Origin: Calothrix membranacea FACHB-236
GTDB taxonomy: Bacteria > Cyanobacteriota > Cyanobacteriia > Cyanobacteriales > Nostocaceae
Direction: 5' to 3'
Assembly (NCBI RefSeq): GCF_014696315.1
Contig: NZ_JACJPX010000044.1
Span: 1-64,000 of the forward strand
Length of the DNA: 64,000 nt
Shown: one piece after another, positions 1 through 64,000 of the stretch
Position numbering within the stretch: the first letter of the stretch is position 1
Layout of the letters: every line of letters begins with the position of its first letter
Notes under the pieces: generated by a model
What the model saw: the letters and a program-made list of their open reading frames with translations, nothing else
What the model was told of the DNA's origin: nothing
Databases searched by the model: none
Program-made: the position numbers and the translations under genes

Positions 1-1
1 T

Positions 2-85
2 TCTGCAACAGCATCTGCGTTGGCTTTGGGATTTAGCTTTGTGGTTTTCTTCCAACTGATGGCAGCTGCATCGAATAAGTCATAG
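2..85 (+). CDS. C-terminal fragment of an unidentified protein, probably membrane-associated
   Basis: An open frame enters from the left edge and ends at TAG 83-85. The 27 visible residues are hydrophobic (GFSFVVFFQLMAAA) and end in a short polar tail, as in the last transmembrane helix of a membrane protein. Too little is present to name a family. The next gene starts about 105 bp downstream on the same strand and could be co-transcribed. Confidence 0.4.
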   Translation, partial: SATASALALGFSFVVFFQLMAAASNKS

Positions 86-190
86 TAACTTTGTTTTGAC
101 TAGGTTGCTTTTTTAATAGCCTTATTTCTGTTTGGACTTTTCCTCGATTATCAATTCGCTGCTTCCTTGTTCTGGCAGTTTTACTTATTG

Positions 191-619
191 ATGGCTGTTT
201 TAGCCTTAATCTTACTCTTGCCAGTATACTTACAATCTCGGCATCAACAACAATTGTGGCTTTTTCTCGGTTTCAATATCAGTCTATTAGCTCTGCACTT
301 TTTGACTCTCAGTCCTGTAAAACCCTTTACAAAGTTTTATCTCGATATTAAAAATGGTATGACAATTCCGGAGGTTCAAAGCTTATTTAACCAGCGTTTT
401 CCAAAAGGGGGAAAATTTCGTCAACCGGAATGGGAACTACGTTATGGACATAATGGTGTGCTTGAAAATCGTGACCCTGCTGAAAAAGGCTTTGTAGCTA
501 TACCCGACCAGAATCTACATTACATTCTTGACCTAAGTGATGGTCGTTACAATGCAGAATGGGTGACTGTTTATTTTAAGGATGGCAAAGTCGTAGGAGC
601 TAAGTATTCGCCCGATTGA
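191..619 (+). CDS. small membrane-anchored protein with a BamE/SmpA-like tail
   Basis: The frame is also open from a TTG at 167, but the first ATG at 191 gives a 142-residue protein and is preferred. Two hydrophobic stretches occupy about residues 1-15 and 22-45. A soluble part follows, with the phrase IKNGMTIPEVQSLF and, near the end, VYFKDGKVVGAKY. A GMT-x-x-EV helix followed by a strand ending in DGKVV resembles the small SmpA/BamE-like fold; that is inference from pattern only. No family name can be given with confidence. The gene follows the partial membrane protein at the window edge. Confidence 0.6.
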   Translation: MAVLALILLLPVYLQSRHQQQLWLFLGFNISLLALHFLTLSPVKPFTKFYLDIKNGMTIPEVQSLFNQRFPKGGKFRQPEWELRYGHNGVLENRDPAEKGFVAIPDQNLHYILDLSDGRYNAEWVTVYFKDGKVVGAKYSPD

Positions 620-1416
620 TTCCGATTTGCCAAACTCATGTTAACAATTCAAGCGATCGCTTGAGTTTCTCATGAGACATTTTTGTATTCGCTAGTCAAT
701 CTTTAGCGCTTTGAATAACCCCTAATGGTTTTAGAAGAGAGGTAAATTCAGGCGAGCGCACCCTTCATTTCTCAGTACGTAAACAAATTTCCTGAGTATT
801 ATTGCAGACTAGTATTTTTTATCATAGATGTTATCTAAGGACAAAGATAATAACTTATATATATTGACATTTTTAGTTTTTCATGAGTAAGTATTTTTGA
901 TACGCAAAACATTAAATTTGTCAATCATTTTTTTAAGAACTATAAAAAGTTAGCAATAACTCGATTAAAAACTTGGTAAATACAACTCTTATCTATCGCA
1001 CTCTACCAAGATACGAACATTTATATATTTACCTTCCTGCTATCCGTTGAGATACTGAGAACAAGCATTCAAATTATTGGTTCGCAAAAGAATTGTTTAG
1101 CAAAGTTAGTGTGATCTATACTCAACCAACCATTATCTATGATGTTTCCACAGCGAACACAATTCATCTAAACCTATAGGCAGGGTTTATAAAAATATCC
1201 TCTGAAAATTACAGGTTGGCTATTGAACCCTATCTGTTAACAACATGGCTCTCTAACCTTAATTGGTTTCCACAAATTTTCAATTAATTTTTACTAGTCA
1301 GGGTCAGCTATTTTTGGGTTGCTACAAGGTCTATTACACAAAGCTATAACAACCGAAAACTCTTGTAAGCAAGCATCTCCACTATTAACCTTCATTTTCT
1401 TCAAAGAATTAGTTCT
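620..1416. other. intergenic, AT-rich, no gene seen
   Basis: About 800 bp upstream of the PEP-CTERM gene, with no convincing ORF or RNA gene. One HIP1 site lies at 654-661. A weak inverted repeat, AGGGTT 1182-1187 against AACCCT 1226-1231, is the only structure noticed. It probably carries the promoter of the downstream surface-protein gene, but no clear -35/-10 pair could be assigned. Confidence 0.5.
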
Positions 1417-2463
1417 ATGGCAACCTTAAATTTCCTGACAAAATTCTCCGTTGCGATTACTGCTACCACAGCGCTAGGGTTTTTTGCTTCTTCAGCTAAT
1501 GCTTTATCCCTAACAAGTTCTTCTGGTACCTGGAGTAATCCAGTGGGTGGAAGTAACATCAAATATCAAAACGTTACAACAGATACAACACAAACAACAG
1601 ATCTAACATTAATAGAACAAGCTATAAAGGATAAAAGATACATAACCAAAACGACGACTGAAACAGTTACGGAAACCACAAAAGTTACAACAAATACAAA
1701 AGATGCAACAACAGGTAATACATCTACAACATCTACAACAAGTCAACCGAGTGTAGTATTAAATACTACCCTAACCTCAGAAGATATCTACAACAAAAAT
1801 AATGCAAAAAATTCCAAAAATAAAACAACCACAACGCTACTTTCAAGCACTACAGAAACTTTAACAGCTACAGAAAACCAAGTCCGTTGGGGACAAGATG
1901 TAGGCAATGGGCAAAGTGGATTGGGATTTCAAGGAGCTAGTGGAGTAGACTTTGATCTGAATAAAGTATTTCAAATTGGTACTCTGACACACTATAACAA
2001 TGCGATCGCATCTGGAACAGCTGCCTCAAAAGTAGACCTTGGACTAAATTTAAACTTTAGTGGCTTGCCTGTAGCATCACAAACCTTTAACTTTAGCTTT
2101 AATATTGACGAAACACCAAACGTAGGAAGAACTAGTGATTGCCCCTACTACAGCGTTTCTTCTTGCTCTGATAAAATTACTTTTTCTACCCCAAAAAACG
2201 TAAACACTTTTAGTCTTGCTGGCGTAGACTATACTTTACAACTGGTAGGATTTAGTGAAACACCTACTAGCACTCCTATCACTAATTTCATTTCACAAGA
2301 AGGTGGTAGCAACTCAGCTTATCTTTACGCCAAGATTACCGCTGTTCCACCAAAAAGAGTTCCTGAGTCTAGCTCTGCTTTAGGTGTAGTTGCCTTTGGT
2401 GCTTTAGCTGCTAGTTCTATGCTGAATCAAAAACAGCGAGTCAAAGCAACAGCCAAGGTATAA
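1417..2463 (+). CDS. PEP-CTERM sorted protein with choice-of-anchor K domain
   Basis: A 348-residue exported protein. A Sec signal peptide covers about residues 1-29 (hydrophobic core then SSANA). A Thr-rich low-complexity stretch spans about 65-155. The middle (ENQVRWGQDVGN, GTLTHYNNAIASGTAASKVDL, FNFSFNIDETPN) matches what I know of the choice-of-anchor K domain of cyanobacterial PEP-CTERM proteins. The C-terminus carries VPESSSALGVVAFGALAASS followed by basic residues, the exosortase sorting signal: PEP-like motif, transmembrane helix, positive cluster. The family is thought to be anchored or released at the cell surface or in the exopolysaccharide. No exosortase gene lies in the window. 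The long Thr-rich insertion before the domain is unusual. Its exact function is unknown. Confidence 0.85.
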   Translation: MATLNFLTKFSVAITATTALGFFASSANALSLTSSSGTWSNPVGGSNIKYQNVTTDTTQTTDLTLIEQAIKDKRYITKTTTETVTETTKVTTNTKDATTGNTSTTSTTSQPSVVLNTTLTSEDIYNKNNAKNSKNKTTTTLLSSTTETLTATENQVRWGQDVGNGQSGLGFQGASGVDFDLNKVFQIGTLTHYNNAIASGTAASKVDLGLNLNFSGLPVASQTFNFSFNIDETPNVGRTSDCPYYSVSSCSDKITFSTPKNVNTFSLAGVDYTLQLVGFSETPTSTPITNFISQEGGSNSAYLYAKITAVPPKRVPESSSALGVVAFGALAASSMLNQKQRVKATAKV

Positions 2464-2659
2464 GTTCATCAATTTCAGTTATTGCCAACCTGTTATTTTT
2501 ACAGCTGTTTCTTACAAAGTAAGAGGCAGCAATTTTTTATTTGAAGCTTCTTAGCTAAGTTAGCTAAAAACTGGGAATAATATAATAGCGATTTTTATGC
2601 AGTCAATCTGCGAATAGATTAGTATAAATTATTCTAATTGCCCTTCACATTAAGTCACT

Positions 2660-4111
2660 ATGAAAGATATTCAGGGAGGATTAAAATTTGTTGAACAACT
2701 AATTTATGCCAAGACTGGAAAATCTCTAACGGATATTCAAAAAGCAGTCCTGCAAGAATCTTGGGATGGGCAAAGAAAGACTTATAACCAGATTGCCGAA
2801 GAATTCCAATATTCTGCAAGTTATATTAAACAAACTGTAGCCCCGCAATTATGGAAACTGCTATCGGAAGTCCTAGGGGAAAAAGTCAATAAAACTAATA
2901 TTCATGCTGTAATTGAAAGGCGACGGGCAAATCAAACTTCTACTAGAAGTCAAAACTTAATTGAAAGATTGAGAAAGCGATTAGAGCCTTATTATACTGG
3001 GCAGTTACAGTATGTTACTTTAGAAACAATTGAAAATACTTCATTCAAAAACCATACTAAACCACTGTCTGCAGCTACACAATTAATTATAGAAAGTTAT
3101 CAAAAGACTGTAGAGTTAGAACTACCAAAAGGCTACGTACCTTTAAATTCTGCTTTTTACATTGAGCGAATTCCTAATGAACGTAGATGTTATGAGGAAA
3201 TTATCAATGCAGGATCTCTAATTCAGATTAAAGCACCAAGACAAATGGGTAAAACCTCTGTCATGGTTAGAGTTTTGGCTCACGCAGTTACCCTAGGTTA
3301 TCAAACTGTCAGCTTGAATTTTTTACAAGCAGATAAGAAAATTTTGACTGACTTAAATAAATTATTGCGCTGGGTGTGTGCCAATATTACCCATAAACTC
3401 AAGCTCAAAAATAAGCTAGATGATTACTGGGATGAAGATTTAGGTAGTAAAGCAAACTGCACGCTTTATTTACAAGAATACCTGCTCCCGCAAATAGAAA
3501 ATCCTCTAGTATTGGCTTTAGATGAAGTCAACGAGATTTTTGAGTATCCTGAAATTGCTCAAGATTTTTTATGTCTTTTACGTTCTTGGCATGAGGACGC
3601 TAAAGATAGTGAAATATGGCAGAAACTTCGACTAATAGTAAGTAACTCTACACAATTTTATATTCCATTAAGTATTGCTCCATTTCAGGTTGGTTTTTCA
3701 GTGCAGCTGCGCTCATTTAACTGGGAGCAAGTACAAGATTTAGCACAGCGTCATCAACTTAATATCTCAATAGGCAATTTAGCTGAACTTATGTGGCTGG
3801 TAGCTGGTCATCCTTATCTGCTACGTGTAGCTTTTTACCATCTAGCACACCAAGATTTAACTTGGGAACAACTGATACAAACTGCAGCTTCCAATACAGG
3901 AATTTATAGTGAATATCTTCACCAACACTTATGGTATTTACAACAGCATCCAGACCTTGCAGCAGCCTTTGAGCAAGTACTAAAAGCAAAAGCACCAATA
4001 GAGTTAGAGCCAGTACAAGCTTTTAAGTTACATAGTATGGGTTTGGTGAATATGCTAAATAATCAGGTGATGATTAGTTGCGATTTATATCAGCGTTATT
4101 TTGGTAGATAA
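2660..4111 (+). CDS. AAA-like ATPase with N-terminal HTH (VMAP-type)
   Basis: A 483-residue protein. Residues about 10-90 form the helical N-terminal module (LTDIQKAVLQESWDGQRKTY, NQIAEEFQYSASYIKQ) that I recognise from cyanobacterial vWA-MoxR-associated proteins and AAA/WD40 fusions. After a linker comes a P-loop ATPase of the AAA-like (AAA_35) type: Walker A APRQMGKTS at about 192-200 and Walker B LVLALDEV at about 283-290. The C-terminal third (QVQDLAQRH, GHPYLLRVAFYHL) is the helical extension usual for this ATPase class. Such proteins are regarded as sensors or conflict-system components, but no partner effector is adjacent here and no substrate can be stated. It stands alone and converges with the sugar transferase gene across a hairpin. 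Confidence 0.8.
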   Translation: MKDIQGGLKFVEQLIYAKTGKSLTDIQKAVLQESWDGQRKTYNQIAEEFQYSASYIKQTVAPQLWKLLSEVLGEKVNKTNIHAVIERRRANQTSTRSQNLIERLRKRLEPYYTGQLQYVTLETIENTSFKNHTKPLSAATQLIIESYQKTVELELPKGYVPLNSAFYIERIPNERRCYEEIINAGSLIQIKAPRQMGKTSVMVRVLAHAVTLGYQTVSLNFLQADKKILTDLNKLLRWVCANITHKLKLKNKLDDYWDEDLGSKANCTLYLQEYLLPQIENPLVLALDEVNEIFEYPEIAQDFLCLLRSWHEDAKDSEIWQKLRLIVSNSTQFYIPLSIAPFQVGFSVQLRSFNWEQVQDLAQRHQLNISIGNLAELMWLVAGHPYLLRVAFYHLAHQDLTWEQLIQTAASNTGIYSEYLHQHLWYLQQHPDLAAAFEQVLKAKAPIELEPVQAFKLHSMGLVNMLNNQVMISCDLYQRYFGR

Positions 4112-4126
4112 TTATTTGATAAAGTA

Positions 4127-4155
4127 ATGCCCAAGCTAATTGTACGCTTGGGCAT
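4127..4155. terminator. hairpin between convergent genes
   Basis: A perfect 10-bp stem, ATGCCCAAGC 4127-4136 with GCTTGGGCAT 4146-4155, around a 9-nt loop. It sits 16 bp after the AAA-like gene and 60 bp beyond the end of the convergent minus-strand gene, so it could serve both directions. There is no strong T-run. Confidence 0.6.
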
Positions 4156-4215
4156 TGGCAATAATTAATTTTGGAAGTTATAAATTACCAACCGACTAAA
4201 AATCAAGGTAATTGG

Positions 4216-5253
4216 CTAAACTGCACCACTATTTCTATTAAATAGAATGGCTAAAGTTTTGAAAATTAGCTTGAAATCATACAGTAAACTCCAATTTTTT
4301 TGATACTGCAAATCCAAGCGGATTACATCTTCAAAACTACGTACTTTAGACCGTCCGTTTACTTGCCATTCGCCAGTCATACCTGGTTTTACATCTAATC
4401 GTTGCCACTCAGGTACTTCATAGCGTTCTACTTCATCAGGGGTTGGAGGTCTAGTACCAACTAAACTCATGTCTCCTTTAAGAACATTCCAGAATTGCGG
4501 TAATTCATCTAGACTAGTGCGCCGTAAAAAGCGTCCTACCCGCGTTACTCTAGGATCGCTCTCATTCTTAAAGAAAGCTCCTTGCACTTGGTTTTGGACT
4601 TGGGATTTTTTGGCTTCTGCATCCACACACATGGAGCGGAATTTCCAAATTCCAAAACGTTTACCCATCCAACCACAGCGAGTTTGTCTAAAGAAAAGGG
4701 GGCCGGGATCGTCAATTTGAATAGCAATTGTAATGGGAATTAATAAGACTCCTGTAATTACCAAGCCTACCAGTGCCCCAACAATGTCAATCAACCGCTT
4801 TATCCAAGATGCCACAGAAGGATGAGTAGTAGGTAACGACTCAACCTTGCGAGCAGAAAACTTGTGGTTTTCCACAAGGTGGTTTTGTCCATGCGGTGAT
4901 AAACTGCTGAGAGATTCAATGGAAAAAACTTGATCTAAACCTGTGAGGTTAAGAACTGCCATTACCTGAGGTGTCACATTTCGCAATATAATGGCGATTC
5001 TCTTTTCCTGAGCAGTTTTAAAATTACTGACTAGCGCACCTAAACCACTGCTATCCATAAAAGTAGTTTGGTGAAAGTCAATAATGATTTGTTTTATATG
5101 AGAGTGTTCCAGGGTTAACTCTTGGCAGATTTGCTTAAAGCCTACGGCCTCAAGCACACTCAATCGCTTGGGTACCTGGACTACAGCCATGTCATTTAGG
5201 GAAGTCACCGGGAAATCGACCGCTTTGGGTTGGCTATTTATGAAGCTTTGCAC
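4216..5253 (-). CDS. STAS domain fused to polyprenyl-phosphate sugar-1-P transferase
   Basis: A 345-residue two-domain protein. Residues about 15-115 are a STAS (anti-sigma-antagonist-like) domain, with the motif FMDSSGLGALV around the Ser that is phosphorylated in SpoIIAA-type proteins. Residues about 150-345 are a bacterial sugar transferase: membrane re-entrant helix DIVGALVGLVITGVLLI, then KFRSM, RRTSLDELPQFWNVLKGDMS, LVGTRPP and VKPGMTGEWQ. This family transfers a sugar-1-phosphate from a UDP-sugar to undecaprenyl phosphate, the first step of exopolysaccharide repeat-unit synthesis, at the inner membrane. The fused STAS domain suggests control by a phosphorylation cascade or membrane partner (inference). 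No other polysaccharide genes are adjacent; the nearest glycosyltransferase is 8 kb away. Confidence 0.9.
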   Translation of the reverse strand: MQSFINSQPKAVDFPVTSLNDMAVVQVPKRLSVLEAVGFKQICQELTLEHSHIKQIIIDFHQTTFMDSSGLGALVSNFKTAQEKRIAIILRNVTPQVMAVLNLTGLDQVFSIESLSSLSPHGQNHLVENHKFSARKVESLPTTHPSVASWIKRLIDIVGALVGLVITGVLLIPITIAIQIDDPGPLFFRQTRCGWMGKRFGIWKFRSMCVDAEAKKSQVQNQVQGAFFKNESDPRVTRVGRFLRRTSLDELPQFWNVLKGDMSLVGTRPPTPDEVERYEVPEWQRLDVKPGMTGEWQVNGRSKVRSFEDVIRLDLQYQKNWSLLYDFKLIFKTLAILFNRNSGAV

Positions 5254-5461
5254 TGTCGTTGCCGTCTAAATGTAAGCTATCAATCATTTATTTTGACGTA
5301 GATATTCTCTAACCTCATCTTGATTAAGTAGGAATCAGGACTAATCGTAAGTTATTTGGGTTGAGATTAGAGATTGCTAGCGACGATTCACAATAGAACA
5401 AGAACCAAAAAACTTACTTGCTCTCGTGACGACGCGGCGCGATCGCTTTTTTAATCATCCC

Positions 5462-6259
5462 ATGACTGCTAAAACTACGCTTAAACCTACTGCACGCCTG
5501 ATTGAGGTCTTTTCTGCTATTCAAGGGGAAGGACTGAATGTCGGGACACGTCAGATTTTTATTCGCTTTGCCTTGTGTGACTTACGCTGTCACTTTTGCG
5601 ATAGCGCCCATACTTGGAATGCACCTTCTACTTGTAGGATAGAGCGAACACCTGGATTACGAGACTTTGAAGAGCACTCGAACCCTGTCCCACTGCCCAT
5701 TTTATTAGAATGGGTCGAACGGCAAAATCAACCGTCCATACACGATAGCATTAGCTTAACGGGTGGCGAACCCTTGCTTCATGCCCCATTTTTAGAGCTA
5801 TTTCTGCCGCAAGTGCGATCGCTTATCAATCTGCCCATATATCTGGAAACTGGCGGTCATCGTCCAGAACAGTTGGCAATGATTTTGCCCTACCTCGACT
5901 CTGTAGGCATGGATTTAAAATTACCCAGTGTCAGTGGTGAAAGCTATTGGCAAGAACACGCGCAATGCCTGAAATTATCTTATGATTCACATTTAAATGT
6001 TTTTGTCAAGATAATTATTTCCCAACAGACAGATCCAACTGAGTTAGAACGTTCAGCTTTGTTAGTTGCAGATGTTAGCCCTGATATCCCAGTATTCTTA
6101 CAACCTGTAACACCTTTGCCAGTGTCCGAAAAATCTACAACAAAAACTATACTTGCCCCTACTCCTGACCAAGTTTTGCAGTGGCAAGCATTAATGAAGC
6201 GGTGGTTAAAGCGCGTTCTTGTCGTGCCTCAAACCCATAAAATGTTGAACCAGCTATAA
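5462..6259 (+). CDS. queE: 7-carboxy-7-deazaguanine synthase QueE
   Basis: A radical-SAM enzyme that converts 6-carboxy-tetrahydropterin to 7-carboxy-7-deazaguanine in the queuosine/preQ0 pathway, in the cytosol. The cluster-binding motif is C39-DLR-C43-HF-C46, the C-x3-C-x2-C type. The substrate and SAM region shows FSAIQGEG near residue 17 and SLTGGEPLL near 103. The frame also opens from a GTG at 5426, but those extra 12 residues include a HIP1 site and are not conserved-looking, so the ATG at 5462 is preferred (265 residues). It is divergent from the sugar transferase, and no other queuosine gene is nearby. Confidence 0.93.
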   Translation: MTAKTTLKPTARLIEVFSAIQGEGLNVGTRQIFIRFALCDLRCHFCDSAHTWNAPSTCRIERTPGLRDFEEHSNPVPLPILLEWVERQNQPSIHDSISLTGGEPLLHAPFLELFLPQVRSLINLPIYLETGGHRPEQLAMILPYLDSVGMDLKLPSVSGESYWQEHAQCLKLSYDSHLNVFVKIIISQQTDPTELERSALLVADVSPDIPVFLQPVTPLPVSEKSTTKTILAPTPDQVLQWQALMKRWLKRVLVVPQTHKMLNQL

Positions 6260-6284
6260 ACTACGCTGAGTTCTGAGTTTATTT

Positions 6285-6321
6285 CCTTACTCAGTACTCA
6301 GCACTCAGCACTCAGCACTTA
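6285..6321. repeat. tandem heptamers of the ACTCAGC type
   Basis: Tandem CTCAGTA/CTCAGCA units lie in the convergent spacer between queE and the DUF3318 gene and run into the stop codon of the latter. This is a short tandemly repeated repetitive (STRR) array typical of heterocystous cyanobacteria. Confidence 0.75.
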
Positions 6322-6966
6322 GTAATCAGTACTTTCATCTACTGGTCTAGATTTAGCTTTTGCTTTATTAGCACTGCGTTTGAGAGCAGAAAGGCGTGCT
6401 TCATATCTAGAACGTTGGCGTTTGCTAGGAGTATTGTCTATTAAAGTTTTTAAAGCGCTACCTAGACTCTTATAGGCGTTGGGGAGGCTATAACCAAAGC
6501 GAGTTGCTAGTGCGATCGCTTTTTCGTCAGCATCTAATAATTCTTTTAGTTGCTTTTCACCATTATTTTTTTGGTATAGTCGCCAGCCAGATACGCCACA
6601 AAGTGCTAAGGCTAAAACTAGTAACAATCCATCCTGTACCCACAACTCACCTACAGCACCACCTAAACCGATAGCCAGTGCTGCCATTTCCCAACCATCT
6701 TTGGGAATTGTGTCATTTTGAATGCGGGCGACTTCGTGCCAAAACAGCAGATTGCGCTGATCCATCGCGAGGTTATCCCATTTCACCAGGTCAATTTGGA
6801 TTTCTACCTGGTCTTTACCAATTTCTTCGCTGCGGATCAGGGGTGGATTGACCTCAGTTGTGCCTTCAACCGTGACCCAGCTCTGCAATTCTGGTGGTAG
6901 TAAGCTTTTCAACCGCCGAAGTTCACTCATTTCCGCCTTGGCAGAGGAGGTTGCATAGGATGTCAT
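6319..6966 (-). CDS. DUF3318 domain membrane protein
   Basis: A 215-residue protein of a family I know only from cyanobacteria (DUF3318). The N-terminal soluble part contains LRRLKSLLPPELQSWVTVEG and RNLLFWHEVARIQND. Two hydrophobic stretches follow at about residues 93-132 (MAALAIGLGGAVGEL, LLLVLALALCGVSGW). The C-terminal part is basic and helical (ALKTLIDNTPSKRQRSRYEAR, then Lys/Arg-rich). The function is unknown. The gene is single, with its stop codon inside a heptamer repeat array. Confidence 0.85.
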   Translation of the reverse strand: MTSYATSSAKAEMSELRRLKSLLPPELQSWVTVEGTTEVNPPLIRSEEIGKDQVEIQIDLVKWDNLAMDQRNLLFWHEVARIQNDTIPKDGWEMAALAIGLGGAVGELWVQDGLLLVLALALCGVSGWRLYQKNNGEKQLKELLDADEKAIALATRFGYSLPNAYKSLGSALKTLIDNTPSKRQRSRYEARLSALKRSANKAKAKSRPVDESTDY

Positions 6967-7043
6967 AAAATCCAGCCCTAGAAAAATTCAGTATATAGTG
7001 AGGGTATCACTTTGGAGTATAGCTATTTAAGTGATAATTCGCC

Positions 7044-7601
7044 TCAATCGTGAGGAAAACTTCCTCGTTTTTTCCTAGCTTCCATTGCTTTTTCGAGGAT
7101 TTCTAGTAATCCAGGGGCTTCTTCTTGAATACTCAGTAAAAGTCTTTCCCCAAGTTCGATATTTCCTGGATCGTGGCCTGTTTCCATAACCTCTTTCAGG
7201 CGTGGCATCGCTATGCTATCAACAATTTGGATTAATCCACTCAAACAACGATTAAATTGTTTTTCTGTAAGAATCGAGTCTTCCAGGGGAAACTCAATAA
7301 TGGCCCGAATTTCGCCGTCAGATGGGTCATACTCCCATTGCAGCATTTTGGTTTCCCAGGAAATGGCAAGCATTGTCTGGAGGATAGCTCCTTTATAAGG
7401 ATGCTCTTGAACACCTGCTAATACTTGAGGTGCAAATACTCGAAAAAACTTGCCCTCCTCATCCAATTGCACAACAATTAGGAAGTCTTCTAGGTGATCA
7501 GCTTCCACACCTGTGATAATACGATCTTCCTCGTCATCAAAGCGATATTCCCAACCAAGGTTGTCTAAGTATTTGGCAATCTGTGTCAGATTAGCTCCCA
7601 T
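7044..7601 (-). CDS. YbjN/T3SS-chaperone-like protein of unknown function
   Basis: A 185-residue acidic protein starting MGANLTQIAKYLDNLGWEY. The alternation of a short helix, strands (DRIITGVEA, FLIVVQLDEEGKFFRVFA), a helix and further strands (LQWEYDPSDGEIRAIIEFPL) resembles the YbjN/tetrameric chaperone-like fold found in many cyanobacterial hypothetical proteins. No catalytic motif, signal peptide or membrane segment is seen. It lies 77 bp upstream of the DUF3318 gene on the same strand and may be co-transcribed with it. Confidence 0.7.
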   Translation of the reverse strand: MGANLTQIAKYLDNLGWEYRFDDEEDRIITGVEADHLEDFLIVVQLDEEGKFFRVFAPQVLAGVQEHPYKGAILQTMLAISWETKMLQWEYDPSDGEIRAIIEFPLEDSILTEKQFNRCLSGLIQIVDSIAMPRLKEVMETGHDPGNIELGERLLLSIQEEAPGLLEILEKAMEARKKRGSFPHD

Positions 7602-8273
7602 AAAAGCCTCACAAGGAACGGTGGAGCAGCTGTTACCAAATCTAGTTTAACCTGCTAGCGGCCTATGCTTAGGTTGGTATGGTTACTTCTGTTTTCATCA
7701 GAGTATGCAATCCATCTCTTGATGATTAATCAGTTTTGGACTGCTCCATCAAAGTCAAAAGTCATCTTGAAAATTTTACCGCAGGGCAACGCACTTTGCA
7801 GCTTTTCGTAAAAACAGAAATAATTGTATTCCCATATTTAAATGCGTTTTTGATAATAGCCATCTCGTTGTTAGGCTTTATATATAGGTAATTTTGGTGT
7901 GATTTGTCAAAAATTATTGTATAGACATTATTTGATTAGTTTAAAAATTTAGAAAATCTAAATTAATACATAATTTTGATGGATTTTATATATTTACTCG
8001 TTTTTTTAAAACTCTAAAAAACATTAATTTTTGTGATAACTTTAGCTTTTATCTATTAAAATTTATTTTTAAAAGTTTGTTCTGTACAAAAGGAGATTTT
8101 TAAAATAAAGCTAGATTTACTATTTTCATCTAATATTTTGGAAGGGTTAAAAATCAGCTAAAAACAAGTTCATCAACGAGTCACAAAAAGTTTTATATTA
8201 CAGACATCTACTTATTGTCATAAAGAAATTGTAGTAGTAAACACATTATTGTTTGGTAAATGTCCATAAATTT
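7602..8273. other. intergenic, strongly AT-rich
   Basis: About 670 bp between the divergent YbjN-like gene and natF. No ORF, RNA gene or clean repeat was found. I looked for an NtcA box (GTA-N8-TAC), which would be expected before a nitrogen-related transporter, and did not find a convincing one. Promoters for both flanking genes must lie here. Confidence 0.5.
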
Positions 8274-9353
8274 ATGCGTAAATCAGCATTAATTTTAGCG
8301 ATCGCACCCCTAATCTTTGCCCTCAGTGCTTGTAGTGGGGACTCAGGAAATACAGCCAACACAGGTACTACGCCTGGTAGTAATTCCACATCTCCAGTAA
8401 ATCGCAATCGCTGGGATACTGTCAAAAACCGTGGTCAGCTGATTTGCGGTGTGAGTGGCGAAGTTCCAGGGTTTAGTTTTGTTGGAACTGATGGTAAATA
8501 CAGCGGAATTGATGTTGATGTCTGTCGCGCTGTAGCTGCAGCTTTATTTGACAACCCAGACGCAGTAGAATTTCGCAATCTTAATTCCAAAGAACGATTT
8601 ACAGCTTTACAAACTGGGGAAGTAGATGTTCTCAGCCGTAACACTACATGGACATTGAGTCGCACAACTTCCGTTGGCTTAGAATTTGCACCTGTAGTTT
8701 TTTACGATGGTCAAGCAATTATGATTCGTAAAAATAGCGGTGTTAAATCCTTAGCAGACCTCAAAGACAAAGCTATCTGTGTGCAAACGGGTACAACTAC
8801 CGAACAGAACTTAGCAGACCAAATGCGGAAGCGAAACATCACTTACAAACCCGTTGTGTTTGAGGATGTTAACGTTACTTTTGCCACTTATGCAGAAGGT
8901 CGTTGTGACGGAATCACAGCCGATCGTTCAGCTTTAGTAGCACGGCGTTCAATTCTACCCAAACCAGAAGATAACGTAATTCTTGATGAAGTGATTTCTT
9001 CCGAACCCCTTGCACCCGCTGTCGCTAAAGGAGATAGCAAGTGGGCTGATACTGTTAAATGGGTAGTTTATGCTTTAGTCAAAGCTGAAGAGTTAGGCAT
9101 TAATTCCCAGAATATTGGACAATTCGCTACGAGTAGCGATCCAGATATTAAGCGATTTTTAGGAACAGAAGGCAACTTGGGTGAAGGACTGGGTTTAACA
9201 AACGACTTCGCAGCCAGAATCATCAAGCACGTCGGTAACTATAGCGAGGTTTACGATCGCAATCTCGGCCCCAAAACAAAACTCAATCTCCCTCGCGGTC
9301 AAAATCAACTTTGGTCAAAAGGCGGATTGCTTTATTCGCCACCGTTCCGGTAA
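8274..9353 (+). CDS. natF: amino-acid ABC transporter substrate-binding lipoprotein NatF
   Basis: Periplasmic binding protein of the N-II type transporter. A lipoprotein signal ends in the lipobox LSAC with Cys20 when translation starts at ATG 8274. The open frame extends to a TTG at 8253, but that adds residues ahead of a normal MRK signal start. The mature part has the class-3 solute-binding signatures GQLICGVSGEVPGFSF and GIDVDVCRAVAAALF. Gene order with two permeases and one ATPase matches natF-natG-natH-bgtA of Anabaena, which takes up acidic and neutral amino acids; the name rests on that synteny. A Ser/Thr/Asn-rich linker follows the Cys. It is the first gene of the transport operon. 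Confidence 0.9.
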   Translation: MRKSALILAIAPLIFALSACSGDSGNTANTGTTPGSNSTSPVNRNRWDTVKNRGQLICGVSGEVPGFSFVGTDGKYSGIDVDVCRAVAAALFDNPDAVEFRNLNSKERFTALQTGEVDVLSRNTTWTLSRTTSVGLEFAPVVFYDGQAIMIRKNSGVKSLADLKDKAICVQTGTTTEQNLADQMRKRNITYKPVVFEDVNVTFATYAEGRCDGITADRSALVARRSILPKPEDNVILDEVISSEPLAPAVAKGDSKWADTVKWVVYALVKAEELGINSQNIGQFATSSDPDIKRFLGTEGNLGEGLGLTNDFAARIIKHVGNYSEVYDRNLGPKTKLNLPRGQNQLWSKGGLLYSPPFR

Positions 9354-9431
9354 TTAGGGATAAGGGGGATAAGGGAGATGAGGGAGATGAGGAAGCAGAG
9401 GAAGCATGGGAGAAATATTTATTACCAATTA

Positions 9432-9479
9432 CCAAATGACAAATGACAAATGACAAATGACCAATGACAAATGACCAAT
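9432..9479. repeat. tandem CAAATGA heptamers reaching the natG start
   Basis: Six or more imperfect CAAATGA/CCAATGA units run up to the natG start. One ATG within the array (9471) is in frame with natG, so its apparent N-terminus MTN is repeat-encoded. The array shows how STRR elements create upstream in-frame starts. Confidence 0.85.
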
Positions 9480-10394
9480 ATGAAATCTTTGTGGCGCGAT
9501 CGCAGGTTTTGGCAGATTGCAGGACAATTGCTTGCTGTATTTTTAGCAGTAGCAATAGTCACAATATTATGGGGCAATCTCAACCGCAATTTACAGCAAT
9601 TAGGTATTCAGTTCGGTTTTGACTTCCTCAAGCAGCAAGCTTCTTTTGATATTGGTGAAACTCTAATTACTTACAAACCAACTGATACCTACAGTCGCGC
9701 CTTGTGGGTAGGACTCGTTAACTCATTGCGGATTGCAGTTACAGGCATTTTTCTTACAACAATTGTCGGGATTAGTGCAGGAATTGCTCGACTTTCGGAT
9801 AACTGGCTAGTGCGAAATATTGCCCTAGTTTACGTAGAAATCTTCCGCAATACTCCCTTACTCCTGCAATTACTGTTTTGGTACTTTGCCGTTTTTCTGG
9901 GTTTTCCCAAAGTAGAAAGTAAAATTTCGCTCTGGGGTTTGGTTTACTTGAGTCAAAATGGCATCGAATTGCCTCGGTTTACCTTGTCTCCAGAGTTTTC
10001 AGCCTTATTACTAGGTTTAACTTTTTATACAGGTGCATTTATTGCCGAAATTGTCCGGGGTGGAATTCAATCAGTAGCAAAGGGACAATGGGAAGCAGCG
10101 CGATCGCTTGGTTTAAAACCTGGGTTAGTCATGCGGTTGGTGATTTTTCCCCAAGCGTTACGGGTAATTATTCCACCTTTAACGAGCCAATATCTCAATT
10201 TGACCAAAAATTCCAGTTTAGCGATCGCAATTGGCTACCCCGATATTTATTTTGTCGCTTCTACAACTTTTAACCAAACTGGGAGAGCAGTAGAAGTAAT
10301 ATTACTGATTATGCTTACCTATCTCACCCTTAGTTTGACAATTTCCGTAGTCATGAATCTGTTTAACCGCACAGTACAAATTAAGGAAAGATAA
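9480..10394 (+). CDS. natG: amino-acid ABC transporter permease NatG
   Basis: Inner-membrane permease of the His/Glu/Gln family. The first membrane segment (ILLAVFLAVAIV-like) follows MKSLWRDRRFWQ. The conserved cytoplasmic EAA loop is EAARSLGLKPGLVMRL with downstream FPQALRVIIPPL. About six hydrophobic segments are visible in 304 residues. I chose ATG 9480 rather than ATG 9471 because the latter lies in a heptamer repeat. The gene is second in the natFGH-bgtA operon. Its partner NatH is the second permease subunit. Confidence 0.9.
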   Translation: MKSLWRDRRFWQIAGQLLAVFLAVAIVTILWGNLNRNLQQLGIQFGFDFLKQQASFDIGETLITYKPTDTYSRALWVGLVNSLRIAVTGIFLTTIVGISAGIARLSDNWLVRNIALVYVEIFRNTPLLLQLLFWYFAVFLGFPKVESKISLWGLVYLSQNGIELPRFTLSPEFSALLLGLTFYTGAFIAEIVRGGIQSVAKGQWEAARSLGLKPGLVMRLVIFPQALRVIIPPLTSQYLNLTKNSSLAIAIGYPDIYFVASTTFNQTGRAVEVILLIMLTYLTLSLTISVVMNLFNRTVQIKER

Positions 10395-10410
10395 AGGGAT
10401 AAAAAGAATA

Positions 10411-10440
10411 AAAAATGACCAATAATAAATGACAAATGAC
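10411..10440. repeat. short CAAATGA-type heptamer array before natH
   Basis: Units of AAATGAC/AATAATA type in the 41-bp natG-natH spacer. The natH ATG at 10436 falls on the last unit, so the first codons of natH (MTN) look repeat-derived. Confidence 0.7.
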
Positions 10441-11587
10441 AAACCCTCAATTATTGTGGCTGCGTAAAAATTTATTTAGTACTTGGTATAACAGCTTATT
10501 AACTGTTTTCTGCTTAATATTGCTGTTTTGGGTAGCCAAAGGAATATTAACTTGGGCAACTACCCAAGCACAATGGGCAGTAGTTTCGGTAAATTTACGT
10601 TTATTTTTAGTTGGAAGATTCCCTCAATCTCTGTACTGGCGAGTTTGGATTGTACTGGCGATCGCTTCTACTTTAGGCGCGATAACTTGGGGCGTATTTT
10701 CTAGCCAACAAAATTTAAGCAAGCGTGGAGTTACTTTTTATAGTTTAATTTTTGCTTTTTTATTAGTTCTTTTACCTTTAGATTCTATATCCCGATTTTA
10801 TCTACTATTAATTGCTATTTTATTATTTATCGGTTTTTGGATTGGTAAAAGATTTTCTAAAGCAATAGCACCTTGGCTATCTTTAATATGGATTTTATCT
10901 TTTCCTGTAATTTTGTGGTTAATTGGTGGTGGCTTTGGTTTGCTATCTGTATCAACAAATTTATGGAATGGGTTGCTAATAACTCTTTTGATGGCAGTAG
11001 TTAGTATTGTGCTTTCCTTCCCTATTGGAGTTTTACTAGCTTTAGGACGCACTAGCAGTTTACCTGTATTACGTTGGTTTTGTATCCTGTATATTGAAAT
11101 TATTAGAGGATTACCATTAATAGGAATTTTGTTCCTTGCACAGGTAATGCTGCCATTATTTCTGCCAGTTGATTTACGTTTAGACAGGGTAGTTCGAGCA
11201 ATTACAGGATTGGTTTTATTTAGTGCTGCTTACATGGCAGAAAATGTGCGCGGCGGACTCCAAGCTATCTCACGGGGACAAATTGAAGCAGCCAAAGCAC
11301 TGGGATTTAATTCTCTATTTGTCGTTATATTAATTGTGTTACCACAGGCTTTACGTGCAGTAATTCCGCCAATTGTAGGTCAGTTTATTGGTTTATTAAA
11401 AGATACTTCGCTTTTATCTTTGGTAGGATTAGTTGAGCTTACCGGAATTTCCCGTTCAATTTTGGCGCAACCGCAATTTATTGGACGTTACACAGAAGTT
11501 TATTTGTTTATTGGATTTATTTACTGGGTATTTTGTTACTCTATGTCCCTGGCTTCTCGGAAATTAGAAAAGCAGTTAAGTAGTTAA
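10436..11587 (+). CDS. natH: amino-acid ABC transporter permease NatH
   Basis: Second permease of the transporter, 383 residues and longer than NatG because of extra N-terminal membrane segments (about residues 17-160: LLTVFCLILLFWVAKGIL, WIVLAIASTLGAITW, FAFLLVLLPL). The C-terminal half carries the transporter core with the EAA loop EAAKALGFNSLFVVIL and LPQALRAVIPPI. The extended N-terminus is usual for the second permease in the AapM/BztC-like group. No internal ATG is clearly better than 10436. The ATPase gene follows after 58 bp. Confidence 0.9.
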   Translation: MTNPQLLWLRKNLFSTWYNSLLTVFCLILLFWVAKGILTWATTQAQWAVVSVNLRLFLVGRFPQSLYWRVWIVLAIASTLGAITWGVFSSQQNLSKRGVTFYSLIFAFLLVLLPLDSISRFYLLLIAILLFIGFWIGKRFSKAIAPWLSLIWILSFPVILWLIGGGFGLLSVSTNLWNGLLITLLMAVVSIVLSFPIGVLLALGRTSSLPVLRWFCILYIEIIRGLPLIGILFLAQVMLPLFLPVDLRLDRVVRAITGLVLFSAAYMAENVRGGLQAISRGQIEAAKALGFNSLFVVILIVLPQALRAVIPPIVGQFIGLLKDTSLLSLVGLVELTGISRSILAQPQFIGRYTEVYLFIGFIYWVFCYSMSLASRKLEKQLSS

Positions 11588-11645
11588 AGTAGATAATAAT
11601 TTCTAGCAGAGACGCAGAGCATAAGAGTTAAAAAGGTGAAATTTT

Positions 11646-12386
11646 ATGTTAGAGACACAACCAATAATTATTGCTGAGGATGTTCATAAGTGGTATGGAA
11701 AATTTCATGTTCTCCAAGGTGTGAGCTTGACGGTAAATCGTGGTGAAGTAGTCGTATTGATGGGGCCATCTGGTTCAGGTAAATCTACTTTTATCAGGAC
11801 ATTTAATGCTTTGGAAGAATATCAACAAGGCAAAATTATGATAGATGGGATTACCCTAAGCCATGATTTGCGAAATATTGATGCGATTCGCAAAGAAGTA
11901 GGAATGGTTTTTCAACAGTTTAATTTATTTCCCCATCTGACAGTGCTGCAAAATATCACCTTGGCACCAATTTGGGTGCGCCGGTGGGCGAAGGCGAAAG
12001 CTGAAGAATTAGCAATGCAACTTTTAGAAAGAGTCGGAATTTTAGAGCAAGCACATAAATATCCAGGACAATTATCTGGGGGACAGCAACAACGGGTAGC
12101 GATCGCGCGTGCGTTAGCGATGCAGCCTAAAATTATGCTATTTGATGAACCCACCTCAGCTTTAGATCCAGAGATGGTAAGGGAAGTGTTAGATGTAATG
12201 CGAAGTCTTGCCCGTGAAGGGATGACAATGGTAGTCGTTACCCATGAGGTAGGATTTGCGCGTGAAGTTGCTGACAGAGTAATTTTGATGGATAGCGGTT
12301 CCCTAGTTGAGTCAGCTACTCCAGACTCCTTTTTTAACAAACCCCAAGAAGAACGAACTCGCAAATTCTTATCGCAAATTCTCTAA
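11646..12386 (+). CDS. bgtA: amino-acid ABC transporter ATPase BgtA
   Basis: ATP-binding subunit, 246 residues. Walker [10 protein letters not shown] is at about 40-48, the Q-loop is in [10 protein letters not shown], the signature LSGGQQQR lies near 142, Walker [13 protein letters not shown] near 165 and the switch His in [12 protein letters not shown]. It energises NatG/NatH; in Anabaena the homologous BgtA is also shared with the basic amino-acid system Bgt, which is established for that species but not shown here. It is the last gene of the operon. Confidence 0.9.
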
Positions 12387-13383
12387 CTTTTTAGCCCATA
12401 GGCTCGAATTCATTACCAAATTAATCTTAGGCTGTGGTCAGTGCGATCGCTGTATGACCAACTCATCAATTTAATAAAAATATTTTTTTGAGGGTGGGCA
12501 CTACCAGAACGTTCGTTTAAACTTTAATAATAACTATTGCCCAACCAGCTTATACCTGTAGTGTCCTATCACAACAGCTTCGCCTGTAACAGGGATTAAT
12601 CCAGTCCAAAATTCAATAATTCACCACAATAAATTTATATTTTATTAGCTTTCAAGGCGATATACTGAGAATTCAATCTATTTTCTGGATAAAAAGCTGC
12701 TTTTAATATTCAGTTGATTATCTATCTGTTCTCTTTTTTGGATATTCATCACGCTTCAATGAGCAAGTAAATATTTTATATCAATTCACGAAATTACTGA
12801 TATAAATAGGTTCCTCTGCTTACCCATATGTATCACTTTAAAAGTGAAATGCTATTAGCTAGGGTGCAGTTAATGACAATATTATTGCTAATTTAATGTG
12901 ATGATAATTTAATAATCTATCTAAATTTTCACAATAGATTTACTGAAAAGAACTATTTTTTTGAACTAGTAGTTTCAATGATTACTATTGGTGTAAATAC
13001 TATATATATAGTTATATTTACACAAGCTATATTTATAATTATTTTTTAGCACTTATCTACAATAATCTAATTGATATAAGTTTTATTAAAGTAATTTTGA
13101 TGCTTGTTTAAAGCTTTATTACCTAACAGAAATAGAGATTATACTTAGGTAAGTTTACCCTAAAAAACAATCTCACAAGATGCAACTAGCCTCTTGATAA
13201 ATTACGTAGTGCCTACGCATGAAATATCAAAATTTACTTAATCTTCAACCAAAAGTCACTGACATAACAAGGCTGTGCAAGGACAATTAGTTATGGGTGC
13301 AACGTAAAATCAAAAATTCTTGGGAAAACTTGGGAAAAATATTGTTTTTCAATACAAAGCCAGATAATTCTGACTAATTTGTT
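12387..13383. other. intergenic, 1 kb, AT-rich
   Basis: No ORF of interest. An inverted pair GGTGGGCA 12493-12500 and TGCCCAACC 12538-12546 is present and may be a decayed repeat or weak terminator for bgtA. A 31-nt near-palindrome lies at 12992-13022 and is listed separately. The last 150 bp should contain the promoter of the glycosyltransferase gene. Confidence 0.5.
12992..13022. repeat. 31-nt near-palindrome, possible operator
   Basis: TGTAAATA 12992-12999 and TATTTACA 13015-13022 are perfect inverted arms around an alternating CTATATATATAG core. It lies about 360 bp before the glycosyltransferase start. It could be a protein-binding site or a cruciform-prone AT element. The AT-rich context lowers confidence. 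Confidence 0.35.
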
Positions 13384-14655
13384 ATGCGGATTTTGATTTA
13401 CTCCTACAACTATTACCCAGAACCAATTGGTATTGCTCCCTTAATGACTGAATTAGCCGAGGGACTTGTGAAGCGGGGACATGAAGTGCGTGTAGTCACA
13501 GCTATGCCCAACTATCCTGAACGTCAAATTTACCCTGGCTATCGCGGTAAATTGTATTCAACAGAATCTAAAAATGGAGTCCAAATTCAACGCAGTTATG
13601 TTTGGATTCGTCCACAACCAAACTTGCTAGATCGGATATTGTTAGATGCTAGTTTCGTAGTCACCAGTTTTTTGCCTGCAATGATGGGCTGGCGACCAGA
13701 TGTGATTATTTCTACTTCACCTTCATTACCTGTATGTTTGCCAGCTGCTCTTGTAGGATGGTTGCGTGCTTGTCCTGTAGTTTTAAACCTTCAAGATATC
13801 TTACCGGAAGCAGCTATTCATGTAGGGCTACTAAAAAACAAATTTCTGATCAAGGTATTTACACAATTAGAGAAGTTTGCATATCATAGCGCGACTAAAA
13901 TCAGCGTTATTGCTGATGGTTTTGTGGAAAATTTGCTTAAGAAGGGTGTACCATCTGACAAAATTGTGCAAATTCCCAATTGGGTTGATGTGAATTTCAT
14001 TCGCCCTTTAGCTAGAGAAAATAACCCATTTCGAGAAACACACAACCTAAAAGATAAATTTGTAGTTTTATATTCTGGTAATATTGCTCTGACCCAAGGC
14101 TTAGAAACAGTGGTTAAAGCTGCTGCTATGTTACGCCATATCCCAGACATTGTGTTTACGATTGCTGGAGAGGCTAAAGGATTGCAGAGACTTCAACAAG
14201 ACTGTCTCAATTATGGTGCTGATAACGTTTTGTTACTGCCTTTTCAACCCCGTGAACATTTGCCACAAATGTTAGCAGCCGCGGATGTTGGTTTGGTCGT
14301 GCAAAAGAAAAATGTTATATCCTTCAATATGCCTTCCAAAATACAAGTGCTACTTGCTAGTGGTCGAGCATTGATTGCCTCTGTCCCAGAAAATGGTACA
14401 GCAGCAAGAGCTGTTAGACAAAGTGGTGGCGGATGTGTAGTTCCTCCAGAAGATGCTAAAGCTTTAGCAAATGCGATTCTAGACTTATACCAAAATCCAG
14501 AGAAAGTCAAAAATCTCGGTTATAAAAGTCGTCAATATGCTGTTGAGCAATATAGCTTTGAGCAAGCTTTAAATAACTACGAGACCTTATGTTATGCACT
14601 GAAAGCAGACGAGGCCATAATTTCCAGCACAAATATCTCAAACCAAGAAGTCTAA
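13384..14655 (+). CDS. GT4 glycosyltransferase, WcaI-like
   Basis: A 423-residue cytosolic or membrane-associated glycosyltransferase with the GT-B fold. The N-terminal domain begins MRILIYSYNYYPEPIGIAPL and contains VVTAMPNYPERQIYPGYRG, features of the WcaI (colanic-acid type) subfamily. The C-terminal nucleotide-sugar domain shows VVLYSGNIALTQGLETVV, VFTIAGEAKGLQ and MPSKIQVLLASGRALIAS. It probably adds a sugar to a lipid-linked exopolysaccharide unit; donor and acceptor cannot be read from the sequence. It is a single gene with its own terminator. Confidence 0.88.
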   Translation: MRILIYSYNYYPEPIGIAPLMTELAEGLVKRGHEVRVVTAMPNYPERQIYPGYRGKLYSTESKNGVQIQRSYVWIRPQPNLLDRILLDASFVVTSFLPAMMGWRPDVIISTSPSLPVCLPAALVGWLRACPVVLNLQDILPEAAIHVGLLKNKFLIKVFTQLEKFAYHSATKISVIADGFVENLLKKGVPSDKIVQIPNWVDVNFIRPLARENNPFRETHNLKDKFVVLYSGNIALTQGLETVVKAAAMLRHIPDIVFTIAGEAKGLQRLQQDCLNYGADNVLLLPFQPREHLPQMLAAADVGLVVQKKNVISFNMPSKIQVLLASGRALIASVPENGTAARAVRQSGGGCVVPPEDAKALANAILDLYQNPEKVKNLGYKSRQYAVEQYSFEQALNNYETLCYALKADEAIISSTNISNQEV

Positions 14656-14672
14656 TACTTCAAGTCAATTGT

Positions 14673-14708
14673 CCCCTGTCTTAGCATCTGTAGGCAGGGG
14701 TATTTTAA
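14673..14708 (+). terminator. intrinsic terminator of the GT4 gene
   Basis: Stem CCCCTG 14673-14678 with CAGGGG 14695-14700, extended by CT/AG, followed by TATTTTAA. It lies 17 bp after the stop codon. Confidence 0.75.
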
Positions 14709-15350
14709 TATTTTAATCATGTAAAATATTTCAGATGATTAATTACACGAGTCACATACCAGCTTATTAGTCGCTATGTTGTAATTTTTGTTCTGCATAG
14801 CATTTGTAGATAAACCGTAATATTCATCAATATAGAACTTCACTAAATAATTTCAGACTCTAGGAAGATCCTAAAATATATCTTAGGTTACTTTGAAAAT
14901 ATATTATTCTCTGCAATTATTGCTTTGTGTGCTGCAGAAATGATGGTTAGCAATTTTTTGGTTAGGAGAGCAGCTTCTTGCCAAAAGCATCACAATTTTT
15001 CAAAACGATTTTTTACTTACGCCTTGCGGTACTAGCCTGATACTTTGCAAAATTAACAATAACCTCAACCTCAAGTAGAGAATACATCAAGATGTAGAAA
15101 TCAGGGTTTAGTTAATTCCTCAAAGCTGTGGATAATACTATAAAAATTGTCATAAAGCAACCAATGCAAAATATAAATAGCTACATTAGCTCAAATAGCA
15201 TGGTACGCTTGTTTGCTGATTACCAAATCCAAACAGCCTTTTTTTTGTTAGTATGCAAAAAAAACAATTTACATAGTTACAACTCATAATTGATGAGTTG
15301 TGTGTAATTGTGAAAAAATGTAACAAAAGGGCTAAAGCACCTGAGGTTTA
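14709..15350. other. intergenic, AT-rich
   Basis: About 640 bp with no supported gene. Near the right end is a palindrome, CAACTCAT 15281-15288 with ATGAGTTG 15294-15301, 50 bp before rsfS; it could be an operator or an RNA hairpin in the rsfS leader. The rest shows only AT-rich sequence. Confidence 0.5.
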
Positions 15351-15812
15351 ATGTCTGATTATTTCCAAGGAGAATTTCCAACACAATCTGTATCTTTAAG
15401 AAAAACTGCGATCGCTAGTCCACAAAACCCAAGCGAAGAAGCAAGTAGAAAATTAGCGATAACAGTTGCTGAAGCAGCATCCGACCGCAAAGCTGGTGAT
15501 ATTTTACTGCTCAGGGTAGCAGATGTATCTTACCTAGCAGATTATTTTTTGGTGATGACTGGCTATTCAAGAGTGCAAGTCAGAGCGATCGCAGAAGCCA
15601 TTGAAGACAAAGTATCAACCGAACTGCAACGAAATCCCTTGCGGACAGCAGGTAAAACCGAAGGAAGTTGGGTGTTGCAAGATTATGGCGAAGTGATCGT
15701 TCACATCATGATGCCCAGGGAGCGAGAGTTTTATAATTTAGAAGCATTCTGGTCTCATGCTGAACGTTTAGAACTGCCAACAGCCGATGAAGGTGGGGGT
15801 AAGCCAAAATGA
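15351..15812 (+). CDS. rsfS: ribosomal silencing factor RsfS
   Basis: A 153-residue member of the Iojap/RsfS (DUF143) family, which binds ribosomal protein L14 on the free 50S subunit and blocks subunit joining when nutrients are scarce. Core motifs are LAITVAEAASDRKAGDILLL, YLADYFLVMTGYS and GSWVLQDYGEVIVHIM. A 30-residue polar N-terminal extension precedes the domain. Its stop overlaps the next start by 4 bp (ATGA), so translation is coupled to the CGLD27 gene. Confidence 0.95.
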   Translation: MSDYFQGEFPTQSVSLRKTAIASPQNPSEEASRKLAITVAEAASDRKAGDILLLRVADVSYLADYFLVMTGYSRVQVRAIAEAIEDKVSTELQRNPLRTAGKTEGSWVLQDYGEVIVHIMMPREREFYNLEAFWSHAERLELPTADEGGGKPK

Positions 15813-16309
15813 TCAAATCCTCGGTTTCCAATTGCCCAGTCCCGACTGAACAACAACCACTCAACGAGTACGAAGAATTAAAAATATCTTGGTTATTTCG
15901 TGATTGTGCCTTAAATTGGCGCGAGCATATCAAAAAAATGCTGTGGATTTGGAGTTTATCGTGGGTGCTGGCTGGGCCAGTTGCAGCCGCCAGTTTTCCT
16001 CCACATAAGCACCTTGCTCAATTTATTCTTTGTGGCGCTGCAGGAGCAAGCATCGGCGTAATCCTCTTGCTAGTACGTTTGTACTTAGGTTGGTATTACG
16101 TCAGCGATCGCCTGTTCAGCCCGACAGTATTTTATGAAGAATCTGGGTGGTATGACGGTCAAACTTGGAGCAAACCAGAGGAAGTATTAAACCGCGATCG
16201 CTTAATTGCCACCTACGAAATCAAACCTATTCTCCGCCGCTTGCAACTTACTTTTGCTAGCTTGGCAGGAATGTTTGTTGCTGGTAGTATAGTTTGGCAT
16301 TTGTTATAA
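15809..16309 (+). CDS. CGLD27-family membrane protein (DUF1230)
   Basis: A 166-residue protein of the family conserved in the green lineage and diatoms (CGLD27). Two hydrophobic segments are seen at about 51-65 (WSLSWVLAGPVAAA) and 75-98 (ILCGAAGASIGVILLLVRLYL), with a third at the C-terminus (LAGMFVAGSIVWHLL). The signature WYYVSDRLFSPTVFYEESGW and YDGQTWSKP is clear. The plant and algal homologues are plastid proteins linked to iron or photosynthetic function, but the biochemical role is unknown. It overlaps rsfS by 4 bp. Confidence 0.9.
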   Translation: MIKSSVSNCPVPTEQQPLNEYEELKISWLFRDCALNWREHIKKMLWIWSLSWVLAGPVAAASFPPHKHLAQFILCGAAGASIGVILLLVRLYLGWYYVSDRLFSPTVFYEESGWYDGQTWSKPEEVLNRDRLIATYEIKPILRRLQLTFASLAGMFVAGSIVWHLL

Positions 16310-16387
16310 ATAGTCATTTGGCAGAGGGCAAGTGACTAAAATAAACAAATAATAAAAAAATAACAAAAAAGTGATAGATTTTAACCC

Positions 16388-17341
16388 ATGACAATGGGAA
16401 AACGAACTCAAGCCGCAGCCTTAGAAGTGAGGTTGCTACGGGAAGGAATTATCGAATCGAGGCATATAGTCCAGGCTGTTGTATGCGACGAACGGGGGCG
16501 GGTTTTATCCGTAGCCGGTAATGCGGAAACGGCTGCATTTGTGCGTTCAGCACTCAAACCATTTCAGGCACTCGCTGTCACATCAACTGGTACACTAGAA
16601 CGCTACGATCTTAGCGATCGCGACTTAGCGATTATCACTAGCTCCCACAAAGGTAGCATAGAGCAAGTTAGACAAGTATTTAACATTCTTTGGCGGGCCG
16701 ATCTTGACCCCAGCGCACTCCAATGCCCGATTCCCGAAGGTAAGCGGAGTCCCTTAGAATACAATTGCTCTGGTAAACATGCGGGAATGCTAGCCGTTTG
16801 TCAACAACGACATTGGCCTTTAAATAACTACTTAGAACGCAAACACCCAGTCCAACAGTTAATTCTCAGCAAGGTAGCAGAATTGCTGCGAATGCCATCT
16901 GAAGAATTTATCGGTGTTCATGATGACTGTGGGGCACCTACTTATTTGATGCAACTGGGTCAGATGGGTTCTCTGTATGCCCTGCTAGCCTCTGGTAAAA
17001 CTTTGGATATGGAGCGCATTGTCCGGGCAATGACTCATCATCCCACAATGGTAGCTGGTGATGGTGAATTTGATACGGAACTCATGCGCTTAACCCCTGG
17101 AGAATTGGTAAGCAAAGCTGGTGCCGAAGGAGTACAGTGCATCGGTAGGTTAGGGGAAGGCATGGGATTGGCAATTAAAGTTATGGATGGATCAAAGCGA
17201 GCAAAATACGCAGTTGCTATTCATTTACTTCAACAAATGGGCTGGATTACGCCCAGCGTTGCTGAAAGCCTAGCTGAAAAGTTTATGATTTTGGGAAAAT
17301 ACAAGCGTTTAGAAGTTGTTGGAGAATTATCGCTTTTATAG
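16388..17341 (+). CDS. L-asparaginase (Asparaginase_II family)
   Basis: A 317-residue protein of the PF06089-type asparaginases, which hydrolyse asparagine to aspartate and ammonia and are unrelated to the bacterial AnsA/AnsB fold. Conserved blocks are FVRSALKPFQAL, IITSSHKGS, EYNCSGKHAGMLAVC, HDDCGAPTYLM and ELVSKAGAEGVQC. No signal peptide is seen, so it should act in the cytosol. The stop codon lies directly before the tRNA promoter, 48 bp ahead of the tRNA gene. A role in nitrogen recycling is plausible but inferred. Confidence 0.9.
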   Translation: MTMGKRTQAAALEVRLLREGIIESRHIVQAVVCDERGRVLSVAGNAETAAFVRSALKPFQALAVTSTGTLERYDLSDRDLAIITSSHKGSIEQVRQVFNILWRADLDPSALQCPIPEGKRSPLEYNCSGKHAGMLAVCQQRHWPLNNYLERKHPVQQLILSKVAELLRMPSEEFIGVHDDCGAPTYLMQLGQMGSLYALLASGKTLDMERIVRAMTHHPTMVAGDGEFDTELMRLTPGELVSKAGAEGVQCIGRLGEGMGLAIKVMDGSKRAKYAVAIHLLQQMGWITPSVAESLAEKFMILGKYKRLEVVGELSLL

Positions 17342-17370
17342 TTGCCAAATTTATAACTTGGGGTTATACT
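17342..17370 (+). promoter_or_regulatory. promoter of initiator tRNA
   Basis: TTGCCA 17342-17347, a 17-bp spacer, then TATACT 17365-17370: a good sigma-70-type promoter whose start would fall about 12 nt before the mature tRNA 5' end. Confidence 0.75.
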
Positions 17371-17388
17371 AGAAAAGTAAGCAAACGA

Positions 17389-17465
<77 letters not shown>

Positions 17466-17479
17466 AATAGAAGTAAAAA

Positions 17480-17524
17480 CAAATCCCTACAATCAGTTAA
17501 GATTGCAGGGATTTGTTTTATTTT
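17480..17524 (+). terminator. intrinsic terminator of tRNA-fMet
   Basis: A 15-bp stem with one G-T pair: CAAATCCCTACAATC 17480-17494 against GATTGCAGGGATTTG 17501-17515, a 6-nt loop, then TTTTATTTT. Confidence 0.9.
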
Positions 17525-17571
17525 GATCTATTCTGGAGTAAGCCATCCAAAAAGCGCGGAGAGTCATAGTT

Positions 17572-19011
17572 GTGAAGTTGCAACGACCTATTTTAGTAGG
17601 AGGATTGGGACTGTCGTTTTCTCTGTGGATGTTAGACAGTTGGCAAGATTCCATAGTGCAGGTGGGGGAATTTGGTTTACTGAGTGCTTTGGCAGTCGGT
17701 GGTGGTTTGTGGTTATTGCAGCAAAATCGCCCGAAAGCTAGTGTAGAGCAGCTAAATATCATGCTTGTAGAACGAGCAGATGCAGAAAATGCGATCGCCA
17801 AAGCCGAAGCCGTAATTAACCAACTGGCACAAGAATCAGAACGACATCCAGCCTTAGGGCACTTACGAGAACAAGTTAACCAATTACTCTTAGATTTAGA
17901 TAGCCAAGAGCTTACATTAGCTGTTACTGGTGGAAAATCTGTCGGTAAAACCACCTTAATTGAAGTTTTAAAGTCTAGCTGGCAAGCCCAAATCAAGCAA
18001 AAAGTCAGCTTCCAAGAGACAGCACCTTTATTTATTCAAGCTGGTGACAAATCAGATACAGATGTTTTGGCAGCAGTCGCAACATCTGATTTTGTCCTAT
18101 TCCTGACTAACGGTGATTTAACCGATTCAGAATTTCAAACTTTACAGCAGCTAAAAGCAGCAAATCAGCCTGTAATACTGATTTTTAATAAGCAAGACCA
18201 GTATTTGCCCGATGAACGCGCCAGCATCTTGCTGTCATTGAAGCAACGGACACAAGGGAATTTAGTTGCAACAGCCGCCTCTCCCAGTCCCATCAAAGTC
18301 CGTAAGCATGAGGCTGACGGTTCTGTACAAGAGTGGTTGGAACAACCAGCAGCAGATATCCAGTCGTTAACACAGCAACTAGGTGAAGTTTTAGCCCAGC
18401 AAGCACAAAAGTTAATCTGGACAACAACTATTAGGAAAGCTAACTTACTGAAAGCTGAGGCAAAAACTTGGCTAAATGATATCAGACGCGATCGCTCTAC
18501 CCCAGCTATAGAACAATATCAGTGGATAGCTGCGGCTGCTGCTTTTGCAAATCCAGTTCCCGCACTCGATGTTTTAGCAACTGCGGCGATTAATGCCCAA
18601 ATGGTCATGGATTTAGGTAATATCTACCAGCAGAAATTTTCCTTGGAACAGGCGCAAACTGTCGCCGGAACAATGGGAAGTTTAATGCTGAAGCTGGGTT
18701 TAGTCGAACTTTCTACTAAAGCTGTGAGTACTGTACTCAAAAGTAACGCCGTCACCTTTGTCGCTGGTGGCGTAGTACAGGGAGTAAGTGCAGCTTATCT
18801 CACCAGAGTTGCTGGGTTAAGTTTAATAGAGTATTTCCAACAACAGGAAATAGCCCTAGATTCTGGCAATAACTTAAATTTAGAGAAGTTGCGGCAAACT
18901 TTACAAAATGTCTTCCAGCAAAATCAGCAGATGGCTTTTCTGCAAGGTTTTGTGAAGCAAGGTGTCAAGCGTTTGTTACCAGAAGTTGCTGTTGAGAAGG
19001 CTGTGGGATAA
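17572..19011 (+). CDS. membrane GTPase-like protein with DUF697
   Basis: A 479-residue protein starting at GTG 17572. Two hydrophobic N-terminal stretches (ILVGGLGLSFSLWML, FGLLSALAVGGGLWLL) precede a coiled segment and a G-domain: P-loop TGGKSVGKTTL near 122-132 and FNKQDQYL (NKxD) near 208. The C-terminal region about 310-450 is the Ala-rich, membrane-prone DUF697 part (AAAAAFANPVPALDVLATAA). Related cyanobacterial proteins are annotated as GTP-binding or YcjF-like. The target is unknown. The second switch motif is not obvious, so GTPase activity is inferred. Confidence 0.8.
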   Translation: MKLQRPILVGGLGLSFSLWMLDSWQDSIVQVGEFGLLSALAVGGGLWLLQQNRPKASVEQLNIMLVERADAENAIAKAEAVINQLAQESERHPALGHLREQVNQLLLDLDSQELTLAVTGGKSVGKTTLIEVLKSSWQAQIKQKVSFQETAPLFIQAGDKSDTDVLAAVATSDFVLFLTNGDLTDSEFQTLQQLKAANQPVILIFNKQDQYLPDERASILLSLKQRTQGNLVATAASPSPIKVRKHEADGSVQEWLEQPAADIQSLTQQLGEVLAQQAQKLIWTTTIRKANLLKAEAKTWLNDIRRDRSTPAIEQYQWIAAAAAFANPVPALDVLATAAINAQMVMDLGNIYQQKFSLEQAQTVAGTMGSLMLKLGLVELSTKAVSTVLKSNAVTFVAGGVVQGVSAAYLTRVAGLSLIEYFQQQEIALDSGNNLNLEKLRQTLQNVFQQNQQMAFLQGFVKQGVKRLLPEVAVEKAVG

Positions 19012-19048
19012 TTCCCATAAAGTAACTTAAATCTTAATGTCAGTAGAT

Positions 19049-19080
19049 AATTAGCCTGCGATTTGAATTGCAGGCTAATT
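19049..19080. terminator. hairpin after the DUF697 gene
   Basis: A perfect 11-bp stem, AATTAGCCTGC 19049-19059 with GCAGGCTAATT 19070-19080, with a 10-nt loop. No long T-run; it ends the DUF697 transcript before the methyltransferase. Confidence 0.65.
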
Positions 19081-19134
19081 AGTATTAGACGAGACTTTTT
19101 TCTGAGAAATTAAAGAAAATCTCGTAGTTAATAG

Positions 19135-20259
19135 ATGGCTAATTACCGTCCTTGTATATTTTCATTCTTTGCTGGCTCCGGTTTACTAGATTTAGGATTT
19201 GAAACTAGCGGTTTTCATATTGTTTATGTCAATGAAATATTTCCCCCATTCCTTGCAGCATACCGCTATTCACGGGAAATTCTTAACCTATCATTGCCTG
19301 AATATGGGTATCATCAAGGTGAAACCGCAGACGTAACTAAACTTCTAGAAGAATTACCCGCTCAACGTTTAGGTGAATTAGTCCAAGACTGCCGAAAATC
19401 TTATAATATTGTTGGCTTTATTGGCGGGCCTCCTTGTCCAGATTTTTCAATAGGTGGAAAAAATAAAGGTCATTTGGGAGATAATGGTAAACTTTCTGCA
19501 TCTTATATCGAATTGATTTGTCATCATTTACCAGATTTCTTTTTATTTGAGAATGTAAAAGGTTTGTGGCGGACAAAAAAACATCGTTTGTTTTTTGAAT
19601 CGTTAAAGCAAAAATTACAAAAAGCTGGCTATATATTAACAGAACGCTTAATTAATGCTATTGAATATGGTGTGCCACAGGATAGAGAAAGAATTATTCT
19701 TATTGGCTTCCGAAATAGCTTAATAGAGAGCCATAATTTTAAAAATGCTAATTTATTTCCTTGGAAAACATACATTTTATATCCTCAAGAAGAAGTCTTT
19801 GCTTACCCTTGGAGTAAATGTACATCATTCCAAGAAGATTCTATAATTCCTTGTCCGGAAAATATTCCTCAAGAACTCACAGTTGAATACTGGTTTAGAA
19901 AAAATAATGTGTCTCAACATCCCAATGCTCAACATTATTTTCAACCTAGAGCAGGAATCACAAAATTTGCTTCAGTTGACGAGGGAGATAATTCTCGAAA
20001 GTCCTTCAAACGCCTGCACAGATGGCGCTACTCACCAACGGCTTGTTATGGCAATAATGAAGTACATTTGCATCCTTACAAAGTTAGAAGAATTTCTGCT
20101 GCTGAAGCATTAGCAATTCAATCTTTACCTGCAAATTTCGTACTTCCAGAGGATATGTCACTCACCAATATGTTTAAAACTATTGGTAATGGAGTACCAT
20201 ATTTGGCATCAAAAGCATTAGCTGAAACTATTCTTAACTTCTTATTAATTGGTAGCTAA
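19135..20259 (+). CDS. orphan DNA (cytosine-5) methyltransferase
   Basis: A 374-residue C5 methylase. Motif I is FFAGSGLLDLGFE, motif IV GGPPCPDFS with the catalytic Cys, motif VI FENVKG, motif VIII QDRERIILIGFR and motif X TIGNGVPYLASKALA. Between VIII and X lies a target-recognition region of about 150 residues unlike the standard ones I know, so the target sequence cannot be stated. The residue after the catalytic PC is Pro rather than the usual Gln. No restriction endonuclease or Vsr gene is adjacent. The gene is more AT-rich than its neighbours, which suggests acquisition. Confidence 0.9.
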   Translation: MANYRPCIFSFFAGSGLLDLGFETSGFHIVYVNEIFPPFLAAYRYSREILNLSLPEYGYHQGETADVTKLLEELPAQRLGELVQDCRKSYNIVGFIGGPPCPDFSIGGKNKGHLGDNGKLSASYIELICHHLPDFFLFENVKGLWRTKKHRLFFESLKQKLQKAGYILTERLINAIEYGVPQDRERIILIGFRNSLIESHNFKNANLFPWKTYILYPQEEVFAYPWSKCTSFQEDSIIPCPENIPQELTVEYWFRKNNVSQHPNAQHYFQPRAGITKFASVDEGDNSRKSFKRLHRWRYSPTACYGNNEVHLHPYKVRRISAAEALAIQSLPANFVLPEDMSLTNMFKTIGNGVPYLASKALAETILNFLLIGS

Positions 20260-20466
20260 AATCCTATTAAGCGTACTCAAATTAAAAGTGTCTAATGTTA
20301 ACTTGAATACTTAGGTGTTTTCAGGCTATCTGGAAAGCGGATATGTAAGACCTATTCAGCAGCCTGCTTTTCAGGATAAACTCGTAATAAATGTGGTTTA
20401 ATATATATATAAGAAATGTTTTAATTTTTTATAAAGATTAATAATCAATAATTGGCAAAAGGCACG

Positions 20467-21147
20467 ATGGCAGCAGACTATCCAGACATTGATATTGCGC
20501 CATTTATCGATCACGCCCTGTTAACGCCAACGGCTACTCCAGAGCAGGTTGAGCAATGGTGTGAAGAAGCAGACAGATTTCATTTTGCGGCGGTTTGCTT
20601 GCACCCTAGCTATGTAAAGCGAGCCGCAGAACTCCTCCACGGTAAAAATCCAAAAGTCTGTGCAGTAATTGGCTTTCCTACTGGAGCGACTACTTCCGCA
20701 GTTAAGTTGTATGAGGCTCAAGAAGCAGTGGACAGTGGAGCCACTGAACTTGATGTAGTCATCAACTTGGGTTGGTTAAAAGCTGGAAAAACCGAAGCAG
20801 TCCACCGGGAAATTGCGGAAATTTGTGAAGCAACCGGGCAAACTGTGAAGGTAATTTTAGAAACTAACCTGTTGACAGATCCAGAAAAGAAACTAGCGGC
20901 AGAATTGGCTATGGAAGCAGGGGCCGCATTCTTAAAGACCAGTACAGGTTGGAATGGGGGTGTCACTGTGGAAGATGTGCGTCTTTTGAAAGAGATTGCC
21001 CGCGAAAGGGTAGGAATTAAGGCCTCTGGCGGTATTCGTACTATTAATCAAGCCTTAGAATTAATCTTGGCGGGTGCTACTAGATTAGGCACATCTCGCG
21101 GTATTGATTTAATCCGCCAGCGCAATAACCCAGAAAAGGTGGAATAG
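20467..21147 (+). CDS. deoC: deoxyribose-phosphate aldolase DeoC
   Basis: Cytosolic class-I aldolase that cleaves 2-deoxyribose-5-phosphate to glyceraldehyde-3-phosphate and acetaldehyde in deoxynucleoside breakdown. Motifs: [44 protein letters not shown], the Schiff-base Lys in FLKTSTGW and [11 protein letters not shown] prefer ATG 20467 (226 residues) over the TTG at 20452. An inverted repeat GCGGGTTTAACCCGC follows about 90 bp downstream, before recO. Confidence 0.95.
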
Positions 21148-21236
21148 TCATTTGTCTTTTGTACTCAGAATTAATGACGCATGACTGATGACTAATTTAC
21201 GGGCGGTTTAAATGAAATATTGCGTCTGCCCTTAGA

Positions 21237-21262
21237 TCTGCGGGTTTAACCCGCCCCTACGG
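21237..21262. repeat. dispersed palindrome in the deoC-recO spacer
   Basis: The palindrome GCGGGTTTAACCCGC followed by CCCTAC is a dispersed palindromic repeat of a kind common in Nostoc-like genomes. It may end deoC transcription, but no T-run follows. Confidence 0.55.
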
Positions 21263-21273
21263 ACTCTTGGCTA

Positions 21274-22191
21274 ATGAGTAAAACCTATCAAGTAACGGGA
21301 ATTAATCTGAAAGCCCAAGCACTGGGAGAATCAGATAGAATAGTAACAATTTTGACAAAAGAGTTCGGTTTAATCCGAGCAGTTGCCCCTGGGGCACGCA
21401 AGCACAATTCAAGCCTGGGTGGTAGGAGTGGGATGTTTGTTGTCAATGAACTACTGATTGCTAAAGGGCGATCGCTCGATAAAATTACACAAGCACAAAC
21501 AGTAAAAACCTATCCAGGTTTGACTAAAGATTTAGGGAAATTGGCAGCTAGCCAATATCTAGCAGAAATAGTCCTCAGTCAAGCTTTAAGCGAACAACCC
21601 CAAGAAGAACTTTATGAGTTGCTTAACGAACATCTCAATCGTTTAGAGGCAGTGTCTAATAACGAAGCTAGTATCTTAGCTCATCTGTCTCATGGAGTTT
21701 TTCACCTTTTAGCTTTGGCGGGACTTACACCTCAAGTGCAAGTTTGTTGTCTCACGCAACGCCCCCTAGTACCAAATTTTACAAGCCCTCAGTGGCAGGT
21801 AGGATTTAGTATCTCCACTGGTGGCACAGTTTGCTTAGAGACTTGGGAAGACTTGCGAAAACAAAAAGAGAGGGAGAGACAAATCAACTCTTCCAAGACG
21901 CGATCGCCTCATTCCCCCACAACCCCAGCTACAACCGTCTCGGGTTACCAAACAGTGATGCATCGCCAAGAACTACCTGTGATTTCTCAGCGTTTAAATG
22001 CAAAAGAACTTGATATTCTCCAGCATCTGTCACAACCAGAGATAATGCAAATTAGTACCACCAGAGATAATGACTGGTTAGCTGTTGAGCAAATTCTGCG
22101 CCATTATGCTCAGTATCATTTGGGTCATCCAATCCGCTCCGCCACTTTAATCGATTCTTATTTTGCTGCCAACCATGATGCAACCGTCTGA
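21274..22191 (+). CDS. recO: DNA repair protein RecO
   Basis: A 305-residue mediator that helps load RecA at gaps with RecF/RecR. The N-terminal OB domain starts [20 protein letters not shown] with [15 protein letters not shown]. The helical domain contains [15 protein letters not shown] and [14 protein letters not shown] low-complexity insert around residues 195-227 (Lys/Arg/Glu- then Ser/Thr/Pro-rich) contains a HIP1 site and is longer than in most bacteria. The 3' end overlaps the next ORF by about 17 bp. Confidence 0.93.
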
Positions 22192-23791
22192 TTTGGATAC
22201 AAAAATCCTGCCTTTGTCACCGAGCTACGCCAAAAAACAGAATAGAGCATCAGATTCTACAGCACCCAGCCACTTGAGTGCTGTTCCGAAGTCTCGGCCC
22301 AGTCAAATCAATAACCACGAAATTTCCCCTAGGGAGATTTCGCCAAATAATAAAAATTGGCTATCGGAAAAATCAAAACCTGATTTTATTAATTCAGAAG
22401 ACAAATCAACTCAGGCTGAGGCTAATGGCCAAGCCGCTATTACCTCAGCAAAAGAGCCACCCGATATCAAGGGGCCTGATTCAGGTAAAGATGAAGCATC
22501 AAATGATGTGCCCCAAAAGGGGTTTTTACCCGTATTAAAAAACCCAAATTTCTTAGCACTTTGGGGTGGACAAGTTTTTTGCCAGCTAGCTGATAAAGTT
22601 TATCTGGTGTTGATGATTGCTTTGATTAATACGCAGTTTCAAGCGAGTCATCAAAGCATTAGTGGTTGGGTATCAGCCTTAATGATGGCCTTTACCATTC
22701 CAGCCGTGCTATTCGGTTCTGTGGCTGGTGTATTTGTAGATCGCTGGTCGAAAAAGACTGTATTAGTAGCCACGAATATTTGGCGGGGAATTTTGGTATT
22801 GGTGATTCCCTTGCTGTTATGGTTGACTCATGATTGGCAACCAGTGGGAGTATTGCCTGTAGGTTTTTTAATCATCTTAGGAGTGACTTTTTTAGTATCC
22901 ACCCTCACACAGTTTTTTGCCCCAGCCGAACAAACAGCAATTCCATTGGTGGTAGAAGAACAACATTTACTCTCGGCTAACTCCCTGTACACAACAACAA
23001 TGATGGCCTCGGTGATTGTTGGTTTTGCTGTTGGCGAACCACTATTAGCGATCGCGGATCAACTTTGGCTCAATCTGGGTGCAAGTGGCAGCTTTGGTAA
23101 AGAAATGGTTGTTGGTGGAAGTTATGCGATCGCGGGAATAATTTTGAGTTTCTTGGTAACTAACGAAAAAGCTCACGACTCAGAAACGGAATTTCCTCAT
23201 GTTTTCTCAGATTTACGGGATGGCTTACGTTATCTCAAAGATAATCATCGTGTTCGTAGCGCTTTAGTACAACTGATCATCTTGTTTTCCATATTTGCCG
23301 CCTTAACAGTTTTAGCTGTCAGAATGGCAGAAATCATTCCCAACATGAAAGCCTCACAATTTGGCTTTTTACTAGCAGCTGGTGGTGTGGGAATTGCTGC
23401 AGGTGCAACAATTCTCGGTCAGTTTGGTCAAAGATTCTCCTATACAGCCTTAAGCCTTTGTGGTTGTCTGGGTATGGCAGCTTCCTTGATTGGTTTATCC
23501 ATCTTTACAACACAGCTATGGATAGTGCTTTTGTTAGTAGCACTATTAGGTGTTTTTGGTGCACTTGTGGGTATCCCAATGCAAACTGCAATTCAAACAG
23601 AAACACCACCAGAAATGCGGGGTAAAGTATTCGGTTTGCAAAATAATGTCATTAATATTGCTCTTTCTTTACCCTTAGCATTAGCTGGTGTAGCAGAGAC
23701 CTTTATTGGATTACAAGCTGTCTTTTTAGCATTAGCTGTAATTGTCTTTTTCGGAGGTATCTTTACTTGGTATACCTCGCATCGTGAGTAA
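22175..23791 (+). CDS. MFS transporter (MFS_3/EntS-like)
   Basis: A major facilitator of about 538 residues. The first 110 residues are polar and disordered (Ser/Lys/Asn-rich). The transporter then begins at [22 protein letters not shown], with the MFS loop motif [14 protein letters not shown] and later [17 protein letters not shown], both usual for the MFS_3 exporters. Twelve hydrophobic helices are plausible. ATG 22175 or 22178 are the candidate starts, both inside the end of recO, so translation may be coupled. The substrate is unknown; lipophilic compounds or siderophores are typical for the family. Confidence 0.85.
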
Positions 23792-24128
23792 TTAAACATT
23801 AGCTTGACATAATTAATCATTTACTGAAAGCTGAAATTTTCGTGATAGACTGAACTCAGCCATAAATCACTATAGGCTTAACTCGGGATCATTGTGAATC
23901 CTGGCGCAATTGGTTTTGATTGACTCATATTTATTCACAAATTCTTAGTAGGATAACTACAGCTATAACTAAACTAGCTAAATTAATCTGAGAATTTGGC
24001 TATTTTATGGGTAGAGACAATGGGGTGTAATACTAACTAAAAAGCCAGCGATAACAACAGCTAAAAGCAAAACTACAAAGCAACAAAAACTCAATATTAA
24101 ACCCGCTGTTCTTATAACTAAATAAAGA
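23792..24128. other. intergenic, no gene seen
   Basis: About 340 bp between the MFS gene and the second GT4 gene. Only AT-rich sequence was noticed, with no clear terminator or promoter. Confidence 0.5.
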
Positions 24129-25277
24129 ATGCGTATAGCCTGGATTGGAAAAAAATCACCCTTTTGCGGCAATGTTACCTACAGTCGAGAAATTACAAAT
24201 GCCTTGCTAGACCGAGGGCATGAAGTTAGCTTTCTCCACTTTGCTCAAGAAGAATCTGAACCTGATAACTGGCCAAAATTTCAAGAAGTTTCCTTACCCT
24301 TCATTTACAAGTCCCAGGTTTACACAATTCCCACTTTTAAAGCAACCAAAGTATTAACTGAGTCGTTGCGGAAAATTAAACCAGATATAGTCCACGCTTC
24401 TTTGACTTTATCTCCCTTGGACTTTATTCTTCCAGAAATTTGTGAACAATTGAATTTGCCTCTAATTGCGACTTTCCATACCCCATTTGCAGGGAAAGGG
24501 GCAAAACTCATTTCGGGAACACAACTTTTGGCTTATCAGCTATACGCACCTTTCTTAGTGAACTATGATCGCGTGATTGTATTTTCCCAAATTCAGCGCG
24601 AGTTATTAGGGCGGATGGGTGTGCGGGAAGAAAATGTTGCAGTCATCCCTAATGGAGTCGATACCGCTAAATATTCTCCAGGCCCTTCTCAAATCAAAGC
24701 AGAATTCCAAGCTGAACGCCTATTTGTCTATCAAGGCCGGATAGCACCAGAAAAGAATGTGGAACCACTGCTACGCGCTTGGAAACAGTCAGGAATGGAA
24801 GCCGATAGTAAGCTACTGATTGTGGGCGATGGGCCTTTGAAGCCGTCTTTACAGCCGTTTTATGGTACAGATGAAGGCATTATCTGGTTAGGATTCATTG
24901 CCGATGAAACCCGACGCATCGAAATTCTACGGGGGGCAGATGTATTTATTTTGCCTTCGTTGGTAGAAGGGTTATCTTTATCTCTCTTAGAAGCAATGGC
25001 CTGCGGGTTGGCGTGTTTAGCCACAGATGTGGGTGCAGATGGTGAAGTATTAGAAAAAGGTGCAGGGGTAGTTTTAAATACTAAAACAGTGCGATCGCAA
25101 TTAAAAACCCTCTTACCACTATTCCAAGACCATCCTGAGTTAACAACTGTATTAGGGCAGAAAGCGAGAAATCGTGTCCTAGAACGCTATACCCTCACTG
25201 ATAATATTACTCAGTTGGAACAGTTGTACCGCGAAGTTTTACTCCAGCGACCTTTACCACTAAGTCATAGATTATAA
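24129..25277 (+). CDS. GT4 glycosyltransferase
   Basis: A 382-residue GT-B glycosyltransferase. The N-terminus MRIAWIGKKSPFCGNVTYS leads into an acceptor domain with IATFHTPFAGKG and FSQIQRELLGRMGV. The donor domain has VAVIPNGVDTAKYSPGP, FVYQGRIAPEKNVEPLL, LIVGDGPLKPSL and the EX7E-type segment LPSLVEGLSLSLLEAMACG. It probably makes a glycolipid or polysaccharide. The exact acceptor is unknown. It is a single gene. Confidence 0.88.
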   Translation: MRIAWIGKKSPFCGNVTYSREITNALLDRGHEVSFLHFAQEESEPDNWPKFQEVSLPFIYKSQVYTIPTFKATKVLTESLRKIKPDIVHASLTLSPLDFILPEICEQLNLPLIATFHTPFAGKGAKLISGTQLLAYQLYAPFLVNYDRVIVFSQIQRELLGRMGVREENVAVIPNGVDTAKYSPGPSQIKAEFQAERLFVYQGRIAPEKNVEPLLRAWKQSGMEADSKLLIVGDGPLKPSLQPFYGTDEGIIWLGFIADETRRIEILRGADVFILPSLVEGLSLSLLEAMACGLACLATDVGADGEVLEKGAGVVLNTKTVRSQLKTLLPLFQDHPELTTVLGQKARNRVLERYTLTDNITQLEQLYREVLLQRPLPLSHRL

Positions 25278-25321
25278 GCAAGTTCTCATAAGTAGCTCAA
25301 CCTAATTAAACGTGAAATGTC

Positions 25322-25353
25322 ATTACGAGCGGAACGCAGTGAAGCGAAGTAAT
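25322..25353. repeat. dispersed repeat ATTACGAGCG...AAGTAAT
   Basis: Inverted arms ATTAC 25322-25326 and GTAAT 25349-25353 with GAGCG/GCGAA-type interior. This resembles a repeat seen as many ATTGCGAGCG-type copies in filamentous cyanobacteria. Confidence 0.65.
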
Positions 25354-25584
25354 CGCCAAGACTCTATTTTACGTTTTTCAATGTTGACCTATTTATCAAT
25401 TTTGGTTGCTGCAGTAAATCTGAGAGCATAGATATAGTGCCGCTATACTTTTAAATCTGGATCATTGAAGTTAATATTTATCATTTACAGATGTTTTCAA
25501 GTATTTGATCACATCTTTTTTTATCTTACATAAAGACGCAAATAAAGGTAATTTTTTACACAAAAATAATACGGTTGATGGTTG

Positions 25585-25602
25585 TGTACCAAAAAAGGTA
25601 CA
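25585..25602. promoter_or_regulatory. candidate operator of the first toxin-antitoxin pair
   Basis: Perfect inverted repeat TGTACC-AAAAAA-GGTACA, 50 bp before the toxin start. Its position and 18-bp size fit binding by the XRE antitoxin dimer encoded just downstream; inference. Confidence 0.5.
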
Positions 25603-25652
25603 TTAGAAATAACATCAAATTAATCTGATTATTATCAGAAAATTTGGTATAG

Positions 25653-26033
25653 ATGACCGAAGAAGAAAATCAAAAAGAACAACAAAACCAAAAACGAGTT
25701 CCCGCAAGATTTTATCAAAGTGATAATGGTGCAGAGCCTGTTCGTGATTGGTTAAAGGATCTAGATAAAGAAGATCGAAAATTAATTGGTGCTGATATCA
25801 AGACAGTTGAGTTTGGATGGCCGATTGGGATGCCAACCTGCCGTTCGATGGGTGATGGCTTGTTTGAAGTACGAACAAATTTAACTAATGGACGGATTGC
25901 ACGTGTTTTATTTTGCTTCTTTGAAGGCGAAATGATACTTCTACACGGATTTATCAAAAAGACTCGAAAAACACCAAACAAGGAATTAGCTATAGCGTTA
26001 AAACGTAAGAGAAATCTGGAGGCACAAGGATGA
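25653..26033 (+). CDS. type II toxin, Gp49/HigB-like (RelE superfamily)
   Basis: A 126-residue protein of the phage-derived Gp49-like group (PF05973 type), predicted to be a ribosome-dependent mRNA endonuclease. Signatures: ARFYQSDNGAEPVRDWLKDL, IKTVEFGWPIGMPTCRSMGD, GLFEVRTNL, GRIARVLFCFFEGEMILLHG and FIKKTRKTPNKELAIA. An unusual charged, Gln-rich N-terminal extension of about 17 residues precedes the domain. It overlaps the antitoxin gene by 4 bp (ATGA), toxin first, as is usual for this type. Confidence 0.9.
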   Translation: MTEEENQKEQQNQKRVPARFYQSDNGAEPVRDWLKDLDKEDRKLIGADIKTVEFGWPIGMPTCRSMGDGLFEVRTNLTNGRIARVLFCFFEGEMILLHGFIKKTRKTPNKELAIALKRKRNLEAQG

Positions 26034-26323
26034 AAAACAATCCTCATATCGGTTCATCTCTTGATGACCTTTTTGAAGAAGAAGGTACACTTGAAGAAAT
26101 TAACCTGATTGCTACAAAACGTATTATTGCATGGCAAATTAGCGAAGCCATGAACAAAAGAAATTTGAATAAGACAGCAATGGCGCAAATGATGGGAACC
26201 AGCAGATCATCTCTTGATCGGTTATTAGATCCCAATAACACGTCTATAACCTTAGATACTCTTGAACGTGCGGCGAAAGCAGTGGGTAAAAGGGTACATG
26301 TTGAATTAGTTGATATAGTTTAA
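26030..26323 (+). CDS. XRE-family antitoxin
   Basis: A 97-residue partner of the preceding toxin. The HTH lies at about residues 35-75: ISEAMNKRNLNKTAMAQMMG, TSRSSLDRLLDP and TLDTLERAAKAVGKRV. The acidic N-terminus (LDDLFEEEGTLEEI) probably wraps the toxin. It is translationally coupled and likely represses the operon through the palindrome at 25585-25602. Confidence 0.9.
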   Translation: MKNNPHIGSSLDDLFEEEGTLEEINLIATKRIIAWQISEAMNKRNLNKTAMAQMMGTSRSSLDRLLDPNNTSITLDTLERAAKAVGKRVHVELVDIV

Positions 26324-26415
26324 TTCCAAATCAACATCAAGTAAGCATATAAAAAAGAAAAGCATTAAGTGCGATCGCGCTATAAATTCCCAAATAGGAC
26401 GACGAAGTATGAGAA

Positions 26416-26715
26416 ATGCACGTCATTAGCTACCGAATTTTAAGAGAATATACTGCAAGCCATGCCGATTGTCGTGAAGCTATTGATAACTGGTATAAAG
26501 TTGCTAGTAAAGCTGATTGGTCTAATTTAATTGATGTACAATCAGTTTTTCCGAAAGCAGAAGCAGTTAGTAATTTTACTGTTTTTAATATTAAAGGTAA
26601 TAAATATCCCTTAATTGTGAGTATAGATGATGAAAAGCAATTGATTTATATCAAATATATTCTTACCCATGCTGAATATGATAAGGAGGAATGGAAAAAT
26701 GACCCTTACTTTTAA
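26416..26715 (+). CDS. higB: type II toxin HigB (HigB_toxin family)
   Basis: A 99-residue RelE-fold mRNase of the PF09907 group. Motifs: MHVISYRILREYTASHADC, WYKVASKADWSNLIDV, FNIKGNKYPLIVSI and YIKYILTHAEYDKEEW. The C-terminal His/Asp/Tyr cluster is typical of this family. It lies 92 bp after the first module on the same strand. The antitoxin start lies within its last 17 bp. Confidence 0.9.
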   Translation: MHVISYRILREYTASHADCREAIDNWYKVASKADWSNLIDVQSVFPKAEAVSNFTVFNIKGNKYPLIVSIDDEKQLIYIKYILTHAEYDKEEWKNDPYF

Positions 26716-27100
26716 TTCAGATAAATATAGAGATTTATTAGCCCAATATCAGCCAAAACTGATTAGGAATGAAGAAGAGAATGAAAAAGCTTTAGCTATT
26801 GTAGAAGAATTAATGCACCGTAATAATCGCAGCCCTGAAGAGGATGAACTTTATGAGTTGCTAATTATTTTAATCGAGAAGTTTGAGCAAGAATATTATT
26901 CGCCTGTAAAAGCATCGCAGCCTGATTCTATATTACGTTTTTTGATGGAACAAAGGGATATAAAAGAATCAGATTTAGTTAGTATTCTTGGTAGCCAAGA
27001 AATAGTTTCAAAAGTGGTTAATGGTCAGCAAGAAATTAGTAAAGCTCAAGCTCAAGCTTTGGGCGAGTTCTTTAGGGTTGACTGTGGTTTGTTTATTTGA
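26699..27100 (+). CDS. higA: antitoxin HigA-like
   Basis: The frame is open from 26669, but ATG 26699 follows a strong Shine-Dalgarno (AAGGAGGA at 26683-26690) and gives the normal 133-residue HigA. The acidic N-terminal half includes RNEEENEKALAIVEELMHR; the C-terminal HTH-like part is PDSILRFLMEQRDIKESDLV and VVNGQQEISKAQAQALGEFF. It overlaps higB by 17 bp. Confidence 0.88.
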   Translation: MTLTFNSDKYRDLLAQYQPKLIRNEEENEKALAIVEELMHRNNRSPEEDELYELLIILIEKFEQEYYSPVKASQPDSILRFLMEQRDIKESDLVSILGSQEIVSKVVNGQQEISKAQAQALGEFFRVDCGLFI

Positions 27101-27179
27101 TTTATAACTAATTAACTATAACAAACAGAATAAAGGGTTGCGGAAAATGCGATCGTACTGATGGCAAAGACTCAGCTAA

Positions 27180-27530
27180 TTACCTTTTAGCTATATCACC
27201 AGCAATTAAAGCTTCTCTATATAACCAAGCTTCTCTGGCAGTTTTAAACCCATCCCTCCACTTTTTTTCATTTTTATCTTTAGTTCGATATCCTATTCCC
27301 CAAGTATCATTTGCAAAGCAATAATAGACTTTATAAAGCATGACTGGTTGAGCAAAATCACCTCCACAATCACCATCATCTTCTATACGAGTACCATCTA
27401 ATTTAATACCATAAAAACGGCGTTTTACTTTATCTATATGAACTTCTACTACCTCTTTTAAATGTTTCGATTTTAAAATGATATTTCCATCTGAGTCGAT
27501 AGTGTGAGATTTAGGGTTGTGTGTAGACAT
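27180..27530 (-). CDS. hypothetical protein in the toxin-antitoxin island
   Basis: A 116-residue basic protein that I do not recognise. It starts MSTHNPKSHTIDSDGNIIL and contains FYGIKLDGTRIEDDGDCGGD and YYCFANDTWGIGYRTKDKNE. The C-terminus, REAWLYREALIAGDIAKR, is helical. There is no membrane segment or known motif. It is transcribed against higBA and lies between two toxin modules, so it belongs to the accessory segment. It has AT-rich codon use similar to the neighbouring modules. Confidence 0.65.
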   Translation of the reverse strand: MSTHNPKSHTIDSDGNIILKSKHLKEVVEVHIDKVKRRFYGIKLDGTRIEDDGDCGGDFAQPVMLYKVYYCFANDTWGIGYRTKDKNEKKWRDGFKTAREAWLYREALIAGDIAKR

Positions 27531-27766
27531 AAAAAAATATTCAGTTAATTATGAACGAAATTTATTGTATACTTTCATATCTATCTATTGGTATAGAGAA
27601 AATACGGTTAAATCAAAAAAATGTCATTATTTACCCGTAATATCACCAATATTTTTTGGCGATGTCCAAATTAAATAGGAAATTTTTTCTGTTGTTGCTA
27701 TATAAATATTAGGTAGTCGGGACGGAATGTGCGAAGCGCATATTGTCGTTAATTACATATAAGTTA

Positions 27767-28003
27767 CTACAATTTATCGTATTCTTCTGGCTCTACATTA
27801 GGGACTTTATTCAAAACTCGCTGGAATTTTTCCCAACTACCGCTTTTGGCTTTTTCTTCTAAATAGCCTTTGGTCAACCATGCAGAAACTTGTGCAGATA
27901 AAGCAATAGCTATAAGCTGTTCAATAGAAACATTTTCTCTAGCTGCTAAGGCTTCAATTTGTTTATACAAAGATTCAGGTAGTTGTACATTTAAATTAGT
28001 CAT
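27767..28003 (-). CDS. antitoxin of a PIN-toxin pair (ribbon-helix-helix type)
   Basis: A 78-residue protein: TNLNVQLPESLYKQIEALAA followed by NVSIEQLIAIALSAQVSAWL, the short strand plus two helices of an RHH DNA-binding domain, and an acidic tail (KVPNVEPEEYDKL). It is translated upstream of the PIN toxin from a shared operon: the stop/start overlap is ATGA around 28000. It probably binds DNA as a dimer and masks the toxin. Confidence 0.8.
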   Translation of the reverse strand: MTNLNVQLPESLYKQIEALAARENVSIEQLIAIALSAQVSAWLTKGYLEEKAKSGSWEKFQRVLNKVPNVEPEEYDKL

Positions 28004-28431
28004 TGTATTTCTCCTACTATCTGTAAAAACTCTTTGGGTGACACTAACCTGATTCCAAATTGTTGTGCGGCTTGTAAATCTTTTTGATTGTAAGTAATGA
28101 TAAAATCAGCCTGGCATTCAACAGCTAAATCAATGAGGAAATCATCGTCAGGGTCTCGGGCTGAGGGTCGCCATATATAAAAAATACTACATAAATTAGC
28201 AATGCTACAAATACCTTCAATAACATCGTTGATGTCTTGATCGCTCAATCCAATCTGATATTTTTCTCGTTTGAGAATTTCTTCATACTCAAATACTAAA
28301 GTAGTAGAAACATTCAACTGCCAACGCCTATCGTTAAGTATTGTTAATAGTCTATAAGATGCACCAAGACTGGATCTTAAACCAGCAAGCAATACATTAG
28401 TATCCACTACAATTTGGTAAGTTCTTGTCAT
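28000..28431 (-). CDS. PIN-domain toxin (PIN_3 family)
   Basis: A 143-residue putative toxin-antitoxin PIN nuclease. Acidic metal-binding residues are visible in VVDTNVLLAGL near residue 10, EYEEILKREKYQ near 50 and DPDDDFLIDLAVECQADF near 93-110. The protein ends with ITYNQKDLQAAQQFGIRLV, usual for this subfamily. It is expected to cut RNA. In gene order the toxin comes first and the antitoxin second on the minus strand. Confidence 0.87.
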   Translation of the reverse strand: MTRTYQIVVDTNVLLAGLRSSLGASYRLLTILNDRRWQLNVSTTLVFEYEEILKREKYQIGLSDQDINDVIEGICSIANLCSIFYIWRPSARDPDDDFLIDLAVECQADFIITYNQKDLQAAQQFGIRLVSPKEFLQIVGEIQ

Positions 28432-28489
28432 TCTTTAGGCATGAATAGCAATCTTGTAGTAACAATCACCATGTAATTTATTTAATCTT

Positions 28490-29296
28490 TTAATTCTCTA
28501 CTAAAGACCATCCCAAACTCGTTGGCTGTTCATAAACTCGCTTCAAAGTATTCACATCTCTAACAGAAATTGGGGGCGGTTGGCGAACTTGAGAAAAGTA
28601 TAGGGCATCGGTTTGTAACGGACTATGCCCCCAAATTCCCAAAGCGTGGCCGAGTTCATGACGCGCTGCGGCTAGGACGTAATTACCAGTCTGGCTAGGA
28701 CTTAATAATATAGTGAAGCGGTGTAATAAAACTTTGTTGTTGGTATATAACTTGTAGGTAGTTAAAGCAGAACGCGCACGAGGAATTTTATCGCCGGGAG
28801 AAATTTGCAGAGGAGGCGCTTTTCGCAAAATTTTAATATCTGCAACCTCTGGTTTTTCCACTATCAATAAAGGTAAGTAAGCATTCCACTCCTGCACAGC
28901 TTGTAAGACACTGTTAACCCAAGCTTGAGCTTGCTGGCTGTTAATTGCTGTTGGCGTTTCTACGTAAACTTTAATAGGAAACTTTGACCAAACCAGATAA
29001 CCGACTTGGGTGGCTGTAATTTGAGCAAAGTAATCGCCACTGTTGGTATTATCTTGCCATTTGGCTAGCGTTGGCGGTAGAGGATGGGGTTTTGGAGAAG
29101 GGAATGAGGCGGTAGGGAGAGAAGCGAGTAAATCCCTAGAATATAGCGTTACTTGAGCGAAATTAGCATTTGCAGGGAGATGCGTAAAAATAACTAGCAG
29201 CCCTGTACCTATCGCTAAGGTAAGAATTGCTAGTAACTGTGATGTAAATAAATTTTTTAGGGGGTTGGGTGTTGGGTATTGGATTTTTTGTCCCAT
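28490..29296 (-). CDS. matrixin-like zinc metalloprotease
   Basis: A 268-residue exported protease. An N-terminal hydrophobic segment (LLAILTLAIGTGLLVIFTH, about residues 19-37) serves as signal or anchor. The catalytic motif is HELGHALGIWGH near residue 213, the H-E-x2-H-x2-G-x2-H zinc site of M10 peptidases. Upstream VKVYVETPTAINS and AWVNSVLQAVQEWN match the matrixin fold start. It should act outside the cytoplasmic membrane. It lies 17 bp downstream of secG and is probably co-transcribed with gpmI and secG. Confidence 0.85.
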   Translation of the reverse strand: MGQKIQYPTPNPLKNLFTSQLLAILTLAIGTGLLVIFTHLPANANFAQVTLYSRDLLASLPTASFPSPKPHPLPPTLAKWQDNTNSGDYFAQITATQVGYLVWSKFPIKVYVETPTAINSQQAQAWVNSVLQAVQEWNAYLPLLIVEKPEVADIKILRKAPPLQISPGDKIPRARSALTTYKLYTNNKVLLHRFTILLSPSQTGNYVLAAARHELGHALGIWGHSPLQTDALYFSQVRQPPPISVRDVNTLKRVYEQPTSLGWSLVEN

Positions 29297-29313
29297 ATCC
29301 CTATTCCCTATGG

Positions 29314-29547
29314 TTACTTAGGTAGCCAACCAGCACTTAAAACTACTGTTAAACCTAGAAAAACTACTGTCAATGCCCAAGTAATTCGGTTTAAGGTGTT
29401 TTCTGCGCTTTTGGTACTGCTAAATAGCTGAGCTTGTCCACCAATGGCCCCAATACCATCTCCTTTAGGACTATGCAGTAGTACTAAGACGATTAAACCA
29501 ACGGCGGAAAGTGCCCAAATGCCTTGAACAATATTAGAAACTGTCAT
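29314..29547 (-). CDS. secG: preprotein translocase subunit SecG
   Basis: A 77-residue small membrane subunit of the SecYEG channel. Two membrane helices are at about 6-24 (IVQGIWALSAVGLIVLVLL) and 53-73 (ITWALTVVFLGLTVVLS). Between them is the conserved stretch HSPKGDGIGAIGGQAQLFSS. It sits between gpmI and the protease, a gpmI-secG order common in cyanobacteria. Confidence 0.95.
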   Translation of the reverse strand: MTVSNIVQGIWALSAVGLIVLVLLHSPKGDGIGAIGGQAQLFSSTKSAENTLNRITWALTVVFLGLTVVLSAGWLPK

Positions 29548-29622
29548 GGTAGCAATCTAAATAGATAGTCAATTTCAAAACAGAAGTGCCAGGGTGAAGG
29601 TAACAGTTAACTGTTATCTATT

Positions 29623-31221
29623 TTACAAACCTACTTGCGCGGGAGTACGACTGCGTTGCACATCATATCCAGCTGGGACAACGAGCGATCGCCCTGTCAT
29701 TTCTGATGGCTGAGGAAGTTGTAAAATCTCTAGAATTGTCGGCGCAATGTCGGCTAGCTTGCCATCGCTTCGTAGTTCGACATTTGTACCATGTCCAGGG
29801 ATTTTTACTTTTTCTCCTTCCAAAAGAATTAAGGGGACTGGGTTAGTGGTGTGGGCTGTCCAAGGATTACCCGCATCATCTAGCATATACTCAGCATTAC
29901 CGTGGTCAGCAGTAATAATTGTTGTGCCACCAACTTTAGTAATGCTAGCAAGTAGGCGACCCAAACACAGATCAACTTTTTCAATTGCTTCTATCGTAGC
30001 TTCTATCTGACCCGTATGTCCTACCATGTCTGGGTTGGCATAGTTAATTACAACCAACGAGTAGATACATTTTTCAATCGCGGCGATCGCTACATCTGTG
30101 ACTGCTGCTGCTGACATCGCCGGGGCTTTATCGTAAGTTGCTACCATTGGACTGCTTACGAGTTCCCGGTCTTCACCTTCAAAAGGGTCTTCTAGACCAC
30201 CATTAAAGAAGTAGGTAACATGGGCGTATTTTTCGGTTTCAGCAGTGCGAAATTGCTTCAATCCGTGATTAGCAACAACCTCTCCCAAAATATTTGTGAG
30301 ATTCTGCGGCTCAAAGGCGATAGCTACTTTTAAATCTGGGTCATACTGAGTAAAAGTAGCAAAGGCAAGCGGTTGAATTAGCTTTCTTTCAAAGCCTGTA
30401 AATTCTGGGCTAACAAAAGCTTGAGTGAGTTGTCTAGCGCGATCAGGGCGGAAGTTGAAGAATATCACTCCATCCTCTGCTGCAATTGCGCCAGGAGCAA
30501 TACGTGTCGGGTTGATGAACTCGTCTTTTACTCCAGCAGCGTAAGATGCTTGTAAGACTTCTACAGCCGGGCGATTATCAGTCACCTCATCTTGGGTCAT
30601 TACGTCGTAAGCGCGTTTAACCCGATCCCAACGATGATCGCGATCCATCGCGTAGTAGCGACCGCTGAGGGTGACTATGCGCCCAATACCTATGCGGTCT
30701 ATATATTCTTGCAGCTGCCCAATTGCTTTTACACCTTCGGTTGGTGTGGTGTCACGACCATCGGTGATGGCGTGGATACAAACTTGGGAAATTCGCTGAT
30801 CCTTAGCTAAGTCCAGTAGTCCAAATAGATGAGTGAGATGGGAATGTACTCCACCTTCTGAACACAGACCTACTATGTGAAGCTTGCCATTGCGATCGCG
30901 CACTTCCTGGCAAATTTTGACAAGTGCTGGGTTGAGCTTGATAGAACCGTCTTCCACAGCATCGGAGATGCGTACTAATTCTTGCGGTACTACTCGCCCA
31001 GCGCCAATGTTCAAATGACCAACTTCCGAGTTGCCCATTTGACCATCTGGCAACCCTACGGCTTTTCCTGATGTGCGAATGAGGGTGTGTGGATAAGCTG
31101 CCCATAAGCTATCCATGACTGGAGTTTTAGCATTAACAATAGCGTTTCCACGCTTCTCCTCGCAGTAGCCCCATCCGTCTAAAATGACTAGCACCACAGG
31201 AGCAACAGGTGCTTTGGTCAT
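29623..31221 (-). CDS. gpmI: 2,3-bisphosphoglycerate-independent phosphoglycerate mutase
   Basis: A glycolytic enzyme interconverting 3- and 2-phosphoglycerate, with two metal ions, in the cytosol. The metal/Ser nucleophile region is GQMGNSEVGHLNIGAGR. Other blocks are LVILDGWG near the start, HAITDGRDT, NYANPDMVGHTG and ITADHGNAE. The frame extends to a GTG at 31278, but a promoter-like TTGCAG-16-TATCAT (plus positions 31283-31256) overlaps that start; ATG 31221 gives a normal 532-residue protein. It heads the gpmI-secG-protease operon. Confidence 0.96.
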   Translation of the reverse strand: MTKAPVAPVVLVILDGWGYCEEKRGNAIVNAKTPVMDSLWAAYPHTLIRTSGKAVGLPDGQMGNSEVGHLNIGAGRVVPQELVRISDAVEDGSIKLNPALVKICQEVRDRNGKLHIVGLCSEGGVHSHLTHLFGLLDLAKDQRISQVCIHAITDGRDTTPTEGVKAIGQLQEYIDRIGIGRIVTLSGRYYAMDRDHRWDRVKRAYDVMTQDEVTDNRPAVEVLQASYAAGVKDEFINPTRIAPGAIAAEDGVIFFNFRPDRARQLTQAFVSPEFTGFERKLIQPLAFATFTQYDPDLKVAIAFEPQNLTNILGEVVANHGLKQFRTAETEKYAHVTYFFNGGLEDPFEGEDRELVSSPMVATYDKAPAMSAAAVTDVAIAAIEKCIYSLVVINYANPDMVGHTGQIEATIEAIEKVDLCLGRLLASITKVGGTTIITADHGNAEYMLDDAGNPWTAHTTNPVPLILLEGEKVKIPGHGTNVELRSDGKLADIAPTILEILQLPQPSEMTGRSLVVPAGYDVQRSRTPAQVGL

Positions 31222-31255
31222 AGTAAAATTGCCCTTTACTTTTTGTAATACCCGA

Positions 31256-31283
31256 ATGATACCACTGCTAATCACCACTGCAA
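31256..31283 (-). promoter_or_regulatory. candidate gpmI promoter
   Basis: On the minus strand TTGCAG (31283-31278), 16 bp, TATCAT (31261-31256). Transcription would start near 31249, 28 nt before the ATG at 31221. It supports the shorter gpmI start. Confidence 0.4.
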
Positions 31284-31616
31284 GAGGATTTCTGCTTATT
31301 AACTTCTTTTATCAAAAAAATACTGATTTTTTTGATTTTTTTTAACTTTAGTAAATTTTGCTGATTTTTTGTGATAATTATGTGGGACTAACTATCATAA
31401 AAAAGCTTTTGTGTAGTGATAATAGCCAGTCTCTAACTTGCGTTTTGCTGAAGCAGTTGTAGATTTCTTGCTATTTATGTAGGATGTGTGAGCTTTTATC
31501 TAATTCATCATTTTATAGCAAAAGTGCATGATGTTTAAAGCTGGGAACGAACTGTTTTCAACCAAGCTATTTTTGCATCATGCACTCTAGGTAAATTTCA
31601 GTGTTACTACTATGTA
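31284..31616. other. spacer with a long inverted repeat
   Basis: AGTGCATGATG 31523-31533 is perfectly complementary to CATCATGCACT 31576-31586, with 42 nt between. It lies downstream of the ABC-F gene (minus strand), where a terminator is expected, but there is no T-run and the loop is large. No gene is seen in the rest. Confidence 0.5.
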
Positions 31617-33311
31617 TTATTTGCGTTTTGCTGAAGTTTTAGCGGCTTTAGCAGCTTTTTTGGCGGCTTTTTCAGCAGCGATCGCAGCTAGTTTTTCGGC
31701 TTCTTTTTCTTCAGCAATTTTATCCAGGTAGTAATGATAATTACCTAAATAAACGCGGAATTCACCATCGCGAATTTCCACAATTTTATTGGCTACCTGG
31801 GAGATAAAATAACGGTCATGAGAGACAACAATGGCTGTTCCATCATAGTTTTGCAGGGCTTCCTCCAACATTTCTTTAGCTGGAATATCTAGATGGTTTG
31901 TCGGCTCATCTAAGATTAGTAAATTCGCTGGACGTAAGAGCATTTTTGCTAAAGCTAGACGCGCTTTTTCGCCTCCACTTAATGCACCAACCTGTTTAAA
32001 TACCGTGTCTCCAGCAAATAAGAATCGTCCTAACAATGTCCGAACTTCTTCATTTTTCCAGTCTGGAACTTCATCGTGAATAGTTTCCATAACTGTCTTT
32101 TTCAAATCCAAAGCTTCTGCCTGATTTTGCTCAAAGTAACCAGGAATAACATTGTGATCGCCTAATTTAACACTACCTTCTGTCGGTGGTTCCATACCCA
32201 TAATTACCCGCAGTAGGGTAGATTTACCTGCACCGTTAGGGCCCAAGAAAGCGATGCGATCGCCTCTTTCAATAAAGAGATTAGCTCCTAAAAATAAGAT
32301 TTTATCGTCATAGATATGAGTTAAATCTTTAATAGTGACGACTTCTCGTCCGCTACGGGGTGCATCAGGAAAGCGAAAATGTAGAGTTCTGACACCACCT
32401 GTAGGTGCTTCAATTCGCTCGATTTTTTCTAGTTGTTTTTCGCGGCTTTTGGCTTGAGTACTACGGGTAGCACTAGCGCGAAATCTGTCAACGAAAGCTT
32501 GTTGTTTCTCTAGTTCTTTCTGCTGTCTTTCGTAAGCACTCAACTGTGCTGATTGATTTTCAGCTTTTTGTTGCAGGTATGATGAATAATTACCCAGGTA
32601 AGTAGTAGAAACACCACGTTCTGTTTCTACAATTTGAGTGCAGAGGCGGTCAAGAAACTCCCGGTCATGGGAGACTATCACCATTGGAGTTACTAGACTT
32701 TTTAAGTAATTTTCCAACCACTCAATAGTTTCTAAGTCTAAGTGGTTTGTTGGTTCGTCCAGTAGCAATAAATCTGGTTTTTGCAACAGGATTTTACCCA
32801 AACTCATCCGCATTTGCCAACCACCAGAGAAGGCGCTAACAAGGCGATCGCCATCTTCTTGTTCAAATCCCATCTCTGGCAAGATTTTGCCGATGCGTGC
32901 TTCTAAACCATAGCCATCCAAGCCTTCAAACTGGCGCTGTAAGCGATCCAATTTGTTGATTAAGTGATCGAGTTCCTCTGGAGTTGCAGTTTCCATGTCT
33001 CTTGTCACCTGCGCGATAGAAAGCTGCACTTGATTCGCTTCTTTGAAAACAGTCCAAAATTCTTCTCTCACAGTGCGGCCAGGATCTACTTCAAACTCTT
33101 GGTTGAGGTAGGCTATATGTAAACTTGCAGGACGAATGATTTCCCCAGCCGTCGGTTCCATTTCTCCAGAGATAATTTTCAGTTGGGTAGATTTACCTGC
33201 GCCGTTCACACCGACTAAGCCGATGCGATCGCCAGGTTTAACTTCCCAGTTGATATCTTTGAGAACTTCACCTGTGGGATAAATTTTACTAATATGTTCT
33301 AGTCGCAGCAT
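31617..33311 (-). CDS. ABC-F family ATPase
   Basis: A soluble protein of 564 residues with two ABC domains and no membrane segments. Walker A motifs are GVNGAGKST (about 34-42) and GPNGAGKST; signatures SAFSGGWQMRMSL and GALSGGEKARLALAKM; Walker B LLLLDEPTNHLD twice. The linker between domains (QQKELEKQQAFVDRFRAS) is the ribosome-probing arm of ABC-F translation factors. The C-terminus is Lys/Ala-rich. It probably acts on stalled ribosomes. ATG 33311 is chosen over the TTG directly before it. Confidence 0.93.
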   Translation of the reverse strand: MLRLEHISKIYPTGEVLKDINWEVKPGDRIGLVGVNGAGKSTQLKIISGEMEPTAGEIIRPASLHIAYLNQEFEVDPGRTVREEFWTVFKEANQVQLSIAQVTRDMETATPEELDHLINKLDRLQRQFEGLDGYGLEARIGKILPEMGFEQEDGDRLVSAFSGGWQMRMSLGKILLQKPDLLLLDEPTNHLDLETIEWLENYLKSLVTPMVIVSHDREFLDRLCTQIVETERGVSTTYLGNYSSYLQQKAENQSAQLSAYERQQKELEKQQAFVDRFRASATRSTQAKSREKQLEKIERIEAPTGGVRTLHFRFPDAPRSGREVVTIKDLTHIYDDKILFLGANLFIERGDRIAFLGPNGAGKSTLLRVIMGMEPPTEGSVKLGDHNVIPGYFEQNQAEALDLKKTVMETIHDEVPDWKNEEVRTLLGRFLFAGDTVFKQVGALSGGEKARLALAKMLLRPANLLILDEPTNHLDIPAKEMLEEALQNYDGTAIVVSHDRYFISQVANKIVEIRDGEFRVYLGNYHYYLDKIAEEKEAEKLAAIAAEKAAKKAAKAAKTSAKRK

Positions 33312-33526
33312 CAAGTTTTTCTCAGGTAGGGGAATGGGTGGTTTCGGGATGAAGTGCTAATGCCGTGTCAATCTTAACAAAATTTAATTAATATTTCGTC
33401 GGGAAAAATTGCTGAATGATAAAAAAAGAGTTTGAGATTGTCACGCTCACAGCTAATTAAGTTATATATACCTAATTACAACCACTCATTTCGACATTTG
33501 CCTACCCTAGTATTTAAATTGTGCTG

Positions 33527-34354
33527 TTATTCTTCGCTGCTGCTGGAATTAGAAGCCTGCTGTTGTACTATTTGGCTGACTTCCTCGGTACTCAATTCTA
33601 AAGCTTGAGCTATTTGCTCTACAGTCAACCCAGCTGTCAACATTGGTAGTACTGCTTTTAACTTACCTCTTCTTACACCTTGCTCTATGCCTTCTTCTTT
33701 GCCTTCCTGAAAAGCTTCCTGATAAAATCTTGTCTGTTTTAAATCACTCAAACTAAACATGGCTTCGATTTCCTCCCGACTCATTTTAGGAAATTTGTAA
33801 ACTAAGATAGTTTCTATTAATTGTAATAATTGCTGCTGTAATTTTGAGTTCGTCTCTTGCTTAGTTTTCTTGATTAACTTTCGCGCTTGGTGAATCGCTA
33901 TTTCTGCATCTTCAACTACTAATTTAACGGTTGCTATGCTAACTGGTAAAGTAGCAGTATCACCCAATTCATTTAGATAAATCCGTTTTATCCTTTGACT
34001 GGCAAAGAATTCATGATAGTGTTTAATATCTCCTGTATCTACACTTCTGTTTGGGTATAAAACTACAGCACTCCAATCATTTTTGGGTTTATTCTGACGC
34101 AGGTATAAACTTATTTCTGCAATCAGTCGTGAGTAAATTTCGTCATCTTGTTGAAATTGAACTTCAACGAAGTAAATTGGTCTATCAGTAATTTCTATGG
34201 GCAAAAATAACCCATCTATTCGGAATGAAGTTTGTTGAATTTCAACTGATGAAAACAGATAATTGTTTGCTTCCTCAGGAGCATTGCCAATAATTTCAAA
34301 GAAAATACTAGGTATTTCTTGAAATAGCCGATAAAATAAAATGTCAGTTTTCAC
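33527..34354 (-). CDS. Rpn/DUF2887-family PD-(D/E)xK nuclease-like protein
   Basis: A 275-residue member of the large cyanobacterial DUF2887 group, related to the recombination-promoting Rpn nucleases. Start MKTDILFYRLFQEIPSIFFE; nuclease-like segment FRIDGLFLP then PIYFVEVQFQQDDEIY (Asp and E-x-Q residues of the PD-(D/E)xK core), and LIAEISLYLRQ. The C-terminus has the family repeat EEGIEQGVRRGKLKAVLPML, GLTVEQIAQALEL. These genes exist in many copies and behave like mobile or decaying elements. Activity is unproven. Confidence 0.85.
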   Translation of the reverse strand: MKTDILFYRLFQEIPSIFFEIIGNAPEEANNYLFSSVEIQQTSFRIDGLFLPIEITDRPIYFVEVQFQQDDEIYSRLIAEISLYLRQNKPKNDWSAVVLYPNRSVDTGDIKHYHEFFASQRIKRIYLNELGDTATLPVSIATVKLVVEDAEIAIHQARKLIKKTKQETNSKLQQQLLQLIETILVYKFPKMSREEIEAMFSLSDLKQTRFYQEAFQEGKEEGIEQGVRRGKLKAVLPMLTAGLTVEQIAQALELSTEEVSQIVQQQASNSSSSEE

Positions 34355-34394
34355 AAAAGTCTACAAGTTTCGTATTATAGATGCATCTATTAAT

Positions 34395-34880
34395 TTATTC
34401 TTCAGCACCATCACGCACTTCTTGCAACTGTTCTTTTGATATACCTAATATTCGTGAAAGTGGTGCTAACAAGTTATCATCAATAGCATCTCCAGCATAA
34501 ATATTATTGAGTTCAGAAGGCGAAACTTTAAATGTATCGCAAAATTTAGCAAACTCCTGACTACTCAAATCTAAAGCTTTTTGTCGTTCACTTAATAAAA
34601 GTGCGATCGCCCTAGTCCCATACTTGGGACGTTCGCTAATTTTTATATATTTTTTTATCTTATCTTTGACTTGCTTACTGTCACCACCAGTTGCTTTAAC
34701 TAAATCAGTGCAAGCCAATTTAAGTGCTTTTTTTAAAACTTCGTCCTGGTTTAAAAACTTAATAATTTCATCTGCATATTCTTGTTTAAAAAAACCAGCT
34801 AAATTTCCTTTATAGTAGATGGGCACAAAAACATCGCTTGATTCTACTTGCCAAGCTGAAGGTTCATTGGGTAGTGACAT
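34395..34880 (-). CDS. hypothetical protein with HTH-like C-terminus
   Basis: A 161-residue protein that I do not recognise. The N-terminal part has VPIYYKGNLAGFFKQEYADE and a basic helical stretch DSKQVKDKIKKYIKISERPK. The last 60 residues (LSSQEFAKFCDTFKVSPSEL, ISKEQLQEVRDG) look like an XRE-type helix-turn-helix that may have lost DNA contacts. It lies 40 bp upstream of the Rpn-like gene on the same strand, and a broken XRE regulator follows 270 bp further on. The cluster looks accessory. No toxin or phage gene is recognised next to it. Confidence 0.6.
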   Translation of the reverse strand: MSLPNEPSAWQVESSDVFVPIYYKGNLAGFFKQEYADEIIKFLNQDEVLKKALKLACTDLVKATGGDSKQVKDKIKKYIKISERPKYGTRAIALLLSERQKALDLSSQEFAKFCDTFKVSPSELNNIYAGDAIDDNLLAPLSRILGISKEQLQEVRDGAEE

Positions 34881-35150
34881 GAATACACCTCAGAAAATTC
34901 AAGATTGTAACATTATCTCAATTAATACACGAGGCTTCCACATCCAATAAGCCAAAGCAATTTCATCTTTATTGCTTTACTTTTTATCGTCACCAGTGCT
35001 ATCTCATGCACAAAAAGCAGAAAACAATATCCTGATAAAATTTGTATTTATTATTAGATATTTGTAATAAAAATTAACAATATTTCGTGTGCCTACACAA
35101 ATAAATTTACAAGTTTACTTGTATACAAATGAGCGATCGCTCACAAATCT
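34881..35150. other. spacer, nothing seen
   Basis: 270 bp of AT-rich sequence between the hypothetical gene and the XRE pseudogene. No ORF or repeat is supported apart from one HIP1 site at its right end. Confidence 0.4.
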
Positions 35151-35500
35151 TCAACTTGCTTTTGCTTCATCTACCGAGGCTTCAGCCGCTGCAGCCAGTC
35201 TATCCATGACAGATCTACCAATTATTGCTACTTCACTCAATGGCATAGATTTGATGTGCTTCACAATCTGGTTGACATCGGATGATTCTGACATGGGCTT
35301 AACACCTAAGTAGTTAAGCAATTCCTCCATTGTTTAGCCTGCTCTGGCTGCGATGTTAGCTAAATTTTGTGTATCTGGAATCGATTCGCCTTTTTCCCAC
35401 AATTGCACAGCAGTAGCCGAAACACCCAGAAGCTTACCAAAAAAAAGCTCGTTGACTCATAGAGCCACGAGCTAAACCCTCAATGGGTGGAAAAAATTAA
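35151..35500 (-). pseudogene. XRE-family regulator broken by a frameshift and a nonsense codon
   Basis: Reading the minus strand, an XRE regulator can be reconstructed in three pieces. The first piece reads IEGLARGSMSQRAF. A run of eight T (35440-35447 region) then shifts the frame. The HTH continues as GKLLGVSATAVQLWEKGES and IPDTQNLANIAARAG, ended by TAA (35334-35336) where Tyr or another residue would be expected. The same frame resumes as T-MEELLNYLGVKP and SDVNQIVKHIKSMPLSEVA to the stop at 35151. The last piece alone is a 59-codon ORF (35151-35330). A TAA also lies upstream of the first piece, so the true start is not visible. Confidence 0.75.
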
Positions 35501-35508
35501 ATCACATA

Positions 35509-35634
35509 ATGCAGTACGAATTTGCCTACTACCATTACTTTCAGGAAATGGAGGATGCTATCTATACTGCATTAGAAAACCGCCTATCGGTGTTAAAACT
35601 AACATCACAACAAGCGGTTGTCCCAAATTTATAA
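35509..35634 (+). CDS. possible small ORF, 41 residues
   Basis: ATG 35509 to TAA 35632: a coherent small frame beginning MQYEFAYYHYFQEMEDAIY and continuing TALENRLSVLKLTSQQAVV. It has no clear ribosome-binding site and no recognised family. It may be a remnant of a gene inserted near the XRE pseudogene, or chance. Confidence 0.25.
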   Translation: MQYEFAYYHYFQEMEDAIYTALENRLSVLKLTSQQAVVPNL

Positions 35635-35642
35635 AAAAACAA

Positions 35643-36743
35643 TTAGCTTGTAGCACCAGAGGCCGCTAACTCTGCTAAACGTTCCTGCTGGTCTTGAGAG
35701 ATACAAGATTGTATAACTGACTCTAAATCACCTTCCAATACAGGGTTAAGAGAATAGTTCTGTCCCAGACGGTGATCGGTAACGCGGTTGTCTTTATAAT
35801 TATAGGTGCGAATTTTTTCCGATCGCGACCCTGTCCCAACTTGCGATCGCCTCATGGAAGTTACAGCTTCTTGTTGTTCGCGTAACTTCATTTCGTAAAG
35901 TTTCGCTCGCAAAATTTGCATTGCCCGTTCTTTGTTTTGCAACTGGCTGCGTTCTTCCGTACAGAAAATCCGAATTCCTGTAGGTTTGTGCATCAAGTCA
36001 ACAGCCGTTTCCACCTTGTTGACGTTTTGTCCACCAGCACCACCAGAACGAGCTGTGGTCATTTCAATATCCTTGGGATCAATGTGGATTTCTACATCAT
36101 CGACCTCTGGCATGATAGCCACTGTAGCTGTAGAGGTGTGAACCCTTCCGCCGGCTTCGGTTGCAGGTACACGCTGTACACGATGTACTCCAGCTTCAAA
36201 CTTCAGCTTACTGTAAACACTCTCACCCTGAATTTCCAGAATTACTTCTTTAAAGCCGCCCATTTCACCTAGTGACTCGCTCACTAGTTTCACTCTCCAG
36301 TTCTGGCTATCAGCGTAGCGAGAATACATCCGCAGTAAATCACCTGCCCAAATACTTGCTTCGTCGCCGCCAGTACCAGCGCGAATTTCCAACATAATGT
36401 TTTTATCATCGTTGGGGTCGCGGGGTAGCAACAATATTTTTAAGCGGGTTTCTAAATATTCCAGCTTTTGTTCTAGTTCATCTACTTCCAGGGCTGCCAT
36501 TTCTTGCAACTCCGGATCGCTCGCCGATTCTTTGTAAACCTGACGCGCTCCGATCAAATCTTCTTGAGCTACTTTCCAAGTTTCATAGGTATTAACTACC
36601 TCTTCCAAAGAAGAACGAGATTTAGCAATTTGTTGAAACTCGTCAGGATTTCTCGCAGTATCGGGGTCACCCAGACGACGAGTTAATTCATTAAAGGTTT
36701 GTTCAACAGATTTTAGTTTGTCCAGCAGGTATGATTCAGCCAT
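35643..36743 (-). CDS. prfA: peptide chain release factor 1
   Basis: RF1 reads UAA and UAG and triggers peptide release with the GGQ motif, here [17 protein letters not shown]. Domain 1 is helical ([15 protein letters not shown]), domain 2 holds the codon-recognition region ([19 protein letters not shown]). ATG 36743 gives 366 residues; the 13 extra residues up to 36782 are not conserved in the family. It is the last gene of the long minus-strand ribosomal cluster, 100 bp after rpmE, with a hairpin between. Confidence 0.97.
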
Positions 36744-36797
36744 GATCAGTGCGACGCTCCTTAAAATAACAAGTTGGCTCAAGCATTAAATGACAAT

Positions 36798-36820
36798 CGA
36801 CCCAGCTGATTGCAGGGTCG
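36798..36820 (-). terminator. hairpin between rpmE and prfA
   Basis: CGACCC 36798-36803 with GGGTCG 36815-36820, 11-nt loop. Only a short T-rich tail on the minus strand, so it may attenuate or protect the 3' end rather than terminate fully. Confidence 0.45.
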
Positions 36821-36843
36821 TCGTTAACAGCAGAGCCAACCCG

Positions 36844-37083
36844 CTACTTTTTGTCTGTATCGCCTGAGGTTTGAGTGCTGCTCATACCGTACTTGCGAAG
36901 GAAGCGCTCTACTCGACCCTCAGTATCGATAATCTTCTGGGTGCCGGTGTAAAAAGGATGGTTTCCAGACCAAACATCTACGTGCAGTTCTGGCTTGGTA
37001 GAGCCAACAGTCATTACAACTTGACCGTTACAGTAAACTTTCGCATCTGGATACCACTTGGGATGAATATCAGATTTAGCCAT
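36844..37083 (-). CDS. rpmE: 50S ribosomal protein L31
   Basis: A 79-residue L31 with the family phrases IHPKWYPDAKVYCNGQVV, VGSTKPELHVDVWSGNHPFY and GRVERFLRKYG. Only one Cys is present, so this is the non-zinc (C-minus) version. A Ser/Thr/Lys tail of about 12 residues follows. It bridges the subunits in the assembled ribosome. Confidence 0.97.
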   Translation of the reverse strand: MAKSDIHPKWYPDAKVYCNGQVVMTVGSTKPELHVDVWSGNHPFYTGTQKIIDTEGRVERFLRKYGMSSTQTSGDTDKK

Positions 37084-37162
37084 TGTTCCTTTTGTGGTGA
37101 ATCTATATCAATTATAACTTTCAGATGATTTCAAAGCGTAGAGAAGGCAGACCAAGAGGACA

Positions 37163-37209
37163 AGGTGAAACAATTAATGCCCAATACACCATGCCCCATG
37201 CCCCATGCC
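37163..37209. repeat. tandem CATGCCC heptamers
   Basis: The 126-bp rpsI-rpmE spacer contains three consecutive CATGCCC/CCCATGC units just after the rpsI stop: a second heptamer class in the same operon. Confidence 0.7.
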
Positions 37210-37629
37210 CTAACGTTTTGAGTACTGAGGTGCTTTGCGAGCTTTGTGTAAACCGTATTTTTTCCGCTCTTTAGCTCGTGGGTCACGAGTGAGGTAACCT
37301 TCTGTTTTTAAAGGGGAACGGTTATCTGGGTCTAGCTGACATAAGGCACGAGCAACACCCAAACGAATAGAATCAGCTTGTCCGGTTAAGCCACCACCTT
37401 CAGCTTTTACTAAGATGTCATATTCGTTTTCTAGTCCCAATGTTTCTAGAGGGCCTTTAATCACACCCAGATAATTGGCGTTGAATTGGAAGTACAAATT
37501 TCCATCTTTACCATTCACAGTCAGTTGACCGCTACCTGGAATCAAACGTACTCTTGCTACTGCTGACTTACGGCGGCCAGTACCCCAGTATACGGCACGA
37601 CCACTAGTAGTTTCTGCTACTGCTATCAT
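37210..37629 (-). CDS. rpsI: 30S ribosomal protein S9
   Basis: A 139-residue S9 whose basic tail ([20 protein letters not shown], ending QYSKR) reaches the P-site tRNA. The globular part has [20 protein letters not shown] and [20 protein letters not shown]. Its ATG overlaps the rplM stop by one base, so the pair is translationally coupled. Confidence 0.98.
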
Positions 37630-38084
37630 TAACTTTCTGCTCCAGGAATTGTATTAACTTTAAGTTCTTTGGGTTTTTGCGCTGCATGGGGGTGAGTTGG
37701 CCCAGCATAGACTTTCAGCTTAGTAAACAACTGCTTACCCAGGCTATTTTTGGGTAACATTCCTTTAACAGCGTGTTCTACAATTCTTTCTGGTAGACGC
37801 TGTTGCAGCTTAGCGAAGGTTTCTGTCTTCATTCCACCAGGACGGCCAGAATGGCGACGATAGAGCTTTTGGGTACGTTTTTTACCTGTAACTGCTATCT
37901 TTTCAGCATTGATAACAATGACAAAATCACCTGTATCTAGGTGAGGAGTATACTCGGCTTTCTTTTTGCCTCGCAAAACCATAGCGATTTCACTAGCGAG
38001 GCGACCGAGGCGTTGGTCTGTGGCATCTACTATGTACCACTCACGCTCAAGAGACTCTTGAGGAGGAAGGTATGTTTTAGTCAT
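37629..38084 (-). CDS. rplM: 50S ribosomal protein L13
   Basis: A 151-residue L13, one of the first proteins to bind 23S rRNA. Motifs: [39 protein letters not shown] and [20 protein letters not shown]. The open frame extends 7 codons to 38105, but those codons (MTKDKLQ) come from a heptamer repeat; ATG 38084 is the likely true start. Confidence 0.98.
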
Positions 38085-38135
38085 TTGTAATTTGTCCTTT
38101 GTCATTTTTCTTTGTCATTGGTCATTCGTCATTAT
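38085..38135. repeat. CAAATGA-type heptamers between truA and rplM
   Basis: On the minus strand several AAATGAC/AAAGGAC units fill the spacer. They supply an in-frame upstream ATG for rplM. Confidence 0.8.
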
Positions 38136-38136
38136 G

Positions 38137-39000
38137 TCATTGGACTATTACCTGTTGACTTTTGACGATTGACTCCTGACTAAAAACTAATTTTGGCAGA
38201 TTGTCATACCAAACATCTGGGGAAAAAGGGAAGTCTGGATAACCGACTCGCAACAAGCAAAGACCTTGAGGCGGTGCAGCATATTTTACTTCTTCTCGTC
38301 GTTCAGCTTTCCACAATTCAGTAAAGTTAGCTAGGGTGATCTGTCCAGTACCTACTTGTACCAACATCCCTACCAAAAGCCTAACCATGCCATACAAAAA
38401 TCCATCTGCCTGAATTTCAATATGGATTAATGGCCCACTGCGATGACACTCTGCTGCTTGTACTTCTACCCAAGAATGCGATCGCTTTGAGCCTGCACGG
38501 TGAAAAGCAGCAAGATGATGCTTTCCCAGCAGGGGTTTGAGGGCAGCCTTAATTAATGATTCATCTAGGGGCGCATAATAATAATGCCAACTGAAGGGTC
38601 GAACAAACAAGTTAGGTTGATCTTCAGTGTATATTGTGTAGCGATACCGTCGATAGGCTGCACTAAAGCGAGCGTGCCAACGGTTACTTACACCTGCTGA
38701 AGCCCTGATTAAAATATCATTGGGCAAATAGCTGTTAAGGATGGCTGCCCATTTGTGAGGTGGAATTAAACCTGTGGCTTCAAAATGTGCTACTTGGGCG
38801 GCGGCGTGAACTCCAGCATCAGTTCTGCCCGCACCATGTAGCGTCACATGATACCCAAGAATTTTAGCGATCGCTGTTTCTATCTCTTCTTGGACTGTAC
38901 GCTGTTGCTTCTGCCGTTGCCAGCCATGAAAATGAGTGCCCAGGTATTGGATTACCAGGGCTACTCTGTGAGTTCCTGTTGGCTGGTGGCTTTCTAACAT
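38137..39000 (-). CDS. truA: tRNA pseudouridine(38-40) synthase TruA
   Basis: A 287-residue enzyme that makes pseudouridine at positions 38-40 of the tRNA anticodon arm. The catalytic Asp is in GAGRTDAGVHAAAQVAHFE. Other signatures: VALVIQYLGTHFHGWQRQ at the N-terminus and ADGFLYGMVRLLVGMLVQVG. ATG 39000 is preferred over the in-frame ATG at 39021, which lies in a heptamer repeat (MTKDKIC). It is embedded between rplQ and rplM, the usual cyanobacterial place. Confidence 0.95.
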   Translation of the reverse strand: MLESHQPTGTHRVALVIQYLGTHFHGWQRQKQQRTVQEEIETAIAKILGYHVTLHGAGRTDAGVHAAAQVAHFEATGLIPPHKWAAILNSYLPNDILIRASAGVSNRWHARFSAAYRRYRYTIYTEDQPNLFVRPFSWHYYYAPLDESLIKAALKPLLGKHHLAAFHRAGSKRSHSWVEVQAAECHRSGPLIHIEIQADGFLYGMVRLLVGMLVQVGTGQITLANFTELWKAERREEVKYAAPPQGLCLLRVGYPDFPFSPDVWYDNLPKLVFSQESIVKSQQVIVQ

Positions 39001-39003
39001 ACA

Positions 39004-39058
39004 GATTTTGTCCTTTGTCATTTGTCACTTGTCTTTTACAAATGACTAATGACTAATG
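39004..39058. repeat. CAAATGA-type heptamers between rplQ and truA
   Basis: A near-continuous run of TGACAAA/TGACTAA units on both strands fills the 60-bp spacer and provides an extra in-frame start for truA. Confidence 0.8.
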
Positions 39059-39060
39059 AC

Positions 39061-39411
39061 TTAAACTAGTTCAATAATGGCCATCTCAGCATGGTCGCCT
39101 CGACGAGGGACGGTATGCAGGATGCGGGTATAACCCCCGTTGCGGTTGGCATAGCGAGTGGGAGCTTGCTCAAATAGAGCATGGACTAGTTGTTTGTCAT
39201 AGATATAGCCAAGAGCTGCCCGGCGGGATGCTAAGGAACCGTCTTTGGCTAAAGTAATCATTTTATCTACTTCAGATCTCACAACTTTAGCTCTAACTAA
39301 AGTGGTAGTAATTCGTCCATGACGAACTAGTTCAGTGGTGAGCGCGCGCAACAAAGCACGACGCTGGTCTGCTGGTTTACCAAGTTTTTTGACCCGACAA
39401 CGGTGACGCAT
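39061..39411 (-). CDS. rplQ: 50S ribosomal protein L17
   Basis: A 116-residue L17, located near the exit tunnel of the large subunit. It shows the short bacterial core: [40 protein letters not shown] and [20 protein letters not shown]. Basic N-terminus MRHRCR. It lies 33 bp after rpoA, as in most bacteria. Confidence 0.98.
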
Positions 39412-39444
39412 AATAATGCAATATCAATTACTAACGGTTTTGAT

Positions 39445-40392
39445 TTAGCTGTGTTTAGAGCTTCTTTCTTGGGGCAGAGTAATGCCTAAGCGTCGCTGTA
39501 AAGCTTCAACTACCTCTTCCGCTGACTTCTGACCGAAGTTTTTAATTTCTAACAGGTCTTCTTGGGTATAGTCCAACAAGTCGGCTACAGAGTTAACTTG
39601 TGCTCGTTTGAGACAGTTATATGCCCGTACAGAAAGTTGCAATTCTTCGATGGGAATTTGAGCGGTTGGATCGTCTGGGATATCTGAACCTGTATCAGTA
39701 GGTTCGAGCGAGATATCTTTAAGAGGATTAAATAGATCTACCAGAATTCCGGCAGCAGATGATAGTGCTTCTTGTGGAGAAATACTACCATTTGTCCAGA
39801 CTTCTAATAGCAACCTATCCTTAGTGATTGAGCCATCCCCACGGGCTTCTTCAACACTATAGTTGACTTTTCGCACTGGCATAAAAACCGAGTCGATTTG
39901 CAAGAAGTCCAAAGATGTGGCTTCTTCGCGTCCCCGCTCTACAGTGCGATAACCTTTACCTTTCTCGATCCGAAATTCCATTTCCAGCTTGCCACCTTCT
40001 GCTAAGGTAGCTACATACTGAGTCGGATCAATGATTTCTACTTCACTCGGCAAATCAAAATGTGCTGCCGTAACTGTTGTAGGGCCGTTTACGAGTAACC
40101 GCCCAATTTGGGGTTGAGATGAGTAGCTTTTGAGAATGACTTCTTTCATTCTCATCAAGATTTCTAACACATCTTCCCGCACACCAGGAACTGTGGCAAA
40201 CTCGTGTGAAACGCCTGCGATCCGCACTGCTGTAACTGCCGTTCCCTCTAGATTGGAAAGTAAAACGCGACGTAAGGCGTTACCAACTGTAGTGCCTTGA
40301 CCGCGTTCTAGAGGTTCTAGGACAAATTTACTGTAATGGTTTCGACTTTCCTCTGTATTAGAATCTACACATTCAATTTGAAACTGCGCCAC
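39445..40392 (-). CDS. rpoA: RNA polymerase alpha subunit
   Basis: A 315-residue alpha subunit. The N-terminal dimerisation domain includes FVLEPLERGQGTTVGNALRR and LLSNLEGTAVTAVRIAGVSH. The C-terminal domain about 245-310 binds DNA and activators (LSVRAYNCLKRAQVNSVADL, LLEIKNFGQKSAEEVVEAL). Translation starts at GTG 40392 behind AGGGAGG. A 348-bp structured spacer separates it from rpsK, much wider than the normal spacing in this operon. Confidence 0.98.
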   Translation of the reverse strand: MAQFQIECVDSNTEESRNHYSKFVLEPLERGQGTTVGNALRRVLLSNLEGTAVTAVRIAGVSHEFATVPGVREDVLEILMRMKEVILKSYSSQPQIGRLLVNGPTTVTAAHFDLPSEVEIIDPTQYVATLAEGGKLEMEFRIEKGKGYRTVERGREEATSLDFLQIDSVFMPVRKVNYSVEEARGDGSITKDRLLLEVWTNGSISPQEALSSAAGILVDLFNPLKDISLEPTDTGSDIPDDPTAQIPIEELQLSVRAYNCLKRAQVNSVADLLDYTQEDLLEIKNFGQKSAEEVVEALQRRLGITLPQERSSKHS

Positions 40393-40740
40393 GGAGTTGC
40401 CTCCCTTTTTTTAAGGTGCTACTAGTAGGCAAATCGCTTGCCTCCTGAATTTAGTTTTGGCCCTGAAGCTGAATTAAGGAGTATCAATTAACCAACTGAG
40501 AATACTGGTATTTGATTTCCTTTTTTTAGCTCATGGGAGTTAATAATTAATTTTGGGGTTTCCGAAGTTGAGCAAACTTCCTTCCGGGAAGCGCTAACTT
40601 TACTTCTAAGTCACCCAAGCCTCCTGAAGTTCAAAAGCTGAGTCTGTCCACAGCAGTCTGCACGCTTGAACTTCTAGCAGACATTACAGCTAACTTTCCC
40701 ATCCTCGAACTTCTCGTTGTTACCACCTTCTAAGTAAGGG
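40393..40740 (-). promoter_or_regulatory. structured spacer between rpsK and rpoA
   Basis: The spacer encodes no supported protein but is rich in stems. GAAGTTCAA 40626-40634 pairs perfectly with TTGAACTTC 40666-40674. AAGTT 40565-40569 pairs with AACTT 40596-40600 around AGC/GCT and CTTCC/GGAAG. Two copies of a decoy-like TTCAGGAGGC (minus strand) lie upstream of the real rpoA site. It may be an internal leader controlling rpoA-rplQ relative to the ribosomal proteins, or hold an internal promoter. Strand choice and function are inference. Confidence 0.45.
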
Positions 40741-41136
40741 CTAGACTCGGCGGCGCTTAGGTGGACGGCAACCATTGTGAGGAATTGGAGTAATATCCCG
40801 AATGAGGGTAATTTCCAGTCCAGCTCCTTGCAGCGCTCGAATTGCAGTTTCTCTACCTGCACCTGGCCCGCTGACCATGACCTCGATTTGGCGCATTCCT
40901 TGATCGATGGCTCTTCGCGCAGCACTTTCAGCCGCAGTTTGTGCAGCAAAAGGGGTTCCCTTTTTAGCTCCTTTAAAACCGCTAGAACCAGCACTTGCCC
41001 AAGAAATCACATCTCCGTTTTGGTCAGTAATTGTGACAATGCTATTGTTGAAAGTAGACTGGATGTAAGCCATACCATTGGGTACGTTGCGCTTCTGCTT
41101 TTTGCTACCAGATTTTTTTGTTGGTTGTCGTGCCAT
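40741..41136 (-). CDS. rpsK: 30S ribosomal protein S11
   Basis: A 131-residue S11 that forms the platform of the small subunit near the E site. Basic N-terminus [20 protein letters not shown], core [20 protein letters not shown] and [21 protein letters not shown]-terminal [19 protein letters not shown]. It is 54 bp after rpsM. Confidence 0.98.
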
Positions 41137-41190
41137 AGTTGTGTAGTGAAATTAAAGTAAACTTTGCTTGGATGAGCAAGCAATGAAATT

Positions 41191-41571
41191 TTATTTGCCT
41201 GGTGCCTTCTTCTTCCCAGCTACAGTCTGCCTTCTACCACGACGTGTTCTGGCATTTGTGCGAGTTCTTTGTCCTCTGACTGGTAAGCCCATGCGATGAC
41301 GACGACCTCTGTAAGTACCAATGTCAATCAATCGCTTGATGTTCATTGCTTCCCAGCGCCGTAAATCACCTTCAACTTGATAGTTGCTTTCTATTTCGCC
41401 TCGCAGGGCAGCAATATCAGCATCGTTTAGGTCTTTTACACGAGTATCTGGGTTTACGCCTGTAGTCGCTAAAATTTCTTGCGATCTTGATAACCCAATT
41501 CCATAGATGTATGTGAGACCAATTTCTACACGCTTATCGCGTGGCAGGTCTACTCCGGCAATACGTGCCAC
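41191..41571 (-). CDS. rpsM: 30S ribosomal protein S13
   Basis: A 126-residue head protein that contacts the P-site tRNA and forms subunit bridges. It starts at GTG 41571 with [20 protein letters not shown], contains the helix-turn [20 protein letters not shown] and ends in the basic tail [20 protein letters not shown]. Upstream lies a hairpin followed by a T-run (41614-41629). Confidence 0.98.
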
Positions 41572-41608
41572 AATGATTTTCTCCCTATTGTTCTCGCAAT
41601 TGCTGTGA

Positions 41609-41629
41609 TAAAAATGCGATTAATCGCAT
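41609..41629 (-). terminator. palindrome plus T-run between rpmJ and rpsM
   Basis: ATGCGATTAATCGCAT 41614-41629 is a perfect palindrome; on the minus strand stem ATGCGA, loop TTAA, stem TCGCAT is followed by TTTTT. In the middle of an operon this looks like an attenuator or an inserted palindromic repeat. Confidence 0.5.
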
Positions 41630-41681
41630 CTTGGACTGTTTTTGGTGAGTGTCACATTTTCCTCTGGTTATATACAGAGTG

Positions 41682-41795
41682 TTATCCTTGACGTTGCTTA
41701 TGCTTGGGGTTAACACAAATCACCATGACGCGACCACGGCGTTTGATCACGTTGCACTTTTCACAAATCTTCTTGACTGAGGCTCTGACTTTCAT
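41682..41795 (-). CDS. rpmJ: 50S ribosomal protein L36
   Basis: A 37-codon gene. The protein begins [20 protein letters not shown] and ends [15 protein letters not shown], with zinc ligands C11, C14, C27 and H32, so it is the zinc-binding form. It lies between infA and rpsM, the usual place. Confidence 0.97.
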
Positions 41796-41911
41796 GCCTT
41801 TTGTAATTAACTCCAAATAGTGAATTATAGCATTTTTAAGGAAATTAGTCAGTTAAATGACTAAGGAATATCCAAAAAAGGTGATTGTATGGTAATATTC
41901 TCTACATAGTC

Positions 41912-42136
41912 TTACTTCTTGCGTAGTCGATAAGTGATTCTACCCTTTGTCAAGTCGTATGGAGTTAGCTCCACTTTGACGCGATCGCCAGGTAAAATCT
42001 TGATGTAATTGCGGCGGATTTTGCCCGAAATGTGTGCCAAGACATTAAAGCCATTATCCAAGTCAACGCGAAACATTGCATTAGGCAATGACTCGGTGAC
42101 CGTGCCTTCCATTTCAATCAAATCTTGCTTAGACAA
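41912..42136 (-). CDS. infA: translation initiation factor IF-1
   Basis: A 74-residue OB-fold protein that occupies the 30S A site during initiation. It begins [20 protein letters not shown] with [20 protein letters not shown] and ends [10 protein letters not shown]. The initiator codon is TTG 42136: no ATG or GTG is available at the right place, so a weak start codon is used for a translation factor. Confidence 0.97.
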
Positions 42137-42367
42137 TTTGTTTTTTCCTCAACTCAACAATCTCCTGTTCTTTTGCCGTATCTTCACCTGCAAAAGAACA
42201 TATTTTACGTAATATATCAACAGTTTCTTAATATATCTTAGCTAAAATTACCCTCTGCCCTACATTAACAAGTAGTAGTGCAATATATATGGATCGGAAA
42301 TTAGGGTTAGGGGAGAAATGTAAAGTGATTATTGCTTTCTCCCTTTTGCCCTTTTATCTTGGTTTTG

Positions 42368-42922
42368 TTAAAACGCTATTACTTGGTGTAGTGCGTTAGT
42401 GACTTCTTCTGGGGAATGATTACCATTGACCGTGAGGAGTTTTTGGCGATCGCGGTAATAATTAATCAAGGGTGCAGTTTCAGAACGGTAGATTTCTAGA
42501 CGACGACGAATAACTTCTTCACTGTCATCTTTTCTTCCCCGTGCTAGTAACCTTGCTACCACCACATCATCTGGAACATCCAGGTTTACTACCCTTTCGC
42601 CAGCTTGATGTATTGTTTCCAGCAATTTTGCTAAAAACTCAGCTTGTGATACCTTACGAGGGAAACCATCTAGAATCCAACCAGATTGAGCATCCGCTTG
42701 ACCTAGGCGTTCCTGTACCAAATCCTGTACTAGTTGATCGGGAACTAACTCGCCGCTATCTACATAACTTTGAGCTTTCACCCCTAAAGGAGTTTGGTCT
42801 TTCATCGCTTGCCGTAAAATATCACCAGTAGAAATATGGGGAATTTGCAAGCTTTGCGCCAATTTTTGTGATTGAGTTCCTTTACCAGCTCCAGGTGGTC
42901 CCAAGAAGATTAATTGCGTCAC
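42368..42922 (-). CDS. adk: adenylate kinase
   Basis: A 184-residue short-LID adenylate kinase interconverting ATP+AMP and 2 ADP. P-loop [15 protein letters not shown] near residues 7-21, AMP site [12 protein letters not shown] and DGFPR, LID region [15 protein letters not shown] without zinc Cys. The start is GTG 42922, overlapping the secY stop by one base (TAGTG), so adk is translationally coupled to secY. Confidence 0.97.
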
Positions 42923-44235
42923 TATTGTTTCACCATTCCTTCATAGCGCTGAGATATCACATAGGTTTGGACTTGCTTTGCTGTGTCAATAGCTACACCC
43001 ACTAAAATTAATAAAGATGTAGCACCTAAACCTTTAAAAGTTGGTACTCCTAAAGCACTTTCCACAGCTGTGGGGATAATTGCTACGAAGCCCAAAAAGA
43101 TAGCACCCAAAAAAGTTAGTCGATTGATTACTCGCTCGATGTACTCACTAGTTGCTTTACCAGGACGAATTCCAGGAATACTCGAACCCATCTTCTTCAA
43201 GTTCTGTGCTACATCTACTGGGTTGACAATCAACGAAGAATAGAAATAGCTGAAGAAAACAATAGAAATTAAGTAGACCAAGGCATAGGCCCAAGCTTGA
43301 GAGCCACCAGGACTGAGATAAGTGTTAACGATATTTGCCAAGTCCGGATTTTTGGTGAAATTAGCAATTAATAGTGGCAAACTCAAAATTGCTGCGGCAA
43401 AAATAATCGGCATTACGCCGCCAGAATTGAGTCGCAGTGGTAAATAGCTACGTTGCTCAGCCAAAACTCGTCGTCCTACTTGGCGACGTGCCGAAATAAT
43501 TGGAATTCGACGAATTCCTTCCTGCACAAACACAATACCAACAATTGTTGCCAGGAAGACCAGTAATAGCACAATTACTCGGCCTACTATTTCTCGACCA
43601 CCAACTTGTACCAAGTCGATAGTATCACCCAATGATTTTGGTAGAGATGCCACGATGTTGACAAAAATCAACAATGATGCTCCATTACCAATACCACGCT
43701 CGGTAATCAGTTCCGATGCCCACATGACAAACATTGAACCAGCAGTAAGGGCGATCGCCGTTTCCGCTACAAATAAAGGCCCAGGTTGTAAGGCAAACTG
43801 CTGCAGGAACAGAGCTGAAAAAGTTGTACTTTGAATAATCGCCCAACCTAAAGACACATAGCGGGTAATTTGTGAAATTTTTCGCCGTCCAGCTTCACCT
43901 TCGTCTTTCTGTAACTTTTCTAAAGATGGGATAGCAGCTGTGAGTAATTGGATAATAATGGACGCATTAATGAAGGGCAAAATACCTAAGGCAAAAACTC
44001 CCAAAGTCGAAAGTCCTCGCCCGGAAAATATATCCAATAAGCCGAAGATAGAATTATTGCCCGCTATTGCTTCGGAAAACCTAGGTCTATCAATACCTGG
44101 TACAGGCAGAAAAATGCCTAGGCGAACCAAAATTAAAATACCGACAGTTACAAGCAGCCTACCTCTCAGTCCAGCTGCTTGAGCCATCTGCATAAAAGTT
44201 TCTTGAGCCGTTGGGGCTTTGTCTCGACTGATCAT
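42922..44235 (-). CDS. secY: preprotein translocase subunit SecY
   Basis: A 437-residue channel subunit with ten transmembrane helices. The plug/TM2 region contains [20 protein letters not shown], and later [19 protein letters not shown] and [20 protein letters not shown] mark conserved cytoplasmic loops. It works with SecE, SecG (gene at 29.3 kb here) and SecA. Cyanobacteria use one SecY for both thylakoid and plasma membrane. Confidence 0.98.
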
Positions 44236-44306
44236 AGAGTGCTACCTTTATCGTGAACCAGGCGCTGGAAGCGAGTTGGCTAGCATTGTAATTACGCTAT
44301 TCAGGC

Positions 44307-44753
44307 TCACCCTGGAACTTGACAACTTCCTCCAGCTGCCTCAATTTTGCTACGAGCTTGACCCGTAAAAGCTGCCGCTTTGACTGTGAGCGGAACATTC
44401 AATTCCCCGTTACCCAAAATTTTCAATGGGCCTTTAACAGCAGTTAGGATACCTGCTGCTTTTAAGGATTCCAAAGTTACTTCTGTATTGGCAGGGAGAG
44501 AAGCCAGCTTCTCTACATTAATCGTAGTGTAAATTTTCCGATTAACTATCGGGAAACCCTTCAACTTAGGTAAACGACGGTACAATGGCTGTTGACCACC
44601 TTCAAACCCTGGTCTGGTACCACTACCAGAACGGGATTTTTGACCCCGCATCCCTAAACCAGCGCTTGCACCTTGACCGGCTGAAATACCTCTACCTACA
44701 CGCTTACGGCGTTTTTTTGAGCCTTTTTGAGGCTTAGCATCGTTTAGTCTCAT
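44307..44753 (-). CDS. rplO: 50S ribosomal protein L15
   Basis: A 148-residue L15 whose Gly/Arg-rich N-terminal tail ([36 protein letters not shown]) penetrates 23S rRNA. The globular part contains [20 protein letters not shown]. It directly follows rpsE because rpmD (L30) is absent, as in other cyanobacteria. Confidence 0.98.
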
Positions 44754-44802
44754 GATGTAAATAGTAATTTTTTACACAAAGGAGGAGGCACAATTGGCTC
44801 TA

Positions 44803-45330
44803 CTAAATGATGTAGAGATTTTCAATAGGAACACCGCGGTCTTCAGCGACTTCAGACAAAGTACGCAGGGTGGATAAGGCATTGACTGCAGCTCTCGCAT
44901 TGTTCAACGGATTGTTGGAGCCGAGTTGCTTTGCTAAAACGTTACGAACTCCTGCTAATTCCAGTACAGTCCGTACAGCACCACCAGCAATTACCCCAGT
45001 ACCAGGTGCAGCTGGGCGCATAATGACTTTAGCTCCGCCACCCACACCATCAATGGGATGAGGAATGGAGTTAGATTTAGTAATGGGGATATCAATAAGA
45101 TGTTTTTTGCCGTCGGCTACGCCTTTTTTCACGGCACCAATTACATCTGAGGCTTTGCCTACTCCCACCCCTACTTGACCGCGTTCATTACCGACGACGA
45201 CGATCGCACGGAAGCTGAGTTTTTTACCTCCTTTAACGACCTTGCTCACCCGTCTAATTTGAATGACCCGCTCTTGCCAGTTAGTTTCTTCTTTCTTTGC
45301 GCGGTTCGCTTTACGACGACCAGTTGCCAT
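44803..45330 (-). CDS. rpsE: 30S ribosomal protein S5
   Basis: A 175-residue accuracy protein with the double-stranded RNA-binding segment [20 protein letters not shown] and the glycine-rich [22 protein letters not shown] 45330 is preferred; the frame's upstream ATG at 45354 (MTNREHLI) falls in a heptamer repeat. Confidence 0.98.
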
Positions 45331-45339
45331 AATTAAATG

Positions 45340-45464
45340 CTCTCTATTAGTCAATTGTCCTTTGTCATTTGTCCTATCTTACAAAGTTCTGATCGCCGGA
45401 AGCCGGCGCTCCGACTTTGCGCTTTGTCATTTGTCCAATGACTAATGACTGATGACAAATGACT
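45340..45464. repeat. heptamers and a palindrome between rplR and rpsE
   Basis: TTTGTCA/AATGACT heptamers flank a palindrome CGCCGGAAGCCGGCG (around 45398-45412). The 134-bp spacer is made almost entirely of repeats. Confidence 0.75.
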
Positions 45465-45827
45465 TTAGAAATCTAAACCAGCCTCACGTGCTGCATCAGC
45501 CAGTGCTTGGATACGCCCGTGGTATAGGTTGCCACCGCGATCGAATACTACTTTGGTGATACCTTTTTCTAGCGATCGCGCTGCTATGAGTTTACCTACT
45601 TGCACTGATGCATCGCGGTTAGCGCCTGACGCTAAACTTGATTTCAACTCCGGTTCTAGAGTTGAGGCTGAGACCAAAGTATGATGCTGTGTATCATCAA
45701 TTACTTGAGCATAAATATGCTCATTAGAGCGAAATATAGCTAAGCGTGGTCGTTCTGGAGAACCTTGAACTTTACCACGGATACGTCGATGGCGACGTGT
45801 TTTTGATTCTCTACGAGTAAGCTTCAT
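45465..45827 (-). CDS. rplR: 50S ribosomal protein L18
   Basis: A 120-residue protein that binds 5S rRNA with L5. Arg-rich N-terminus ([20 protein letters not shown]), then [20 protein letters not shown] and [20 protein letters not shown]. It starts 2 bp after rplF. Confidence 0.98.
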
Positions 45828-45829
45828 GT

Positions 45830-46378
45830 TTACTTCTTACCACTCTTACCAGTCTTACCAGCTTTACGTCTGACCACTTCACCGGCATAGCGAATACCCT
45901 TGCCTTTGTATGGTTCTGGTGGACGAACGGCACGAATTTTTGCTGCTGTGTTGCCGACTATTTCCTTGTCATAGCCACTGACTATAACGTTAGTTGTCCC
46001 TTCCACAGCAAACTGAATGCCATCGGGAGGCTCAATTTGTACCTGATGGCTGTAACCCATGTTTAAAACGAGGTTACGACCTTGGACTTGTGCCCGGTAA
46101 CCAACACCTTGGATTTCTAAGCGGCGCTGAAAACCTTGGGATACACCTTCGACCATGTTGGCCACTAAAGTACGGCTCAAACCGTGCATTTGCCTAGAGG
46201 TACGAGTTTCATCCCGACGGGTAACTAATAATGTTTCGCCTTCTTGGGAGACTGACACATGAGCAGGTAACTCACGAGAAAGTTCTCCTTTGGGCCCTTT
46301 GACGACAACTTTTGTGCCATCAATTGCCACTTGCACTTTGGCAGGAATAGTAATTGGACGTTTACCAATACGAGACAT
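45830..46378 (-). CDS. rplF: 50S ribosomal protein L6
   Basis: A 182-residue duplicated-domain protein at the factor-binding side of 50S. Motifs: [40 protein letters not shown] and [20 protein letters not shown], ending in a basic Lys/Gly tail. Confidence 0.98.
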
Positions 46379-46445
46379 GACTATTTTGTCCTTTGTTATC
46401 TGTCTTTTGTCTTTTGCCGTTACGTTAATGACAAATGACTAATGA
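46379..46445. repeat. heptamers between rpsH and rplF
   Basis: TTTGTCT/AATGACT-type units fill the 67-bp spacer. Confidence 0.7.
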
Positions 46446-46847
46446 CTACCAGACATAGCACAGTACTTCTCCACCCAAGTTCTGACGACGCGCTTCGCGG
46501 TCTGTCATAATCCCACTGGATGTTGAAATAATGGCAATGCCGATACCGCCCAGTACTCTGGGTAAATCTTTTCTATTGGAATAAACTCGCAAACCTGGCT
46601 TACTAACCCGCTTAAGGGCAGTAATCAGTGGCTGACGATTTTTACCCTTGTATTTCAAGGAAATCACCAGGTTCCGTTTTACACCTTCACCTGATTCTTC
46701 AAATTCTGCAATAAAGCCTTCATCACGTAGTACTTTGGCAATACTACGGGTGAGTTTTGTTGCGGGCACTAGTGTAGTTTGATGCCTCGCCAAGTTGGCA
46801 TTGCGGATGCGCGTCAGCATATCTGCAATTGTGTCGTTAGCCGCCAT
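46446..46847 (-). CDS. rpsH: 30S ribosomal protein S8
   Basis: A 133-residue 16S central-domain binder; in E. coli S8 also represses the spc operon. Blocks: [40 protein letters not shown] and C-terminal [20 protein letters not shown]. It lies 20 bp after rplE; rpsN, normally between them in many bacteria, is absent. Confidence 0.98.
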
Positions 46848-46867
46848 CGTTCCCTCTTTAGATGAAC

Positions 46868-47416
46868 TTATTGATCGCGAAAAGGCATACCCAATTCTTT
46901 CAGTAGGGCGCGACCTTCTTCGTCGTTTTTCGCTGTGGTAATGATGGAAATATCTAAACCACGGATTTGATCGATGCTGTCGTACTCGACTTCTGGAAAA
47001 ATTAGCTGCTCTCGTACACCTAGAGTGTAGTTACCGCGTCCGTCAAAGCTTTTGGGGCTAACGCCGCGAAAGTCTCTAATTCTGGGCAGAGACAAGCTAA
47101 CAAGTCTGTCGAGGAAGGCAAACATCCTTTCGCCTCTTAAGGTCACCATGATCCCAACAGGCATACCTTGACGAATTTTGAAGCCAGCGATCGCCTTTTT
47201 CGCCCGTGTTACTACTGGTTTTTGACCAGTGATCACAGCAATTTCATTTAGAGACGCATCCAGTGCTTTGGCGTTGGATGCTGCTTCTCCCAAACCTCGG
47301 TTCACAGTAATCTTGACCAACTTCGGTACTTGATGAACGTTGGTATATTGAAACTGATTGGTCAGTTTAGGGACGATTGTCTCGTTATATAAGGTTTTGA
47401 GTCTTGTGGTCGCCAT
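46868..47416 (-). CDS. rplE: 50S ribosomal protein L5
   Basis: A 182-residue 5S rRNA-binding protein contacting the P-site tRNA. Signatures: [40 protein letters not shown] and [20 protein letters not shown]. The 116-bp gap to rplX contains a TTTTAGATTT-rich inverted repeat rather than heptamers. Confidence 0.98.
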
Positions 47417-47532
47417 AGTTTTTTGTCCTGTTTATCCCTGGTCTTGGTCAGGGAAGCGCGAATTTTAGATTTTAGATTTGGGATTTTAGATTGAATTTAA
47501 AATCTCATCTAAAATCGTCCCTTGGGAGATGA

Positions 47533-47883
47533 CTATTTATCCAGGATCTCGCCAGTTTTCTTGAGCTTCCGCACTTTTTTGCCTTCAGCGGTGAAGGTGT
47601 AGCACACCCGACTGGCGACATTTTGCTTAGTGGAGTAAAGCATCACGTTAGAGCTATGAATCGGGAATTCTTGGGTAACAATTCTTCCTGATTCCCCTTC
47701 TTGTTGGGGCTTCACGTGCTTAGTTTTAATATTTACGCCTTTGACAATAACTTTACTAAGTTGTGGTAGTGCTTTGATCACTTCACCAACTTTGCCTTTG
47801 TCCTTACCAGCGATTACTTGTACAGTGTCGCCAGTTTTGACGTGCATTTTATGAAACACCTTGGGTTGTGGCTGTTTTGCCAT
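47533..47883 (-). CDS. rplX: 50S ribosomal protein L24
   Basis: A 116-residue assembly initiator with a KOW motif ([20 protein letters not shown]). The second part has [20 protein letters not shown]. The ATG overlaps the rplN stop (TAATG), coupling the two. Confidence 0.98.
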
Positions 47884-48251
47884 TACAGCACCTCCGGAGC
47901 CAACGAAACTATTTTGGTGAAGTTCTTATCACGCAGTTCCCGGGCGACTGGGCCAAATACCCGTGTGCCTCTGGGATTACCATCTTTGTTGATGATCACT
48001 GCGGCGTTATCGTCAAATCGAATGCTCATACCGCTGTCTCGATTAATACTTTTACGAGTGCGGACAATTACTGCCTCTACCACATCTGACTTTTTCACAG
48101 CCATGTTGGGTTGAGCATCTTTGACAACGGCAATAATTTTATCACCCACGCCACCATAACGGCGGTTGCCTGCGCCTAACACGCGGATGCACATTAGCTT
48201 CCGGGCACCACTATTATCTGCGACATTCAGGTAAGTCTGGGGTTGAATCAC
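47883..48251 (-). CDS. rplN: 50S ribosomal protein L14
   Basis: A 122-residue subunit-interface protein; it is also the docking site of RsfS, whose gene lies at 15.4 kb. Motifs: [40 protein letters not shown] and [20 protein letters not shown]. It starts at GTG 48251. Confidence 0.98.
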
Positions 48252-48292
48252 AATTTGTCTCCCTTGTTAAGTTGTTAGTTCGATAACAACTA

Positions 48293-48544
48293 TTAAGTTG
48301 TAGCTTTAGCGTTGAGAATTTCTGTGACTTGCCAGCGCTTGGTTTTGCTCAGGGGTCTAGTTTCCTGAATGCGAACGCGATCGCCCACTTTGCACTGATT
48401 GTCCTCATCATGAGCTTTATAGCGCCGGGTTTGAACTACAATTTTGCCGTACTTGGGGTGAGGAGCGCGGTTTTCTACGGCTACTACTACCGTTTTTTGC
48501 ATTTTATCGCTCACTACCAAGCCAACTCGTTCTTTGACTGCCAT
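48293..48544 (-). CDS. rpsQ: 30S ribosomal protein S17
   Basis: An 83-residue OB-fold protein: [40 protein letters not shown] and [19 protein letters not shown]. It binds 16S helices 7 and 11. It starts 6 bp after the rpmC stop. Confidence 0.98.
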
Positions 48545-48550
48545 AATCTC

Positions 48551-48778
48551 CTACTTTTGTTCTTGAGACTGTTGACTTGCTGCCCGTTTCCGTTCTCCTT
48601 CTACCGTTAGCAATTGGGCTAGGCGATGTCGGGCATGTTTAAACTGATGGGGCTTGTCTAATTGTCTGGTCGCTTTTTGCAAACGCAACTGAAATAGTTG
48701 TCTTTTAACAGCAACAATTTCCTCAGCCAGTTTTTCGTCAGTTAATTCTCTAGCTTCTGAAATCTTGGGAAGAGGCAT
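48551..48778 (-). CDS. rpmC: 50S ribosomal protein L29
   Basis: A 75-residue two-helix protein at the tunnel exit: LPKISEARELTDEKLAEEIV, VKRQLFQLRLQKATRQLDKP and a basic Gln-rich tail. It starts 3 bp after rplP. Confidence 0.97.
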   Translation of the reverse strand: MPLPKISEARELTDEKLAEEIVAVKRQLFQLRLQKATRQLDKPHQFKHARHRLAQLLTVEGERKRAASQQSQEQK

Positions 48779-48781
48779 AAC

Positions 48782-49207
48782 CTACTCCTGCTCCTGTACT
48801 TGAGGGCGCACAATAAATTTAGTTTTGATTGGCAGCTTGTATGCAGCCAAGCGCATGGCTTCGCGGGCAACTTCTTCGGAAACACCAGCGATTTCAAACA
48901 AAATCCGCCCTGGCTTAACTACAGCTACCCAAAACTCTGGGTTACCTTTACCGGAACCCATCCGGGTTTCCGCAGCACGCATGGTTACGGGTTTATCAGG
49001 GAAAATCCGAATCCAGATTTGTCCACCCCGGCGAATGTAACGAGTCATGGCTCGACGAGAAGCCTCGATTTGTCGGGAGGTGATCCAAGCAGGTTCTTGC
49101 GCTTGGAGTGCGAAATCGCCAAAGTTCAGGGTACTACCACGGTGGGCTAGACCCTCCATCCGTCCGCGCTGTTGTTTGCGGAATTTAGTTCTTCTTGGAC
49201 TTAACAT
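48782..49207 (-). CDS. rplP: 50S ribosomal protein L16
   Basis: A 141-residue protein near the peptidyl-transferase centre and A-site tRNA. Signatures: [40 protein letters not shown] and [20 protein letters not shown]. Confidence 0.98.
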
Positions 49208-49378
49208 GGTTTGTCACTTGTCATTTGTGAGGCAGTGCGTTGGGCGGGTTTTCCGACTTGTTCGCGTAGCGTCTCCCCTTGGGAGAAGCAACTGCTGTTC
49301 CCCGAAGGGGTTCTCGAAGAGTAGCCGTAAGGGTCATTTGTCATTTGTCATTTCCAAGGACTAAGGACTAATGACGAT
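49208..49378. repeat. composite repeat block between rpsC and rplP
   Basis: The 171-bp spacer combines CAAATGA-type heptamers at both ends with a central Nostoc-type dispersed palindromic block: TTCGCGTAGCGTCTCC, then CTTGGGAGAAG, then CCCCGAAGGGG and GAGTAGCCGTAAGGG (about 49260-49335). The same words recur around 63000-63120. Confidence 0.8.
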
Positions 49379-50140
49379 TTACCCTTCATTTGAGCGGTCT
49401 TCAAATTGTTGGCGACGGCGTTGTTGTTGACGGCGACGAGGTTCGCGCTCGCGTTCACGAGAGGTGGGTGCGGGTGCGGCTTCTTCTTGTCCGGGGATGA
49501 TTTCGCCCTTAAATACCCATACTTTTATGCCCAGAATTCCATAAACGGTTTTAGCTGTGCAGTAAGAGTAATCGATATCAGCTCTTAAGGTATGTAGAGG
49601 TACTCTACCTTCACGAGTCCATTCTGTACGGGCAATTTCTGCACCGTTAAGCCGACCGCTAACTTGGACTTTGATACCTTGAACACCAGCGCGTTGGGCA
49701 CGTTGAATCGCTTGGCGTACTACCCGACGGAAAGATACACGTCTTTCGAGTTGTTGAGCGATATATTCTGCAATCAAATAAGCATCAGCATCAACTCGTT
49801 GCACTTCTACTACGTTGATGCGAATTTGACGATTGCTACCCAAAAGTTCTTGTAGTCCGGTACGTAAGGATTCGATACCTTGACCACCACGACCTACTAC
49901 TACGCCAGGTCTAGCTGTACGAACTTCTAAGTCGATTTGGTCGGCTTTGCGCTCAATCCGTACTTCTGAAATGCCAGCGTTATTTTGAGCTAGTCTGCCT
50001 AGCTTTTGTTCGATATATTGACGGAGTTTGTGGTCTTCTTGGAGCAGTTCTGGATATTTGTCAGGAACTGCAAACCAGCGAGATTGGTGTTCTTGTGTAA
50101 TACCCAGCCGAAAACCAACTGGATGAATCTTTTGTCCCAC
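49379..50140 (-). CDS. rpsC: 30S ribosomal protein S3
   Basis: A 253-residue mRNA-entry protein. The KH domain has [20 protein letters not shown] and the C-domain [21 protein letters not shown] Pro/Arg/Gln-rich tail of about 35 residues ([14 protein letters not shown]) extends beyond the usual end. It starts at GTG 50140. Confidence 0.98.
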
Positions 50141-50192
50141 GAATGGTTCCTCTAAAATTTCTTACTTTACGCAATGGGTTCGTGTCTAGTAA

Positions 50193-50549
50193 TTATTCAG
50201 CAGCCCCTGCGGCTACAGCTACCGTGATATGACACGTTGGCTTGCGAATTTGGTAAGCTCGGCCCTGCGCTCTGGGTTGAAATCTTTTGAGTACTGGGCC
50301 TTGGTCAGCGTATGCCTGAGTAATTACTAACTGGGCACGGTCTAAACCAGCATTATGCTCGGCATTAGCAGCAGCGCTTCTGAGAACCTTTAAAACTGGT
50401 TCACAAGCTCTATAAGGCATGAATTCTAGGATAATTAGCGCTTCTCGGTACGATCTGCCCCGAATTTGATCGAGTACACGACGTACTTTATAGGGAGAAA
50501 TGCGGATAAAACGAGCGATCGCTTTGACTTCAGTTGTATCAGTAGCCAT
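50193..50549 (-). CDS. rplV: 50S ribosomal protein L22
   Basis: A 118-residue protein whose beta hairpin lines the exit tunnel ([20 protein letters not shown]). N-terminal part: [21 protein letters not shown] short Ala/Gly tail follows HITVAV. Confidence 0.98.
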
Positions 50550-50591
50550 AATTTTCTCCTGTTGTCAAGAGTCAACATTGTAGACTCTTAA

Positions 50592-50870
50592 CTATCTCCC
50601 TGATTTTTTGTCACTTTTACCATGACCCCTGTAGGTACGTGTGGGGGCAAATTCTCCCAACTTGTGACCTACCATTTGTTCGTTGACAAAAACGGGGACG
50701 TGTTGCCGTCCGTTATGGACTGCGATGGTGTGACCTACCATCAAGGGTAAAATTGTCGATGCTCTCGACCAAGTTTTAATAACTTGTTTTTCGTTTTTAG
50801 CGTTCAGCTTTTCAATTTTGCTGAGCAAGTGATCGGCTACGAAAGGACCTTTTTTAAGAGAACGACCCAT
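50592..50870 (-). CDS. rpsS: 30S ribosomal protein S19
   Basis: A 92-residue head protein: [40 protein letters not shown] and [20 protein letters not shown]. It pairs with S13. Confidence 0.98.
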
Positions 50871-50982
50871 ATTTTTAAGTGCTGAGTTCTGAGTTCTGAG
50901 TTTTAAGCTTTGAGTTTTGAGTTGTAAGTGTTGAGTTGGACAATTCTACTCAGCACTCTTGACTCACTACTCACAACTAAAT
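50871..50982. repeat. GAGTTCT-type heptamers between rplB and rpsS
   Basis: Runs of TGAGTTC/TGAGTTT and, on the far side, ACTCAGC-type units fill the 112-bp spacer: the same class as the array at 6.3 kb. Confidence 0.75.
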
Positions 50983-51846
50983 TTAAGATTCACGACCACC
51001 ACGACCGCGTTTAGAAGATTTACGGCGACGGCGCACAATGAATTTACTGCTAGCTTTCTTGGGTTTGCGGGTTTTAGCACCCAAAGTAGGTTTACCCCAA
51101 GGAGTAACAGGCCCAGATCTCCCAATAGGCGCTCTACCTTCACCACCACCGTGGGGGTGGTCAACGGGGTTCATGACGCTACCTCTAACTTTAGGACGGC
51201 GACCCTTCCAGCGATTTCTCCCAGCTTTACCAGCACTCAAGTTTCTCGCGTCGGTGTTACCGACTTGTCCAATTGTGGCGTAACACTCACGGCGAATCAG
51301 GCGAACTTCACCAGAAGGTAGTTTTAAAGTAACGTAATTACCTTCTTTGGCTACTACTTGCGCGGTAGCACCAGCAGAACGCACAATTTGACCACCTTTT
51401 CCAGGAGTCATTTCTACGTTGTGAACACTGGTACCCAAAGGAATATTCGCTAAAGGTAAAGCATTACCATCTTCAATAGGAGATTCTGGCCCAGCAATAA
51501 TTCTTGTCCCAACTTTTAAGTTATTGGGATGGAGAATATAGCGTTTTTCACCATCTTCATACAAAACTAGAGCAATGCGCGCATTGCGATTGGGATCGTA
51601 CTCAATTGCTGTGACTGTCCCTGCAATGTTCCGCTTATCTCTTTTAAAATCGATGATGCGGTAAAGTTGTTTGTGCCCGCCACCCCGACGACGGCTAGTA
51701 ATCCGTCCTTGGTTATTCCGCCCTTTTGGACGATGTACATACTTAGTGAGAGATTTTTCTGGCTCACTTTTGGTAATTTCCGCAAAGTCAGAGATTGTAA
51801 CTTGGCGAGTACTAGGGGTATAGGGGCGATAAGAACGAGTACCCAT
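50983..51846 (-). CDS. rplB: 50S ribosomal protein L2
   Basis: A 287-residue protein essential for subunit joining and peptidyl transfer. The conserved His lies in [18 protein letters not shown]. The N-terminal part begins [20 protein letters not shown]. The C-terminus is strongly basic. It lies 7 bp after rplW. Confidence 0.98.
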
Positions 51847-51853
51847 TTTTGCT

Positions 51854-52168
51854 TTAGACCTCTGGGAATAGAACTTGTCTAACCTTCTCTACATCCCCAG
51901 ATGCGATTGTTACTATCGCTTTCTTATATTGGGGCTTGTAACCAATAAATTTGCCCACACGCTTCTTTTTCCGTGGTGGGTTAGAAGTATTGACTTTGAC
52001 AACCTTGACCTGAAATAAGTCTTCAATTGCAGCTTTAATTTCTGGTTTGGTCGCTTGAGGAGTTACTTCAAATGTATATTTGTTTAACTCCATGAGGATG
52101 GTCGCCTTTTCTGTCACAATGGGGCGACGTATTAAGTCAGCGAGGTTGCGGGGGTCGAAGTTAGGCAC
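51854..52168 (-). CDS. rplW: 50S ribosomal protein L23
   Basis: A 104-residue tunnel-exit protein that docks trigger factor and [43 protein letters not shown] and the basic loop [20 protein letters not shown]. It overlaps rplD by 8 bp. Confidence 0.98.
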
Positions 52169-52793
52169 TGTAGACCTCCTGAATTTTTTCTATTGCTGAG
52201 GCTGTAACTACAATTTTGTCAGCGTGCAGTAGATCGAAAACATTTAACTGATTTGCTGCAATTACCTTTAAATTTTCTACGTTGCGGGCTGACAAGTTAA
52301 TGTTCTCCGCAATTTCAGACAAAATTAAAAGTGTTTTAGCTTCTGGTGCAGCTCCCCAACGGGCTAGTGCTGCAACTAATTCTTTGGTTTTGGGGCGAGA
52401 TAGCTGTTCGCTAAATTCTTCTACTACTATTAAATCGTCATGACGGCTGACGAAAGCTGTTCGCAGTGCCAAGCGCCGCTCTTTGCGGTTCATTTTTAAA
52501 TCAAAATCTCTGGGTTTTGGCCCGAAGATTACACCACCACCACGCCATAGGGGTGAACGGATTGACCCTGCACGAGCGCGACCTGTACCTTTTTGCCGCC
52601 AAGGTTTGCGACCACCGCCTCTTACTTCGGAACGAGTTTTTGTACTAGCAGTTCCTTGACGAGCATTAGTCTGTTGTCTAACTAAGGCTCTATGTACAAT
52701 ATGAGCCGCTGTTTCTTCTTTGGCAACGCGCAAATCAAACGAAGTCTCTCCGACTTGTTCTCCTTGCCAATTTTTAACTATACTCTGAACCAT
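52161..52793 (-). CDS. rplD: 50S ribosomal protein L4
   Basis: A 210-residue protein whose long loop lines the exit tunnel ([40 protein letters not shown]). In E. coli L4 also represses the S10 operon by binding its leader; whether that applies to the leader seen here is unknown. ATG 52793 is chosen over the repeat-derived ATG 52802. Confidence 0.98.
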
Positions 52794-52896
52794 CTTTGTC
52801 ACTTGTCCTTTGTCATTTGTCCGTTGTCACTTGTCCTTGGTCACTTGTCTTTAGCCAATGACTAATGACTCGTGATTCTTGACTAATGACTCTTGA
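52794..52896. repeat. heptamers between rplC and rplD
   Basis: A dense run of TTTGTCA/CTTGTCC/AATGACT units occupies the whole 103-bp spacer and extends to the rplD start. Confidence 0.85.
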
Positions 52897-53529
52897 CTAA
52901 CCAACTTGTTTAGCAGGCACGATATTTACGAGAGCGCCTGGTTTTCCAGGAATAGCTCCTTTGATTAGCAGTAAATTGCGCTCTGCATCTACTCGCACTA
53001 CTGTCAACTTGCGGATTGTGACGCGGCTACCACCTAAGCGTCCTGCCATCCGTTTTCCGGGATAGACACGACCTGGGGTTGTACCAGCACCAATGGAACC
53101 GGGCGCTCTATGGTTTTTAGAACCATGTGACATTGGCCCGCGACCAAAGTTGTTACGCTTTTGGTTGCCTGCAAAGCCACGACCGATACTTGTACCGATT
53201 ACATCTACAATTTGACCTGCACTAAAAATATCTGCTTTAATTTCTTGACCTAAAGCATAATCGCTAGCAGTATCTGTACGATACTCATTCAAATGACGTA
53301 ACGCTGGGGCAGATGATTTTGCTAAGTGACCTAAAAGCGGTTTGTTTAGTGCCTTAGGTTTAACTTCGCTAAAACCAACTTGAATGGCAGCGTAACCATC
53401 AGTTTGTTTTGTTTTAACTTGGGTAACAGTGCATGGGCCCGCTTGCACAACGGTGACAGGAATTGCTACTCCTGCATCGTCAAAGATTTGGGTCATGCCC
53501 AGCTTGGTGCCGAGAATACCTACAGACAC
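52897..53529 (-). CDS. rplC: 50S ribosomal protein L3
   Basis: A 210-residue assembly initiator and the first gene of the ribosomal cluster (rpsJ is elsewhere, as in other cyanobacteria). It starts at GTG 53529 with [20 protein letters not shown] behind an AAGGAG site (plus 53546-53541). The loop toward the peptidyl-transferase centre contains [20 protein letters not shown]. Preceding it is the long structured region 53545-54195. Confidence 0.98.
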
Positions 53530-53544
53530 AGTAACTGGTTCTCC

Positions 53545-54195
53545 TTATCTACTTTCTAACCTTGGCATCGGACTCTAAAAGACATAAATTTTGCACACCG
53601 AGTGAGGTTGGATTAGCCTCCGAAATTTATAGCCGCTTTGGCTACTCCAACTTCTCCGGGACACAAAACACTATGTCCTTACTGTTTGGTGAATCCGTTT
53701 ACTTTCACTCACTAGTTCACCAGAACAACCATAAGCACCTTCCTGATGGGAAGGGCAACTTCTGGAATCAAGGCAAGGCTTTAGAGCTTTGCGCTTTGTG
53801 CAGCAATGCTTTCATCCGAGCAATTGCTTAGGCACTTTCTGGAGGCAGCGTCTTATGCGGATTTTCCACTTTAGACGACAGCCGTGTTGTAGTGGGACTT
53901 AAGCAGCTTTTGCCACCCAGTATCCTTTAACTAAGACTGATGTAATGCGATCAAACCAACATTACTGCTCAGTTTCTACTCCGACTAAAATACCTTAAAC
54001 TATTGTTCAAGGTTTTGCCCACTTTTTCAGGACTACAGGAGTGAATGTAGTCTGGAACTTAGGGTTGGCTTTAATTACCCAGCCGTAAGTTCTGTATTTG
54101 ACCCGAAAGCTTTTTTAGTGTACCAGTCTTCGGCCAATCTCAGCTAGATTCATCCTTGTTGGAGTCAAGTCATCAGCCCTTGATGCTCACACTAG
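53545..54195 (-). ncRNA. large structured RNA / leader upstream of rplC
   Basis: About 650 nt with no minus-strand ORF of note, but at least thirteen complementary segments in order (plus coordinates): 54189-54194/54116-54121, 54171-54175/54181-54185, 54136-54140/54146-54150, GAACTTA 54055-54061/54086-54092, GACTACA 54031-54037/54046-54052, ACCTTAAAC 53992-54000/54005-54013, 53936-53947/53960-53973, CGTCT 53849-53853/53873-53877, AGCAAT 53802-53807/53823-53828, CCAGAA and CCTTCC 53720-53743/53749-53765, 53689-53693/53716-53720, 53659-53663/53674-53678, GTTGGA 53607-53612/53646-53651. Two stems (53992-54013 and 53857-53869) need G-U pairs that exist only on the minus strand. It ends at the rplC ribosome-binding site. 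No family was recognised. A leader or an independent RNA are both possible. Confidence 0.6.
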
Positions 54196-54523
54196 CTTAG
54201 AATGCCAATAAGATGGCAACCTAATTTGCGTATTTGGTCACAATCTAACAATATAAATGATTTATTTAGATTTGTCTATAAATTTTTTTGCATTGGGCAT
54301 TGGATAATCGGTAATTGGTAATTGCTAATAGAAAATTTTTATTACTACCCTACTCCTTCATGCTCTATATCTCCCCTGCCCAAAGGTCTCAAAATTACAT
54401 TGAAGCGATATAAATGGGTTGTTACCAAGTAAAGCTAATCCAGATCATAAGTTTATTATTGAACTGAATTTAGCGGTTCGCGGTAAATAATAGAGATATC
54501 TAAGTGAGATAGAACGAATATCT
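54196..54523. other. AT-rich promoter region of ndhN and the rplC leader
   Basis: About 330 bp in which divergent promoters must lie. Composition drops sharply from the structured region to AT-rich sequence near 54235. No certain promoter could be assigned. Confidence 0.5.
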
Positions 54524-55000
54524 ATGGCACTACTTACCACTGGCAACGCTTTTATTCGCGAACTAGAAAAAGTTGGATCTCTTGGTGTTTATGTTCCTCC
54601 AGAAGGGGGTTATGAAGGTCGGTACCGTCGCCGGCTACGTGCAACTGGGTATGAAACTCTCCACATTACTGCTAAGGGGCTAGGGGACTTGGCTGCCTAT
54701 CTCACAGGAGTTCATGGAGTTAGACCACCTCATCTGGGTAAAAAAAGTACTGGTACTGGTGCAGCAGTAGGTCATGTATACTATTTGCCACCTATCATCA
54801 GTTCTCATCTAGAACAGTTACCGCCAAAGTCTAAAGGACTAGTTTTGTGGATTATTGAGGGGCATATTCTTTCAAATCAGGAACTTGACTTTTTGACAGC
54901 CTTACCACGCTTGGAAACAAAAGTCAAAGTAGTGATTGAAAGAGGTGGCGATCGCGCTTTCCGTTGGACTCCTCTAGAAAAAACGCTTTTAGCGAGTTAG
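54524..55000 (+). CDS. ndhN: NDH-1 subunit NdhN
   Basis: A 158-residue subunit N of the cyanobacterial photosynthetic NDH-1 complex, used in cyclic electron flow and respiration on the thylakoid. The sequence MALLTTGNAFIRELEKVGSL and VYVPPEGGYEGRYRRRLRAT is characteristic. No membrane helix is seen; it belongs to the peripheral arm. It is divergent from rplC. Confidence 0.97.
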   Translation: MALLTTGNAFIRELEKVGSLGVYVPPEGGYEGRYRRRLRATGYETLHITAKGLGDLAAYLTGVHGVRPPHLGKKSTGTGAAVGHVYYLPPIISSHLEQLPPKSKGLVLWIIEGHILSNQELDFLTALPRLETKVKVVIERGGDRAFRWTPLEKTLLAS

Positions 55001-55094
55001 TCATTGGTCATTAGTCATTAGTCATTTGTCCTTTGACTCTTAACTTTTGACTTTGGACTTTTGAATAAAGACGCGATTAATCGCGTCTCTACAG
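55001..55094. repeat. heptamers and a 20-nt palindrome after ndhN
   Basis: Tandem TTAGTCA/TTTGTCC units follow the ndhN stop. Then AGACGCGATTAATCGCGTCT (55069-55088) is a perfect palindrome of a type widely dispersed in Nostoc-like genomes. It lies between convergent genes and may act as a two-way terminator. Confidence 0.75.
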
Positions 55095-55568
55095 CTATTG
55101 GCTTAATTCCATCAGCATTTCTATAGTGCTGATGCGAAAACCACAAGATGCAAATAACCGCCGCGCCGCTTCGTTAATTGCTGCGGTATCCAGCCTGATT
55201 TGTTTAATCCCCATTTTCTCAAACCTTTCAACAGCCTGTATTACCATCTGTCGTGCTACCCCTTGTTGACGATAATCTGGCTCAACCCAAATATCGTGAA
55301 TAAAAGCAAATTCCTTTAACCGATAAATAGGAATTTCGCGCTCAACTGTTGCTACTAGAAACGCCACTAAATTCTCTTCAGCTTCAGCTACGAGAAATAC
55401 ACTACTATCGCTATTTGCCAACCTTCCCAACCAGTTTTGATAACGCTGTTCTGGATGAGGTAGAAACCCATATTTGGCAGAGTCCCAGGCTTCATGCAAA
55501 GCACAAATCTTTGCAACCATTGGTAGAACTTTGGGTACGTCAGCTGGCGTAGCAGGACGGATCAGCAT
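55095..55568 (-). CDS. GNAT-family N-acetyltransferase
   Basis: A 157-residue acetyltransferase starting MLIRPATPADVPKVLPMVAK. The acetyl-CoA loop is VEPDYRQQGVARQMVIQAVE, motif B is IKQIRLDTAAINEAARRLFA, then SCGFRIS. The acceptor (small molecule or protein N-terminus) is unknown. It is a single gene that converges with ndhN. Confidence 0.88.
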   Translation of the reverse strand: MLIRPATPADVPKVLPMVAKICALHEAWDSAKYGFLPHPEQRYQNWLGRLANSDSSVFLVAEAEENLVAFLVATVEREIPIYRLKEFAFIHDIWVEPDYRQQGVARQMVIQAVERFEKMGIKQIRLDTAAINEAARRLFASCGFRISTIEMLMELSQ

Positions 55569-55790
55569 AAGCTAAAGGCTTGAGAAGCAATCTGTTTTTG
55601 CATTGTAGCGAATTGATACGCAACAATAATTAATATTAGAGCGATCGCAATTTTACTACTGGTAAATAATAGAAAACTTTCTGCTTTCAAGGATTCAGTT
55701 TGTAACAAAAACTGTAACAACAGTATTATTTGAGCATTGATCCGTCTAGATTGGGGAAAAATCTGCGCGTAATCCCTGAATAGGCGGGTA

Positions 55791-56645
55791 ATGTTGCTTA
55801 ATGATATCCGAGATTATCAAATTACATTTCTGTCCTTGTTTCTTTTTTTAGGAATTGGCACAAGGGACTGGACATTGCAGCCGGAGTTAATCGGAGTGGC
55901 GATCGCTACTTGTCTATTAACCCAATGGATTTTGTCATCGATTTTGAGTAAAGAACAAAACATCAATATTCGTAGTGCTTTAATTACCTCATTGGGACTC
56001 AGCTTATTGTTGCGAGCCGATCATTGGACGACAATGGCTTTAGCCGCAGCAAGTGCGATCGCTAGTAAATTTTTTTTCCAAGTTGGTAATAAACATTTCT
56101 TCAATCCTGCCAACTTTGGTATTATTACTGCCTTGCTGCTCACCTCTGATGCTTGGGTTTCGCCAGGACAGTGGGGAGAAGACTGGTGGTATGGGCTGTT
56201 ATTTGTCGGTACAGGTGGCATGATTTTGCAGCGAGTTGGTCGCTGGGATACGACAGCTGCTTTTCTGGGTTCCTACTCACTGCTAGAAGCAATTCGCAAT
56301 CTCTGGCTAGGTTGGACTTGGGATGTTTATTGGCATCGTTTAATGAGTGGGTCTTTATTATTATTCGCCCTGTTTATGGTCACAGATCCGCGCTCAATTC
56401 CCAATGCCCGAATTGGTCGCTTAGTTTGGGCAGTTTGCATCGCCATATTCACTTTTATCCTGCGGAATTATTTCTTTATTTCCAGTGCAGTTTTCTGGGC
56501 CCTGTTTATTCTAGCTCCATTGACCATTTTGTTCGATGCCCTCTGGTCAGATGCAGAATATTCCTGGTTTAAAAAAGACGAGAACAGTCCTATTACATCT
56601 ATTTCAACAATTAGCAATCAAGATTCCCTAACCTCTAGTTCCTAA
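55791..56645 (+). CDS. RnfD/NqrB-like membrane protein
   Basis: A 284-residue integral membrane protein with about eight hydrophobic helices. The segments FFNPANFGIITALLLT and FALFMVTDPRSIPNARIGRL match the RnfD/NqrB (NQR2) family. The flavin-attachment motif is not clearly conserved and no other rnf gene is present, so it is probably a stand-alone homologue of unknown electron-transfer or transport role. The DUF2330 gene follows after 33 bp and is probably in the same operon. Confidence 0.8.
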   Translation: MLLNDIRDYQITFLSLFLFLGIGTRDWTLQPELIGVAIATCLLTQWILSSILSKEQNINIRSALITSLGLSLLLRADHWTTMALAAASAIASKFFFQVGNKHFFNPANFGIITALLLTSDAWVSPGQWGEDWWYGLLFVGTGGMILQRVGRWDTTAAFLGSYSLLEAIRNLWLGWTWDVYWHRLMSGSLLLFALFMVTDPRSIPNARIGRLVWAVCIAIFTFILRNYFFISSAVFWALFILAPLTILFDALWSDAEYSWFKKDENSPITSISTISNQDSLTSSS

Positions 56646-56678
56646 TTCCTAGCCCTTTGAACACAATTGAGAAATAAC

Positions 56679-58055
56679 ATGAAACCCTTAAGATTTTTAA
56701 TTTCAATAGTCATAGCATTGATAGCTGTTCTGTCTTTTACGCCTACAGCATGGGCATTTTGCGGATTTTATGTTTCTAAAGCTGATAGCAAACTTTATAA
56801 CCAAGCTTCTCAGGTAGTAATTGCGCGAGATGGCGATCGCACTGTCTTGACAATGGCTAATGATTTTCAGGGTGCAGTCAAAGATTTTGCGATCGTTGTA
56901 CCTGTACCAACTGTGTTGCAAAAAGACCAAGTTCGTGTTGCTGAACCCAAAATTATTGAACGGCTTGATGCTTTTAGCGCGCCACGATTAGTAGAGTATT
57001 TTGATTCAGATCCCTGCGCTCGGGTTTACGAAGGTGAAAATATGCCACAAGCATCACCTAGAGCCGCAGCTATAGATCAGAAGGCGGGTAGAAGGGGGGG
57101 TACTGATTTAGGTGTCACTGTTGAGGCACGCTTTAATGTTGGCGAATACGATATTGTTATCCTCAGTGCTAAAGAGTCTGGAGGCTTGGAGATTTGGCTC
57201 AATCAAAATGGCTACAAAATTCCTAAGGGAGCTAAAGAATTACTTCAGCCATATATTCGCTCTTCAATGAAATTCTTTGTAGCGAAAGTCAATCTAGACA
57301 AATTTGAGCAATCTGGTTATCAGTTACTCCGTCCCCTGCAAATATTTTACAAATCACCTAGGTTCATGCTGCCAATTCGTTTAGGTATGATTAATGCCGC
57401 AGCTGAACAGGATGTGATTGTTTATATCTTATCTCCCAAAGGTCAAGCAGAAACTACTAACTATCGCACGGTAAAAATTCCCTCTGACGCTAATATTCCC
57501 TTGTTTGTCAAAAATGAATTTGGCGATTTCTATAAGTCCATGTTCCAAACTTCTTACACTAAAGAAGACCGGAAAGTAGCTTTCTTAGAATATGCTTGGG
57601 ATATGAGTAGTTGCGATCCTTGTTCCGCCGAACCCTTATCTTTAGAGGAACTTAAGCAAGCAGGTGTATTTTGGCTGGATGATGATTCTCGTAATAATCA
57701 GACATTACCTCGTGGTTTTCGTCCACCTGTTCCTACTAGCAATGTGTTCATCAGCCGATTGCATATCCGCTACACTCGCAACAAATTCCCCGAAGATCCA
57801 ATGTTCCAAGAAACTTCTAACCGGGAATCTTTTCAAGGGCGTTACATCTTACAACATCCGTTTACAGGCGACTTAAATTGTCCAGCGGGGCGAGAATACA
57901 AGCAGTCATTAACTAAGCGTTTTGAACAAGAAGCACAAACTTTAGCCAAGCTAACTAACTGGAATATTCAAGATATCCGCCGCAAAATGAATTTCAATGT
58001 TAGTGATTTAACCCCTTCCTGGTGGGAGAGTTTCTTTTCCTGGTTAGGGTTATAG
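56679..58055 (+). CDS. DUF2330 exported protein
   Basis: A 458-residue protein. A signal peptide spans about 1-27 (LISIVIALIAVLSFTPTAWA). The mature part starts FCGFYVSKADSKLYNQASQV, the DUF2330 signature, with DFAIVVPVPTVLQKDQV and the region SSCDPCSAEPLS. Function is unknown; the domain occurs in many bacteria beside membrane proteins such as RnfD-like ones. ATG 56679 is chosen over a TTG at 56667. The last 15 residues (SWWESFFSWLGL) are hydrophobic. Confidence 0.87.
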   Translation: MKPLRFLISIVIALIAVLSFTPTAWAFCGFYVSKADSKLYNQASQVVIARDGDRTVLTMANDFQGAVKDFAIVVPVPTVLQKDQVRVAEPKIIERLDAFSAPRLVEYFDSDPCARVYEGENMPQASPRAAAIDQKAGRRGGTDLGVTVEARFNVGEYDIVILSAKESGGLEIWLNQNGYKIPKGAKELLQPYIRSSMKFFVAKVNLDKFEQSGYQLLRPLQIFYKSPRFMLPIRLGMINAAAEQDVIVYILSPKGQAETTNYRTVKIPSDANIPLFVKNEFGDFYKSMFQTSYTKEDRKVAFLEYAWDMSSCDPCSAEPLSLEELKQAGVFWLDDDSRNNQTLPRGFRPPVPTSNVFISRLHIRYTRNKFPEDPMFQETSNRESFQGRYILQHPFTGDLNCPAGREYKQSLTKRFEQEAQTLAKLTNWNIQDIRRKMNFNVSDLTPSWWESFFSWLGL

Positions 58056-58076
58056 TTCAATTTGTTGATTGAGGAT

Positions 58077-58128
58077 AAAAGGGAAAGAGGAAAGCTTTGT
58101 TCTTTCCCCTTTCCCTTTTAATTTTTGA
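58077..58128. terminator. strong hairpin after the DUF2330 gene
   Basis: An 18-bp stem, AAAAGGGAAAGAGGAAAG 58077-58094 with CTTTCCCCTTTCCCTTTT 58102-58119, then AATTTTTG. It probably ends transcripts from both sides. Confidence 0.85.
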
Positions 58129-58226
58129 ACGAAAAATTTTAGATTTTAGATGAAAATGAAAATCTCAAATCTAAAATAAAGCGTTTTCAGCCTCTCCATT
58201 CATTGAGACAAAATTCGTTGTTCCAG

Positions 58227-58246
58227 CCTCTTCTTGAAAGAAGAGG
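58227..58246. terminator. second hairpin before the phosphatase 3' end
   Basis: CCTCTTCTT followed by AAGAAGAGG, an 8-bp stem, 50 bp downstream of the phosphatase stop on the minus strand. No T-run. Confidence 0.45.
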
Positions 58247-58295
58247 TTAATCTAAAATTGAGTGCTAATCTTGCTAACCATTTAGGTAATTTAAA

Positions 58296-61200
58296 TTAGG
58301 CGAAAACAAAGCTGGTGTTAACATCTAAATTAGTCACACCATTAACGATCGCCAAAGTTTGACCGCCAAAGCCAATCTCAGTATTACCGTTGATTGTGTT
58401 CAATGCCAAAGTATTAGCGTTAATACCTAAACTAGAACTTCCAAGGATACCAATTACATCAGTACCAATCTGAAAGTCCAGGATAGTATTAGCCGCAACA
58501 GGTAGTTCAGCATTGACAATCCAGAATTGGTCTGCACCAGCACCTCCAGAAAGAAGGTTGTCGCCACCTGATTGCACATATAATTTGTCGTTACCTTCAC
58601 CACCAAGGATGCGATCGCTAGTACCGAGGTAAAAAATATCGTTACCTTCACCACCCGATATCCGATTACCACCTTGACTATCGGTAGCATCAAAAGTGTC
58701 GTCGCCAGAACCACCAGCAACACGATTCCCTTTGCTAACGTAGATTACGTCATCACCGCTACCTAAATTGATGCGGTTACGTCCAGCGATCGCAGAAATA
58801 ACGGTTTGAGTATCAACTTCGTCATTACCAGCACCAGTAAAGACTGTGTCGTTGATACCGTCAAATGTAGCGTTAGGCACACCCGCAATCAAATCATCAT
58901 TTCCAGGAGTTCCAGATACTAATTCAGTTTCTTGTTGTGCAGCGGCTTCTGCGGCTGTGACACCAAACAAAGTTTGATACATCAGCTTGTAAATCTCAGT
59001 GTTATCCACAGTGCTGGGTAATTTGTCAGCATTCATGCCGTAGGTTTTAGCAACAATGCTACCGGGGAAGTCGGGAGTACCTGTCCAAGCAATACCAAAG
59101 TTACCCATTGGGCCATCTATGCTGTCTTTGGCGGCAAAGGGTTGCCAAGGATTGTCAGCACTAGCAGTGCTACCATTCACCCCATCTAGATAATTCCGAG
59201 TGGTATTACTAGTTGTAGGATTAACGTTGATAAATGGAACTTCAGTTTCGCTATTGGCGATCGCTGGCTCTGTGGTGGAGTTCCCGGAGGGGCGAGTGTA
59301 GGGAGCAAATTGGAAAACTTGCAAGCCACCAGCATCACTATCTGCGGCTGTGACTACCAAGGTGTTGGGGTCTTGGGTATTTACGTATTCTTGTGCTACC
59401 CCAATGGCGGCATCGGCTCGACGTAGCGCCTCAATTGTACCAGCAGCATTATTGTTGTTCGCAAAGTTATCGGTACCCTCTTCTTCAACTACAGCAAAGA
59501 AGCCATCGGGATCTTTATTGATGATTTTTAAAGATGCATCTAGCATCTCAGCTACAGTGGGTGCTGTAGCTACATACAACGGTAGGGGCTTGTCACTATT
59601 GAGATTTAAAGCTTCTTCGTTGCGGTCATCGAAGGTATGAATAGCAGCAAATACACCTAAAAGCTTCTCTGGTGGATTAGTGCTATTTACTACCTGATTC
59701 ATTTGTTCTTCAGTATATACAACCGTATATCCCAAAGACTTTGCTAGTTCAATTAAATTAATTTGGGGACGGCGTTCTGGGCGGCTTTCTGACGCATCTA
59801 ACTCCGCAGTCACGTGAAAACCGGTAGTTCCCTTCGGCAGCATATAGAGTTCACCACCACCCATGATGACATTGGTACCGGAGCGAATTACCTGTTCGAT
59901 GATTTCAGCGAACTTATCCCGCGCGCGAATATCGTCGCCTAGACGATTGGTGGTTTCAGCTGCAAAGGCCGCAGTACCAGGCTCTGCTAAATGTCCAGAT
60001 TGGATGAGTGCAGTAGCTTTACCTGCAGCGATCGCTTCTTCGAGGATGGTAGAGCCAGTTTTACCAGAAGCAGGGGTAACTGAGGACTGGTCTTCATTTA
60101 GACCAAAGGATTCAGCAAATACCTTCACGCCATTGGCATGAGTAACCGCCCCTGCGTTGGATGTACCTGTTAACTGGTCTTCCATGTGTCCTAAATAGAC
60201 ACCTGCATTAGACATGTTGTCCCAGTTGATTCTGCCATCCGGGCCTTTGTCTATATTTCGCAGCGCCATGTAATGTGAAGGGCTGGTGCCATCTGGATGG
60301 ATAAAGATGACATTTCCTGTGTCCTTTGTAGCTTTGGGTGCCTCTGGGGGAGCCGGATTCCGGGAAGGTAGTTCAGTGTTGAATAGGGTCTCATACATCA
60401 ACTCATATATTTTGGTGTTGTCCAGCGTCCCTGGCAGTTTTTCGGCATTGAGACCATGAGCTTTAGAAACAATCGATCCGCTGAAGTCGGGAGTACCTGC
60501 CCAAGCAACACCAAAATTGAAGACATCGCCATTGACATCTGGCGCAGCGGTGAAAGGAAGCGTGTTTGCCCCAGTTTGTCCATCAAGAGGAATGAGGCGT
60601 GCTTCTGTTGTTGGGTTATTGTTGACAGTACCTACAGGCTGATTGGGAGTACGTGGATCGACGGACTGTAAACCACCTGCATCACTATCAGCAGCCGTCA
60701 ACAGTAGAGTGTTTTCGTATTTATTAATAAAATCCAGTGCTACACCAATTGCAGCATCAGCGCGGCGCAAGCCCTCTAAGGTACCAGCAGCATTATTGTT
60801 GTTACCAAAGTTGTCTGTGCCTTCCTCTTCAACAATCGCTATAGAACCATTGTTAAAGTTGGGATGCTTTTCCATCAACTTCTGGGTAACATCCAACATT
60901 TCTGCAATGGTTGGTGCTGTTTCCAGATAAAGAGGAAGTTTTTGTGTCGCTAAAACTTCCTCTGGGCGATCGTTGAAGGTGTGGACAGGAGCAAATACAC
61001 CGAGAACTTTGGTTGGTGGTGTAGGATACTTCGTGGGATCTAGCAGTTCATTAAGTTGTTGCTCAGTATAAACAACGGTGTAACCGTTGCTTTTAGCTAG
61101 TTCAATCAGGTTTTCTTTGGGGCGTTGCAAACCACTTGTGCTAATGGCATCCAATTGCGCTGCTGTACCGTGGAAGCCATCTGTACCAACTGGGAGAAGG

Positions 61201-61691
61201 TTGAGTTCACCACCACCAAGAATAAAATCTACACCTGAGAGAATTACCTGCTTGGCAATCTCCGCAGTTTGTTGGCGAGGCGGAGTCCGCTGGCCATTCA
61301 CATTTAGTTCACCTACCTGGGCGACGAATGCAGCCGTCCCTGGCTCATAGATAGCGCCAGATTGGACTAAGGCGGTTACCTTATTGGCAGCTATTGCTTC
61401 TTGAACGATGGTCTTACCAGCTTTGCCAGATAGGGAAGTAACAGTTGAATTATCTGCATTCAAACCAAAAGATTCGGCATATACCTTGGTACCTGTGGCA
61501 TGAGTAACAGCACCAGCATTCGATGTGCCACCGAGCTGATCTTCCATGTGACCCAGATAAACACCCGCATGAGCCAGATTATCCCAATTTAAGCGTCCAT
61601 CAGGCCCTTTATCAACAAACCGTGCGATCGCATAATGAGATGGGCTGGTTCCATCTGGATGAATAAAAATAACATGATTACCGTTAGCCAT
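58296..61691 (-). CDS. giant duplicated alkaline phosphatase with calcium-binding repeats
   Basis: A protein of about 1131 residues made of two tandem PhoA-superfamily domains (about 1-480 and 480-960) and a C-terminal RTX/hemolysin-type tail (GGSGDDTF, GGEGNDIFYLG, GGEGNDKLYV). Both copies begin VIFIHPDGTSPSHY (Asp position kept) and contain TSNAGAVTHA, whose Ser aligns with the PhoA nucleophile. The ligand positions corresponding to PhoA His331 and His370 read Asn (GTDNFxNNNN) and Ser (AADSDAGG) in both. There is no N-terminal signal; the RTX tail points to type I secretion. A likely Pho box precedes the gene. The start at ATG 61691 (AGAGG before it) is preferred over 61739. Confidence 0.9.
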   Translation of the reverse strand: MANGNHVIFIHPDGTSPSHYAIARFVDKGPDGRLNWDNLAHAGVYLGHMEDQLGGTSNAGAVTHATGTKVYAESFGLNADNSTVTSLSGKAGKTIVQEAIAANKVTALVQSGAIYEPGTAAFVAQVGELNVNGQRTPPRQQTAEIAKQVILSGVDFILGGGELNLLPVGTDGFHGTAAQLDAISTSGLQRPKENLIELAKSNGYTVVYTEQQLNELLDPTKYPTPPTKVLGVFAPVHTFNDRPEEVLATQKLPLYLETAPTIAEMLDVTQKLMEKHPNFNNGSIAIVEEEGTDNFGNNNNAAGTLEGLRRADAAIGVALDFINKYENTLLLTAADSDAGGLQSVDPRTPNQPVGTVNNNPTTEARLIPLDGQTGANTLPFTAAPDVNGDVFNFGVAWAGTPDFSGSIVSKAHGLNAEKLPGTLDNTKIYELMYETLFNTELPSRNPAPPEAPKATKDTGNVIFIHPDGTSPSHYMALRNIDKGPDGRINWDNMSNAGVYLGHMEDQLTGTSNAGAVTHANGVKVFAESFGLNEDQSSVTPASGKTGSTILEEAIAAGKATALIQSGHLAEPGTAAFAAETTNRLGDDIRARDKFAEIIEQVIRSGTNVIMGGGELYMLPKGTTGFHVTAELDASESRPERRPQINLIELAKSLGYTVVYTEEQMNQVVNSTNPPEKLLGVFAAIHTFDDRNEEALNLNSDKPLPLYVATAPTVAEMLDASLKIINKDPDGFFAVVEEEGTDNFANNNNAAGTIEALRRADAAIGVAQEYVNTQDPNTLVVTAADSDAGGLQVFQFAPYTRPSGNSTTEPAIANSETEVPFINVNPTTSNTTRNYLDGVNGSTASADNPWQPFAAKDSIDGPMGNFGIAWTGTPDFPGSIVAKTYGMNADKLPSTVDNTEIYKLMYQTLFGVTAAEAAAQQETELVSGTPGNDDLIAGVPNATFDGINDTVFTGAGNDEVDTQTVISAIAGRNRINLGSGDDVIYVSKGNRVAGGSGDDTFDATDSQGGNRISGGEGNDIFYLGTSDRILGGEGNDKLYVQSGGDNLLSGGAGADQFWIVNAELPVAANTILDFQIGTDVIGILGSSSLGINANTLALNTINGNTEIGFGGQTLAIVNGVTNLDVNTSFVFA

Positions 61692-62172
61692 AAAACCTCT
61701 AAATCCAGTTAGGTTTGCACAAGCTTTTTCAATAAACATGAGTATTGTTAAGAAAAATTAAGACAAATAGTTAAGATAACTCTATATTTTGATTAATTAA
61801 TAGCTATGGCTCTATAGATACCAATGAAAAAATCTATAGGTTTAATCAATAGCCTTTGTTTTATACATTGCTAAGTTTGCAATCAAAAATCTAGTTATTT
61901 CTGGAACTTAAAATATAAAATATCTATCCTAAGAATATATTTATTTTATTTGTCTATTGTGAAACTTTTAAATTAGATAATAGACTGTAGAAGGAGAGAA
62001 TTATAGGATTATGTTATTTTTCAAAAATTTGATACCTATCTAATAGTAATATATTGGATTTTTTTTATTCATTTAAGCGCGTAAAAGAGAAAATTTTACT
62101 CAAGTTGAAAATAATAGGTTTTTTGGAAAATATTTGCATTAAAATATTCTTGCTTTCTTTACCCAGATTGCT
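61692..62172. other. divergent regulatory spacer
   Basis: About 480 bp, very AT-rich, between the phosphatase and the sigma-factor gene. The Pho-box-like repeats at 61747-61775 are the only clear signal. No ORF is seen. Confidence 0.5.
61747..61775 (-). promoter_or_regulatory. candidate Pho box
   Basis: On the minus strand three CTTAA(C/T) words occur in a row, at plus 61775-61770, 61762-61757 and 61752-61747 (spacing 13 and 10 bp). Cyanobacterial Pho boxes are tandem CTTAACC-type repeats spaced 11 bp and bound by PhoB/SphR. The position, 55-85 bp before the preferred ATG 61691, fits activation of the phosphatase; it would also make the upstream ATG 61739 unlikely. Confidence 0.55.
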
Positions 62173-62823
62173 ATGGTTGAATTGGATGAACAGCTACGCT
62201 ACTTAGTTACCCAAGCTTGTGAAAACCCACCCGGAAGTAAAGAGCGTCAAAAGCTGCTCACGCAAATTATTCGTTTGACTACAAGTAGACTCTGGCGGGA
62301 AAGTAGCCCTTATTATCAAGACGCACTTCAACAAACTTGGTTATATTTCTGTCGCAATATTTGTGAAGCTAGGACAGGCCAAGCCTATGATCCTAATTAT
62401 GGGAGTGTTGTGACTTGGCTAAATGCTTACCTAAAACGCAGGCTTCAAGACTTTTACCTCAACCAGCAACGAGAACAAGCTATCAAAGTACCTTTGAAAA
62501 TCCGTCAGTCTGGTTCGGGTGACAATAGCGGTACTCTTGATCCTGTAGATAACCTAGCTGCTAACCCTGAAGCTCCCCCGATTTTAGATAATGTAAGAAT
62601 ATGGGCGGAAGCAGATTTTCAAGGAGAACTACGCAGTACTTATATCAAAGGGCGTTCTGATGTAAATTGTCAGGTATTAATTTTAAAACGCTTACCCCCA
62701 GAAGCTAGCTGGAAAGAGTTGTCTGAAGAATTCGGTTTATCAATTCCCACTTTAAGCAGTTTTTATCAACGTCAATGTTTACCACGCTTACGGAAATTTG
62801 CAGAAAGCGAGGGTTATTTATAA
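62173..62823 (+). CDS. sigma-70-like factor of a cyanobacterial group
   Basis: A 216-residue protein. The region 2-like part is LTTSRLWRESSPYYQDALQQ, TWLYFCRNICEA and VVTWLNAYLKRRLQDFYLNQ. The C-terminal region 4-like HTH is ASWKELSEEFGLSIPTLSSF followed by YQRQCLPRLRKF. It lacks region 1 and 3, as small alternative sigma factors do. No anti-sigma gene is adjacent. Its targets are unknown. Confidence 0.8.
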   Translation: MVELDEQLRYLVTQACENPPGSKERQKLLTQIIRLTTSRLWRESSPYYQDALQQTWLYFCRNICEARTGQAYDPNYGSVVTWLNAYLKRRLQDFYLNQQREQAIKVPLKIRQSGSGDNSGTLDPVDNLAANPEAPPILDNVRIWAEADFQGELRSTYIKGRSDVNCQVLILKRLPPEASWKELSEEFGLSIPTLSSFYQRQCLPRLRKFAESEGYL

Positions 62824-63512
62824 AAATTTCAAACTTATACAATCTAGAACAGCAATTTATTAATAAAAATGAAAGATTTTTTAGCGTAGGTATTAGTTAT
62901 AATCAGGCTTTGAGTTAAAATCTAAAGCTGCCCATTCTCAGTTTTTCTCAGGTTTCCTAATCTGCTGAATTACCAATTTATCGGCTTTTCTCTGCGTAAG
63001 TAGGTGGGTACTCCTTTGGAGAACTCGTTCGCGTCCCGCAGAGAAGGAGAAAAGTAGCCGCTTATGTGTTTATATCCTCATGCCATTCCTTCGGAACGCT
63101 ACGCGAACGGCGGTTAATTTTTTATGACTGTACCTCACCAATGCGCGAATTTTTGTAATATTTTTTATGATAAAACGCTGACACAATATAATAATTAATA
63201 GGCGCTTTTTTGTTTATTAAACATATCAGATTTGAAACTTAAGCGCTTTTAGTAATGAAAATATAACTTTCTGAATTAAGTTAGATAGTTATCTTAATAA
63301 AACGTACTGTATATTTAAAAGACTGTATATAATTTTCTTTCCTAATTCGTAATTATAGCAGATAATGGTGTAAATCTAATTGTAACTATAGTCTAAGCTT
63401 TAGTTTTTGAACTTAGATGAATTTACAGTCAGTAAATATACAGTTAGCTGCTATCTTATAATGTCAGCTTCTTTCTACTAAATCTTAATGTAATTTGAAA
63501 TAGCCCTAAATC
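62824..63512. other. intergenic with dispersed palindromic repeats
   Basis: About 690 bp without a gene. At 63001-63118 are Nostoc-type repeat words (GAACTCGTTCGCGTCCC, GAGAAAAGTAGCCG, CCTTCGGAACGCTACGCG) related to the block at 49260-49335. The remainder is AT-rich and should hold the TpsB promoter. Confidence 0.6.
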
Positions 63513-64000
63513 ATGATGAGCGATAAATCACTTCATAAGTATGGAGTTTTGTTATTACAACTGAGTATATTTGTGTTTCTGGGCAACATTAATGCTAAAG
63601 CCGCAAAAGCCCAAACTATTAATACTGCACAGATCCCAAATCTCAATTCTATTCAGGCGCAACAACTACCGCCGCCACAAGATGTACAACCGCCTGTAAC
63701 TTCTCCAACTCCCTTACCTAAACCACCACAACCACTACCACCACCAGAACAGCTACTTCCCGTACCTAGCCCATCTCCTGCACCTGAACAAACCCTACCC
63801 GAAAATCTTCCAGAAAATATTGTTGTAGAAAGATTTGAGGTTGTTGGTAGCACTGTATTTACTCCCCAACAATTAGCAGCAGAAACTAAGGAATTTCTCA
63901 ACAAGCCTATATCCTTAGCTGAGGTATTTCAAGCTCGTTCTAAAATTACCGATTTATATGTCAGAAATGGCTATATTACCTCTGGTGCTTATATTCCCCC
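63513..64000 (+). CDS. TpsB/ShlB-family two-partner secretion porin, 5' part
   Basis: The frame from ATG 63513 (or 63516) is open to the window edge. A signal peptide with core LLLQLSIFVFLGNINAKAAK is followed by a Pro-rich linker (about residues 60-105). A POTRA domain then begins: IVVERFEVVGSTVFTPQQLA, FLNKPISLAEVFQARSKIT and LYVRNGYITSGAYIPP. This matches ShlB/FhaC outer-membrane porins that export a TpsA partner. The barrel lies beyond the window; the partner gene is not visible. Confidence 0.88.
   Translation, partial: MMSDKSLHKYGVLLLQLSIFVFLGNINAKAAKAQTINTAQIPNLNSIQAQQLPPPQDVQPPVTSPTPLPKPPQPLPPPEQLLPVPSPSPAPEQTLPENLPENIVVERFEVVGSTVFTPQQLAAETKEFLNKPISLAEVFQARSKITDLYVRNGYITSGAYIP

Follow-up and report, generated by a model that had tools for sequence, protein, structure and literature searches.

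A hairpin resembling the S8-binding site of 16S rRNA in the leader of the main ribosomal-protein operon of cyanobacteria: a probable S8 operator

What is the long structured sequence that separates ndhN from rplC in Calothrix membranacea FACHB-236, and which signal might it receive? We analysed a window of 64,000 nucleotides (contig NZ_JACJPX010000044.1, positions 1 to 64,000), for which the original prediction had proposed a large structured RNA on the minus strand, running directly into the rplC ribosome-binding site, that could be an oversized ribosomal-protein leader or a distinct non-coding RNA and matched no family known to it. Our data confirm the structured region and favour a ribosomal-protein operon leader on that strand, whose widely kept core has the internal loop of the ribosomal protein uS8 site. 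The gene names rest on Pfam (PF11909 for ndhN, PF00297 for rplC, PF00410 for rpsH, E 1.6e-50), and the features discussed below are as follows.

54524-55000, plus strand: ndhN.
54250-54278, minus strand: conserved sigma-70-like promoter, TAGACA-17-TATATT.
53530-54243, minus strand: rplC 5' leader, the proposed transcript, with its 5' end inferred from the promoter.
53992-54013, minus strand: hairpin ACCUUGAAC-AAUA-GUUUAAGGU.
53930-53973, minus strand: covarying helix 53973-53968 / 53935-53930 directly 5' of the core, enclosing the hairpin 53965-53957 / 53950-53942.
53893-53927, minus strand: core hairpin, the proposed uS8 operator, with its 5' loop strand GAUACU at 53924-53919, its 3' loop strand AAGUC at 53900-53896 and the closing pair G53925-C53895.
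53631-53646, minus strand: hairpin between the core and rplC.
53540-53546, minus strand: ribosome-binding-site-like AAGGAGA.
52897-53529, minus strand: rplC (L3), the first gene after the leader.
46446-46847, minus strand: rpsH (uS8), the proposed regulator, ~7 kb downstream in the same gene run.

The spacer folds more stably than expected by chance, although it does so on both strands (z -3.71 for the minus strand and -3.40 for the plus strand, 20 shuffles each), so that folding energy alone does not tell the strands apart. The strand is shown instead by the types of pairs: over seven helices in an alignment of 87 non-redundant family sequences, G-U cells outnumber A-C cells 568 to 116, as an RNA read in the rplC direction would give, although one of the seven (columns 564-578) goes slightly the other way, with 23 against 26. 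The GC content of the leader is 43%, against 31% in the rest of the spacer. The longest complete sense open reading frame is 29 aa and conservation shows no 3-base periodicity; an 89-aa open reading frame lies on the plus strand at 53562-53831. No Rfam 15 family matched the region at its gathering score, with only three sub-threshold matches (E 0.85-4.9), all of them on the plus strand, and no match was found in a plasmid collection. Short tandem repeats of the TTGTCCTTTGTCA / GACTAATGACTCTTGACT type are also visible in the spacers after rplC and after ndhN (52800-52910 and 55000-55060). DNA BLAST found the leader in 195 of 217 genomes of the family and in 12 of 195 genomes of the order, all 12 belonging to the same family and including the own genome.

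Some details of the original prediction needed correction. The promoter-like pair places the start of the transcript near 54243, 48 nt beyond the proposed end at 54195, and the leader at ~714 nt; because two sigma-70-like sites were found in the region against 2.3 expected by chance, this inference rests on conservation of the block over 81 family loci rather than on the motif score. Of the two stems that had been taken to indicate the minus strand, the hairpin at 53992-54013 is conserved (90% mean pairing), yet its double-change score of 0.33 falls within the range of five column-permuted nulls (maximum 0.35), and the stem at 53857/53869 lies in a stretch that is gapped in about a third of 81 relatives. 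A segment just 3' of the core (positions ~444-487 of L001 in the family leader alignment, window ~53843-53886) is missing in about a third of the 81 family leaders, so the leader has an optional module. The same helix scan put three helices clearly above the null: the hairpin at 53631-53646 (0.83, but only 77% mean pairing), the core (0.79) and the outer helix directly 5' of the core (0.62), whereas the hairpin enclosed by the latter (0.24) is below the null maximum. An all-against-all covariation test over the whole leader, with a tree-based null of our own, gave no significant pair; the null had larger maxima than the data (94 against 66) and was therefore too wide, and we claim no significance from it.

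The part that persists beyond the family is the core hairpin, RGA(U/A)ACU followed by a stem-loop of free sequence and AAGUCY. We counted it only in loci fetched by the position of rplC, 96 in all, which were chosen for spread and are not a random sample. A strict motif (both loop strands, closing pair, at least 4 of 5 inner pairs, within 600 nt) was present upstream of rplC in 81 of 90 Cyanobacteriia loci and in 0 of 6 loci outside the class, compared with 1 of 1800 shuffled regions and 0 of 90 antisense strands. Of the nine loci that fail, eight show the two loop strands with a weaker or longer stem, and one (locus L196) has CAGUC for AAGUC. On 58 distinct cores 96% of pair cells are standard (96.4% in the S8 register, where 6 of 11 pairs have changes on both sides), 100 cells have changes on both sides against 27.5 in shuffles, and sliding the partner by one to three columns drops pairing to at most 55%. 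These 58 rows were picked from 135 distinct cores that already had both loop strands, so the invariance of the loop letters is by construction and some bias towards good stems is possible; on the outer side of the loop only the first pair varies.

A covariance model built on the core (R1) scored it at 36.0 bits (E 1.7e-8) in the window, where a weak second match, at 2851-2875 on the plus strand (14.1 bits, E 0.13), is probably chance. In the own genome the leader is the only hit at E <= 10 (E 2.5e-6), and it is the best hit in 11 of 11 genomes of that search. An exact pattern of the core was found in 38 of 292 genomes of the phylum, at 40 places. All 30 loci fetched hold rplC with the pattern upstream of it, although L151, a weak match at 90 nt from rplC, lacks the closing pair and may be chance; of the other ten places six lie at rplC by coordinates, three do not and one was not checked, and a reversed control pattern had three. 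In a named collection a stricter pattern gave 100 stretches, of which 80 were fetched, and in 72 of those 80 it lies within 700 nt upstream of rplC on the same strand; of the remaining eight, five are cyanobacterial stretches in which no rplC was found and three are other bacteria, taken as chance. As a census R1 is weak and misses many genomes whose motif is visible when the locus is anchored on rplC: it found 144 of 195 genomes in the order and 102 of 292 in the phylum, the latter being 32 of 32 in the own family, 36 of 51 in the rest of the order, 18 of 56 in the rest of the class and 16 of 153 outside the class.

The 16 hits outside the class were unexpected, because the rplC leaders tested there lack the motif, and it was these that pointed to uS8. 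We fetched 12 of them, and in 11 of 12 the hairpin ends 10-17 nt before the start codon of rpsH, on the same strand; the twelfth, L289 (20.3 bits), has no S8 match. The internal loop is letter for letter the uS8 site: 16S rRNA of E. coli K-12 has AAGTC at 595-599 and GATACT at 639-644, the two strands of the helix 21 internal loop, and the E. coli spc operator at the start of rplE has GAAACT at +6..+11 and AAGTC at +80..+84, in the strand order of the leader. In the window A53921 corresponds to 16S A642 and A53900 to A595. Published features of the site fit these nucleotides, namely the triples (G597-C643)-U641 and A595-(A596-U644), the invariant A642 and the spc mRNA triple A+80-(A+81-U+11) (PMC4176348). 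Cyanobacterial 16S rRNA has the A form, as 20 of 20 loci carry GAAACT 44 nt after AAGTC; these came from 20 of 34 genomes searched, not including the own genome, with AAGTC but not GAAACT required by the search pattern. The leader core uses GAUACU or, in ten loci (seven of them in a small-genome family), GAAACU, the two forms seen in E. coli and cyanobacterial 16S. The 16S of a record labelled E. coli (NZ_CP091836.1) has GAAACT in helix 21 where K-12 has GATACT, at positions that differ by 22 from those of K-12 (573/617 against 595/639); its label or annotation may deserve a check. We roughly estimate that eleven fixed letters, one of them two-fold, would match one named protein site with a chance of about 5e-7 per comparison. 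The two strings nonetheless co-occur by chance once more in the 14.5-kb E. coli stretch examined, 4.1 kb from rplE, and R1, built on short-loop hairpins, does not detect the E. coli operator, which has 68 nt between the strands (best score 8.3 bits, elsewhere in that region); the match is by loop letters and not by the model. PDB entry 1s03, apparently the complex of uS8 with spc mRNA, is among the relatives of the window's S8. S8-like sequences (below 60% identity to the window's S8) also occur in 14 of 50,697 records labelled as phages, perhaps through host contamination.

By position in front of rplC-rplD, the leader might instead be expected to serve L4 (or L3), given that L4 controls the E. 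coli S10 operon through a long 5' UTR (PMC10931766) and that the cyanobacterial leader has previously been compared with that operon (PMC1242208). The own 23S rRNA does hold AAAUACUGCACC..GGUGAAAGUCC, which looks like the core (..UACUG..AAAGUCC.., domain I by position). However, in the 23S of the other cyanobacteria aligned UACUG is not conserved and belongs to a different, varying hairpin of the GCAG/CUGC type, and R1 scores nothing above 6.7 bits in the own 23S contig. This was the one look-alike we followed, and L4 mimicry in E. coli is probably three-dimensional, so that sequence cannot settle the matter; yet as the core loop equals the S8 site, we consider an L4 or L3 leader very unlikely. 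An independent small RNA made from the spacer, with the location at rplC incidental, seems more improbable still. An sRNA candidate, nc26, is listed with sll1799 (rplC) of Synechocystis and the figure 35, which we read as the distance in nt (PMC5341163), but the core stays with rplC even where no ndhN was detected in the fetched stretch (11 of 30 pattern loci), outside the class it sits at rpsH, the gene of the candidate ligand, and terminators are not above expectation (1 found, 0.9 expected), which also gives no support for an attenuator.

Taken together, we conclude with high confidence, although from sequence alone and without measurements of binding or repression, that the region is the 5' untranslated leader of the fused S10-spc operon (rplC-rplD-...-rplE-rpsH-...) and that its core is probably a uS8 autoregulatory operator. 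The simplest scheme is feedback, in which uS8 made in excess of 16S rRNA would bind the hairpin and lower expression of the operon, including rpsH. That rpsH lies on the same mRNA is inferred from gene order and from other species: a 31-ORF ribosomal-protein mRNA was seen by RNA-seq in S. elongatus (PMC3219970), and in Synechocystis an 18-gene operon has its major start 337 nt upstream of rpl3 (PMC3925133). The hairpin is 395 nt from the rplC start here and 122-451 nt in the other leaders (L151 left out), so the E. coli mode of blocking a start codon does not carry over, and the effect may instead involve masking of the start site by refolding, attenuation or mRNA decay. Outside the class, where the hairpin abuts the rpsH ribosome-binding site, occlusion is the natural guess. 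In the rplC leaders of the small-genome family (L188-L197), predicted folds of several close the leader by a long-range GCCAG/CUGGC helix ending just before the rplC start, and a second GCCAG directly 3' of the core could compete for it, a possible switch.

The core nonetheless explains only about 35 of ~714 nt in Nostocaceae. It is possible, if doubtful, that the leader has two inputs, with uS8 binding the core and another ribosomal protein (for example L4) or another signal acting through the remaining ~680 nt. Several blocks outside the core are nearly invariant in the family, two further helices lie above the null, and profile-placed leaders range from roughly 340 to 725 nt (some placements being weak), longer than a uS8 site needs. 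Yet no second ligand site was recognised, and the conserved blocks could simply hold a fold or tune decay. More speculatively, and only tentatively, one uS8 operator may control the whole fused operon from ~7 kb upstream of rpsH, having changed place between classes of the phylum (the rpsH start outside the class, the rplC leader inside it) while keeping its loop letter for letter, and in Nostocaceae it may have been built into a ~700-nt scaffold with a second, unknown regulatory input.

A review states that spc of V. cholerae is presumably regulated as in E. coli and that other species are unknown (PMC10931766), and a list of 20 new ribosomal leaders had no hit for cyanobacteria, rpsH, rplE or rplN in its main text (PMC7247131). 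Among the titles and abstract openings surveyed, which left out most subscription journals, we saw no paper that names an S8 operator in the rplC leader. Our analysis turns a 2005 leader prediction and a 2014 speculation into a specific hypothesis, giving a concrete, testable site in front of the main ribosomal-protein operon of cyanobacteria, naming a regulator, and showing what looks like a regulatory site relocating within an operon while the operator stays the same.

Regarding known systems, a screen of four marine picocyanobacteria predicted a structured rplCD operon leader at the same place in three of the four (cluster 5 of Axmann et al. 2005; PMC1242208), naming no ligand beyond an untested comparison with the E. 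coli S10 operon. A study of Synechocystis speculated that S8 autoregulates the same operon and placed its target in the 91-nt rpl5-rps8 spacer (PMC3925133); the site found here is ~7 kb upstream, in the rplC leader. The uS8-binding site of 16S rRNA helix 21 has the same 11 loop letters (A or U at 641), with the strand order swapped, as AAGUC comes first in 16S. The uS8 operator of the E. coli spc mRNA shares the loop strands GA(A/U)ACU and AAGUC in the same 5'-3' order, with rpsH on the same mRNA. In E. coli, however, the operator lies inside the third cistron and overlaps its start, with 68 nt between the strands, whereas in the own genome R1 finds only the rplC leader, where the hairpin is untranslated, 5' of the first gene of a fused S10-spc operon and 395 nt from the start codon, usually with a short terminal loop.
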